From Ehretia macrophylla (Eukaryota > Streptophyta > Magnoliopsida > Boraginales > Ehretiaceae): 64,000 bases of DNA. A model generated the notes under the pieces. It did not search any database and was not told the origin of the DNA. It saw nothing but the letters and a program-made list of their open reading frames with translations. Positions 1-64,000 of the stretch are shown piece by piece (positions within the stretch are counted from its first letter, which is position 1; every line of letters starts with the position of its first letter). The DNA lies in the NCBI GenBank assembly GCA_037974665.1, contig CM075764.1, positions 76,400,325-76,464,324 on the forward strand. Direction: 5' to 3'. The translations under genes and the position numbers were made by a program.

Positions 1-60
1 TGTTGTATGTTTTACTTGTATACTTGTGTGCTAACTAGTCTCGTATAATTGGGGGTTATC
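1..60 (+). repeat. Left flank of chromovirus, inferred part of LARD-B 5' LTR
   Basis: This short flank ends in TTATC (56-60), the target-site copy that recurs at 14897-14901, so it was contiguous with 14902 onward before the chromovirus inserted. Because the LARD-B LTR is about 2.7 kb and its 5' copy ends at 15742, this flank should lie inside that LTR. I could not align it by eye to the 3' LTR, so the assignment is positional inference only. Confidence 0.5.
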
Positions 61-1325
61 TGTAATACCCGAGCCCGGGATGTTAAAATGCCATGTTTAT
101 TATTTTGAAAATTATATTTCCTTAAATTCTTTGTGAATTAACTGTTACTTTCTCGCTGTCGCAACGTGCATTGCATTTAAGGAACGATAGCTAGAGAACG
201 ATTTCTAGTCCTCAGCACATAGTGAAACTAGTATTTAGATGACTTAAATTTTATATTTTAATTGTTGCTAGCTGAAAATTTAATCGGTGTTAGTTATTGA
301 GCTTAAAAATGCACAAAAATAGGGCCTTTGACCAAGTTTTTAAGTTGTTTGACCTAGACCTTTGACCCTTTGACCACTTAGCACTTAAATAAGCTTATAA
401 CTTAGCAAAATAAAAAAAAACAGTAGCTGAAACAGAGAGAGAGGGCCGTGAGTTCCAAGAGAGAAAAAAAAATTTCAACCTTTCAATCGTTCAATCTTCG
501 CGTGAACTCGTGCGGGGTGATTTCCGAGGCAACTAGCGTTGTTTTCCTAGCGACTAGGAGTACCTGAGGTAAGGGATTCATGTTATTTGCGCATTTAAAT
601 GTTTAGTGTATCAACTTTGCAATTTTTAGATTTTATCCGTAGATTGTCGTTTAAATCATTTTGATGCTTCTAAAATGTTCCTTGGCTATTGTAGAACGTG
701 TATTTATAGCTTTGAAACATTTTCTGCGGTTAAATGTTGTGATTGCCAACTAAATTGTCAATTGAATAGTGTTTTGTGAATAGTAAAATCTTGAAACGTT
801 GAAGTTATGCTGTTATGCTTTCCGTTGATGTAGAAATGTGCTAGGTATGCTAGAATGCCTAAATGCATAGTTTGTTTGGGTTGCGTAGTGGAAAAAATGA
901 GAATTATGCCTTTGGGAAAGTCGGGGTCGTTTAGGTTGACTTTAGCGTTTTCTCATTTTGCGTGTTGGCATTGTATCGGGAAGCCATGGAAGCACTTTTG
1001 GTGCGATTATGGCGTTGGTTGGGTGTTTGGTTGGTATAGTAGTAGTTCAAACGAGAAAGGGGGAAATCGGGGCTTTGCGCGAGTTCTAGGGTAAAGTAAG
1101 GTTTCGGGGTCTTTAGACGTGCCTTATGGTGACCTAGGAGGTTTGGCGAAGTCGGTTTTCAGAACTCGTGGCTCGTTTGGAAATGGCCGGGTTTTGATAG
1201 TTGGGGCCGATTTGTGTTTTTGCTTGTTTTCTTGGTTTTATGCCTATAGAATGCTTAGGGTTACTTGAAATACTTGTTTGTGTTGTTTTGGATTGAATTG
1301 TTTATCAATTGCTGCTATTGCGTGC

Positions 1326-1350
1326 GAGAGTAACCTACTTTGTTATTCTC
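1326..1350 (+). other. Conserved LTR hairpin A (CTACTTT loop), Tekay copy 1 5' LTR
   Basis: GAGAGTAAC, loop CTACTTT, GTTATTCTC: nine pairs with one G-U. Further copies: 13881-13905 (same family); 21631-21652 (GGGCAAC/GTTGTCCC, LARD-B); 19333-19361 (GGTTGGGTG/CATCTAACC) and 19449-19463 (CAAC/GTTG); 54611-54641 and 54737-54751; 63044-63072; minus strand 40254-40283, 44339-44368 and 56400-56420. The loop core is constant and the stems vary while staying paired. The RNA role is inferred. Confidence 0.7.
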
Positions 1351-1364
1351 CCACGTGTGGCTTT

Positions 1365-1966
1365 TGTTGATATATGTCAACATCCACCTCTTCATAATAA
1401 GTATCGTTAATTATATGGTAGCATAAATTAATGATTCCGACTTAAACGTCAATGAGGTCAAAAGAGATCGCGATGGCTACAAGAAAGAAGTTCGGAAATT
1501 TGGAATTACCTAAGATGACATCGGGATGATACAATGCTAAAGTTAGCCAACTTGACCAAAGGAAACTTCCTAGAAGTTGACTTGGATGCTAGCCACCCAT
1601 GTGGTTAATTGTAGCCACCCATGTGATAAATATGGGTGGCTAATACTTTGAACATGGTTGGTAAAGCCAACCAAGATTGAAATGTTTGATAGGAAAGTCT
1701 CCTGTGGCGGGCTAACTGAATTCTATAAATAGGCATGCATTAGTTCATCATTTTCATCCATAACACAACTCCAAACACAATCCTAAGTTAGTCTTTCTTT
1801 CTTGTATTCTTCTTGTAAGTCCAGAAGCCATTGAAGCTCTAATCTTGAGAGCGCACGGTGGGACAATTATCTTGTAAGTGTTATATTGAATTGTTATAAC
1901 GAGTAGTGTTGTCTTTCTACTTGATTGTTGTTAAGACGTTTCTGGAAAATTAGTTATATTCTTACA
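1365..1966 (+). repeat. copia 1 5' LTR
   Basis: 602 bp, identical in length to the 3' copy at 6101-6702. It contains a plausible TATA-like stretch (CTATAAATAG, near 1722-1731), so transcription would probably start in the second half of the LTR. A near-direct duplication (TAGCCACCCATGTG, twice between 1591 and 1632) lies in the putative U3 region and is kept in the other LTR. Confidence 0.94.
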
Positions 1967-1979
1967 TGGTATCAAGAGC
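1967..1979 (+). other. copia 1 primer binding site
   Basis: TGGTATCAAGAGC starts directly after the LTR end. It resembles the complement of the 3' end of initiator methionine tRNA (usual form TGGTATCAGAGC) with one extra A, a common variant in plant copia elements. Confidence 0.85.
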
Positions 1980-2025
1980 TTAAGGGGCTCTTAACAACAA
2001 TCTTGTCTAGTAAAGCTCAACAACT

Positions 2026-5000
2026 ATGACTAATCAAGGTGCTAGTTCTTCTTCTACCAGTTCTAGTTCTGGTTTAGTACCGACAATTCGTATCCGTCCC
2101 CCTACCTTCACAGAAGGAAAGCTTGATGGCACGAACTATCTTTTGTGGAAGTTCAAAATCACTACAGTTCTGGACTCCTACGAACTCCTTGATACAGTAT
2201 TAGGCACAGATGCAGAACCAGTTGCAGTCCGTGCTGAAGATGACACAAAAAAGGTCACACCTCCAGATCCTCAGCTTGTCAAAGAATGGAGGAGACGAAA
2301 TGCTGATGCACTTTGTGCAATTGTAACAAGTGTTCAAGATTCCGTCCTTACTCTAATTCAACACACAACCAAGGCAACTGAAGCTTGGAACATACTGAGA
2401 AATCAGTATGAAACAAGGAACCAGACTCGAATTCAGAACTTGGAGAATCAGTTAGCTGCTGAGAGATTAAGTGAAGATGAAGCAGCTGAGTCATTTATCA
2501 GTAGGATGAAAAACCTACGTGATCAAATGGCTGCAGTTGGTATTGCCAAATCAACCGAGGAACTAGCTCGAAGGTGCATTAGAGTGTTGCCTCCAAAATT
2601 TGACGGCCTTGTTACAACACTCAGTACACAAGTTCGCATTCCTCATTTGACGTTTGAAGAAGTCACTGCCATGTTGATGGTGGAGGAGATGAGGCTGAGG
2701 AGCAGAGAAAATCAACTTGACTCTGCCTTTACAGCCAAGGCGAGGAGTAACCAAGAAGAAAAGAAAAAAGTAAAGAAAAAGACGTTCTCTAGATCGTGCT
2801 ACTACTGCAATAAGAAAGGTCATGCTGTCAAAGATTGCAGGAAACGAATCCATGACAAGAAGAACGGAACTTTAAAGCCAAATTGGAGAAATAAAGAATC
2901 TGCCAATACGGCTGAAACGGAAGTGCATCTGTTTACTGTAACAGATGTATCGGAGGAAACGTGTACTAGCGCACATGTACATCAAACAAGTGCATGGGTG
3001 TTAGATAGTGGAGCTTCCCGACACATGACTAGCAAGAAGGAGTTATATGACTCCATAAAACCTCTACAAGAACCAATGAATGTTGTCGTCGGGAATAATG
3101 TGAGGTATCCCGTTGAGGGCACTGGAACCATCTCGCTCGTGTCTCAAGATGGAGGAAGCAAGAAGCTGTCCAACGTACTCTTTGTACCCCAGATCACCAG
3201 AAATTTGCTATCTGTAGCTGCTATTACAGATAATGATCTAGAAGTGCGGTTCAAGAAGACGAAAGCTTTGATTCTTGACAAGGATCAAAATATTGTAAGT
3301 AAAGGTATTCGCAAAAATAATCTTTACGAAATCAGCTCTCTTTCTGCTGTCGTGGATGCCAAAACAAGTTAACTTTGGCATGAAAGGTTTGGGCACATTT
3401 CCTATCCTGTGTTAAAGGAAATGCAAAAGAAGAAGATGGTGGCCGACTTGCCTTCAATTGAAGAAGTTGAAGGACCATGTAAAGCTTGTCTGCTAGGCAC
3501 GCAACATAGACAGTCATTTCTCAAAGAGAATCATAACCGATCAAAGGCTCCTCTAGAGTTGGTACATGCTGACCTCTGCGGCAAAATGACTACCATGGCG
3601 TTGGGAGGATCTTCCTACTTTATGCTGTTAGTCAACGATTATAATAGGAAGATGTTGGTATATTTCCTTCCGGACAAGGCTGATGCTCTTGAAAAGTTTA
3701 AAGTGTGGCACAAACTTGTGACAAATGAGAACACAACTCAGTTGAAGAAATTTCGAACTGATCATGGGAGGGAATTCTGTTCTATAGAGTTTACCAACTA
3801 CTGCAACAAGCTTGGGATTAAGCGCCAATTGACTGCTCCATACACACCACAACAAAATGGAGTTGTGGAACGAAGAAATCGAACAATTGTAGAAATGGCT
3901 CGATGCATGTTGAAAGGTGCTGGCCTACCTGACACATTCTGGGCTGAAGCAGTCAACACAGCGGTATACATCCTCAATCGGTGCTCAACCAGGGCACTCA
4001 ATGATAAGACTCCTAATGAGGCTTATTATGGTACGAAACCTTCTGTGTCTCATTTAAGAAAATTTGGGTGTGAATGTTTTGTACACATTCCAAATAAAAA
4101 TCGAAAGAAATTGGATGACAAGAGCAAGAAGGGCATTTTCTTGGGATATAGTGAAGAGTCTAAAGCATACAAACTCTATGATGTAGAGGCCAAGAAGGTG
4201 ATCATAAGCTGAGATGTGGTGTTTAATGAGCGACCACACTCAATGGAGGATAGCGGTCCTGCCATTTCGTCATCAACTGATGAAGTAATCCACCAAGTGC
4301 CTGAACAACGACCGTTGAACAATGAATAAGTCTCTAATGATGAGGAGACTGAAGACCAACCTGTTGTACCCACAAAGAAGCCACAACCGAAGTGGTTCCA
4401 ACAACTCTTTGATGGAAGAAATCCAGGAATTACTGATGATAGTCCACGTCCAGATGGACTAAGACGATCAAAGAGAATAGAGGAGCAGAACAGATCAGGA
4501 CAACAACTAGTAAACATGGCTTTGATGACCCAAATCATCGAGATGGTAAAAGAACCGGTAACTGTAGAAGAAGCCATGTCAGATCCAAATTGGAGAGCAG
4601 CTATGCAAGCTGAGTATGATAGTATCATGAAAAATGATACTTGGGAGATCATTGAAAAGCCACCGAATAGAAAAATTATCGGCACCAAATGGATCTGGAA
4701 AGTGAAGTACAAGGCAGATGGAAGTCTTGAAAAATACAAGGCACGCCTTGTAACACAAGGATTTTCGCAAGTCGAAGGTTTCGATGTATTTGAAACCTTT
4801 GCTCCAACAGCAAAAATGTCAACAATCAGGTTATTTGTTGCAGCTGCCGCGCATTATGAATGGATTGTACATCAAATGGATGTCAAGTCAGCTTTTCTTA
4901 ATGGGCAACTTGAAGAAGAAGTCTACGTTGCACAACCCCCTGGCTTCCAAATACCAGGTGAAGAAGAAAAAGGCTGCAAATTGAAAAAAGGTTTATATGG

Positions 5001-6072
5001 GTTAAAGCAAGCACCACGAGCTTGGTACAAACGTATAAACTCTTTCTTCTTACAACATGGTTTCTGTAGAAGCAAATCAGAGGCCAACTTGTATGTTCTA
5101 AGTGAACAAGGAAATAAGGTAATTGTAGTCCTATATGTGGATGATCTTGTAATCACTGGTGACCATGAAGATAATATTCGGAAGACGCAAGAATGGTTGA
5201 GCCAAGAATTTGAAATGACAAATCTTGGTCTTCTTCATTATTGCTTGGGAATCGAGGTATGGCAAAAACCTCATACGATCTTCATCTCGCAGCAACGATA
5301 TGTTCGTGAGCTTCTGACTGTATTTGGTATGTCCGAGTGCAAACCAGTTGTCACCCCGATGGAAGTGAATACAAAGTTATCAATTGACGATCCTTCAGAA
5401 CAAGTTGATAACAAGCTCTATAGAAGGTTGGTGGGAAGTTTAATCTTCCTTTGTAACACAAGACCTGATATTAGTTATGCTGTGGAAGTTCTTAGTCGGT
5501 TTTCAAATAAACCGAAACAAAGTCACTAGCAAGCAGGGATGCAGATTCTCAAATATCTCAAAGGTACGTTGGAGTATGGGATATCATACAAGTCTGGAGA
5601 TACTTTATCTGGGTACTGTGACTCAGACTGGGCTGGTGATATTGACTCAAGAAAATCTATTACATGTTACGTATTCACATTCGGTGGTGGAGTCATCTCA
5701 TGGGCTAGTAAGAAGCAACCCACCATTGCACTTTCATCAACGGCAGAATACAAGGCTGCTTGTGTAGCATCCTGTGAAGCTGTTTGGCTACGATGCATCA
5801 TGACTGATATTGGCATTCCAATAGAGGAAGAAACAATGTTGAAATGTGACAGTCAGAGTTGTATAGCCATGTCAAAGAATCCGGTATTTCATGCTAGAAC
5901 AAAACACATAGAGATTCAGTATCACTATGTGAGGAAACTGATTGAGGAATGTGAAATCTACATGGAGTACTGCCCTACAGAAGATAATTGTGCAGATATC
6001 TTCACTAAAGCGTTAAGGAGCATCCAATTGAGCAAGCATCTTCAAACATTGGGTGTTGGCCCAATAGCTTAG
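2026..6072 (+). pseudogene. copia 1 gag-pol polyprotein, four in-frame stops
   Basis: One reading frame encodes the whole polyprotein. Gag carries a CX2CX4HX4C zinc knuckle at residues 258-271 (C258, C261, H266, C271). The aspartic protease motif DSGAS has its Asp at residue 327. The gag-pre-integrase HHCC region begins just after the first stop. Integrase has candidate DDE residues at codons 3571, 3760 and 3868. RT has YVDD at 5134-5145, and RNase H ends near 6072. In-frame stops lie at 3370 (TAA), 4210 (TGA), 4327 (TAA) and 5527 (TAG), with no frameshift. Two of them sit where copia proteins normally have Arg (before DVVF) and Trp (in the tether before RNase H), so both can be C-to-T or G-to-A changes. 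The domain order identifies Ty1/copia; I do not assign a clade. Confidence 0.93.
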
Positions 6073-6091
6073 TCAACATGAGGTGAACATT

Positions 6092-6100
6092 GAGGGGGGG
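6092..6100 (+). other. copia 1 polypurine tract
   Basis: GAGGGGGGG abuts the 3' LTR start at 6101. This is the expected plus-strand primer position for reverse transcription. Confidence 0.85.
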
Positions 6101-6702
6101 TGTTGATATATGTCAACATCCACCTCTTCATAATAAGTATCGTTAATTATATGGTAGCATAAATTAATGATTCCGACTTAAACGTCGATGAGGTCAAAAG
6201 AGATCACGATGGCTACAAGAAAAAAGTTCAGAAATTTGGAATTACCTAAGATGACGTCGGGATGATACAATGCTAAAGTTAGCCAACTTGACCAAATGAA
6301 ACTTCCTAGAAGTTAACTTGGATGCTAGCCACCCATGTGGTTAATTGTAGCCACCCATGTGATAAATATGGGTGGCTAATACTTTGAACATGGTTGGTAA
6401 AGCCAACCAAGATTGAAATGTTTGATAGGAAAGTCTCATGTGGCGGGCTAACTGAATTCTATAAATAGGCATGCATTAGTTCATCATTTTCATCCACAAC
6501 ACAACTCCAAACACAATCCTAAGTTAGTCTTTCTTTCTTGTATTCTTCTTGTAAGTCCAGAAGCCATTGAAGCTCTAATCTAGAGAGCGCAAGGTGGGAC
6601 AATTATCTTGTAAGTGTTATATTGAGTTGTTATAACGAGTAGTGTTGTCTTTCTACTTGATTGTTGTTAAGACGTTTCTGAGAAATTGGTTATATTCTTA
6701 CA
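6101..6702 (+). repeat. copia 1 3' LTR
   Basis: 602-bp direct repeat of 1365-1966 with about 15 substitutions and no length change. Many of the differences are transitions. It ends TTACA at 6702 and is followed by the target duplication GCTTT. Confidence 0.94.
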
Positions 6703-7126
6703 GCTTTATCGCTTGTTTATCGCCTTGTATCGAGTCTTGCATTGCATAGTGTCTCGCATGTGAGTGATGGGCCTCTCTGGGTAGCCTCGGGTTGCCAGTG
6801 TTGGTTGCTCTAGCTCCGCTGCTATTCCCTTTCCTCGCTTGGGTTGCCTCCCAGGGAGTTTTGGGTCGTAGGTTGATGGATACTTCCGGGGTATTTCAAA
6901 CTGGTGTTATAAGGTGGTTTGGGCCGGCGCATCGTCATCGAATTCGTGTTTGAAAGTTGCTCGTGAAAAGAGTATCGTATCCTTTGAATGAGTGTTTGCA
7001 GCTTTAAATACTTGCCTTGCTTTATTGTTGGCTTTGGTTGTATCTCTATATGATTTGTATGTATTGCTTGACTAATTGCATTGCATACTCCTCTCATCTC
7101 CGTCCTTGAGACCAATTGCCCTCACT

Positions 7127-7144
7127 GAGCAATAGTTTTTGCTC
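7127..7144 (+). other. Conserved LTR hairpin B (after CACTGRG), Tekay copy 1 5' LTR
   Basis: GAGCAA...TTGCTC, overlapping CACTGAG. Counterparts: 14337-14354; 15078-15100 (GGGCATAC/GTGTGCTC); 19791-19811 and 63545-63565 (GGGCTT/AAGCTC); 55182-55202 (GAGCTT/AAGCTC); minus strand 39555-39575, 55943-55960 (GGGCAA/TTGCTC) and 48703-48725 (GAGTATAC/GTATACTC). It lies a few hundred bases downstream of hairpin A where both are found. Confidence 0.7.
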
Positions 7145-7694
7145 ATTCCTCTCTATACTATATTTTTTACAGGAGTAGTTGAAGCAGACCCTATCGAGGT
7201 AATAGAGGATAAGGAGCAGGTGTAGGTGTTTTCGTGATAGCACTTCTCTGCTTTCCTGGTGGTTGGTTACCAGTTTTTGTGCGAACCTTGCTTGTCATGT
7301 ATATTGCGTGGAGGTCGCTTAATTTTGAGGCTTGTAGCCTTGTATGTATTTTCCAGTTTGAGGCCTCTACGGTCTTATGTTGTATAAGTTGAAGGAATGT
7401 AAAGTTGTAAACTTATACTCTGATGACTAGTGAAGAAATGCATGCTAATAGCTAACTGTTTAGTGGCATAATTACCTGTGTAGTATGCATGGCATTTTTG
7501 GTTTGAAAAGTTGGTTAATAAGAAATGTATGTTTGTAAAAAAAGTCGGCTTGTTTAATTGTTTATATGGCTTTCGCAAGTATTATGATGGTTTTAGGGTT
7601 TTCGGATCGTCCGCGGTACAGAGGAGACTCCGTCCGTGTGTCGGGTCCGGGCTTGGCCTTTTGCGGGGTCGGGTCAGGGCGTGACATCTTTAGG

Positions 7695-7706
7695 TTGTAT
7701 CAGAGC
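7695..7706 (+). other. Tekay copy 1 primer binding site
   Basis: TTGTATCAGAGC starts 8 bases after the LTR end and matches the initiator methionine tRNA type (TGGTATCAGAGC) with one mismatch. The spacing of several bases is usual for Ty3/gypsy. Confidence 0.8.
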
Positions 7707-7998
7707 ATGATAGTCTTGCATGAGCCGGGATATGATTCTCGGTCTGTGGGGTAAAGGTCTAAGATGCTAAAGTGTTTATGTGTGATTGCTAAGTGAAAAG
7801 AACATGATATAGTATGACCTTGTGAACTTGGAATGTTTATGTGTTCAAGTGAAATAGTTTGGCAAGTTAAACTTGTCTTATGTGAATTGTGTGATAGAAT
7901 ATTGGATTGTTATTGACTTGAGTGTTATCTAATCTTATGTGCTATATTTCTGTCTATAAACTGCTTTTAAATGTTGCCAGCTATTGTGAATTGCTACT

Positions 7999-9273
7999 AT
8001 GCCGCCACGTCGTGGTACTCAAGGTATAGGATCAGATGAAGAGGCAGCAGAACAAGGTCAGCAGCCATTGCCTAAGCAGTTTATGGCTACCATGACTACT
8101 ACAGTAGACCAGATTACACAGGTGCTGCATGAGCAGAGGCAGGACAGGAATAATCCCCAGGGAAATCAAGTTAATCCTGGTGGACAGGGGTATAGAGTTG
8201 AGAATAATCAGTTAGAGAAATTTCTGAGGCACGAGCCGGGAAAGTTCTTCGGAGAGCCGGATGATGAGGCGGCCGAGAGATGGATTAATCGAGTTGAGAA
8301 GATTTTCACCGCTTTGAGGTACACCGATGAGGCAAGAATAGATTATGCGTCATTCTTATTTGAGGGTGATGCAGAGCAGTGGTGGAATACTGTCAGATTG
8401 AGGTGGGATTGTGAGGATATTCCACATTTATGGGATGATTTTGTAAGTGAGTTCCGGGACAAATATATTCCCGAGATGGCTATGGAAAGGCGGGAGGATG
8501 AGTTTGTGGCCCTGAAGCAGGGAAACATGACTGTTGCACAGTACGAGGCTAGGTTTGTTAGCCTGTCAAGGTATATGCCCGAGTTGGTACGGCTAGCTAG
8601 GAGGATGATTCATAGGTTTGTCGGGCTGAGAATGGACATACAGTTACATTTGACTGGGTAGACCTACACTACTTTTCCCGAGGCATTTCAGGCAGCCTCG
8701 AAGTTTGAGAAACGGAAGGCTGAGATGATAGCTGAGAGTAGTCAGCCGAGTAAGAAGCAGTATTTGGGCCAGAGCAGCCAGAGTCAGCCGAGGCAATATC
8801 AGTTTTTTGCATAGGTTCCTCAGCAACGTCCATATCAGCCACAGCAGCAGATTCAGGCTAGGCCAGCTGTGACTAGACCCCAGCAGGGAGGTACAGTTCC
8901 TACCCCTGCCAGAGCCCCAGCACCTACAGGAAACACTGCAGTTAGGCAAAATTAGTAGTGTAATTATTGTAATCGATCGGGCCATATTTAGGCTAACTGT
9001 TAGAGGAATAGTGGTAAATGTACGGGTTGTGGCAGTGATGATCATAGGGTGAGAGATTGCCCTAAGTATAACAATGTTCAGGGCCGTGGTGGAGGCCAAG
9101 GTGTTCAGAATAAGGCTGCAGGTGCATGTCCAGCACAGAGAGTTCAGGCTAGGGTCTTTGCACTAGATGCGGAGGAGCTGCCCGATACTACAGCTATTGT
9201 GGAAGGTACCTTTCTTCTCAATACTCAGCCAGTTAAAGTTTTGATTGATCCGAAGCTACACATTCGTTTATAA
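7999..9273 (+). pseudogene. Tekay copy 1 gag and start of protease, six amber codons
   Basis: The frame begins MPPRRG and contains a retrotransposon gag domain (RHEPGKFFGEPD through RRMIHRFVGL, about residues 70-215). A Gln/Pro-rich linker and two zinc knuckles follow: C8959-X2-C8968-X4-H8983-X4-C8998, and C9019, C9028, H9043, C9058 of the same form. In-frame TAG codons occur at 8659, 8812, 8953, 8956, 8989 and 9001; one falls inside the first knuckle. The protease motif begins (VLID, around 9235-9249) but the frame is lost at once, with a roughly one-base loss around 9250-9256 removing the Ser-Gly of the active site. The rest continues in another frame. Confidence 0.9.
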
Positions 9274-12200
9274 CTCCTGCATGTGCACGATCTGTGAATG
9301 TTTGCATTGATAAATTGCCTCATGAAGTTGAAGTTAGTACGCCTTTGGGTGCAAAATTTGTTACTGAGTCTATTTGCAAATCTTGTGATATATGTATTGA
9401 GAACCGTAAATTTCCTGTTGATTTAATTATATTGCCATTCCGTGACTTTGAAATCATTTTGGGAATGGACTGGTTGAGAAAGTATTATGCTCAGTTGGAT
9501 TGTAGAACAAAGGTTGTATATCTTCAGGTTCCTGACCTATCGGTACTGGAGATTGTTGGGAATTGCAGGGCTGCCCGAATTCCACTTTTATCAACGATCA
9601 AGACTTCTAAGTTGTTGAATAGGGGTTGTGAAGCTTACTTAGCTTATTTGATCAATCAGCCTACTGATAAGTTGAGTTTGAATGAGGTTCCGATTGTTAT
9701 AGACTTCCCTGGTGTATTTCCCGAGGAATTACCGGGTTTACCACCGGATAGGGAGATTGAGTTCGTGATTGATCTTGTGCCAGGCACTGCGCCGATTTCT
9801 AGGAGTCCTTATAGAATGGCATCGGGTGAACTTCAGGAAGTAAAAAGTCAGCTCCAGAACTTGCTTGAGAAAGGGTTTATACAACCTACTTCTTCGCCGT
9901 GGGCCGCACCTGTGTTGTTTGTGAGAAAGAAAGACGGCACGCTACGGTTATGCATTGATTACAGGGGACTTAATCAAGTCACGATTAAGAATAAATACCC
10001 CTTGCCGTTGATTGAAGAATTGTTTGACCAGTTGTAGGGTGCGAGTGTTTACTCCAAATTTGATTTGAGGCAGGGTGACTATCAACTTAGGATTCGGAGT
10101 GACGATATACCAAAGACGGCATTCAGGACTAGATATGGCCACTATGAATTTGTTGTTTTGCCGTTTGGTTTGACGAATGCACCAGTCGCATTCATGGACT
10201 TGATTCAGAGAGTTTTTCGACCTTACCTTGATCAGTTTGTCGTGATCTTTATTGACGACATTTTAGTGTATTCGAAGAATGAGGCTGAACATGAGCAACA
10301 CTTGAAGATTGTGCTACAGACTTTGCAGGAAAACAAGCTTTTTGCTAAATTCAGCAAGTGCGAGTTCTGGTTGAATCAGATATCTTTTCTAGGCCATATC
10401 ATTTCAGATCGAGGAATTTCAGTGGACCCAGCTAAGATTGAAGTTGTTTCATCTTGGAAGAGACCTGAGACGGTGTCAGAGATTCAGAGTTTTCTTGGAT
10501 TGGCAGGTTACTACCGGAGATTTGTTAAAGACTTTTCCAAAATTTCTGGGCCTTTGAACCAGTTGACTCGGAAGAAAGTTGCTTACAACTGGGATGCCAA
10601 ATGTGAATCCAGTTTCCAAGAATTGAAGAAGAGACTAACTACAGCTCCTATACTAGCTTTACCTGAGGGAACAGAGAACTTTGTTGTCTACAGTGATGCA
10701 TCTAAAGAAGGATTGGGCTGTGTTTTAACGCAGAATGGTAAGGTGATTGCTTATGCTTCTAGGAAATTGAAACCTTATGAAGTCAACTATCCTACACATG
10801 ATCTTGAGTTAGCTGCAGTTGTGTTTGCATTAAAGAAGTGGCGTCATTACTTGTGGGGTTGCAGATTTGAAATATTTACTGACCACAAGAGTCTCAAGTA
10901 TTTGTTTTCACAGAAGGATCTGAATATGAGGCAGCGGAGATGGCTAGAGCTATTGAGTGGTTACAACTGTTCTATTAGCTACGTGCCAGGTAAGGCAAAT
11001 GTTGTTGCTGATGCTTTGAGCCGAAAGGCTACTGTTGCAAGCTTGATTATCAAGGATTGGGAGACTTTGGAAGAAATTTTTTCATGGAAACCAGAAGCTA
11101 CTGAGGTAGGGATTCGATTTGCTAGTTTGCAGATTCAGTCAGGGTTGCTAGCACAGATTAGAGAGGCTCAGAAGACTGATCCTCACCTCTTGAAGATCCA
11201 AGAAAAGTCAAAAGGGGGAGAGTCGGAGTTTAAATTACATGCAGATGGCATCTTCAGGTTCAGGGACAGGGTGTGTGTTCCTGGTGATCCGACTTTGAAG
11301 AATGAGATCCTGTCCGAGGCACATAATTCGAGGTATACGATTCACCCGGGCAGTACAAAGATGTATAGAGATTTGAAGCAACACTTCTGGTGGAACAATA
11401 TGAAGAGGGAGATTGCTGGGTATGTATCCAGATGTTTGACTTGTCAGAGGGTTAAAGTTGAGCATCAGAGGCCAGCCGGACTTCTACAGCCATTGTCGAT
11501 TCCGCAATGGAAGTGGGTACATATAACAATGGACCTTGTGACCGATCTTCCTAGATCTCCGAGAGGATGTGATTCTGTTTGGGTTGTTGTGGACCGCTTG
11601 ACTAAAGTTACACATTTTATTCCCGTGAACAAACAGGATAGCCTTGATAAGTTAGCTGAGCTTTATGTTGCTAATATCGTGAGATTGCATGGAGTACCAC
11701 AGAGTATAGTGTCAGATAGGGATCCCAGATTCAGATCTCGTTTTTGGCAGAAGTTGCAAGAGGCCATGGGAACTAAGTTGAGCTTCAGTACTGCATATCA
11801 TCCGTAAACTAATGGCCAGTCTGAGAGAACCATCAGGATCTTGGAGGACATGCTTCGAGCATGTGTGCTAGACTTTGGGAAGAACTGGGAGAAGTTTTTG
11901 CCTTTAGCGGAGTTCGCCTACAATAATAGTTATCAGTCTATTATAGGTATGGCTCCCTACGAGGCGTTGTATGGTCGGAAATGCAGATCCCCATTATATT
12001 GGGAAGAGGTTGGAGAGATGAGAACAGTTGATCCGACTGTGTTACCTGAGATGATTAAGATGGTAGATAATGTTCACCTTATTCGCCAGCGTATGCTTAC
12101 AGCTCAGAGTCGTCAGAAGAGTTATGCGGATAAGCACCGTTGGGATCTTGAGTTTGATTTGGGAGATTGGGTGTTTCTTAAGATTTCTCCACGGAAGGGA

Positions 12201-12611
12201 TTGATTCGGCACGGTAAGAGCGGGAAGCTTAGTCCTAGGTATGTGGGTCCGTATGAGATCACCGAAACGGTAGGTCCTTTGGCTTATCGGTTAGCTTTGC
12301 CTCCGAGCTTGTCGAGACTGCACGATGTGTTCCACGTGTCTATGCTGAAGAAGTACCATCCAAACCCTTCACATGTACTTGAACCAGAGCCTTTGCAGAT
12401 TGAGGAGAAGTTGTCTTATGAAGAGAAACCGATTCGAATTGTGGATCGAAAAATTCAGGAACTTTGGAAAAAGAGTATTCCGTTAGTAAAGGTTCTGCGG
12501 AATCATCATGGGTTTAAGGAAGCGACTTGGGAAAGAGAGGACCAAGTTCGGGATCAGTATCCGGAGTTATTTGTTGACCAGGTGAGAATTGCATGGGCGC
12601 AATTGTTTTAA
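9257..12611 (+). pseudogene. Tekay copy 1 pol: protease C-terminus, RT, RNase H, integrase, chromodomain; two stops
   Basis: All segments share one frame. RT has FIDD at 10248-10259. RNase H follows ([11 protein letters not shown] near 10686 onward). An integrase H2C2 region lies at about 11320-11450 and the DDE core has Asp near 11532, Asp near 11718 and Glu near 11826. A C-terminal chromodomain covers about 12430-12590 (KIQELWKKSIPLVKVL...ATWERED). The frame is interrupted by TAG at 10035-10037 (between DQL and GA in RT) and TAA at 11805-11807 (after AYHP in integrase). Both are changes expected from C to T at a Gln codon. The TAG recurs at the same codon in Tekay copy 2. It ends just before the polypurine tract. 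Confidence 0.92.
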
Positions 12612-12622
12612 GGGGGAGAGGG
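12609..12622 (+). other. Tekay copy 1 polypurine tract
   Basis: TAAGGGGGAGAGG-type purine run ending directly at the 3' LTR start (12623). The stop codon of pol overlaps its left edge. Confidence 0.85.
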
Positions 12623-14896
12623 TGTAATACCCGAGCCGGAATGTAAAAATTCCTTGTTTATTATTTTGAAAATTATATTTCCTTAAATTCTTTGTGAATT
12701 AACTGTTACTTTCTCGATGTCGCAACGTGCATTGCATTTAAGGAGCGATAGCTAGAGAACGATTTCTAGTCCTCAGCACATAGTGAAACTAGTATTTAGA
12801 TGACTTAAATTTTATATTTTAATTGTTGCTAGCTGAAAATTTAATCGGTGTTAGTTACTGAGCTTAAAAATGCACAAAAATAGGGCCTTTGCCCAAGTTT
12901 TTAAGTTGTTTGACCTAGACCTTTGACCCTTTGACCACTTAGCACTTAAATGAGCTTATAACTTAGCAAAAAAAAATAGCAGCTGAAACAGAGAGAGAGG
13001 GCCGTGAGTTCCAAGAGAGAAAAAAAAATTTCAACCTTTCAATCGTTCAATCTTCGCGTGAGCTCGTGCGGGGTGATTTCTGAGGCAACTAGCGTTGTTT
13101 TCCTAGCGACTAGGAGTACCTGAGGTGAGGGATTCATGTTATTTGTGCATTTAAATGTTTAGTGTATCAACTTTGCAATTTTTAGATTTTATCAGTAGAT
13201 TGTTGTTTAAAGCGTTTTCATGCTTCTAGAATGTTCCTTGGCTATTGTAGAACGTGTATTTATAGCTTTTTAACATTTTTTACGGTTAAATGTTGTGATT
13301 GCAAATTAAATTGTCAAATGAATAGTGTTTTGTGAATAGTAAACCTTGAAACGTTGAAGTTGCACTGTTATGCTTTCCGTTGATGTAGAAATGTGCTAGG
13401 TATGCTAGAATGCCTTAATGCATGGTTTGTTTGGGTTGCAGAGTGGAAAAAATGAGAATTATGCCTTTGGGAAAGTTGGGATCGTTTAGGTCGACTTTAG
13501 CATTTTGTCGTTTTGCGTGTTGGCATTGTATCGGGAGGCTATGGAAGCACTTTTTGTGCGATTATGGCGTTGGTTTGGTGTTTGGTTGGTATAGTTGTAG
13601 TTCAAACGAGAAAGGGGAAATCGGGGCTTTGCGCGAGTTCTAGGTTAAAGTAAGGTTTCGGGGTGTTTAGATGTGCCTTATGGTGGCCTAGGAGGTTTGG
13701 CGAAGTCAGTTTCCAGAACTCGGGGCTCGTTTGGAAATGGTTGTGTTTTGATTGTTGGGTTCGATTTGTTTTTTTTGCTTTTTTTCTTGGTTTTATGCCT
13801 ATAGAATGCTTAGGGTTACTTGAAATACTTGTTTGTGTTGTTTTGGATTGAATTGTTTATCAATTGCTGCTATTGCGTGCGAGAGTAACCTACTTTGTTA
13901 TTCTCCCACGTGTGGCTTTATCGCTTGTTTATCGCCTTGTATCGAATCTTGCATTGCATAGTGTCTCGTGCGTGAGTGATGGGCCTCTCTGGGCAGCCTC
14001 GAGTTGCCAGTGTTGGTTGCTCTAGCTCCGCTGCTATTCCCTTTCTCGCTTGGGTTGCCTCCCAGGGAGTTTTGGGTCGTAGGTTGATGATACTTCCGGG
14101 GTATTCCAAACTGGTGTTATAACGTGGTTTGGGGCGGCGCGTCGTCATCGAATTCGTGTTTGAAAGTTGCTCGTGAAAAGAGTATCGTATCCTTTGAATG
14201 AGCGTTTGCATCTTTAAATACTTGCCTTGCTTTAGTGTTGGCTTTGGATGTATCTCTATATGAGTTGTATGTATTTCTTGACTAATTGCATTGCTTACTC
14301 CTCTCATCTCCCTCCTTGAGACCAATTGCCCTCGCTGAGCAATAGTTTTTGCTCATTCCTCTCTATACTATATTTTTTACAAGAGTAGTTGAAGCAGACC
14401 CTATCGAGGTAATAGAGGATAAGGAGCAGGTGGAGGTGTTTCCGTGATAGCACTTCTCTACTTTGTTGGTGGTTGGTTATCAGATTTTGTGCGAACCTTG
14501 CTTGTTATGTATATTGCGTGGAGGTCGCTTAATTTTGAGGCTTGTAGCCTTGTATGTATTTTCTAGTTTGAGGCCTCTACGGTCTTATGTTGTATAAGTT
14601 GAAGGAATGTAAAGTTGTAAACTTATACTCTGATGACTAGTGAAGAAATGCATGCTAATAGCTAACTGTTTAGTGGCATAATTACCTGTGCAGTATGCAT
14701 GGCATTTTTGGTTTGAAAAGTTGGTTAATAAGAAATGTATGTTTGTAAAGAAACTCGGCTTGTTTAATTGTTTATATGGCTTTCGCAAGTATTATGATGG
14801 TTTTAAGGTTTTCGGATTGTCCGCGGTACAGAGGAGACTCCATCCGTGTGTCGGGTCCGGGCTTGGCCTTTTGCGGGGTCGGGTCGGGGCGTGACA
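12623..14896 (+). repeat. 3' LTR of Tekay copy 1
   Basis: 2274 bp, uninterrupted, starting TGTAATACCCGAGCC and ending GTGACA. It serves as the empty-site reference for the copia insertion in the 5' LTR. It is followed by the target duplication TTATC (14897-14901). Hairpin modules lie at 13881-13905 and 14337-14354. Confidence 0.94.
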
Positions 14897-15742
14897 TTAT
14901 CTAGTTTTCAGCTTGCTTAAATGTACCTTATATTGTTATTTAACTTTTGTTCGTATTTGTGAATTGGTCATGGCCACTATTTAATTGATGTCCCGTAGTG
15001 AATATTCGAGTACTTGTTTACATGCATTGCACGAAATGATTTTGAAAACTCCCCGTTTATATGTTTCCTCCCTCACTGGGCATACGTGTTTTGTGTGCTC
15101 ACCCTCGTTCCTAACACTTTCAAGTTCAGGGCCTTCAGAGGTTAATAAAGAAAAAGCTCGAGAGTTTCGTGATTGGTTATGTTGGCTTCCATTGATTGTA
15201 CATGTGTAACTATGTGAATTAGCTATGTGGCTTGGATTGTAATTAGATTGGAATGATAAAATTCTTGTACGTAATTGTATTCGGTCTTGTATGTATTTAA
15301 GTTGCTATGAGGGATTGTATTGTAAATTTTAAGTGTTGTAAGAATTGATAATGATAGGTGGCTTGTAATAACTTAGTGGTTTACTTTATCGCCTAATTGT
15401 CTTGCGTGCTTGTATGGGCTAATAAAGCGAATTGGTGGATTTAATAAGTAAGAAAGTTGAATAGATAAGATTAGAGTGGTATGATAATCGAATTGTTGAT
15501 AACAGAATTTGAATAATGAATGGAACACATGCTTGTGTGTTAATAGAAAGACTCGAATGGTCTTATAGTCGTAGAAAATCATGAAATGAATGTTATTTAT
15601 ATTGTTATTGTAGAGATTTCTTCTGAGTGCAGGGTTATGGTTAGTCCTAGAAATGAGGGAAACACTGTCCGTTTTCTCTCATTTTCGCATCGGGGGGGTA
15701 TTGGATTTAGAACCCGATTTCGCGAGGGGTCGGGGCGTTACA
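14897..15742 (+). repeat. LARD-B 5' LTR, 3'-terminal part
   Basis: It matches the end of the 3' LTR from about 15005 on. Positions 14902-15000 do not match the corresponding part of the 3' LTR, so an indel or recombination is likely there. A predicted hairpin lies at 15078-15100. It ends TTACA and is followed by the PBS at 15745-15757. Confidence 0.82.
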
Positions 15743-17744
15743 AGTAGTATCAGAGCCTAGATAGCTCTCAGTCGAAAAAAGGTCTTCGGCATATTGGATA
15801 GTGACCTTGATCGTGTGCTTGTAAAGTGTGTTACGTGGATAGAGTGTGATACATGACTTGTGTGCTAAGTATGTTAATGTGTCATGTGTTCGGAATGTGT
15901 AAAGTTGTATATTTATGCTTTTGTATCTATTCTATGGGTTAAGTGGCCTTGTGTGATTATATAATTGTGTGATTGTTTAATTGCCTAAGTGTATGATTGT
16001 CTAGGTGAATAGCATGCTAGCATGAAAGTAAAAATATGAATAGTCTATTGTATGAGTTATGAAATGTCTAGATTGTCTTGTCAGTTAAGTGCATTGTATT
16101 TGATTATGTGAACAAGATGCTTCGAATGTAAGTATTTTGTCTATATATGTTATATGTCTACCTGTTATATCACTTGCTTGTTCTGGTACGGTGGTGAGGA
16201 GAAAAAGATCTAGGGGCAGTCAGACGAGGCTCTGAGGCTGAATGCTGGAGTAGCAAGGAATAAGATGTACCTGTTTACCTTGATAAATAATTAGTTGCAT
16301 GCATGTTTATACATCGCCTAGTCAATATTTGCATAATCATCCAGCTAGGTAAGGGGAAATCATCTTTTGTGCATTGTGTTGATGCTTCCGGGTTAAGATA
16401 AATATTGATTACATGTTGTTAATTAATATTTGAGTTTATATGCATATTTAATTAATTATACAGGTAAACCTTATGTGCATGTAAAGTGTTTAATATGATG
16501 TGTGAATGAGCATTTGAGTGAATGTTAGTTTATGAGAGTATATTAGCATGAAATTATATGTTAGATTGAGTTAATCTTAAATGTATGTATATGTATATGA
16601 GATTTGTATGTTCTTGAAAGAAAATGTGCATTTATGTGTCATACTTGTGTAAACTGTGAAAGATGTGCACTATGAGTGATTATGTGGCTAAGTGTACATC
16701 TATGTGACTTAATTATGCAATATGTGAAAGGATATGTGATATGTGTCAGTGTATGATTAGGTGGACATTTAGTTGAATTACATATCTTATTTATTAGTAG
16801 TAATATGTATGACTTAATTTCACAAGTAAATTGTCTTTTATGTTAAGATAACCAGTCAAGTAAAAGTGAATGATAGTACATCCTAGTCTAGTTAATGGTT
16901 GCATAATAATTTCTGATACTAATTGTGCCTATGAGATAAATACCTGCTATGTGAGCATTATATTTAATAAGTTGTGTATGTGTTAAGAAATGTATGCCTT
17001 ATATGGTTTCAATTTCATGCATACATATTCTCCTTTGAATTAGTAAGTGATCTCTCCCTTCTATATGATGATGGCCAGCAACAAAACTTCTAGAGTTATG
17101 AACCAACAAGAAGAGGGAGTAGTTAGTCAGACATCGACAAGAAAACTTCACGGAACAATGGGTTTTAGTGGCATTTCCATCAATAATATCACTTGGGAAT
17201 CTCAGATAGATCTTTTATTTGGCATCACATATAGAGTTCTTGTCTGGTACTTATATTTGAAAGAGTTCACCATTATAGATGTTCAAACGGAGTACTTAAA
17301 ATAGACTCTTATTTGGATTTCTTATTCGAGACTTCACATCTGACATGTCCTTGGTATTCTTACTGGGTATCACTCAGTAACATCCGTAAGCGGGGATTAC
17401 TCTTGGGTTTCTATTCAATTGCATCTCTGGAATTTATATATAGATTTCCTCTTGGTATTTTTCGGACACTACTAGATGGCCTTCTCCTATGATATTCGTG
17501 TTCAGACTTCTATCTGGTATTTTCATAGAAGCCTTTATTTGGCTACCTTGCTCGGGATTTCATCAGTGGAATTTTTTCAGTATTTTTATTGGACTTCTCA
17601 ATGATGTTATTGTGGGTATTCTTGTTAGTATTCTTGGATATCGTACTTCTCTGACTTCGGGTTTGACTAGAGCTACTACAGCTATTGAGGAATCCTTCTG
17701 AGTATAGAAATTGCAAGGACGCAATTTTTGTAAGGAGGGGAGGA
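15743..17744 (+). other. LARD-B internal region, non-coding, with degenerate TTC-rich repeats
   Basis: Frames are short and look random, and no gag, zinc knuckle, protease, RT or integrase motif is visible. The part before about 17000 is AT-rich with many TGTG/ATG-like words. From about 17310 to 17700 the sequence becomes a degenerate series of phrases like GGTATTCTT, GGATTTCTTATTCG and GACTTCTC spaced about 20-25 bases apart. It resembles, in opposite orientation, the internal region of the minus-strand LARD at 41876-42450. The function is unknown. Confidence 0.7.
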
Positions 17745-20700
17745 TGTTAGACCCTAGACTTGCATGCATGTGCATTTACCCTTCCGTATCGATTATGTAC
17801 ATTTATATGACCTTAATTAATTAAATTTTTGTTTCATATTAAATATACAAAGTATGCTTAACCTTAAGTGGTATAAAATGAGAATCATAATATTTTAATA
17901 TGTGTATTAAATGAATTAACTTCTTGTATTCAAAAGATGTTTTTCAAAGTTTCTCAAAGATGAACCCTGAGTAGGGGATGTGAGACCCCAGATTTCGTCT
18001 TTGTCTAGATTTGCGTGATTTGACCTATTTATGTGTTATATTAGTTAGAATGTGCTAATTCTATGATTTATAGTCCTATTACATGCTAAGTGTGCATTCA
18101 TGATATTTTTATCAAAATCGGCATCATAAATTTTATCGATGATTTTTGTGAATAGTATTTTGAACACACGTCCGCTAAAATTTTTACAAGGGTGTTTTAA
18201 ACGTTTTAAAAACTAGTCCTTGGATATTAATAGACATGTGTCTGATTAAAACGGATTTTGAATCGCCTTAGGAATTTTAAAGGGTTTTACACTTTCTTTT
18301 GCAAAAATCGAGTTTTTACCTGAGTGGGTGTATGAGTATGCATGTGAAAATGTTGTCACCTATTCTTAAACTACTAAATATAGTATTTTTACTTGAGCAA
18401 GCAAAATAGTCAAGAAAAACTACTTTAAAGACTAAAAATATTAATTAAAAGACTAAAAAATACTAAATTGCTCAACTTTGACTTTTTAAGTTTTGTTGAC
18501 TTTGATCTTATAAGCATAAACACACACTAAAAACAACACAAAACACACTCACAAACACACACAAGGCCGAGAGGTTGAGGGAGAGACAGAAAAGAATTTC
18601 AAAGGTTTTCAAAGCAAATTTCTTTTGAAAAACTTAGTTTTTGTCTGAATCTTTGAAAACCTAGTTGGATTCCGCTTGTTGGGCACGCACGCATTCATAG
18701 GCTTGTTTCGGATCAAAGGTGAGAGAAAAATTTGAGATCTCAAAGTGTTATTTTTATGTCTTTTCATATAACTGTTTATTTAGCTGGTGAAATGCTAAAC
18801 TGTCTTTAGATTATTGCTCAGTAGATGCTAAGGGTCATTTATATGGGTTTATAGCTGTTTTGAACCATGGTAGCACGTATTTCTATTTTTCGAGTATTAA
18901 AGTTGAGAATTTGGCTAAATGTTGAATAATTGGAGTTGTGGTGGTTGGAATCGATTGTTGTTAACTTCTAAAAGTTTGTTAAATACGTGGTAGTAATGTT
19001 GTAATGCCGAAATTTTGATTGTGATGTCGTGGTGAAAGTCCAAAAATTTCAGCCATGGTGCATTGAGGTTTTAGGGTGGTTAGGCTTGGTTTGGTTGGAT
19101 TGTGGTTGGGTTCTAAGGGGGCTAATGTAGTTGCCTGAGTGGGTGAGTGATGAAAACTAGTTTTGAGGTCCTTGGATTAGTAAATTGTAAACTATGACTT
19201 TTAGAAGTTTGAGTTGTTTTTCTTTAAAATATTGAACTATTGTCTTTGGGTGTTTTGGGTGGTGTTGAGTGATTGAATCTTGTGTTGTTGGAGGTTAGAC
19301 TTAGGTTTGGTTGTGTGGTTTAATGCTTGTTAGGTTGGGTGGGCTACTTTGTCATCTAACCTAGTTGTTGAGTTGTTAATTGATTAAATGATATTATGTT
19401 GTTGAAATGTTATTAACTGGTTGATTATTGATGAAGCTGGGAGATAAGCAACCTACTTTGTTGTCCTCCTGTGATATGAATGACTATTATTATTGTCATG
19501 AGTCTTAGTATGTGTATACCACCTCTCGGGCAGCGTTAGGTTGTCGGGTTGATAACGACATGACTATCATAGATTACCCCCAACTTGCATGGGCGGAGGT
19601 GCCATGGAGGGAGGGGCTAGCGAGGTACCTCAGGTGCGTGAGTAATGGGGAGTTATAAGAAGATGGTTGAGATCGTGATGGCGTTTAGAGCTACACCAGC
19701 TAAAGTATCCTTATTGATTGGTTATGATTATTGTTATGTTATATTGATGTTGATATTTGTTATGTGTTAAAGATCTATTAATTCCTCACTGGGCTTGTTT
19801 TATATAAGCTCACTCTCATTCGTTATCTGCAAGTAGGTGTTACTCAACCAGAATATGGGTATGTGCCTCAAGAAGATGAGAATGTGACTTTAGTTGAAGA
19901 GTCTTATGTGCCAGAGTCATATCCTAATGCTTAGCTGGAATGTTTTATACTATTTTGAAGTATTACTTAGGTTGTATAGTTTCAAGTTTTTAAAGGTTGT
20001 ATTGTATAAATTGATCTAAAGATAGTAAAAAAATAGTATCATGTGTTATGTATGTATATGGTTTTACTTAGTGAAGTATGATGTTAGAACGTAGGCGTAT
20101 AACCTATAGATGAAATTGTAAAAGAATGTTTAATGTATATTATGGATTCGTTGTATGTTGTCAATTTGATTGTGGAGTTGGTTGTATGAGTTACAAAGAG
20201 GTTGGTTTAGAGCCTCGATATCCAAGTTACAGTCGTTATACTGCCAAAATTTCGTTGCGTCCTGACTGATCGTAGGTTGGGTCGAGTTGGGGCGTTACAG
20301 GGGACACTTTTTAACCTACTTTATTAAATGCTTCTACTTATAAATCTAACTGATTTAGATCATTTTATGACTACGTGTATCGAAATCTATTTGTTTTGTA
20401 TTTCCGAAATGTGAATTAAGTGATTTTCTTGAATAGTATAAATAGGTACTATTCACATTGGTTTTCGACTATTTTGTTTTTCTGATTTTATATTTTTCTC
20501 ATGATACTTGTCATTTATGAGGCATGAGAAAATTGAAATTTTATGCATAGCACATTGTGAAGATGGGTAGAAAAATTATTTATTTTATCGTATGAATAGT
20601 AAAATAGAAAGTTAGTTTAGCTTTGTTTTTTTTATTGGATCTACCCATTTAACTTGACCCAAAACCAAAGCCAACCCAGTTACCCACCTATTAAAAACTA

Positions 20701-22744
20701 TCTTATAAGAATAATAGCCAAACAAAAGCAAAAACAAGAGAGAAAAGAAGCCACTTTGGCCGATTCCTTAAGGAGGAAAAAAGAGCAAAAAAAATTATCT
20801 TCAATCTTGCAACTTTGAGCTTGTCCAAGCCTTTCTCAAGTGTTTTCAAGTTCTTCAAAGCTTGTCCTTAGCATCTCTTGGGCTATTTGGTGAGGGATTT
20901 TCATAAAATTGCATATTTATTAGATTTTGTTTTATTTAAAAAAAATGTTTATGTTGTTTAATGTTTTGTTTAATGTTATAATTGTTTCAAATCTTCTTTA
21001 TTATGTATATAGAACACTCTTTTGAAGTTAGATTGCAATTGTAATGGTTGAATGTGGAGATTGAGCTTTTAAAGAAAAACATGAATAGTAATTCTTAGGG
21101 TTTTGGTTCAATTTGTTTTATGACCTTGATTATATGCTATCTAAAGATGCTAAAGATGTTAGTGAACCTAGATTAGTGATTGTATGTGCTTAGATTGATT
21201 GGAACTTGAATAGAATTGCATAAATGGCTTGGAATCAAAAGGGGCTTTGCATAAAAGTATGATCCGTGTGTAATTGAATATCATGGTTAGTGTTTATTGG
21301 GTATAGAAGTGCATAAAATGCATTTATAGCACTCGTTTGAGGGATAGTTTGGGTAATTGTAGTTCAAAGTCACCTCCAGGGATTTTGTGTTAAAAGTCAT
21401 CAAAAGTATGCTTTTGTGGTTCTAGAATAGGTCATAAAGTGTATCTAGAAGTATGTAATAGCTAGTTTGTGGATTGCTTGACTCAGATTTCGTATATGCA
21501 TTGAATTGGTTTGTTAAGTTAAAGGGTAAAGTTGAAAAGTGAAGTCTATTGCTATGATTGATTTAGAATGTTACTTGTTGTGTTAAATAATTGTTAATTG
21601 ACTTGCTCGTATATCGGTACTTGCATATGAGGGCAACCTACTTTGTTGTCCCTTGTTTATGTGTTATCAAGTTATATCGTTATCTCGTGGTATCGTGTGA
21701 TTTCTCATGTTTATTTGTGATTATCTCGTGATATCTCGTGAATTCTCGTGATCAAATATGGGGTTGTGCAACCTTTCGAACATGATAGTGTCGAGAAACT
21801 CCGGGCAGCATCAGGCTGTCGGTCTAGCTCGGCTACCATGGTGTCGATTCCTTCTCTCGTTGAGGCACTCCCATCTCCCTCAAAGGCGTGGTTCACCTCG
21901 TTGGGGCATACGGATCTACGTCAGGAGTGTTGGGTCGTAAGATTCGGGGTATATTCGGAGTGCACCCATCAGGAGCAAGGGGTTATGCATTGGACGAAAT
22001 ATTCGAGTACTTGTTTACATGCATTGCACGAAATGATTTTGAAAACTCCTCGTTTATATGTTCCCTCCTTCACTGGGCATACGTGTTTTATGTGATCACC
22101 CTCGTTCCTAACACTTTCAGGTTCAGGGCCTTCAGAGGTTAATAAAAAGAAAGCTCGAGAGTTTCCTGATTGGTTATGTTGGCTTCCATTGATTGTACAT
22201 GTGTAACTATGTGAATTAGCTATGTGGCTTATATTGTAATTAGATTGGAACCATAGAAATCTGGCATATGATTGTATTTGGTCTTGTATGTATTTAAGTT
22301 GCTATGAGGGATTGTATTGTAAAGTTTAAGTGTTGTAAGAATTAATAGTGATAGGTGGCTTGTAATAACTCAGTGGTTTACTTTACCGCCTAATTGTCTT
22401 GCATGCTTGTATGGGCTAATGAAGCGAATTGGTGGATTTAATAAGTAAGAAATTTGAATAGATAAGATTAGAGTGATATGATAATCGAATTGTTGATAAT
22501 AGAATTCCAATAATGAATGGAACGTGTGCTTGTGTGTTGATAGAAAGACTCGGATGGTCTTATAGTCATGGAATATCATGAAATAGATGTTATTTATATT
22601 GTTATTGTGGAGATTTGTTCTGAGTGCAGGGTTATGGTTAGTCCTAGAAACAATGAAAACTCCGTCCATTTTTTCCTGTTTTCGTGTCGGGGGAGGGGGG
22701 TATTAGATTTGGAACCCAATTCCGGAAGGGGTCGGGGCGTTATA
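17745..22744 (+). repeat. LARD-B 3' LTR, interrupted by solo LTR 1
   Basis: It begins TGTTAGACCC directly after the polypurine tract, is interrupted at 17978/20300, and continues to GCGTTATA at 22744. The last dinucleotide TA, where the 5' copy has CA, is probably a C-to-T change. The reassembled length is about 2674 bp. It contains the CTACTTT hairpin at 21631-21652. Confidence 0.83.
17979..20299 (+). repeat. Solo LTR 1 (LARD-A family), plus strand
   Basis: TGTGAGACCCC ... GGCGTTACA, 2321 bp, bounded by the 5-bp duplication GGGGA (17974-17978 and 20300-20304). There is no internal region, so it is a solo LTR left by LTR-LTR recombination. The same family appears at 53238-55738, at 61667 onward and as the two LTRs of the minus-strand element at 39025-45895. 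Hairpins lie at 19333-19361, 19449-19463 and 19791-19811. Confidence 0.93.
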
Positions 22745-24260
22745 GAACGAGCCACTCGACTAGATCCACTCGATCGGATCGTGCTAATTTGAAAAAGCAG
22801 TCATTTTATGTTCGTTGCAATGTATTCTTTAAATACCCAACCAATCCATTTCATCAAATAACTCTTCCAAGACTTTTCTAAAATATTTCTAACATCTCTA
22901 AGCTTCAAATTTCATATTTTTATCAAATCAAACCAAGCTTGAGCTTAAATTTACAAATCTATTGAGCATTCAAGAGCTTTCAATTGTATTATCTACTCAA
23001 TGAGGAGTTTTGATTGTTCTTCATTGTATTATAATTCAAACACTCAATTCTTTGTATTGTAAACACTCTTGGGGCTCTAGAATAGGATTCAGTGAATTCT
23101 TGTAAAAGAGAAGAATGTGGAAAAATCATTTGTGGATTCAAAGGGAAGAATGATTGGGGTTGAAGTCTCACCTATATTTGAAGAGGCTTTGGTTGATCTC
23201 TTGTGGACTCAAGAGATTATTTAGTAGGTTCTTAGCTTTACCTATATTTGAAGAAACTTGTGATTCTCTTATCGACTCAAGAAAGGGTTGTAAAGTTGGT
23301 TTGTACTGCACCAACATTTGAATAAGCATCAATAGTGGAGTTTGTAGATATGCTAAGGGGAGAAGACCTTAGGTGGTGGATGTAGATTAGCGAACCACCT
23401 AAAAATCCTTGCATTTTATCTCTCTAACCCTACTCTCCTTAATTTTACAAATATTGCATATCTTGTGTTTGATTATTGCACAATCTCACTATTATATATA
23501 TTACACAAGAAGTGTTTGATAAATTGTCTAAGTGAATATTGTAGTTGAATTTCATAATTTTTAAAGTAGTGATTTGCCTCTATAAGCCTAATTCACCCCC
23601 ATCTTAGGCTCATTTAGATTAACAGATCTTGAAATAGGGAATCATCATATCAATACTCCCTTAGGGTGTTTTCAGTCGGTGCATCTTCGTCTTGAAGGCC
23701 TTTGCTAATGGCGGGCTTCTTGGATTTGCGACCACCGTGGCAAGGCTATCATCTAGTGGCTACATTGTCGGAGCCTTACATCTTGCTGTGAAAGGGGGTT
23801 TGGTAAGAAGTGGATCCCCTTGTGGCAGTAAACAAAGCGCCAACCTTCCTCTTTAGTTCCTCATTTTGCCTTTTTGTCGTGTCGAGCTCTATTGCTATGT
23901 TACGCAACTGCTCATCCATCAATGTTTGCATGGAATTCAATAGGAATAGTAGCGGTTCGGTTAACCGCAGTTTTTGAAAAAGCCAAAATCGAAACTGTTT
24001 AAATTACCGAAACCTGAAATCGAAACCAAAAATCAATGATTTTAAAAACCATTATCTGAAACCGAAACCAACAAGTATGAAAAAATTACAGATAACCGAA
24101 ACCGAAACTAATAACTTAAAAGAAATTAATTTAAATAAAAAATCAGACCAAATATATGTAAAAAATATTAATTTAAATGTTAAAAAATTTTAAAAATAAA
24201 AAAAAATCAAAACTCATACATATTACAAATTCTATGCTCGTTATTTATATGTGTATATAT
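22745..24260. other. Unassigned degenerate repeat DNA between two elements
   Basis: No intact gene. Positions 22800-23640 look like the tail of an old LTR: short exhorted phrases of the form CCTATATTTGAAGA recur, and the region ends in CTAATTCACCCCCATCTTAGGC (23588-23609), a string typical of plant copia elements near the 5' LTR. On the minus strand 23940-23780 reads as a short Glu/Lys-rich stretch (MDEQLRNIAIELDTTKR) that could be a gag coiled-coil remnant. Positions 23950-24115 are a degenerate run of AAACCGAAACC-like units. The origin is uncertain. Confidence 0.4.
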
Positions 24261-24431
24261 TGTTAATGATATGCCCTAATGCTATATAGTTAGATGACCT
24301 ATATAGGGCATTATGATGTGAATATGCATATTAATGACATGGTTGTGTAAGTTCATATTCTCTGATCAATTAAATGAATGTTTCCTTAATATTATTCGGA
24401 GAAGAAATATATTCTAAAAGGGTTTAGAATA

Positions 24432-24598
24432 GGGTGAAGTGCACCAGACCCCCTTATACTTTAGCGAAAGTGCACAACACCCTCCTATAGTTCAAAAACT
24501 CCCTGAACTAGTCTCTATGTTTTTTAAAAGTGCACAACACCCCCTTACAGTTATAAAATCCGTCATATTTAACGGATTTTGTAAAAAAGACGTAAATA
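24432..24598 (+). repeat. Left TIR of the Mutator-like element
   Basis: Inverted match to 34494-34656 with scattered mismatches and small indels (about 85% by eye). Internally it repeats AAAGTGCACAACACC twice and carries a small palindrome around ATCCGT...ACGGAT (24560-24583). Confidence 0.87.
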
Positions 24599-24639
24599 CC
24601 CTCATTTTTTTTTTCATTTCTCTCTTTTGTCATTTCCTA

Positions 24640-24829
24640 GGTTGTTAGTTTTGTCCAACTTACCTGTATCGACAACTTACCTTTGCCGCGATAGGTCGTG
24701 ATAGGGTTAGGGAGTAAGTAAGACCCGAGGAAGGGCAGTGGGCTCCAGGTTTCCCTTGTAGGCGTCGTTGGCTCGAAGATAGTAAGTCGGTTCGCAGATA
24801 GTAAGGGCAGGACTAGTAACACAGTTGTA
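24640..24829 (+). other. Viral leader before the movement protein
   Basis: It contains CAACTTACCT and CAACTTACCTTT about 20 bases apart, then GAAGATAGTAAG-like motifs twice just upstream of the ATG at 24830. The same two motif pairs, in the same order, occur at 32363-32390 and 32493-32524 in the intergenic region. The insertion may therefore be terminally redundant, or the motif set may be a functional repeat. Confidence 0.6.
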
Positions 24830-25850
24830 ATGGCATCTAGTAGCAGTAATGCGTCAGTAGGATCAGATAACAATACTATAGCAAAAACAGAACAGACATG
24901 GACAGTAGGAGAGTTAAGTAATTGGAAACCTCCTAAGATGAAAATAGAAGAGATTTACAGAAAAAGTCATTTCGACTTCAGATCTCTGCTTACTATTAAA
25001 TGTAAGGAAGTAGTTGTGCCACTGACCAGTGACCAACAGAGTATCAGACTTTTCTCCCAGAAAAGCATAGACAAAGCCATTAGAAACGGCTATAGGTTTC
25101 TACATATTGGCCATGTGCAGGTCGCACTTAAGCCTCTAATCAGAGAAGGACTAGATACCAGTGTATATCTAGCTCTTAGAGATTGTAGGTTACTCAGATA
25201 CAATGATTCACTACTAGGATTAGTAGAAACGAGTCTTTGTAATGGACCTATTTTCTTTTAATTGTTTAACAGATCATACCATATCGCTTACATGTCCTCA
25301 TATCATGAAAGCTTTACAGTTAGACATTAAGACGCATAACTATTATGTTGATTGTGGTACACATGCATATGAAGTTATTTATCGTCTTAATTATAAATTA
25401 ATGACAACAGGATTAAATCCTAGATCCATAACTAGACATCGTCCTAAAGGTGAAACTATCCTTTGGAACATGGACAGAAACAGATCAATAGTTAACATAC
25501 CCAGAACAATCATGTGGAACGAAGTTTCACTTCCAGAAAGGTGGGATATTGAAAATGCCACTAAACCAGTTGTTCAGGACCAGAATATCCAGAACTCCAG
25601 AATAGAACAAATCATCCAGTATGATGATGAGACTGTTTCTATTAAGATAGATAGAGGAAATAGGGGATCAGTCTTATCCCGTTCAGCCTCTAGTGTCTCT
25701 AGAATCAGTATTTCAGACCCTACCCCAGGATTTGTTGATCTTTCTTCAACAAACAGAACTCAGACTCAATCTGTTCCCATAGGAATCAGAATTGAAGAAC
25801 AGACTGCTCGTCCAGTCTATCCAGAATTTGAGCCAGCAGATACATCATCT
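24830..25850 (+). pseudogene. Viral movement protein (30K type), frameshifted
   Basis: The frame starting at 24830 (MASSSSNASVG...) continues to 25261. The 30K-type movement-protein region then carries on from 25242 in the next frame, the two overlapping around a CNGPI motif. An apparent one-base gain near 25250 separates them. 30K proteins bind nucleic acid and remodel plasmodesmata in related viruses (family knowledge). The downstream half (residues ALQLDIKTHNYYVDCGTHAY onward) keeps the conserved mid-domain look. The junction with the coat-protein region near 25850 is an estimate, since the reading frame is continuous there. Confidence 0.8.
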
Positions 25851-28440
25851 GTTGACTTCAATCCTTCAGCTTCAGACTTCGGCGTCAGTGTTTTATCTGA
25901 AGTCTTTGAACGAGATGTTCAAGGATTAAAAGATGAATTCATGTCAGAAGAAAATAAACAGATTAGAGAATGGTATTTTGAGAACCATAACAATGAACAA
26001 TTAGCAGAATTAAAAAGCCAATGGCTTCAGTATCTGCAACTTGTTAGGTTAAATGTGCCATTTTTTATGTGGTTTAAACATAGGAATAAGCCAATGAACA
26101 TTAATGTTCTTACTGCAAGAACAAGAAAATGGAATTTGCCTGATTCCACAAAAGTCATTGAATCGGAGCACCCTCCGTTTCAACATACACAGCTTCCTAT
26201 ATCAGAAGGAACTGTAGATCTCAAACCAGTTATTGTTTCAGAAAAACCAGAACTAAAAGACATAGTTCAACAGAATAATTGGACTAATCTTTCAGTTGTT
26301 ACATTACAAAAACAGATTCAGAATATCGAAGATATTCTTGAAAAACATAATACAATCCCCATTACTCCAGTTAAGACTGATGAATCAAAACAGAAGTCAA
26401 CTGAACAGACCACTGTTGCATTGACAAAACCATTTGATTCACTCAAATTAACCAGTTCTAAGGTTGAACCAGAATCCCCGATCAAGGTTTTACCTTTTAA
26501 AATATCAAAATATATTCCAAAATTGGAATCTACAGAAGAGAAGAATACCAAACTTCTCCAGGAACTGATTTCCAGAACCAAGAAATCAGAACCTTCATCC
26601 AGCCAATTGGCTCTTCAAACATTGAAATAGTCAGATAGTAATTCTGATTGCGATTCTTCATCTTCACAGAATTCTGGGAGGGATAAAGTTATCCATCTCA
26701 ATAGAATTTCTTTCCCAGACACAAAGAATTTCTATCCTAGACCTTCACCTCCAGATCTTCAAATTGAAGAATCACATACCCAAAGATCTTTCTCAGGATC
26801 TCAGATCTATGAATGGAACATAGATGGTATGTCAGAATATCAGATACTCAATGTTACCAAACAGATGATCATAATCGGTAACATTTACAAACAAGCTGTT
26901 ACTGAGAGAGCAGCAACTAGAAACATCATTCTTGGCTTCAATGGACAGCTAAAAGGATGGTGGGATGACCACCTCAGTGAAGCTACCAAAGAAGGCATAC
27001 TCAACATGGTGAAAACCAATGAGAATGGAAAACCTGTTCTCAACCAGAATGGTCAGACAGAGTCTTGTGCTCTTTCAGCCTTAGTCTTCGACATCACCTA
27101 CCATTTTATAGGTGATCCTACAGTTTATTAGGAAAGAACATCTGAAATCCTTCAGAACCTCAGATGTAGAACACTCCAAGACTTCCGATGGTATAAGGAT
27201 GTCTTCCTCAATAAGTTATACCAAAGATCTGACAACAATGCCAGTTATTGGAAGGAGAGATTCCTTTGTGGACTTCCAAAATTATTTGCTCAGCAAGTGA
27301 GAGATTCTCTCTCGACAGAATATCCCAGTCTAGACTATGATCTTATGACATATGGAGACATCATATCCCATATTAATAAGACAGCTTTGAAGATTTGCAC
27401 TGATCTTCGACTCAAAGCACAGCTAAAGAAACAATCTAACAGAAAAGAATTAGGAAATTGGTGTGAACAGTATGGTATGGAAAGAGTCAAACCACCCCAT
27501 ACTCAGAAAACACATAAATTCAGAATTTTCGCCAGAAAATATAAAAGTCACATCAAGTCCATTGGACAGAAGTATAACCAGAAGTATGGCAACAAACCAT
27601 ATACTTCCCATAAGAAGAAACATTACCAGAGGTTTCCACGAAGAAATTGGAAATATCAAAAAGATATTAAAAAAGAACAGAAATCCACAGGATGCTTCAA
27701 ATGTGGTAAGTCAGGACATTTTGCAAAAGATTGTAGAATCAGATCACTAATTCAATCATTAGAATTAGATGAAGCTACAAAGAGCAAAATTATCCAATCC
27801 ATAGATGATCTTGAATCATCATCCAGCTCTTCTTCAGAATACTCTGATGAAGAAAACATTAATCAAATTGGAACAGACAACTACTATTCCAGTAGTTCTT
27901 CCAACTCCATCCAGGAATGTGCGTGCCCCAGCAAAGGAGTATGTTTTTGCCAGAAAGGATTAAATGTCCTTACAGATTCTCATGGTCTTATGATCGATAT
28001 GATCTGTAAGATCAATGACCCAGAAGAAAAGCAAGCTTATCTTCTCAGACTCAAAGACATTATGGATCAGAAAGAGGAAGAAAAACCTCAATCCACTCCT
28101 ATCCAGAATAACGTCAAGAATACCAACTATTCTGATGTTCTCAGTTACTTCCAGAAGAGAAAAACCCAACCAATAGGTATCTCTGATCTCCAGCATGAGA
28201 TTAAACTGTTAAAAACAGAAATTCAGCAACTTAGACAAGAGTATAGACAAGAGATTTGTGATCTCAGATTAGATCATGAACATCTCCAACAGGATGTCCA
28301 ACTCTTACAAATAGAATCTTTAGAACGTCAAGAATATCTTTCCCAGAATGATGAACTTGATAAGCAGACCCAGATTGCTTTAGGCAAGTTAACAGAGGGA
28401 GCTAGTACCTCCAAACCTACAGAGGATTACCTCAATCTTC
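25851..28440 (+). pseudogene. Viral coat-protein region with zinc knuckle; two amber codons
   Basis: The same frame as the end of the movement protein continues. A capsid core is visible at about 26820-27300 (KQMIIIGNIYKQAV, GFNGQLKGWWDDHL, CGLPKLFAQQVRD), a pattern typical of plant pararetroviral coat proteins. A basic Lys/Arg-rich stretch follows, then CX2CX4HX4C at 27693-27737 (CFKCGKSGHFAKDC). After it come a Ser/acidic stretch and a long coiled-coil-like segment (about 28180-28360). TAG codons interrupt at 26628-26630 and 27129-27131; the second lies in the capsid core. The reading frame is otherwise open across both. Flanking acidic regions are also usual for this protein. Confidence 0.82.
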
Positions 28441-30364
28441 TGAACAGAATCATTTACCAGAAATGGTATGTCCAGTTAACCATCAAGGTTGATGATTTCA
28501 AATTTAAAACCATTGCCTTATTAGACTCAGGTGCATATATGAACTGTATCCAAGAAGGTCTAATTCCTTCCAGATATTTGGAGAAAACCAGAGATAAGCT
28601 TTCTACAACTGACTCTACCAGACTTCATATCCAGTACAAATTACCTAATGCGCATGTGTGCAATCAAGGTATTTGTTTCCCTACCAGCTTCGTGCTGATA
28701 AAACAGTTAAATTCCCAAGTCATTCTCGGGAATCCATTCCTTCAACAGTTATTTCCCATGACTGTTACAGAACAAGGTATATCTACCAAGGTGTTAGGTA
28801 AACCTATTCTTTTTGAGTTTTATTTCCCTTCACAACGAAGAGATATTAACTCAATCCAACAGAAAGAAAACCAAATCAGTTTTCTTAAACAGGATATCAA
28901 GACCCTCAGAATTGATGAACAGATTGCTAAACAGCAAAAGACCATCAATGAATTCCAGACCAAACTTGAAAAAGAAGTTTGTTCAGATCTTCCTACGGCC
29001 TTTTGGGTTCGTAAGAAACATTCAGTCTCTCTCCCATATGAGAAAGACTTTTCAGAACAAAATATTCCTACCAGGGCTCGGCCCATTCAAATGAACCTGG
29101 AATATCTCACTCTTTGTAAGAAAGAGATCCAGGGTTTATTAGATAAAAAGTTAATCCGACCCAGCAAAAGCCCATGGTCGTGTGCAGCCTTTTATGTTAA
29201 TAAACATGCAGAACAGGAACGAGGTGTCCCTCATCTAGTTATCAACTATAAGCCCTTGAACAAGGTCTTACAATGGATCAGATATCCATTACCCAACAAG
29301 AATGATCTCCTTAAGAGATTAAATCAGGCCCATGTCTTCAGTAAATTCGACATGAAATCTGGATTTTGGCAATCCAAGTCATTGAATCAGAAAGGTACAA
29401 GACAGCATTCACCGTTCCATTTGGACAATATGAGTGGAATGTTATGCCTTTTGGGCTCAAGAATGCGCCTTCAGAATTCCAGAATATCATGAATCAGATA
29501 TTTAATCAGTATACAGATTTTACAATTGTTTACATTGATGATGTTTTAGTCTTCAGTAATGACATTCATCAGCATTGGAAACATCTGCATATTTTCTTTA
29601 AAGTTATTAAAGAAAACGGTCTTGTGGTTTCTGCACCCAAGATTAGACTTTTTCAGACCAAAATTAGGTTTCTTGGTAATATGATTTCTTTCGGGAAAAT
29701 CACCCCTATTCAAAGAACACTTGATTTTGCAGAAAAATTTCCAGACATTCTGCGTGAGAAAACACAGTTGCAAAGATTTTTAGGATCTTTAAACTATGTT
29801 GCAGACTTTTACCCAGGCATCAGACATTTATGTAAACCTCTTTTTGAACGTCTTAAAAAGAATCCTCCAGCATGGACTGATGTCCATACCAATGCTGTAA
29901 AAGAAATTAAGCGTCAGGTCAGAGTTTTACCAGTTTTGACTTTATGTCAACCAGATACTCCAAAGATAGTTCAGACAGATGCTTCTGAATTAGGATTTGG
30001 TGGTATACTATTACAGATATTAGAAGGAAAAGAACACATTGTTCGTTTCAATTCAGGAACTTGGGATAAAGCCCAACAGAACTATTCAACAATTAAAAAG
30101 GAAATTTTGTCCATTGTCAAATGCATTTCAAAATTTCAAGATGACTTGTTGAACCAGAAATTCTTAGTTCGTGTTGACTGCAAGTCAGCAAAAGAAGTAC
30201 TTACTAAGGATGTAAAGAATATTGCATCTAAACAGATATTTGCCAGATGGCAGGCTATCCTGTCAATTTTTGATTTTGACATTCAGTACATCAAGGGAGA
30301 GGATAATTCCATCCCTGATTTCTTAACCAGAGAATTTTTAACAGGCCATGTGCCTATCACATAG
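28441..30364 (+). pseudogene. Viral aspartic protease, reverse transcriptase and RNase H; one frameshift
   Basis: Protease: ALLDSG with the catalytic Asp codon at 28524. RT starts about 28975 and runs in the coat-protein frame through DMKSGFWQ. About one base is then missing near 29370, and the domain continues in the next frame to YIDD at 29531-29542. RNase H follows (QTDASELGFGGIL near 29965 onward, VDCKSAKEVL near 30175) and ends at TAG-adjacent 30364. There is no integrase domain, which separates this from Ty3/gypsy. These enzymes copy the viral RNA in the cytoplasm in related viruses. Confidence 0.88.
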
Positions 30365-30600
30365 GATTCCTTCGGGAATACCTTTTCATTTTGTTGTTTT
30401 TTTTTTACAAATCACAGAAGCGGACACCAAAAATCCAACTAGTGGATTTAGATGGATTGTTTCAAGTCCACCGCAATTAAGTAGATTGAAACACAGATTC
30501 AGATCCAGAAGCGAAATTGATAATTGTTTCAATTCCGTATTTCTTTCTATAAATTGTTGCTAACCATTCTGCTGGATCATTGAACTCCTTGCAATTAGCA

Positions 30601-31929
30601 ATGGCACCCAGGAAAGATAAAGGAAAAGCTAAAGCATTAGATATTGCATCCTATGCCCAGAAAGCTAGAACTCCAGTTGCATCCCCAGTCCAATCTTCAA
30701 CTCCAGTAAAGATTGAAGATAAACAGATAACCTATACACCATATTCTACCCAGTCACCCCTAGGTAGAAACCTCACAGTTTTGGGGACAGTTACCCCGCA
30801 AAAACAGTTAACAGATGTTCGTGCAGGTTTTGCAGGTACATCATCTTCTCAGATGACGATCAGTAACAGGTTTCAGCCGCTTGTTACTAAAAAGAAGACA
30901 ATCACCCCAGAACCTAAACAAACACAACCACAGTTACCATCAACCACATACATATACAAGAATGTGTTCGATCAAATTCTTGTAACAGAACCTTTCTATT
31001 TCAGACAGAACCCCAACATTACCCCCGATGAGTTTGCCAGAGCGTTCCTTCACCCTCATTCAAACTACATCCCAGAAAACACCTATAAAGACCAGAAATA
31101 TTATGAGACAATTCTCATAAAAACAGAATCCATTGAGTTTGTTCCAGATGACAAAAACAAACCTCCAGGCCAGTACAGCCATGTCAAGGCTAAACTCCAG
31201 AAAGTGATCACCCTCGATCAATGGGGACAACCCCCACAGAAAACCAAACAGATCCCAGAAGACATCCCTCTCAAGGACTACAACTATTATGACTACATTC
31301 AGGCGTGGTTCAGAGCATTCAATCGCCAGAATGACAATCATGATATGTCATGGTTCTTCCTTTTCACCAAAACATTCCCATTAGAAGTTCCAAATTGGTT
31401 CATCCAGTGGTGGGCATCTTTTGGTCCAATAACAGAAATTTTACCAGAACCAGTACTAGAAGGATTCTAGAATTTCACAAAGCATTGGGAGACACCAGCT
31501 CAGTTAGCGTATCTTCCTCCATTTTTTGTGTTTTACAGAATCTTCTTTGTAACGTGGATTTTCAGATCAGAATTCGCGTACAAACATGTATCTTTCGAAA
31601 ATCAGCTAGACATCTTGACTTTCGGAAGAGCTCACTCAGTCATGTGGTGGAAGAAGATGAACAATGCTTCATGTTCGACACCAAAGGTTCAAGCATGGCT
31701 CGAGACTAATCAGAAACAGAAAAAAGAAATCCAACCAGAACAGCAGGAATTTCTTTCATTTAAGAACTTCCTCACTACACAGTTAGCAGCGGCCACCAGT
31801 TTTGACGAAGTCAAGGCCATCATGCTACAACTAGAAGAATTAGATAATGCTTCAGATCAAGCATCAGTATCAACAGATCATGCCGATGACAATGAAGATG
31901 ACTGTTACGGCATTTATACTCCACTATGA
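30601..31929 (+). pseudogene. Viral second ORF, function unassigned, one amber codon
   Basis: The first ATG of the frame is at 30580, but the one at 30601 (MAPRKDKGKAKA, 237 bases after the RNase H stop) gives a cleaner basic N-terminus and I prefer it. The frame is open to 31929 except for TAG at 31468-31470. The protein has a basic, Pro/Thr-rich N-terminal third, a globular middle with several aromatic residues (YYDYIQAWFRAF, MSWFFLFTKTFP) and a C-terminal Gln/Glu-rich, probably coiled-coil segment followed by an acidic tail (DDNEDDCYG). I recognise no catalytic motif. It could be the counterpart of the inclusion-body/transactivator gene or of the uncharacterised ORF2 of florendoviruses; a search would decide. 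Confidence 0.7.
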
Positions 31930-32048
31930 GTATAAACTGGATGTAATACTCCACTATGAGTATAAACTGGAAATAGTATAGAAAACAGATGTCATACTCC
32001 ACTATGAGTATAAACTGGGTGTAGTACTCCACTATGAGTATACACTGG
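31917..32048 (+). repeat. Four copies of a 24-bp hairpin-forming repeat over the ORF2 stop codon
   Basis: TACTCCACTATGAGTATAAA-CTGG occurs at 31917-31940, 31947-31970, 31995-32018 and 32025-32048 (last copy with one change). Each contains TACTC...GAGTA, a 5-bp inverted repeat with a 6-base loop CACTAT. The first copy includes the ORF2 C-terminus and stop codon. Spacing is 30, 48 and 30 bases. Confidence 0.92.
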
Positions 32049-32747
32049 AACAAATGAGTTTTCCGGTGTTCTCTCCAAAAACACAGGACATATGAGTTTT
32101 CTAATGTTCTCTAAAAACATTGGACATATAGGGTTTTGTTCTTCTAAGTTCCCTTCAAAAACTAGGATGAAACGGTAAGACTTCCCCTCTCTGAAGTCAT
32201 ATGGTTTCTGAAGAGTTCCATGAAACTTCAGCTAGTCCGGGTCAAACGGCAACCGGTAAAGACATCTCAAGTCCGTTGATGGGTGTGGCTTTCCCAAAAA
32301 GCCAAAGGAAATTTAGAAATTAGTTTATCTTCTAGCCTGTATTTATTTTGTATTTTGCTTAGTCAACTTACCTTTAGCCAACTTACCTTTAGCAAACCTA
32401 TTTCAACAACCATGTAAGGTCACGGCGTTGAGGAGCAGAGGGCGTAAGACTCCGTGTTGGCCATGTGGCGGTTTGGTGAGAGATAGTTAGGCTTCGAAGA
32501 TAGTAAGGCTTCGAAGATAGTAAGACTAAGTACGGTACATGGTAGATTATAGGGAAAATAGACTTGTTTATTTATTTTCTTTGTATTAGTGGGAAATACA
32601 CTTCGATCAAGTGTACTTGTATGTATTTCACCAATTGTTTGTATGTACCAGACTGATGAAGATCACTGCGTCTTCAGCACAGAACCAGTCAGATTCAGAG
32701 ACGATGAAGAAGATGAATCTACAGTTAAGATTCCACCTTCAGACATC

Positions 32748-32915
32748 ATTTTCACATAACGATAAAATTACTTTCGGTCACAGTGAAAGTAATTCAGTCA
32801 AAAAGACAGAATCATCACATCACGACAAGATATCTTTCGGCCACAGTAAAAGGCAGATATGATCATCAAGTCACGACAAAACAAGAATCGGCCACAGTAA
32901 AAGCCGACCACTATT
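32748..32915 (+). promoter_or_regulatory. Viral promoter upstream region with tandem enhancer-like repeats
   Basis: Three degenerate copies of ACGACAAAAT(N)CTTTCGG(C/T)CACAGT-AAAG occur at about 32758, 32820 and 32873, period about 60. Each has ACGA(T/C)AA followed by CGGNCACAGT. They sit about 100-260 bp upstream of the TATA box. This repeated block could be a transcription-factor array like the enhancers of other pararetroviral promoters. A small overlapping frame (32611-32862) is not credible as a gene. Confidence 0.6.
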
Positions 32916-33013
32916 CATGAATAGTAAAAATCACTTTTTACTGTTCACTTTAAGAAAAGTTACTTTTGACTTTTCTTTTTCACATTTCACTTTTCTTTTT
33001 CAGATTCGATATC

Positions 33014-33022
33014 CTATATAAG
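33014..33022 (+). promoter_or_regulatory. Viral TATA box, rightward promoter
   Basis: CTATATAAG within ATCCTATATAAGACAG. By analogy with pararetroviral promoters transcription would start about 30 bases downstream, near 33045-33050. It then reads through the PBS-like spacer into the reverse arm. Confidence 0.75.
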
Positions 33023-33506
33023 ACAGAGTCTGTCTCATTAACATAGGATCCGAATTTTCTTTCTCTCTAAAATTTTTATTTTAATTCGGTATCACTCTTT
33101 GAACATTGTACTCCTGTACAACCAACAGTGTAACAGTACTTCCATTCACAGTTAATAACAAGTAAGAGATTTAATCTCCTTTTATCTCCATCTTATTTGT
33201 AATTCAATTATTTATCTGTCTATTATTCATGTTTATTCCGCTTTCAAAGAACCAGGATTGACAAGATAACAAGAGCCATAACAGAAAGCGGAATAAACAG
33301 GAATAATAGACAGATAAATAATTGAATTACAAATAAGATGGAGATAAAAGGAGATTAAATCTCTTACTTGTTATTAACTGTGAATGGAAGTGCTGTTACA
33401 CTGTTGGTTGTACAGGAGTACAATGTTCAAAGAGTGATACTGAATTAAAATGAAAATTTAGAGAGAAAGAGAATTCAGATCCTATGTATCTGAGACAGAC
33501 TCTGTC

Positions 33507-33515
33507 TTATATAGG
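33507..33515 (-). promoter_or_regulatory. Viral TATA box in the inverted arm, leftward promoter
   Basis: CTTATATAG on the plus strand is the complement of the box in the other arm. The promoter points left, toward the rightward one, so the two converge on the spacer. Confidence 0.72.
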
Positions 33516-34026
33516 ATATCGAATCTAAAAAAGAAAAATGAAATCTGGAAAAGAAAAGTCAAAAATAACTTTTCCTAAAGTGAATAGTAAAAAGTGATTT
33601 TTACTATTCATGAATAGTGATCGGCTTTTACTGTGGTCGATTCTTGTTTTGTCGTGACTTGATGATCATGTCTGCCTTTTACTGTGGCCGAAAGATCTCT
33701 TGTCGCGATGTGATGATTCTGTCTTTTTGACTGAATTACTTTCACTGTGACCGAAAGTAATTTTGTCGTTATGTGATAATGATGTCTGAAGGTGGAATCT
33801 TGACTGTAGATTCATCTTCTTCATCGTCTCTGAATCTGACTGGTTCTGTGCTGAAGATGTAGTAAACTTCATCGGTCTGGAACATACTAACAAATGGTGA
33901 AATACATACAAGTACACTTGATCGAAGTGTATTTCCCACTAATACAAAGAAAATAAAAAACTAGTCTATTTTCCCTATAGTCTACCCTGCATCGTATTTA
34001 GTCTTACTATCTTCGAAGCCTAACTA

Positions 34027-34027
<1 letters not shown>

Positions 34028-34068
<41 letters not shown>

Positions 34069-34190
34069 TACATATACATATATACATATATATACATACA
34101 TATATACATATATATATACATATATATATACATACATATATACATATATATATACATACATATATACATATATATATACACACACATTAA
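34028..34190. repeat. AT-rich microsatellite (TATATACATA-type)
   Basis: Alternating TA/CA runs with ATACATACATATA interruptions. Apparent frames such as a run of Tyr-Met-Tyr-Ile on the minus strand come only from this repeat. It marks the right boundary of the viral inverted repeat. Confidence 0.95.
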
Positions 34191-34215
34191 AATAAAATAC
34201 ACATGCATACAACAC

Positions 34216-34395
34216 ACAGTGGCAGAAGGAGTGGGGATGGGGGTGACGGGCTGGGTTGAGGATAGGGGTAGGTGACTCAGGGGATGGGCAGTAGGGGTGA
34301 GTGACGGGCTGGAGGGTATGGGGATGTTGGGGAAGGGGAAGGGGATAGGGGGTGGGTGACGGGGCTGGGTGGGGTGGGAGGGGTTGGGGAAGATG
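34216..34395 (+). other. G-rich, strand-asymmetric tract
   Basis: A run of about 180 bases on the plus strand dominated by GGGG and GGGTGACGGG-like words, with very few C. It has many groups of three or more G separated by short loops, so G-quadruplex formation is plausible. It lies between the microsatellite and the right TIR. Confidence 0.75.
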
Positions 34396-34493
34396 ACTTT
34401 TTATTATTATTATAATTATTTTTTAAAAAATGGTAATTTGATCAATTCATATAATTATTTAATGAATAAATTCGTTAAAAAAAATCTCACTTA

Positions 34494-34656
34494 ACGCGTG
34501 TGAAGTACACTTTCCGTTAAATTTAACGGATTTTTTACTGGTAGGGGGTATTGTGCACTTTTGAAAAACTACAAGGACTAACTCAGGGGGTTTTAAACTA
34601 TAGGGAGGTGTTGTGCACTTTCGCTAAAGTATAAGGGGGTCTGATACACTTCACCC
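34494..34656 (-). repeat. Right TIR of the Mutator-like element
   Basis: It ends CACTTCACCC at 34656 and is followed by TTTAGAATA. It contains TTAAATTTAACGG, the partner of the left TIR palindrome. Confidence 0.87.
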
Positions 34657-35739
34657 TTTAGAATATAATGGCATGTTTCTTCGACATGATTAACATTAAA
34701 ACTGATTCATAAGCCTCAGATTATTTGATTCGGACTAGAATTATCAAGTACGTGCTATCATATGTAGTTATCTTTGATTTACATGGGTATATTAATGATA
34801 AAGGATGGCGAGCCTTGTGCTATAACAACATGGGGATGCGATTAACTTATATATGAGTGATCATTAGTGGAATGGATCATTGATTGTGACGTAGATAATA
34901 AACTACATGACTTCGGATTAATAGTTATTATTTGTTGCGAATTGTGCAAATTAATCCTTTGACTTGATAAATTACAGTTGCCAAATATATCAAGGGCTAA
35001 ACATAGTGTTTGGATAATACCCGCCTTCGTAAAGGTGAGTTACGGCCTTTCGCAGTTTAGTCGTATAATATAGAGACCGACATGTAATTTTCAAAATAAG
35101 ATCCGTTAACCTCCGATGTGAGGTGATGTCCTATGTGATCTTATTTCGGTCGTAGAATGAGAAAGTCCTTGGTCAATGCGTGATTGATAGAAAGAGGTTT
35201 TTCCATAGTGTCATCTCTCGTTCTACCGATTAGATATATGCATTGAATCAAGTTAGTGGACTTAATCATGTCATGGTCCTCATTCGGTCGGGACATATTT
35301 AATGGATGGATCGAATTACACGCTAATTCGCGACTATAAATAGATTCATGAAAGTCGAACTTCATTACCGTATAAACTGTGATGATATGTATGTTGCTAG
35401 ACATCACTCTTAAACGTAAAGGTATTCCGGAGAATGGCGGAGATATTCTCGTAATAGATTAAAAGTGTTTAATGGTCCATCATCACTATACGGTCGTGAA
35501 TCTATAAGGTCACACACAATAGAGCATCATGAATAGGGTTATTAATGAGCTTGTATTTATTTTGGAAGAGATGTTAAAGAGTTAACATCATTCACTTTGG
35601 TCGTTGAAAGTTAACGGGCCAAAAGTATAATTAGTGAAAGTGTTAGGGCCATTGTGTAAATATTGAAAATGGTTTCAATTAATTAATTATTCTAATAAAG
35701 ATTAGAATTAATTAATATTTACACAAGTTAGTGGAAAGT

Positions 35740-35784
<45 letters not shown>

Positions 35785-36486
35785 TAAGAGAAGATTACTT
35801 GGATAGCTTTTTCCCAAGTCATCATTCCACTTATTCTCTCTCATGGGTGATGTCATACTCCACTTACTCAAAAAGTAATAAATAGGATTTAATCTTGGCT
35901 AAAAAAGTAGTTTCAAGCCATGGTTTTAAATTAAACAAGTGGTTTTGTCTTGGGATTAAGACAAAAACCACTTATCCACTTCAACACTCAATCTAATGAT
36001 TATTAGCAAGATAAGATGAAAAACAAGACACTATTTCTCTCTCTCCAAGCATGCTAGTCATAGCCAAGAGAGGTTGAGAAAGTTAGAGTTTTTCTCTTGT
36101 CTTCTAGTTTAGTACAAGCTCTAATCCACCTTAGATAAGCTAGTACATTTCGTCTTAGAGCGGATTCAACCCTTAGATGTTCGTGTGTTTCCACCTAGAA
36201 CTTTCAGATTTGAGGAGGAGCTAATCTGCATCCAACAAGTCTTGCATCCACCCTTTGGCTATCTTCAAGAGGTATACCACCATCTATACTCTTGTCCATT
36301 ACATATAGATGATATATATTGCTTTGCATGTTAGTTTTATGGACATTACTTGAAGAATATGTGTTGATACAAGCTTATGTTGGTAGAAATTTTTGAAATA
36401 TGTCTTGTTCCATTTTCGGCCATAGCTAATTATCCATATGATTCTTTGATGATCTTGATTATGTTTAATAAAACATTGCCTTCAAG

Positions 36487-36499
36487 TGGTATCCAAGCC
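36487..36499 (+). other. copia 2 primer binding site
   Basis: TGGTATCCAAGCC follows the LTR by two bases. It is a variant of the methionine-tRNA complement. Confidence 0.7.
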
Positions 36500-38660
36500 A
36501 AGCTTTATGTCCATGAATCTACATGCATATATATGTATAGTCGTGTATGTCTACTCTTTAAAGTGTGTAAAATGATACTTTTTCTAGATTCTACAAACAT
36601 GCTTGTTTAGATCTAGTCTTGGTGCTTACTTGTATGTGTAGATCTATGGAAATACTTGTTGATCCTTACATGCATGTGAAGATTACTAGTTTTTCATATG
36701 TGTAGCATGTATGCATGTGAGCTTAAATGGTTGATTTAAACTAGTCATGTTAAAGTATGCTTGAATATGAAAAAGTCATACAAGAAAGGTTGAAAAGGAC
36801 TAAAAGGGGTTTTAGATCTTTTTAACTTGATGCATATCATATGTTGATATAATGATTATATGATAAATAGCAAGTTCTTGAATGTATCTTGCCTTGGCCG
36901 AACCTACATAGGAGAAAAAGGATGCAAAAAGTCATGTTAACAAAGTTGAAAAGCTAAAAGGTGTTTTAGATGTTTTGACTTTGTGAATGTTATATGGTGA
37001 TATAATAATTACATGATGAAGTTTTTGTGCCTATTTTTCTTGGTGTTGGCCGAATGCATACAAGGAGAAAAAGGACGCTAAATGTCATGCTAACAAAGTT
37101 GAAAAGGCTCAAAGGTATTTTAAATACTTTTGACTTTGTGAACATTATATGGAATATAATGAATGCATGATGAAATCATTTGTGTCTATTTTCTCTTGTG
37201 TTGGCCGAATGGTGTCTTGATTTTGGGATGGCTGGAAAATCATGCTATAAAGCTTGAAAACCTAAAATATGTTTTAGTTGTTTTTGCTTTATAGATATTA
37301 TATGGTTGATATGATATTGCATGATGAAAACAAAGTGCATCTTTTGTTTATGCGTTGGTTGAATGTCTCTAAGTGTTTGTGGATACCAAAAGTCTTGCTA
37401 TATTAGATAATCTTTGTTTGCATGTGTGTCATAAAGTGTTATGATTAAAGGGTCAATTGGATTTTACATGGTTGTTGGCAAGGAGTTGTTGACAAAGTTT
37501 AAGGACTAGATGTTAAAGTTAACTTTTGTATGTGATACATGAGTTGTTTGCTAGCGTACTTGTTTAGCTTTGATTATTATATGTGCTATGTTTAATCATA
37601 GCTTAATGAGTATATATAGATGGTTGAATGGTGTTTTTTTATCATGGCTTGGAAGTTAAATGGTTGTAATTTCAAATGGGCTTTGTAATTATGTCTTTCA
37701 ATTTGGGTTGTAATTGAGACATAAGTCTAATTTTACTTTTCTTGCAAATGAGAAAACCTTGTAGTGAGGTATATTATGTATATCTTCAAGAGATTTGCAA
37801 GAAGACCATTGAAAGATTCCAAGGAGTTGGAGGACCATTGGTGGACTTAAGGATTGAAGACGATGAAGACATTTTTATGTGTTTTAGGATAGTCTTGTCT
37901 TTCCTTGTTTTTGTCCCAAGGCCAAGCCCATGATCCATCATTCTTATGTGTTGCATGCATGCTATTATTTGCTCTAATGTGTTAGTTGCTTATAAGTAGC
38001 TTTGTATGCATGATGAGATCTCAAACAAACAAATCCAAACCTCCCCACGTGCAAACTAATATTAGATTAATAAAAATGGTAAAAGGGGTTTTTATCGTAG
38101 TCCTCCGCCATCCTAGGGCTTAAAGGAACTTAAAGTGAATTGTAGCCGGTCTAACCCAAAGGTAGAGGAATATAGTTCATAATAAGTTTATTGAGTCGCT
38201 AGTATAACTTAGAGATATAGTTATCTTCCAAAATCCAATGGCTAAGAATACACTAAAGTTGAGGTCACTAGATTCAATTTGTCGGATAACCGGGAAATGA
38301 TGGGTTTAATCTAACTAGATCACTTAGTCAAGAACACACTAAAGCTGAGATTAAAGTGATTTAGGGACTGAATATATTGACCATAGCCTATTTGGGGAAA
38401 TAGACAAAAAAGAGTTGTTGGGTCTCAACACCTATATCTCAAGTATACCACAAAGGTCAAGGGATATTTGTGTTAAGATAATTTGGTCAACCCACTAAGA
38501 GTCTTTATAGATTCACGCTTCTTATTTGAGGAGTATGAGATTCAATAAGAATTAGTGGGAGTAACTATTTATTTAAAAGTGCATATTTAAATAGTTTTGC
38601 ATTCTTCATCAACTTGTAATCTTACTTTTTGTGTTATTTATTTTTCTGCAGTTTGTATTA
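36500..38660 (+). other. copia 2 untranslated leader with a 155-bp tandem repeat
   Basis: About 2.1 kb between PBS and gag, without a credible gene. Positions 36771-37390 hold about four tandem units of 152-157 bp, starting at 36771, 36926, 37080 and 37236 with a decayed fifth at 37388. Units share AAAAGTCATG, AAAGTTGAAAAG, TTGACTTTG, GATATAAT and TTGGCCGAA. A 63-codon frame at 37742-37933 is probably accidental. Confidence 0.75.
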
Positions 38661-39024
38661 ATGGCTTCGTTTACAAATCCAATTGCCCGTATACTAGATG
38701 ATAATTGTTTGACCAGACCTAACTTTCATGATTGGTATCGTAATCTGAGAATTGTTCTAAGGTTCGAAAAGATAGAATATGTTCTAGATCTTCCTCCTTT
38801 GGCTACCCTGCATGAAACGGCCACTGAGGTAGACTATAAAACTTATGATTTATGGGTTGAGCATGACATGCGTGCCAAAAGCTATATTCTTGCATCTATG
38901 AATAAGGATCTGCAGTCGTATTATGAGAACGTGTCTAATGCTGCGGAGATCATTCATGCCTTGCAAAAATTGTTTGGTGAGCATAGCCGTATTATCAGAT
39001 ACGAACTGTCCAAGGAGTTGTTCA
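38661..39024 (+). pseudogene. copia 2 gag, N-terminal part, cut by LARD insertion
   Basis: It starts MASFTNPIARILDDNCLTRP and includes NFHDWYRNLRIVLRFEK, DYKTYDLWVEHDMRAKSYI and QKLFGEHSR. This is a copia gag of the UBN2 type. An upstream ATG at 38631 would add ten hydrophobic residues and is less likely. The frame is intact up to KELF at 39024. The minus-strand LARD then splits it, with target copies GTTCA (39020-39024) and ATTCA (45896-45900). Confidence 0.85.
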
Positions 39025-41796
39025 TGTCACGCCCCAACTCGACCCTTCCTACAATCAGTCAGGACGCAACGGAATTTCGGCAGTATAATGACAGTAATTA
39101 GGACACTGAGGCTCTAAACCAACCTTTTCGCAACTCATACAACTAACTCCACAAACAATTCAACAACACAACCACAATATACATTAAACATTCTTTTACC
39201 ATTGCATCCATAAGTTATACGCCTCCGTTCCAGTATCATACATTTACTATATAATATACATTTTTCCAAAATAAATTATAACCAATCTAGTAGCCTAATC
39301 ATTTTCCAAAACAAGACTACTAAACTAACAACATTTAATTCATTATCTTTACAACATCTTATACATCGTAAACTTCTAAGTAAATACAAAGCAACTAGTT
39401 TTAATATACAAGATAACAAAAGAGTACAACATCAGATATCAAGGACAAGACTCTGGCATATAATACTTGTCCACATATGGCACATTATCCTCTTCTGGAG
39501 GCACGTACCCGTAATCTGGATTGGTAACACCTGTATGCATGCAATAATTAAGAGTGAGCTTATATAAAATAAGCCCAGTGAGGATTCAATAGATCTCTAA
39601 CAGTATTTATTATACTCCTTGGAAATCATCCTTTGAGCTGTAAACACATAATAAACTTCATTAACATTATAAGTGCAACAACAGTAATAACAGTAAACAC
39701 ACAATAAGGATATAATACATTTGTTGATGAAGCTCCACACACCATTTTCAATGCTCGTCAACTCCTCCAAACCCAATGACACAATCCTGAGGTACCTTGA
39801 CCTAGACCCACACCCCATGGCCTCTCCGCCCATGCGAGATAGGGATTAGCCATGATAACTGTGCCCGCAGCCCAGGATGCCTCCCGAGGTGACACAACAT
39901 TACCAAAGCTCACAACAATGAGACTTAATGTAAATAAACCGAGAGATCAGCAACGAAAGTGCCTGATTTTCGTAATCAATAATCATCATTCAATATTCAG
40001 AGAGATCAGCAACGAAAGTGTCAAATTCCCGTAATCAATAATCATCATTCAATTAACATTGTAACACCCCGAATTAACCCCGAGCGCGCTACTAAGAAAG
40101 TAATGTCCGCTTCGGCTACACCCCGGATAAACCCCAAGCGTGCTCCTCACGGATTTGTATCAACAATCAATAATCAATAAACAATTAAACCATATTTCAA
40201 CCATCAATTTAACAACATTTAACAATCAACAATTATATATTCATGAAATAATTAAGTTAGATGACAAAGTAGGCCATCCAACTGAACATGCATTTAATCC
40301 AACATTCAACCCCGATCTCTATCAACACCAATCCAAGATCAACCACCCAAACAGTTAAAGACAACATTTTAACATTTCAAATAAAGACAACTCCAACTTC
40401 TAAAAGTCAAAACTTACATTCTACTAATCCGATAAGCTCCAAACTAGTTTCTATCACTCACCCACACATGCATATACATTCACACCATCGGAAACCAATC
40501 AAAAGCCATCCAAAACAAGCCAATAACCCTAAAACCCTAATGCACCATGGCTGAAATTTTTGGACTTTCACACCGACATCACAATCAAAATTTCGGCATG
40601 ACAACATTACTACCACGTATTTAACAAACTTTTAGAAACTAACAGCAAGCAATTCCAATAACCACAACAACATTTATTCAACAAATAGCCAAATTCTCAA
40701 TTTTAATACCCGAAAAATAGAAATTCACGCTACAACGGTTCAAAACTTATATAAACACATATAATCAATCCTTAGCATCTACTGAGCAATAATGTAACAT
40801 CAATTTAACATTTCAACGGCTAAAAATTCGATTATATGAATTAACATAAAAATGACATTTTGAGATCTAGAATTTTTCTCTTACCTTTGATGTTATGTGA
40901 TGCTAGAAATGTGTGCAATAGGTGCCCAAAAATTTAAATCAAGCTTTGAATGACTCAATTCGGCTTTGAAATGCAAAATCTATGAGAAACATTCTTTGAA
41001 AAACCTTGAAAATTCTTTCTTTCTTCTCCCTCATGGAGCCACCATTTTTGATGTGATTTTGTGGTGTTTTGGCTGATATTTGAGTATATATTAAGTTAAA
41101 TAATAAGTCAATGCAAAAAGAATTGGTCAAAGTTAGTATTTTTTAGTCTTTTAATTGTTTTCTAGTCTTTTAATTCTATTTCTTGACTATTTTGCTCACC
41201 AACATGCAATTAACTCCTAGACTATTTTTAGTTGACAAGGAGTTCCACATGCATACATTTATACCCGACTCAGGTAAAAACTCGATTTTTGCAAAAGAAT
41301 ATGAAAAGTTATATTATTTATTTTCAAATGTCTTTTAAATGCATTTTTCAATTGTGCCATTTTATAAATGTTTAAAATGAAATATAATTTGTATTTAATA
41401 TATACTAGGTCAATGAAAGTCAACGCAAGAATCGTTTTGAGCAAAAATCACTATTTTAGCTTTAAAACGTACTTTTTCACCCGTAAAATCTATTTAAATT
41501 CCTAATCAGTTTCATAAATAATTTTTATTCAAATACGGGTCTATTAATAATGGAAGACTAGTTTTTAAAACATTTAAAACACTCGTGTCAAAATTTTAGC
41601 GGACGTGTGTTCAAAATACTATTCACAAAAACTAACGATAAAATTTTTTATGCCGATTTTGATGAAAATTTCATGAATGCTCACATATCATGTATTATAA
41701 GTATTAATCACTTAATTAGCACATTTTAATTCATATAACACATATAAACAGGTTAAAACACGTAATTGCAAATATGGCCAAATTCGGGGTCTCATA
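39025..41796 (-). repeat. LARD-A 3' LTR (left on plus strand)
   Basis: Aligns throughout with 43157-45895. Apparent small frames shared by the copies (for example around 40288-40554 and 44373-44639) reflect LTR identity. Hairpin modules lie at about 39555-39575 and 40254-40283, minus strand. Confidence 0.92.
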
Positions 41797-43156
41797 TTCT
41801 CCCCTTCTTAAAACAATTGCGTCCGCACAATTCTGCCTTGATCCTCGTGGTAACTTAGGCGCGGTTGACTCAAACATACGAAATGAAAGACCGAATACCA
41901 AATTCTAAATACCAACTAAGAACACCAAGTAGGAACACCGAATAAGATCATCGAATAAGAATCCCCGAACAAGAAGCTTGAATAGGAACGCTGAATAAGA
42001 ACACCGACTAGGACTTCCGAATAAGAATCCCGAATAAATTACAAAAGAAGAACGCCAAACATAGATCTCGTAATAGAGCACCAATCAGGAATACCAACTG
42101 AGAACTTCGAACAAGATCACCATTGGAGAATACCGAATAATAATCCCGAAATAAGAACTCGAGATAACACCATATAAGAATTCCACATAAGAATACCGAT
42201 AGAAAATACCAAAGAAGAATTCCAATGAAGTATACTGAATAAGAATCTTCATATAGAAATCTCGAAGAAGAATGCGAATAAGATTACCGTTTGCCCTAAA
42301 AGAATCCAAATAAGAATTCCAAATGGAATACCAGATACCGAAAGTCATATACCGGATAAGAAAACCAATCAAGAATTCCAAATGAAGATACCGAAGAAAA
42401 AGCCAAAGGCTGATCATTAAATACCAACTCTGAGCATTGAGTACCATCTACTGATCACCATAACCATTGATCTACTGTTCCTTCTTCTGTTAATCCACTT
42501 TTAGGGAAATTTGCTACTACCGACTCTTTCAAAGGAAGAGATTACTTACCATTTTATAGGTAATGCATGTACACAGTTAATAACATATAAAGTAAACTGT
42601 TCATAACACACATAACACTTTTAGTTCAATTTGCTCATTCTATTAATCTAGTAAATGTGTTAAAGTTCAGTAATACCTAATCAGATTTGCAAGATATCTA
42701 GCACAATTTAAAATGTAAGCTACAGAAGATAGATTCACATATTACTAATAATATCTAAAGCACGTACCTAGGAAATCAATTAAACACATATAATGTAACA
42801 TAAATATACTAAGTACACAATCTGCACATAAGCAAATTGAGCATGTACCATACACTGGTCACATAAAACACATTGAGCACGTAAGGCACGTTATTCACAT
42901 AAAGCACATTGACCACATTTAATTCACTTAACACATAAGACATACTGATCACACAAACACATTGATCATGTTTGGTTCACTAAACACATAAGGCATATTG
43001 ATCACATAAAAAGTTAGTCACATAAACAAGTTAATCACATAAACTTATTAACATGTAATTCACTTTACACTGAGTACATACATTCATGTTAAGACATCTA
43101 CCCACATTCCGAGGATACCCTGGCTTACAAGCTAATCAAGCTCTGATACGAATAAA
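41797..43156 (-). other. LARD-A internal region with degenerate GAATAAGAA repeats
   Basis: Positions 41876-42450 consist of about two dozen degenerate units on the plus-strand view such as GAATAAGAACACCGA and GAATAAGAATCCCGA, every 15-25 bases. The remainder holds many CACATAAN-type words (42780-43080). There is no coding sign. The arrangement mirrors that of LARD-B at 17310-17700. Confidence 0.8.
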
Positions 43157-45895
43157 TGTCACACCCCAACTCGACCCCTCCTACAATCAGTCAGGACGCA
43201 ACGGAATTTCAGCAGTATAATGACAGTAATTAGGACACCGAGGCTCTAAACCAACCTCTTCACAACTTATACAACCAACTCCACAAATAATACAACAATT
43301 AAACAACACAACCACAATATACATTAAATATTCTTTTACCATTGCATCCATAAGTTATACTCCTCCGTTCCAATATCATACATTTACTATATAACATACA
43401 TTTTCTCAAAATAGATTATAACCAATCTAGTAGCCTAACCATTTTCCAAAACAAGACTACTAAACTAACAACATTTAATCTATTATCTTTACAACATCTT
43501 ATACATCATAAACTTCTAAGTAAATACAAACCAACTAGTTTTAATATACAAGATAACAAAAGAATACAACATCAGATATCAAGGACAAGACTCTGGCACA
43601 TAAGACTCGTCCACATATGGCACATTATCCTCTTCTGGAGGCACGTACCCGTAATCTAGATTGGTAACACCTGTATGCATGCAATAATTGAGAGTGAGCT
43701 TATATAAAATAAGCCCAGTGAGGATTCGATAGATCTCCAGCAGTATTTACTATACTCCTTGGAAATCATCATTTGAGCAGTAAACACATAATAAACTTCA
43801 TTAACATTATAAGTGCAACAACAGCAATAACAGTAAACACACAATAAGGATACGATACATTTGTTGATGAAGCTCTACACACCATTTTCAATGCTCATCA
43901 ACTCCTCCAAACCCAATGACACAATCTTGAGGTACCTTGACCTAGACCCATACCCCATGGCCTCTCCGCCCATACGAGATAGGGATTAGCCATGATAACT
44001 GTGCCCGCAGCCCAGGATGCCTCCCGAGGTGACACAACATTATCAAAGCTCACAACAATGAGACTCAATGTAAATAAACTGAGAGATCAGCAACGAAAGT
44101 GCCCGATTTCCGTAATCAATAATCATCATTCAATATCCGAGAGATCAGCAACGAAAGTGCTCGATTCTCGTACTCACTAATCATCATTCAATTAACATTG
44201 TAACACCCCGGATTAACCCCAAGTGTGCTCCTCACGAATTTGTATCAACAATAAATAATCAATAAACAATTAAACCATATTTCAACCATCAATTTAACAA
44301 CATTTAACAATCAACAATTATATATTCATGAAATAATTAAGTTAGATGACAAAGTAGGCCATCCAACTAAACATGCATTTAACCCAACATTCAACCCCGA
44401 TCTCTATCAATATCAATCCAAGATCAACCACCCAAACAGTTAAAGACAACATTTTAACATTTCAAATAAAGACAACTCCAACTTCTAAAAGTCAAAACTT
44501 ACATTCTACTAATCCGATAAGCTCCAAACTAGTTTCTATCACTCACCCACACATGCATATACATTCACACCATCGGAAACCAATCAAAAGCCATCCAAAA
44601 CAAGCCAATAACCCTAAAACCCTAATGCACCATGGCTGAAATTTTTGGACTTTCACACCGACATCACAATCAAAATTTCGGCATGAAAACATTACTACCA
44701 TGTATTTAACAAACTTTTAGAAACTAACAACAAGTAATTCCAATAACCACAACAATATTTATTCAACAAATAGCCAAATTCTCAATTTTAATTCCCGAAA
44801 AATAGAAATTCATGCTACAACGGTTCAAAACTTATATAGACACATATAATCAATCCTTAGCATCTACTGAGCAATAATATAACATCAATTTAACATTTCA
44901 ACAGCTAAAAATTCGATTATATGAATTAACATAAAAATGATATTTTGAGATCTAGAATTTTTCTCTCACCTTTGATGTTAGGTGATGCTAGAAATGTGTG
45001 CAATAGGTGCCCAAAAATTTAAATCAAGCTTTGAATGACTCAATTCGGCTTTGAAATGCAAAATCTATGAGAAAAATGCTTTGAAAAACCTTGAAAATGC
45101 CTTCTTTCTTCTCCCTCATGGAGCCACGGTTTTTGATGTGTTTTTGTGGTGTTTTGGCTGATATTTGAGTATATATTAAGTTAAATAATAAGTCAATGCA
45201 AAAAGAATTGGTCAAAGTTAGTATTTTTTAGTCTTTTAATTGTTTTCTAGTCTTTTAATTCTATTTCTTGACTATTTTGCTCACCAACATGCAATTAACT
45301 CCTAGACTATTTTAAGTAGCATATTTTTAGTTGACAAGGAGTTCCACATGCATACATTTACACCCGACTCGGGTAAAAACTCAGTTTTTGTAAAAGAATA
45401 TGAAAAGTTATATTATTTGTTTTCAAATGTCTTTTAAATGCATTTTTCAATTGTTCCATATTATAAATATTTAAAATGAAATATAATTTGTATTTAATAT
45501 ATACTAGGTCAATGAAAGTCAACGCAATAATCGTTTTGAGTAAAAATCACTATTTTAGCTTAAAAATGTACTTTTTCGCCCGTAAAATCTATTTAAATTC
45601 CTAATCAGTTTTAGAAATAATTTTTATTCAAATACAGGTCTATTAATAATGGAGGACTAGTTTTTAAAACGTTTAAAACACTTGTGTCAAAATTTTAGTT
45701 GACGTGTGTTTAAAACACTATTCACAAAAACCAACGATAAAATTTTTTATGCCGATTTTGATGAAAATTTCATGAATGCTCACATATCATGTATTAGAAG
45801 TATCAATCACTTAATTAGCACATTTTAATTCATATAACACATATAAACAGGTTAAAACACATAATTGCAAATATGGCCAAATTCGGGGTCTCACA
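43157..45895 (-). repeat. LARD-A 5' LTR (right on plus strand)
   Basis: 2739 bp, same boundaries as the other copy. It is shorter mainly because of a deletion around 44210 and other small indels. The hairpin module lies at about 44339-44368. Confidence 0.92.
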
Positions 45896-46400
45896 ATTCA
45901 GTTAGAGGATAGAGGAGAGAGCTGATGTGAACTAGCATTGCCTCAGGATGATCTATCTGATAACTCAGCTTAAAGCATACGGTTTCATCATGAACTCCCA
46001 ATTCTAGACTGATATGATTTTGCAATCTTTGCCATCATCCTTCAGCCCATTTATCATGGATTTTCATATGCATAAGTTGGAGTGTACCTTACCAGAGTTC
46101 CATAATATGTTGATTGCTTGGCAATCCCAGAGAGTGGGTAATGGTGCGGAGAACAGTCCTGATGTTACTTCTTCCTCCAGTATCAGACCGAGAATCAAGA
46201 AAAATAGGAGGAGGAGGAGGAGAAGCAGAAGGAATCGTTGAACTCCATACTTTTCACGAGGCATTGCTTGGCCTGATAGGGATGATGTGTTGCCAGTGGG
46301 AGCTTGTTGCCACTATCATGGGGTTGGTCATTGATAATCTTGTTTAAATGTGAAGTTATTTTTGAAGGTTAGCTATGTAGCAAAGGGTTGCCACCTTAGC
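45896..46400 (+). pseudogene. copia 2 gag, C-terminal part
   Basis: Resumes after the LARD. LQSLPSSFSPFIMDFHMHKLE and TLPEFHNML (46017-46110) are clear copia gag phrases. An Arg-rich stretch (46180-46240) follows. Stops and shifts before and after show decay. Confidence 0.75.
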
Positions 46401-48085
46401 CAAGTAAAGTTAAAATGTATATATGCTTGCTTGGCTCATCTTCTTTTATTTGAATGATGTTTTCATTAGGATAGTGGTAACTATCCCTATGCTTACTTTG
46501 GAAGTTTTGTGAAATTTTCCAATGTAAGCTTCATGCTCAAAAGTTTATTATTGTAATGAAACTTCGGCATGACTATTTTGAAAAACTATCTTCAAACAAA
46601 CAAGTGCGTGCATATTACTTTCACTTTTACTTCAAAGGAAAGACTATCCTAGAAATAATCAAAGTAATGCAATACAATTATGGCACTTAAGATTTCGTCA
46701 TGTTAACAAGAAAAGATTAATATGAATGGGTCATATAAACAAGTTGGTTTATTGGGATGTTACCCTAACCCTACATATGAATCTTTGGATTCTTGTAAAA
46801 TGACTAAGTCATATTTGTTTGATAAAGTGTAGGAGCCATTGAATTGTTAGCATTGAAACATAGTGATGTTTTGTGAACCATTTAGAGAAATAGTTCACAT
46901 TGGTTATTGATACTTCATAACTTCCACCAGTGGTTGATTGTGGTATAGTTATGTATACTTGATAAAGTATAAGTCTAAAGCTTTGAAAGGGTTCAAAGAG
47001 TTCAAGACTTGAGTATGATAAACCAATTGGTAAAAGGTATTAAGATTTCATGATATGATCGTGGAAATTAATACTTTAATACCAAAATCATTTCTAGAAA
47101 GGGACAGGTCTAACTTCATGGACCACTCCACCAGCCACACCATTTACTTGTTGAACCAGGTTCCAACTAAAACCATTCCTATTGTATCATATGAGTTATG
47201 GATAAGTAGGAAACCGAGTCTTAATCGCATTAAGACTTAAGATGTCCTCTTTTGTTGAGAAACTTAAGACGGACAAGTTAGGAAATATATTTGATAAAGG
47301 GATACTTGTGGGATATCCTTAGGAGACGAAATGATATTATTTCTATTTTCCTAGTGATCATAATTGGTTGATCAGTCGTGTATGCTTTCCTTCTTGAATT
47401 GGAGTTTGTTCAAGAAAGAGGTAGCAGGATGAAAATTGGAATGAGGAAGAGTCCTCTAGACTACGAAGTAATTCAAATCTTGGGCCTATTCAGCAAAGTC
47501 CAGAACAAAGTCATCACATAGGTTCCTCGTAAATTGAGTAGAATATCATGTCCTCCAAAAAGATAAGGGTATCTTTTTTAGGATAAACAGAAGTTGTCTG
47601 TGAGAATAATGATCATGTATATGATCCTACTACTTATGAGGAAGTGATACATGATATCAATGAAATAGAAGTAGGCAATACAAGTAAATATGGATTCCAT
47701 ATGTTCCAAAGGTGTTTTGGAAATGAGGGAAATGTAGAAACATGTAAAACAAGACTAGTAGGAGAAGGATTGTTGTCAAAACAGGGGTTAGTTATGATGA
47801 AACCTTTAATTGCCAGTTGTTTTATTCCATAAGGCTCGAACTTGCTTTTGTCATATACTGTGATTGTTAAAACTAGCAAATAGATATTAAAACTGCGTTC
47901 CCAGATAGTTATCTTGGTGAAGATGTCTATATAGAACGATTGAGGGTTTTAAAGTCCAAATATGATCGAGTATGTAAGCTTCATATTCTTGGAACATCTT
48001 ATATGATGATGAAATGATAGAGATCATTTTCATCAAATATGAAGATGAATCCTGTGTTTGCAAGAAGGTTAGTGGGAGTATAATC
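46401..48085 (+). pseudogene. copia 2 integrase and N-terminal RT remnants
   Basis: WHLRFRHVNKKRL near 46680 is the gag-pre-integrase motif. YLLNQVPTKTIPI near 47145-47185 is from the integrase C-half. GEDVY and a DESCVCKKVSG stretch near 48045-48080 are from RT. All pieces are separated by many stops and frame changes. The solo LTR inserts right after the last motif. Confidence 0.78.
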
Positions 48086-50764
48086 TATAATACCCCAATC
48101 CCTCTCGAGACCGGAAGTTCTATCAATCAATCTAATCACAACCCAATTCCAAACCTGGGCAAAATTTTAGAAAAAGACGGACGGAGTCTCCCCTGTTTCT
48201 AGGCAAAGTGCAAAACCTGTAATAACATATAAATGGACCAATACCGTGTCCAAACATTCACAATCCCTCAAGGCCATCCGAGCCTTGGTTCTCAACAAGC
48301 GAACACAAGTAAATATACATTTCCAGTTTACAGACTAACCTACCTCTTCATATCTTTTGCAAGTACATTCATGCTTGACAATTAAACCATACTAACGTAC
48401 TGCATAAGTTAGACTATCAAACCATTCTAACTCTTTTACTTTGGACATTACAAACATGCATTGAAGTTAAACTATACTAACTGAATACATAAGCTAGCTT
48501 TTCGAATCACTTTAATAACCTAATAAAACTTAGATTACATTCTTTTTAACACTAAATACAAACAACACATGAAACATACATCTTTGCATCTTTGACAACT
48601 CAAGCCACATAGCACGCAAGACAACCCTTCAAGCACGAACTTTCACGTAATCACGAACTTTCCCGCTAACATGGCATTTCCTGAAATGTGGTGGTGATGA
48701 GTGAGTATACTCAACACGTATACTCAGTGAGGGCGAGACAGATATCGAGGTGGAGAGAAAGAAATTCGTGCAATGCAAATAAGGCAGTTAAGCAATATAA
48801 CGGACAAGTAAGCAATCAGTATAAACAATCAATACAATAAACAAGTAATGAAAGCATTAACACAACCATTCAAAGCTATACCACACTCTAAAGGCTATGG
48901 TTCACTCATACGAGCAATGTACCATTTCACGAGCGATACATCAATCTCGAGCTTGATGTTGACAACGATGACAATAAGCGCGCAACCACCTTATAACTTT
49001 AGTTTGGAATACCCCGGAAGTATCCATCAATTCTACGACCCAAATCTCCCTGGGAGGCAACCCAAGCGAGAATGGGAATAGGACACGGAGCTAGAGCAAC
49101 CAACACTGGCAGCCCGAGACTACCCAGAGAGGCCCATCACTCACGCGCCTGACACTATGCAATGCAAGACACGATACAAGGCGATAAACGAGCGATAGCA
49201 CAACAATACAGATTAGAGGCGATAAACGAGATATCAAGCATTTACAATCAATACTAGCATTCAATTAACTTTTCAAGCATAACTATCATTAATATCAACA
49301 AGATTATCAATCAAACAAGTAATAGCAGTTCAAACACGAAAACGACAAATATCACTATTCAATCTCTAACTTCCAAAGGCAATTACGAGCAGACGAGCTA
49401 CGAGATTAGGAAATCGATTTCACTACATTCACTCAGGCACTACAAGGCACGTTTCTATGTCACTAAACCTCACTTTCCCAACCGAAGCCCGAAAGTCCAC
49501 CTATCGCGTTTGAACTACAACTATACTAATCGGTCATTCAATCAACGCCACAACAGCGCCAAAAGTGCTTCCATGCCCTCAATTGCAAAACCCCCAACTC
49601 AATTCAAGCACGGTCAACTTTTGGTCAAACGGCCCCTTCACGTTTCTTTGTCTAATTTCTAATTTTAACAAAGGCCAATCCGTTTCTATTGCACATTTTA
49701 TCTTTCTATCACTAATGGCACCTATCCAAATCAAACAATCGCAATTCGGATCAAAATCCGAAATTCTAGGGTTTACTATTCATAATTCACTATTCATTAT
49801 TCTTCCCCAATTTCAAATATGCAGTTTCAACCGTAACAATTGTTAAATAACTATCAAACAATGCTCTACGAACTCAAAGGAAGCTATATCAAGTAATTAC
49901 AGGCATTATAACACATTATATATCAAATCTAAAAAATTGACACAAAATTCAAATTCGAATTTAAATGCACAAAAGCGTGAAAACCCTCACAGAGATTGAA
50001 GACCAAGACCCGCAAGGACCCGAGCCACGACTCCCGAGCAATTCCACGCACGATTGTAGGAGAAAAATGCAAAACAAATTTTTTTTTCTTTTCCCTCAAG
50101 CTTTCGGCAATGGGGGGGGACATGGATGGCATTTATGGTTTTGTTTTTTTGATTTTTGCCTTGTTTTATTATTTAAAAGGGTGACAAGGGCATTTTGGTC
50201 ATTTGCAAAATCAATCTTTAGTTAAAAATGGTCAAATAAGCTTATTTTAATGCCATTTAAATCTAATTCAAGTTAAAACAATGCAATTAAATGAAAAACA
50301 ACTAAAACTGGTTAAATTAAGCTAAAAACATTTTTCACTAAGTCCGAGGAATATTTCTCTAACTCTCATTTCGAAATGCTACGATCGAACGATCAATAAA
50401 TGATCGATAATCAAATGATGAACACTAATAGAAAACTATAATTTTTGAAAAGTAGAATAGTAGAATAGATTAAAATTCACTCCGACTCGGAGTTACTTTT
50501 CTCATTTATTTGAAAACCGAGTGATTTTAATGCAAGACAACTAAAATCGATTATTAAAATAATCAAAACAATCAAAATAATAAATATTCATTTAAAAATA
50601 ATTAATTTAACTATTTCTGGAATATTTTAAAGAATTATGAAGTTAATGCTAGAAATGAATGTTTAACTAAAATTAAACACGAAATTCAATGCTAACATTT
50701 AAGATGATACTTAATTAAATGCAAATAAATGTCATTAAATGCATGCTGGGTTCGGGTTATCACA
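48086..50764 (-). repeat. Solo LTR of a Tekay-related family, minus strand
   Basis: Read on the minus strand it starts TGTGATAACCCGAACCC and ends GGGGTATTATA; the terminal TA is probably a mutated CA. Length 2679 bp, flanked by TAATC (48081-48085 and 50765-50769). A block near 48955-49080 matches, in reverse, the chromovirus LTR block around 6835-6930 (GGGTTGCCTCCCAGGGAG and neighbours), so the families are related. A hairpin with an 8-bp perfect stem lies at 48703-48725. Confidence 0.9.
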
Positions 50765-50769
50765 TAATC

Positions 50770-51283
50770 ACTTACCAAATCTTGAATATTGATGACAATT
50801 ATGTCAATGGAAGAAGAAAACTGACTTTTGATGTCAACTTTAGTCTAGTTAAATAATAAATATTCTTGGGACAAGACTTTTATATCTCAGGATTCGTGTC
50901 TATGGAAATAGAATGAAGAGTTTGAGATAGGCTCATCTCATAGCTTGCACATAATTCGGATCTTGAAAAAATTCAAGATGAAGATTTCTAAGAAATGTTT
51001 GGTCTCCAGCCTGTGAAGCGGGGCATCCATCTTTTCTTTTAGAATGTCTTCTAAATCCGATAAAGTAAGACAACGTGTGGATCGTGTGTCTTGTACTTCT
51101 ACCATAAGCAGTTTCCTATATGCTATGGTATGTACACAGCCTGATATGGTAAAAGCTGTAAAGAGTTACATCCTAATTCAATTTGATCCAAGTGAATAAC
51201 TTAGGATCTCATCTATTGGGAGTAGTGAACTCTATGGAGATGGATTCACTAATTTAGATTTTCAATTACATAGAGGTAATTGA

Positions 51284-51321
<38 letters not shown>

Positions 51322-51780
51322 ATTTGTTTTTGTATGTAATGAAGGAACAATAAGTTGGAAAGAGTTACGAACTGCCAGTAACTGGAGACTTCATTACTAA
51401 AGCCGAATACATCACGACATTGAATGCTGCAGTGGAAATAGTTTGGATAAGAAAATTCTTGATAGAACTTTGAGTGGTTCCATCCATTGATTGATAATAC
51501 TTTTGTATTGCGTTGACAATGGGGATTTTGCACAATCTAAAGGAACCCAGATCTCATCAAGATCCAAACTTTGAAAAGGCATTTTTCATATTATTCGAGA
51601 AATTGTTGCTCAAAATGAAATAAATCTGCAGCAAGTTTTTTATATTCCAAAATGTAGTTGAACCACTTATTGATCCTGTGAAAAGTCACAATTAGATCAT
51701 CATCTTAAAGAAGATGGGTATGGCGATACTAGTATGTTGTACGTTAATCCTATTTGTGATAGCATTAGTGCAAGTAGGAG
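50770..51780 (+). pseudogene. copia 2 C-terminal RT and RNase H remnants
   Basis: QPDMVKAVK near 51138, TGDFITKAEYITTLNAAVEIVWIRKFL near 51385-51460 (given here only as two motif areas) and VPSID near 51480 are copia RNase H pieces. Multiple stops and a (TA)n microsatellite (about 51286-51320) break the frame. Confidence 0.75.
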
Positions 51781-51782
51781 AT

Positions 51783-52822
51783 TGTTAGTGATATGCCTTA
51801 ATGCTATATAGTTAGATAACCTATATAGGGCATTATGATGTGAATATGCATATTAATAGCATGGTTGTGTACGTTCATATTCTTTGATCAATTATATGAA
51901 TGTGTCCTTAATATTACTCGAAGAAGAAATATATTCTAAAAGGATTTAGAATATAGTGGCATGTTTCTTTGATATGATTAACATTAAAACTGATTCATAA
52001 CCCTCAGATTATTTGATCAGGACTAGAGTAATCAAGTCTGTGTTATCATATGTAGGTACCTTTGATTAACATAGGGATGTTAATGATAAAGGATGACGAA
52101 TCTTATGTCATAACAGTATGAGGATGCGATTAAGTTATATATGAGTGATCATTAGTGGAATGGATCATTGAATGTGACGTAGATAATAAACTACATGACT
52201 TTGGATTAATAGTTTATTATTTGTTGCGAATTGTGCAAATTAAACCTTTGACTTGAAAAATTATGGTTGTTGGATATATCAGGGGCTAAATATAACGTTT
52301 GGACAATACCTGCCTTCGTAAAAGTGAGTTACTATCTTTCACAGTTTAGTCTTGTGATATAAAGACCGATAGGTAATTGTCAAGATAGGATTCGTTAACC
52401 TCTGACGTGAGGCGATGTCTTATGCGATTTTATTTCAGTCGTAGAATGAGGAAGTCCTTAGCCAGGGCGTGATTGATGGAAATGGGTTTTTCTATAGTGT
52501 CATCTCTCGTTCCACCGATTAGACCTATGCATTGAATCAAGTTAGTGGACTTAATCATGTCATGGTCCTCATTTGGTCGGGACATATTTAATGGAAGGAT
52601 CGAACTGCACGCTACTTCGCGAGTATAAATAGATTCATAAAAGTCGGACTTTATTACCGTATAAGATGTCATGATACGTATGTTGCTAGACGTCACTCTT
52701 AAACGTGAAGGTATTTCGAAGAATGATGGAGACATGCTCGTAATAGATTAAAAGTGTTTAATGGTCCCTCATCCCTATACTGTCGTGAATCTAGAAGGTC
52801 ACACACAATAGAGCATCATGAA
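51783..52822 (+). repeat. copia 2 3' LTR, truncated by the second gypsy element
   Basis: Matches 24261-24431 plus 34666-35533 of the 5' LTR. It stops at AGCATCATGAA, where the minus-strand gypsy LTR begins. The remainder would lie beyond the window. Confidence 0.88.
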
Positions 52823-55800
52823 TGTCACGCCCCGACCCAACCCCTCGCTAAAGGTTAAGTCTGGACCGAACAAACGGACAGAGTCTCCTCTGTACCGTGA
52901 ACATTCTGAAAACCTGTAAGCATTCAATAAAACCACAAAACAACAAGAACTCCATTTCTAATTAAAATCCTAGCTTCAAGGCCATCCTAGCCATAAGCAA
53001 TACAAACAGTTTAGATACATACAAGCATGCATTCCACAATACAAACTTCTTTACAAAACTGCTTATCATACTACTATATGATAGCATTTAAACATTCTTA
53101 GAAATTAAAGTCAACCATTACAACCCCTGCTACCACACACACAAGCATGCAGCAAACTAAAGTAAGTATATTAGTTATTACATGCCACTGATACTAATCA
53201 TACAATACATTCAAACTTACAACTAAACGATATATATTGTGAAACCCCAATTTTTGTCTTTGCCTCGATTTGCGTGTCTTTGCCTCGATTTGCGTGATTT
53301 GACCTGTTATGTGTTATATGAGTTAGAATGTGCTAAATATGTGATTTATATTCCTAATACATGCTATGTGTGCATTCATGAAATTTTCATCAAAATCGGC
53401 ATCATAAATTTTATCGGCGATTTTTGTGAATAGTATTTTGAACTCCTGTCCGCTAAAATTTTTACGCAGGTGTTTTAAGTGTTTTAAGTGTTTTAAAACC
53501 TAGTCCTCGGATATTAATAGACCCGTGTTTGATTAAAACGGATTTTAAATCAGTTTTAGAATTTTAAAGGTTTTTACACTTTCTTTTGCAAAAATTGAGT
53601 TTTTACCCGAGCGGGTGTATGGGTATGCATGTGAAAATGTTGTCAGCTATTCTTAAACTACTAAATATAGTATTTTTACTTGAGCAAGCAAAATAGTCAA
53701 GAAAATAGAATTAAAAGACTAAAAATAGAATTAAAAGACTAGGAAACTAACTTTGACTTTTTAAAATTTGTTGGCATTGATCTTATTAGCATAAACACAC
53801 ATTAGAATCAACACAAAACATACTCACTCAACACACACAAGGCCGAGAGCCATAGGAGAAAAAAAGGAAGAAAAACTGAAGGTTTTCAAAGGGATTTTTC
53901 ATTAGAACTTGCAATTGAAGGCCAAATCTTGTCAACCAGAGCTTGAATTCACTTGTTGGGCATCCTTTGCACATTTTTTTTGCATCAAAACACATCAAAG
54001 GAGAGAGAAAAATTCTAGATCTCAAAATCTCATTTTTATGTTAATTCATATAATCGAATTTTTAGCCGTTGAAATGTTATATTGATGTTATATTATTGCT
54101 CAATAGATGCTAAGGATTGATCATATGGGTTTATAGCTATTTTGAACCGTTGTAGTATGTAATTCTATTTTTCGGGTATTAAAATTGAGAATTTGGCTAT
54201 TTATTGAATAAATGTTGTTGTGGTTGTTGGAATTGTTTGCTGTTAGTTTCTAAAAGTTTGTTAAATACGTGGTAGTAATGTTGTAATGCCGAAATTTTGA
54301 TTGTGATGTTGGTGTGAAAGTCTGGAAATTTCAGCCATGATGCATTAGGGTTTTAGGGTTGTTGGGCTTGATTCGGATGTATTATAGTTGGTTTCCGAGG
54401 GGCCTAATGTAGTTGCTTGAGTGGGTGAGTAATAGAAATTGGTTTGGAGGTGATTGGATTAGTAGAATGTAAGTTATGACTTTTAGAAGTTTGGGTTGTC
54501 TTTCTTTAAAATGTTGAATTATGCCTTTGGATGTTTGGGTGGTGTTTGAATGTTGAATTGTGAGTTGTTGATGGTTAGACTAGGGTTTGGTTATGTGGTT
54601 AATGCATGTCAAGTTGGATGGCCTACTTTGTTATCTAACTTAGTTGTTGAGTTGTTAATTGTTTATTAGATGATATGTTGTTGAAATGTTATTAATTGAT
54701 TATTGATTATTGATTATTGATGAGCCGGTAGATAGGCAACCTACTTTGTTGTCATCCTATGATAATTGATTATTGATGAGCCGGGAGATAGTCAACTTGA
54801 TATGTTGTCCTTCTGAGATATGAATGTTTATTATTATTGTCATGAGTTTTGATATGTGTGTGTCACCTCTCGAGCAGCGTTGGGTTGTCGGGTTGATAAT
54901 GGCATGACTATCATAGGCTACCCCCAGCTAGCATGGGCGGAGGTGCCATGGAGGGAGGGGTTAGAGAGGTACCTCAGATGCATGAGTAATGGGGAGTTAT
55001 AAGAAGAATGGTTGAGATCGTGATGGCGTTTGGAGCTACACCAACTAGAGTATCCTTTATTGATTGGTCATTATTTCTAATGTGCTTATATTGTTATTGT
55101 TGATTATTATGTGTTTATTGCTCAAATAATGATTTCCAATTAGTATAGTAAATACTATTAGAGATCTATCGAATCTTCACTGAGCTTGTTTTATATAAGC
55201 TCACTCTCAATTATTGCATGCATACATGTGATATTGAACAAGATTATGGGTACGTGCCTCAGGAGGCTGAGAATGTGCCATATGTGGACGAGTCCTATGT
55301 GCCAGAGTCTTGTCTTTGATATCTGATGTTGTACTCTTTGGTTAACTTGTATATTAAAACTAGTTGGTTTGTATTTACTTAGAAGTTTATGATGTATAAG
55401 ATGTTGTAAAGATAATGGATTAAATGTTGCTAGCTTAGTAGTCTTGTTTTGGAATATGATTAGGCTACTAGATTGGTTATAATCAATTTTGGAAATGTAT
55501 GTTATATAGTAAATGTATGATGTTGGAACGGAGGCGTATAACCTATGGATGCAAAGGTAAAAGAATGTTTATTGTATATTATGGTTGTGTTGTTTAATTG
55601 TTGAATTGTTGTGGAGTTGGTTGTATGAGTTGCGAGGAGGTTGGTTTAGAGCCTCGGTGTCCTAATTACTGTCATTATACTATCGAAATTCCGTTGCGTC
55701 CTGACTGATTGTATGAGGGGTCGAGTTGAGGCGTTACATATACATGAGCTCAAGGCTCCAAAATAGAACATAAAGTAGAACAAGCAAAGTCTTCACATAA

Positions 55801-57818
55801 CAACAAGAACCACAATCCACCTCAAGCAAATGGGACACTGCAACTAAGGCAATTGTTTAGTCTGGACCTCCTGCTCCTCACTTTCAACCAAATCAAGCTG
55901 GGGTTCAACCTCAGCACCTCCTGAAACATGTTAGCGAGGTATGAGCAACCACAATTGCCCAGTGAGGGATAAAGTCTACTCGGGGCATGCAATGCAACAG
56001 ATAAAAAAAATAAGCAATAAAAGCAAGTAAAAGACAATAGAAATAGCAAATGACCACATTTTTAAAAGGATACGATACACTTAGCCCCAACACTCCAGAA
56101 TTCTCTTATCTTCGATCACTAACATGAACCACGACCAATGTGCCAGCAAAATCCCCAATCACTCCAGTGGGTGTACTACGGATGTACCCCGATAACCTAC
56201 GACCGAACACCCGTTGGCAATCTCCGGACCAGGCGAGTGAGGGACTAGAGCACGAAGATCGAATATCCACTAGCAAGCCCGCTGCCGCCCAACCGATATT
56301 CAATGCATCCGCCCCTGACACTATGGTTGCGCAACCACTATGCAATGCACTTATCAATGGAAATACAATAATAATAATGGAAGTAATAACACATGGGAGG
56401 AACAACAAAGTAGGTTATCCTCGAAACAGTTAGAATAGAAACATTAACATATAACAACTAGTCGGATTACAAAGGGGCATTTACACATTTCACATAGAAT
56501 ATTACCAAAAGCTCAAAAATGCCTTAGAAACACATTTAAACACCCAAGGAACAGTTACAAGATCATGGAAGCGTGAGACAACCGATTTCCTACTTTAACC
56601 CCTTTGTAACACAAATCATTTTCTTTCCAAACTCGAGCTATTGTTCTAGATTAGCAAATGGCATATTCCATACTTCTAATTAATCCATAAGGCACCCTTA
56701 AGACCCTTGCAGTTACCCAGTTACCCGCGTTTAGCACAAAAGCCCCAATTTTCCCCTTATGACTTTGTACTACACGTACCTCGACCGGAACTCAAATGAG
56801 AGTTAGCAAAGCTTATTTAGAACCTATATAGCCTAGGAATCCCAAATGTGTAGGCCAAACTAACCCGGATTTGCTATAACCCCGAAACCCCTTTTAAAAA
56901 GTTGCATATTTCATGTTTTTGTTAAGTTACGAGCAATTAAACCTTACGGGGTCATTATACTACCTTCATTATCACCTAGAGCATCTATTTGGATCATTGA
57001 ATCAAGCTATAAGGTTCATTTTCACAAAACCATAAAAATCTCGTCACTATTCATGCCCTAAATCAATCCATCAAATTGAATTGTTTAAAATACGAAACAA
57101 TAGCATAAATGTGGTCTTTACTACTTGTATACAACATATATTAGCATATTTGAGCATAGCATAATCATTTGATAGCAAATCTACAAAATCAAGAAAAGTG
57201 TAACATTTTTAAAATGCAAACACAACCATGAAATCCCTCACCTATTGCGCGTAGAAGCTCGGGGAAGGCTAGAAAACACTCTAAACTACTTGTACCTAGC
57301 TTGGCTTGGCTTGAAATGAAGAATTGGTGAGCAAAATTTTCTTCTTCTTCTCCTATGCTACTGTCGGGTTTCTGCCCTCTTTTTCAGTTTTTCTTCTTTT
57401 TTTTGTTATGATATAAGCTTATTATGTGTGTGTGTGAGGGAGATATATGTGTTTTTGCTATATTTATGTGAGTGTGTTGACATTTTAAATAAGTCAAGCT
57501 AGCTTAAAGACAAGTCTAAAGATACAATTATGTGCTAGCTAATTAAAATATAAAGTTTAACTACGTAACACTATTCCCTAGTTTCAATAAATTATTTTCT
57601 AAACGGGTGCTTTCAACCCTAACCGCTCCAAAGCATGTTTTTTTTTCATTCCTAATATAATTAATGTGATTTAAGAAAAATGATAACTCAAAGTAAATAA
57701 GCAGTTGAAAAAATGTGATAAATAGTAACCACATAAAGCAACAAGTAAAGCACAATAAAATTGCGCAAATAGTGGATGCAACAGTTAAAAGATGTATGGT
57801 AGAATCTCGGGCGTCACA
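52823..57818 (-). repeat. 3' LTR of Tekay copy 2, interrupted by solo LTR 2
   Basis: Without the nested LTR the length is about 2490 bp. Hairpin modules lie at about 55943-55960 and 56400-56420 (minus strand). Confidence 0.88.
53238..55738 (+). repeat. Solo LTR 2 (LARD-A family), plus strand
   Basis: TGTGAAACCCC ... GAGGCGTTACA, 2501 bp. Flanks TATAT (53233-53237) and TATAC (55739-55743) are a target duplication with one transition. It has a local duplication of GATTATTGATGAGCCGG-like sequence (about 54700-54790), which gives two adjacent hairpin-like copies. Confidence 0.9.
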
Positions 57819-57834
57819 CCCTCTCCCTCTTAAA

Positions 57835-60800
57835 TTAATTGCGCCCATGCAATTCTTACATGATTCGGCAAATAACTCAGGATAGCGATCTCGCATCTGA
57901 TCATCTTTCTCCCATGTGGCATCCTCTAACCCGTGATGATTCCACAGTATCTTGACCATCGGAATGCTTTTAGTTCTCAGCACCTGAACCTTCTGGTTTA
58001 CGACCCGAAGAGGTTTCTCTGTATAAGTCAAAGTCTCACTGATCTCTAGTGCCTCTGGCTCAAGAATATGAGAAGGATTTGGTTGATACTTCCGAAGCAT
58101 AGACACATGGAAGACATTATGAATTCTACCCAGGCTAGGAGGTAAAACTAATCGATAAGCCAAAGCACCAACTCTCTCAGTGATTTCAAATGGTCCCACA
58201 TATCTTGGACTGAGTTTACTTCCTTTACCATGCCAAATCAAACCTTTTCGAGGAGAGATTTTCAGAAATACCCGATCACCCAAGGCAAACTCCAAATCTC
58301 AGCGACGTCTATCTGCATAACTCTTCTGCCGACTTTGTGCCATAAGCATTCTCTTTTTGATAAACTGCACATTATCAATCATTCAGTTCATCTCAGGTAA
58401 TAGAGTAGGGTCGATAGTCTTCATCTCACCAACTTCATACCAATAAAGAGGTGATCTGCAATTACGCCCATAAAGTGCCTCATACCGTGCCTTACTAATA
58501 GTAGCTAGATAACTATTGTTATAGACGAACTCTGCGAGCGGTAAATATTTCTCCCAACTCTTATCGAAGTCCAGAATACAAGCTCGCAACATATCTTCAA
58601 GGATTAAGATAGTCCTCTCAGATTGACCGTCCGTCTGAGGGTTATAAGAAGTACTGAAGCTCAACGTCATGCCCAAAGCTTTCTGAATCTTCTGCCAGAA
58701 CTGAGATGTGAACCTAGGATCTCTGTCTGACACAATACTCTTTGGAATACCATGAAGTCTGACAATATTCTCAACATACAACTCAGCTAGTTTATCAAGA
58801 AAATCAGTCTTCTTTTTAGCAATAAAGTGAGAAGTCTTGGTCAATCTATCAACAACAACTCAAACTGAATCATTACCCTTCGAAGATCTCGGTAAGTCTG
58901 AGATGAAATCAATAGTAATATGGTCCCACTTCTAATCAGGAATAGCCAAAGGCTGCAACAGCCCTGCAGGTCTCTGATGCTCCGCTTTAACTTTCTGACA
59001 TTTAAGACATCTAGCAACATAGTCGGCAATCTCTCTCTTCATGTTGTTCTACTAGAAGTTCTATTTTAAATCCCTATACATTTTGGTACTGCCTGGATGG
59101 ATAGTATATCTAGAACTGTGAGCCAATGCAAGTATGTCTTTCTTTAAGGCTGGCTCATTCGGAATACAAATTCTGCCTTTGAACTTAAGAATACCATCAT
59201 CATGTAGTTTGAAATCCGACTCTCCCCCTTTAGACTTTTCAAAGATTTTCAACAATTGAGGATCAATATGTTGTGCTTCTCTAATCCTGGATAATAAAAG
59301 AGATTGAATCTGCAAACTTGCAAACTGAATACCAGAATTTGAAGTTTTGGGCTTCCATAAACATAGTTATTCCATGAATTCTCAATTTTTGATAATCAAA
59401 CTAGCAATGGTAGCATTTCGGCTCAAAGCATCAGCAACAATATTGGCCTTACCTGGTAGATAATTAATAGTGTAGTTGTAGTCCTCAAGTAATTCCAGCC
59501 AAAGCCTCTGCCTCATGTTCAACTCTTTCTGTGAAAACAGATATTTCAAACTCTAATGATCTGTAAAGATTTCAAATTTGTTGCCTCAGAGATAATGACG
59601 TCATTTCTTTAATACAAGGATAATAGCTGCAAGCTCAAGATCGTGCATCGGATAGTTGAGTTCATAAGGTTTCAGTTTCCTGGAGGCATATGCAATAACT
59701 TTTCCATTCTGCATCAATACATAGCCCAAACCCTCCTTAGAAGCATCACTATAGATTACCAAATTATTATAACCTTCAGGCAAAGCAAGAATAGGAGTTG
59801 TGGTTAATCTCTTCTTTAATTCCTGGAAATTAGCCTCACACTTATCATTCCATTCAAACACAATTTTCTTTTGAGTAAGCTGAGTCAAAGGTCCAGAAAT
59901 TTTAGAGAAGTCCTTGACAAATCTTCGATAATACCCTGCTAAGCCAAGAAAACTACGGATCTCTATAACAATTTCAGGCCGTTTCCAAGCTAATACAATC
60001 TCAATCTTCACCGAATCAATAGAAATACCATCTTGCGAGATAATATGATCGAGAAAAGTAACTTGCTTTAGCCAGAATTCACATTTGCTGAATTTTGCAA
60101 ATAATTGATGCTCTTGAAGAGTCTGCAACACAATCCTGAGGTGTTGTTCATGCTCAGCCTCAGATTTAGAATACACAAGAATATCATCAATAAAAATAAC
60201 CACAAATTGGCCCAGATATGGACGGAATACCCTCTACATTAAATCCATAAATGCGGCGAGAGCATTAGTCAAGCCAAACTGCAAAACAACGAACTCATAA
60301 TGGCCATAACGAGTTCTAAAAGTAGTTTTAGGCACATCATCTTTCTTGATCCTCAACTGATAATAACCCTGCCTCAGATCAAATTTAGAAAATACCCTGG
60401 CACCCTACAACTGATCAAATAACTCTTCAATTAGAGGTAACAAATATTTGTTTTTGATAGTCACCTGATTAAGACCCCGATAATCAATACATAAGCGAAG
60501 AGATCTATCTTTCTTCTTGACAAACAAGACTGGTGTACCCCAAGGTGAAGAACTCGGCTGAATGAATCCCTTCTCAAGCAAGCCTTGCAATTAAACTTTC
60601 AATTCCTGTAATTCGGGTGGAGCCATTCTATACGGAGTCCTAGAGATAGGTGTAGTCCCCGGTAATAAGTCAATCACAAACTATATCTCTCTATCATGCG
60701 GCAACCCAGGTAATTCCTCAGGAAAAACTCTCGGAAATTCTTTCACAATATGCACATCATTCAATTTCAATTTGTCCCCAGGTTGGCTAATTAAATAAGC

Positions 60801-61260
60801 AAGATAAGCCTCACAACCTTTGCTCAACAGTTTTGATGCTCTAATAGAAGAAATTATAGGAGTTCCAGTTGATTTTTTACTTCCAACAATTTCAATTATA
60901 GGCTAGTCGGGCATTTCTAGTTTCACAATCTTCTTTCTACAATCAAGCTGTGCATAATATCTTCCCAACCAATCTATCCCCAATATAATTTCAAAGTCGT
61001 TGAAGGGTAGAATAATCAAATCAGCAAGAAATACATAACCCTCAATATAAATATTACAGGTCTTACAAATAGATTTGGTAACAAACTTCGGACCCATAGG
61101 TGTATAAACCACAATCTCATGCAACAATTTATCATGTTTCAATTTAGCATTTTGTGCACAAATAGGTGTAATAAATGAATGAGAAGCCCCGGAGTCAATT
61201 AAAACTTTAATCGACTAATCATTAAGAAGAAAAGTACCTTCTACCACCGTAATCGTATCC
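57835..61260 (-). pseudogene. Tekay copy 2 protease, RT, RNase H, integrase, chromodomain remnants
   Basis: The pieces read on the minus strand in one frame with at least seven stops. Protease DSGASHSF near 61195-61170 is intact at its active site, unlike copy 1. The RT N-half ends at TAG 60407-60405 after DQL. RT FIDD lies at about 60194-60183 and RNase H ends at TGA 59603-59601, a Trp position in copy 1. The H2C2 region is near 59150-59060. The integrase core 58844-58383 has SDRDPRF and GQSERT. The chromodomain (QKVQVLRTKSIPMVKIL...ATWEKDD) is near 58010-57890. After the chromodomain the frame slips and runs into the LTR, without the stop used in copy 1. Confidence 0.85.
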
Positions 61261-61666
61261 GAAAGCTCCTCTGCATCCAAAGCAAATACTCGGGCCTGTC
61301 CCCCCTAGCATTGGTACTGCAACTGGTGCCCTGGTTTGAGAACTCTAACCAGATGTCTGACCCCCGGTGTTCTTGAATTTCAAGCAATCCTTGACCCTGT
61401 GTTGGTCACTCCCGCAGCCTGTACACCTGTTCAATTTCCTCCAGCAGTTCTCCTATGTGTGCCCTGACGCTAACAGAAGCTGCACTGCTAGTGACATCAT
61501 AGAGCAGTGCCTCCCGAAGGAGCTCTGTAAGAAGAAGTAGCTGAACTACCCTACTGTGAACGTGTTGTCGCTGGACGAGGCTGACTCTGATTCTGACTCT
61601 GTACTGGTTGTGCCTGAGTCTGAGTAGGCCCTGTATAACTCTGAGTTTGCCTCAGCTGCTGACCCT
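61261..61666 (-). pseudogene. Tekay copy 2 gag C-terminal remnant
   Basis: Minus-strand Gln/Ser/Pro-rich sequence (QPVQSQNQSQPRP, TSSYRAPSGG) is followed by a decayed zinc-knuckle area with stops and shifts, then FALDAEELSD near 61290-61260, which matches copy 1 (FALDAEELPD). The inserted LTR cuts it at 61667. Confidence 0.75.
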
Positions 61667-64000
61667 TGTGAAACCCCACTTATCTGCTTTAACTTGATTT
61701 ACGTGATTTGTCTCGTTTTGCATGCATATGACCTGTTTATGTGCTATAGGGCCTAGAATGTTATAATTTTGACATCAATACTCCTAATACGTGCTAAATG
61801 TTCATTCATGAAATTTTCATCAAAAACGGAATTAGAAATTTTATCGTCGATTTTCAGTGAATAGTGTTTTCGAAACACGTCCGCTAAAATTTTGAAACTG
61901 GTCTTTTTAACCCTTCTAGACCTAGTCCACGGACTTTAATAGACCTGTGTTTGATGAAAACGGTTTTAAAATCGGCTTAAGAATTTATTAGGGATTTTAC
62001 ACCGACTTTTACGAAAATCGAGTTTTAAGCCGACTCGGGTGAAATTGTTCGATTGTAAAACTTCTTGTCACCTAAAAATAACCTACTTAAGCTATTTTGG
62101 GTGTTGAATAATTGTTTTGAACTTTGGTGATCAATAAAATACATTTAAAGTCAAGAAAATACTAAAAATACTAAAGTTTCAACTTTGACTTTCATTTGAC
62201 TTGTTGACTTTCATGCATATATCACCAACACACAATGAAACAAAGCAAAACACCACATTTACACACATCTTGCAGCCGTGAAAACTTAGGAAAAAAAGAG
62301 ATTTTATTCAACTTATTTTCAAAGTAATTTTGCCTTAGAAAACTCATTTAAAGTCAGAATCTTTTCAAACCGGGCTGGATTCCGCTTGTTGGGCACCTAT
62401 TGCACGCATTCCTAGCTTTACTTCGGATCAAAGGTGAGAGAAAAATTCTAGATCTCAAAAGTTATCTTTTGTATTTTTGCGTATAAATGAAAATTGAACT
62501 GTTAGAATTCTAATCTGATGGTAGATTATTGCTCCTTGCATGCTAGGGATCATTTAGTTGTATTACTATGAGTTTTTATCGGTTGTAGCATAATTTTTAT
62601 TTTCTGGGTATTTTAATTTGATTAATTTGTTCAATATTGATTAAATTGAGTTATGTTGATCGGAATCGATTGCCGTCGATTTCTAAATGTTTGATAATTA
62701 CTTGGTAGCGCCGTTGTAATGCCGAATTTTCGATTATGATGTTTGGGTGAAAATCTGGAAAATTCAACCTTGACACCTTAGGGTTTTAGGGTTATCGGGC
62801 ATGCTTTGGAGGTGTTATGGTGGTTTTCCAAGGGGGCTAATGTAGTTGGTTGAATGGGTGAGTGATAGAAACTGATTTGGAGTTGTTTGGATTAGTAGAA
62901 TGTAGGTTATGAATTTTTGAAGTTAGGTTATCTTTCTTTAAATTATTGAATTGAGCCTTAGTTGATTGGGTGTGGGTTGAGTGATTGAATTGTGAGTTGT
63001 TGATGAGTAATTTAGAGTTTGATTGTGTGTTTAATGCATGTTCAGTTGGATGGCCTACTTTGTCATCTAACTTAGTTATTTTGTTGTTTAATTGACTATT
63101 GATGATTATTATGATGATAATATGATTATTGATTGATGATTGATGCCGGGAGATAAACAGTTCTGCTAGACTGTCCTCTTGTGAATGATTGATATTTATT
63201 ATTATTGCTGGGTCTCTGGTATGTGTGTGCCACCTCTCGGGTAGCATTGGGCTGTCAGGTTGATAACGGCATGACTATCAGAGATTGCCTCCAGCTCGCA
63301 TGACGGAGGTGTCATGGAAGGCGAGGTTATTGGGGGTACCCCGGGTGCGTGAGTTTATGGGAGTCACAAGAAGGCTGTTATGATCGTGATGGTGTTTGGA
63401 GCTACACCAACTAGAGTATCCTTTATTGAATGGTTATATAGTTATGTGATGATATTATTATTGTTGTTATTGTGTGTTTACTGACTCAAAGGATTATTCC
63501 AAGGAGTTTAGTAGACCTTGCTCGAGATCTATCGGATCCTCGCTGGGCTTATTTTATATAAGCTCACTCTCTATTATTGCATGCATACAGGTGTACTTTC
63601 GTAGGATTACGGGTACGTGCCTCCTGAAGAGGAGAATGTGGAAAACGTGCCTTACGTGGATGAGTCCTATGTTCCAGAGTCTTATCCGTGATGTCGTACA
63701 TGTTTTATTATCTTGTAAATTAACTTAGTAGACTTTTATCTGCTTTGTAGTTTATAATGTATAAGATGTTATTAAGTTAATGAATTAGTTGATGTTGTCC
63801 TAGTAGCCTTTCTTTTGTTTATGATTAGGTTGCTAGATTGGCTCAACATGTTCTTGGTAATGTATATTAAAGGTTCATGTATTATGTTGGAACGGAGGCG
63901 TATAACGAGGAATGTTTATTGTATAATATGGTTATGATGTATGTTGTTATTATTGAGGAGTTGTTTGTTGTATGGTTTGTGGAGTTGATGTATGATGTCT
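61667..64000 (+). repeat. LARD-A family LTR, right end outside window
   Basis: Starts TGTGAAACCCC after ACCCT (61662-61666, likely target copy). It aligns with solo LTRs 1 and 2 up to the window end, which lies about 100 bp before the expected CGTTACA. Whether it is a solo LTR or the 5' LTR of a full element cannot be told. Hairpins lie at 63044-63072 and 63545-63565. Confidence 0.88.

Follow-up and report, generated by a model that had tools for sequence, protein, structure and literature searches.

How does a virus without an integrase come to lie between the ends of a DNA transposon? The preliminary description of a 64,000-nucleotide window of the Ehretia macrophylla genome (the whole stretch of DNA analysed here) had placed a pararetrovirus between Mutator-like ends and proposed two origins: either the virus integrated into a resident Mutator-like element (MULE), or the MULE took up viral DNA and transposed with it. 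The unit between the target-site duplications (TSDs) measures 10,225 bp (24432-34656) and sits within one LTR of a Copia-like element. It is flanked, as had been claimed for a unit of 10.2 kb, by a perfect 9-bp TSD, TTTAGAATA (24423-24431 and 34657-34665), whose copies are directly abutted by the TIR tips GGGTGAAGTG (left) and CACTTCACCC (right). The TIR cores (24432-24576 and 34513-34656) align with 126 of 142 ungapped sites identical, and permissive settings extend the alignment to ~196 bases, in fair agreement with the length of about 165 bp first given. When the flanks are joined with one TSD copy, they align without a break through the partner LTR, in which TTTAGAATA occurs once (51945-51953), just as the reported empty site implied. 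That the TIRs and TSD match by chance, with no transposon unit at all, is a practically negligible prospect, which we rejected because the 9-bp sequence occurs only once in the empty partner LTR and because the ends belong to a multi-copy family in which 34 of 39 copies have perfect 9-10 bp TSDs. The observation itself, a virus inside a MULE-bounded unit, is confirmed.

The repeat that hosts the unit (Table 1) is read as an LTR because a PPT-like string stands just before 51783 and the left LTR copy is followed, at 36487, by the primer-site-like TGGTATCCAAGCC; both were found by eye. The LTR pair has diverged by K = 0.120 over 1041 sites. At ~52823 the 3' LTR of this Copia-like host ends where a sequence starting TGTCACGCCCC begins, probably another LTR element inserted there. 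Elsewhere in the window (1365-6702) lies a young Copia element, with an LTR pair 97.5% identical over 602 columns and an open RT frame, which is surrounded by other LTR elements.

Table 1. Features of the virus-bearing unit and of its host element (window coordinates).
Feature	Position	Strand	Remark
5' LTR of Copia-like element, interrupted by the MULE	24261..36486	+	LTR = 24261-24431 plus 34666-about 36486
Left TSD copy, TTTAGAATA	24423..24431	.	single copy in partner LTR, 51945-51953
Left part of putative resident non-autonomous MULE; TIR core 24432-24576	24432..24638	+	96-99% identity to 39 other scored places
Probable viral molecule 1, nearly one genome unit, presumably opened immediately downstream (3') of the tRNA-Met primer site	24637..33245	+	matches at 39 other scored places begin at 24637; none extends into the MULE side
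Movement protein, N-terminal part (PF01107)	24830..25261	+	frame ends near 25230-25260; start codon read
Polyprotein middle: DUF7588, DUF7746, coat, zinc knuckle, protease	25227..29492	+	in-frame stops 26628, 27129
RT (C-terminal part) and RNase H	29345..30364	+	frame differs from 25227-29492
Second ORF, no known homologue	30553..31929	+	in-frame stop 31468
Promoter and leader of the virus (TATATAAG at 33015), forming the left arm of the inverted repeat	32498..33245	+	genome matches
Probable viral molecule 2, inverted; right arm of inverted repeat	33246..34029	-	starts about 2 nt before primer site, runs back through leader and promoter
MULE (TA/CA)n microsatellite	34030..34183	.	same place in 27/28 extracted long MULE bodies
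Right MULE part: G-rich segment, then right TIR core 34513-34656	34184..34656	+	39 other scored places match fully or partly
Right TSD copy	34657..34665	.	same 9 bp as left copy
Partner 3' LTR with empty site, right side cut off	51783..52823	+	joined flanks align across 51945-51953

The main content of the unit had been described as a nearly complete Caulimoviridae genome, and its Pfam domains indeed run in order: movement protein, DUF7588, DUF7746, coat, zinc knuckle, protease, RT and RNase H. The gene order (MP, CP with zinc finger, protease, RT, RNase H), a second ORF without homologues, a TA microsatellite at the site and the lack of a detected integrase are all shared with the florendoviruses found near (TA)n, as described in PMC4241990. 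Judged by its domains and gene order, the virus is a member of the Caulimoviridae with a florendovirus-like layout. Among the homologues of the RT region, the best 120 of 929 are 58-74% identical; one close relative (P0009) is filed under an archaeal metagenome assembly (Nitrosopumilaceae) and is probably plant contamination. Scans of viral contigs and genome contigs returned no relative. The first 305 aa of the second ORF had no homologue at E 1e-3 and no Pfam domain above cut-off, and none of the 11 ORFs of at least 100 aa in the unit carries an integrase core domain; likewise, no transposase domain, mudrA-type included, was detected in the 11 stop-to-stop ORFs of at least 100 aa between 24300 and 34800. 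The viral copy makes up almost one unit and is nearly complete, yet it is broken, with reading frames that change at about 25230-25260 and again at 29345-29490, and with in-frame stops at three positions (26628, 27129 and 31468). The first frame change comes after part of the movement protein domain and need not be damage, since some florendoviruses split ORF1 after that domain (PMC4241990). The region before the movement protein gene (24640-24880) and the region before the promoter (32340-32560) share a diverged repeat (score 50 against 16.6 +/- 2.7 in 200 shuffles). A promoter and leader query (32498-33245) gave 41 near-full-length genome matches, including the two arms of the unit itself; the others are 91-96% identical.

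We then asked what the MULE ends enclose elsewhere, searching the genome (1.58 Gb, 20 contigs) with 40 places scored per search out of 666-1982 first-look candidates. The left MULE end was found at 39 other scored places (of 1982 candidates), all 39 of which were cut out; every one is virus-free and 447-481 bp long, and their TSDs comprise 29 perfect 9-bp and five perfect 10-bp duplications, three with one mismatch and two copies with none. For the right end, 39 places besides our own were scored (of 1677 candidates), and 29 of these loci were cut out (L042-L070). Bodies of 619-873 bp were obtained for 28 of these, with 18 perfect TSDs (end shifts up to 4 nt allowed), six with one mismatch and four poor ones; two loci, L063 and L067, share one TSD and may be one insertion copied. 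Three further right-end places comprised two virus-free MULEs and one place without a left end within ~680 bp and without virus, while the seven that were not cut out each have an inverted TIR partner at a span of 464-821 bp. Long TIRs, a 9-bp TSD and multiple copies at different sites mark the element at our locus as a non-autonomous MULE, so far as such sequence hallmarks define one.

Viral DNA is absent from these relatives. Eight separate viral pieces had no match in the 67 non-empty extracted bodies nor in any of the 29 loci L042-L070. Across L002-L040 and L042-L070 they match one locus, L038 (C3:46171325-46177394), where a short MULE of this family has viral promoter pieces ~420 bp away, outside its ends. 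Of 68 other MULE loci examined, 67 measure 447-873 bp and one ~2 kb. The latter, L069 (C14:53234784-53238210), was considered as a second composite and rejected, being a long MULE whose G-rich part is interrupted by ~1.2 kb of non-viral DNA; MULEs of this family therefore take other nested insertions too. The paired-TIR survey thus yielded plentiful copies that match the outer parts only.

The interior of these copies bears on whether the MULE could have captured an already integrated virus between its ends, in the manner of a Pack-MULE. The virus does lie between intact TIRs, and the (TA)n and G-rich sequence beside it at first resembled host flank that had arrived with it, since neither a (TA)6 run nor a G-rich stretch occurs in any of the 39 short copies. 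The longer subfamily overturned this idea: a (TA/CA)n run is present in 27 of the 28 extracted long bodies, beginning at position 223-248, and the (TA)n plus G-rich stretch at 34030-34424 is part of that subfamily rather than viral flank, so that only viral DNA was added. Moreover, the added DNA ends at the viral primer site, as viral DNA would and a copied chromosomal segment would not. Since the non-viral interior is the MULE subfamily's own, we found no chromosomal sequence acquired between the TIRs, and capture is very improbable. Our locus belongs to the longer subfamily. In 21 copies of that subfamily, CATTTCCT and the TA run are separated by 26-42 bp (median 33); here the virus replaces this interval. 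The inner junctions, first suspected near 24600-24640 and 34030-34200, can be placed at 24638 on the left and about 34029 on the right. This part of the earlier account of the contents stands; to be added to it are an inverted repeat (32498-33245 and 33284-34029) and the assignment of 34030-34424 to the MULE.

If the MULE had moved viral DNA repeatedly, the same junctions should recur at several loci with different TSDs, as the preliminary description had proposed. A 200-base left-junction query matched end to end at its own locus only (1 of 40 scored); in the 39 others (of 1539 candidates) the match begins at query base 99 (24637), with 100% identity in 34 and 99% in five. Similarly, a 401-base right-junction query matched end to end only at its own locus (1 of 40 scored), and the 39 others (of 666 candidates) comprise 34 with virus only and five with TA/G-rich sequence only. 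Any further composite whose junctions resembled these would be expected at rank two of either list; one with diverged junctions or of lower rank could escape these searches, which scored the top 40. Several loci sharing virus/transposon junctions, as in Teratorn, were thus not seen (1 of 40 scored for each junction), and capture and transport of viral DNA by the MULE finds no support, the shared-junction search having given one locus instead of several. In contrast, the empty MULEs (39/39 and 29/29) and the single-locus junctions (1/40 each) support integration of the virus into a resident MULE. In the left-junction search, 34 of the 39 additional places are 100% identical to the viral leader and 5' end (24637-24738), from which it follows that the viral family entered or spread recently or that the stretch is under strong constraint. 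A further viral end borders a (TA)n tract at C18:79802230-79802409, as the known preference would lead one to expect.

A single move is a subtler possibility: the virus would have entered a MULE elsewhere, and the 10.2-kb composite would have moved once, by cut-and-paste with transposase supplied in trans, into the LTR. Clean TIRs and a 9-bp TSD around 10.2 kb are the trace expected of such a move, and a nested insert need not stop a MULE, as 107 rice MULEs contain one whole or partial nested MITE (PMC3903597). The decay estimates per site (0.06 for the LTR, 0.030 for the MULE and 0.008 for the virus) speak to both sides. The viral value, derived from stops, is 0.008 substitutions per site since selection ended (0.0016-0.027 under three rate assumptions), far below the 0.06 of the LTR (P at most 4e-6), which dates the virus later than the Copia-like host, a point in favour of a single move; if one of the viral stops is a natural gene end, the virus would be younger still. 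For the MULE, 13 of 432 sites at its ends differ from the consensus of 29 short copies (L002-L030), giving 0.030 (0.016-0.051), with 10/225 in the right half and 3/207 in the left half, which was selected by search and is biased low. Counting only the differences found in none of the 29 copies (2 of 13) lowers the age to 0.005 (0.0006-0.017), which is not above the viral age and again favours a single move. The order LTR, MULE, virus is therefore favoured by the first measure only and is not proven by dating, because the age intervals overlap and because of the alternative value of 0.005. Dating by TIR divergence (0.123) is uninformative, since TIRs differ within the MULE family. Against a single move stand the first MULE age, older than the virus, the lack of a second composite among the 40 places scored at either junction, and the sizes of the 68 other MULE loci, of which the only one beyond 873 bp holds a non-viral insert. 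We regard such a move as improbable.

How the virus came to be in the MULE is indicated by its own ends. In all three other viral copies inspected, TGGTATCAGAGC, which we take to be the tRNA-Met primer site, follows the leader, and next comes the sequence that opens the present insert. In caulimovirid DNA, the tRNA-Met primer site marks a discontinuity. This site is absent from the insert at our locus, which starts after it, 20 nt downstream of the primer-site start (3/3 copies compared), and molecule 1 ends 41-42 positions before it. The right end of the insert is taken up by the large inverted repeat, whose arms are identical at 707 of 748 columns and whose loop is the reversed leader of a second viral molecule. 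The loop aligns with a copy on contig C17 over 33/38 bases, ending 2 nt before the primer site, and with the other two copies over shorter stretches (28/32 and 34/35), so that the match is whole-length in one of three only. A plus-strand primer-site match suspected by eye in this loop was not above chance. An end near the primer site has a counterpart at a Prunus locus, where a partial florendovirus unit reaches the tRNA-Met consensus before the next copy (PMC4241990).

The pivot of the inverted repeat falls in the leader and primer-site region, as it would if one viral molecule had been copied by self-primed snap-back. However, the outer 130 bp of the inverted arm are 95-99% identical to 34 other viral places and only 93.9% (123/131) identical to the left arm of the same repeat, which argues for two source molecules, and the arms have diverged by more than the decay since integration accounts for (P 0.006-0.023). 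Snap-back, which would explain only this one step, is for these reasons unlikely, and two viral molecules have probably been joined. The two viral promoters within 32498-34029 face each other, and the predicted RNA fold of the repeat, a near-perfect hairpin (-240.6 against a mean of -60.3 kcal/mol in 100 shuffles, over 331 nt), makes it a possible source of hairpin RNA. Rearranged caulimovirid copies with inverted repeats have been linked to 22-nt siRNAs in tomato (review PMC10377300); our locus shares the inverted repeat, whereas its hairpin is a prediction. Other viral promoter copies form close inverted pairs at C18:82915548+/82916942-, C1:90445001+/90447075- and C6:25001397+/25001648-, and a tandem pair at C17:72850418-/72857947-.

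Taking these data together, we consider it highly likely that end joining put viral DNA into a break at the resident MULE's own TA microsatellite, making the composite a nested insertion. A ~0.8 kb non-autonomous MULE with (TA)n would have jumped into the 5' LTR of the Copia-like element and made the 9-bp TSD, since the partner LTR is empty. Viral DNA opened at the tRNA-Met primer site would then have been joined into a double-strand break at the microsatellite: molecule 1 would run once round the circle from just 3' of the primer site and be joined head-to-head to the primer-site end of the second molecule. About 30 bp of the MULE would have been lost, with 2 bp ('CT', 24637-24638) shared at the left joint, where, as a point against this reading, there is no TA remnant. 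The MULE would have been a passive host, the virus decaying afterwards. Insertion in place is argued for by the empty MULE copies, the single junction and the microsatellite; repair by end joining fits the viral ends at the primer site, the 2-bp overlap, the small target loss and the TA microsatellite. Such repair is the mechanism proposed for caulimovirid integration (PMC4241990, PMC10377300), and florendovirus loci often adjoin (TA)n that predates the insertion (PMC4241990). One virus-in-MULE composite is, moreover, close to the chance expectation: the 1677 MULE places, at about 0.8 kb each, make up 0.085% of the genome, so that with 917 viral places ~0.8 hits in such MULEs are expected before any TA preference, a rough estimate, both numbers being crude first-look counts.

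The locus resembles several known systems and differs from each. In the florendovirus loci of PMC4241990 the unit is reported as 7.2-8.5 kbp, slightly shorter than the about 8.67 kb estimated here, and at our locus the microsatellite is part of a MULE, whose TIRs and TSD enclose the virus. MuTAnT MULEs target TA repeats (PMC4486113); here the TA tract lies within the MULE and not around it. Foreign elements inside MULEs with intact ends are known from maize and rice, where over a third of candidate coding MULEs hold a nested insertion (PMC3903597); in our case the nested DNA is viral, and no amplified composite copies were found. Teratorn, a piggyBac-herpesvirus fusion, likewise has a large viral genome between DNA-transposon ends, but it keeps transposition activity and its fused forms recur in teleosts (PMC5601938), whereas the present composite was found at one locus and no transposase domain was detected inside it. 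No pararetrovirus within a MULE is reported in the literature titles and abstract openings surveyed, or in the available parts of PMC10741241 and PMC12904150.

For this locus, our results all but close the idea of virus spread by a DNA transposon, and the suggested route by which a MULE would spread an integrase-less virus is not supported here. We think it improbable that the composite of MULE ends and integrase-less virus was mobile even once, reaching the LTR by MULE transposition; if true, a caulimovirid could hitchhike on a DNA transposon. What the locus does offer is an unusually clear view of a possible caulimovirid entry, with an opening at the primer site, two molecules head to head and a TA microsatellite as receiver. 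Since many MULEs of the family carry the microsatellite, they may act as dispersed landing pads, in which case a virus would occasionally end up between TIRs purely by chance.
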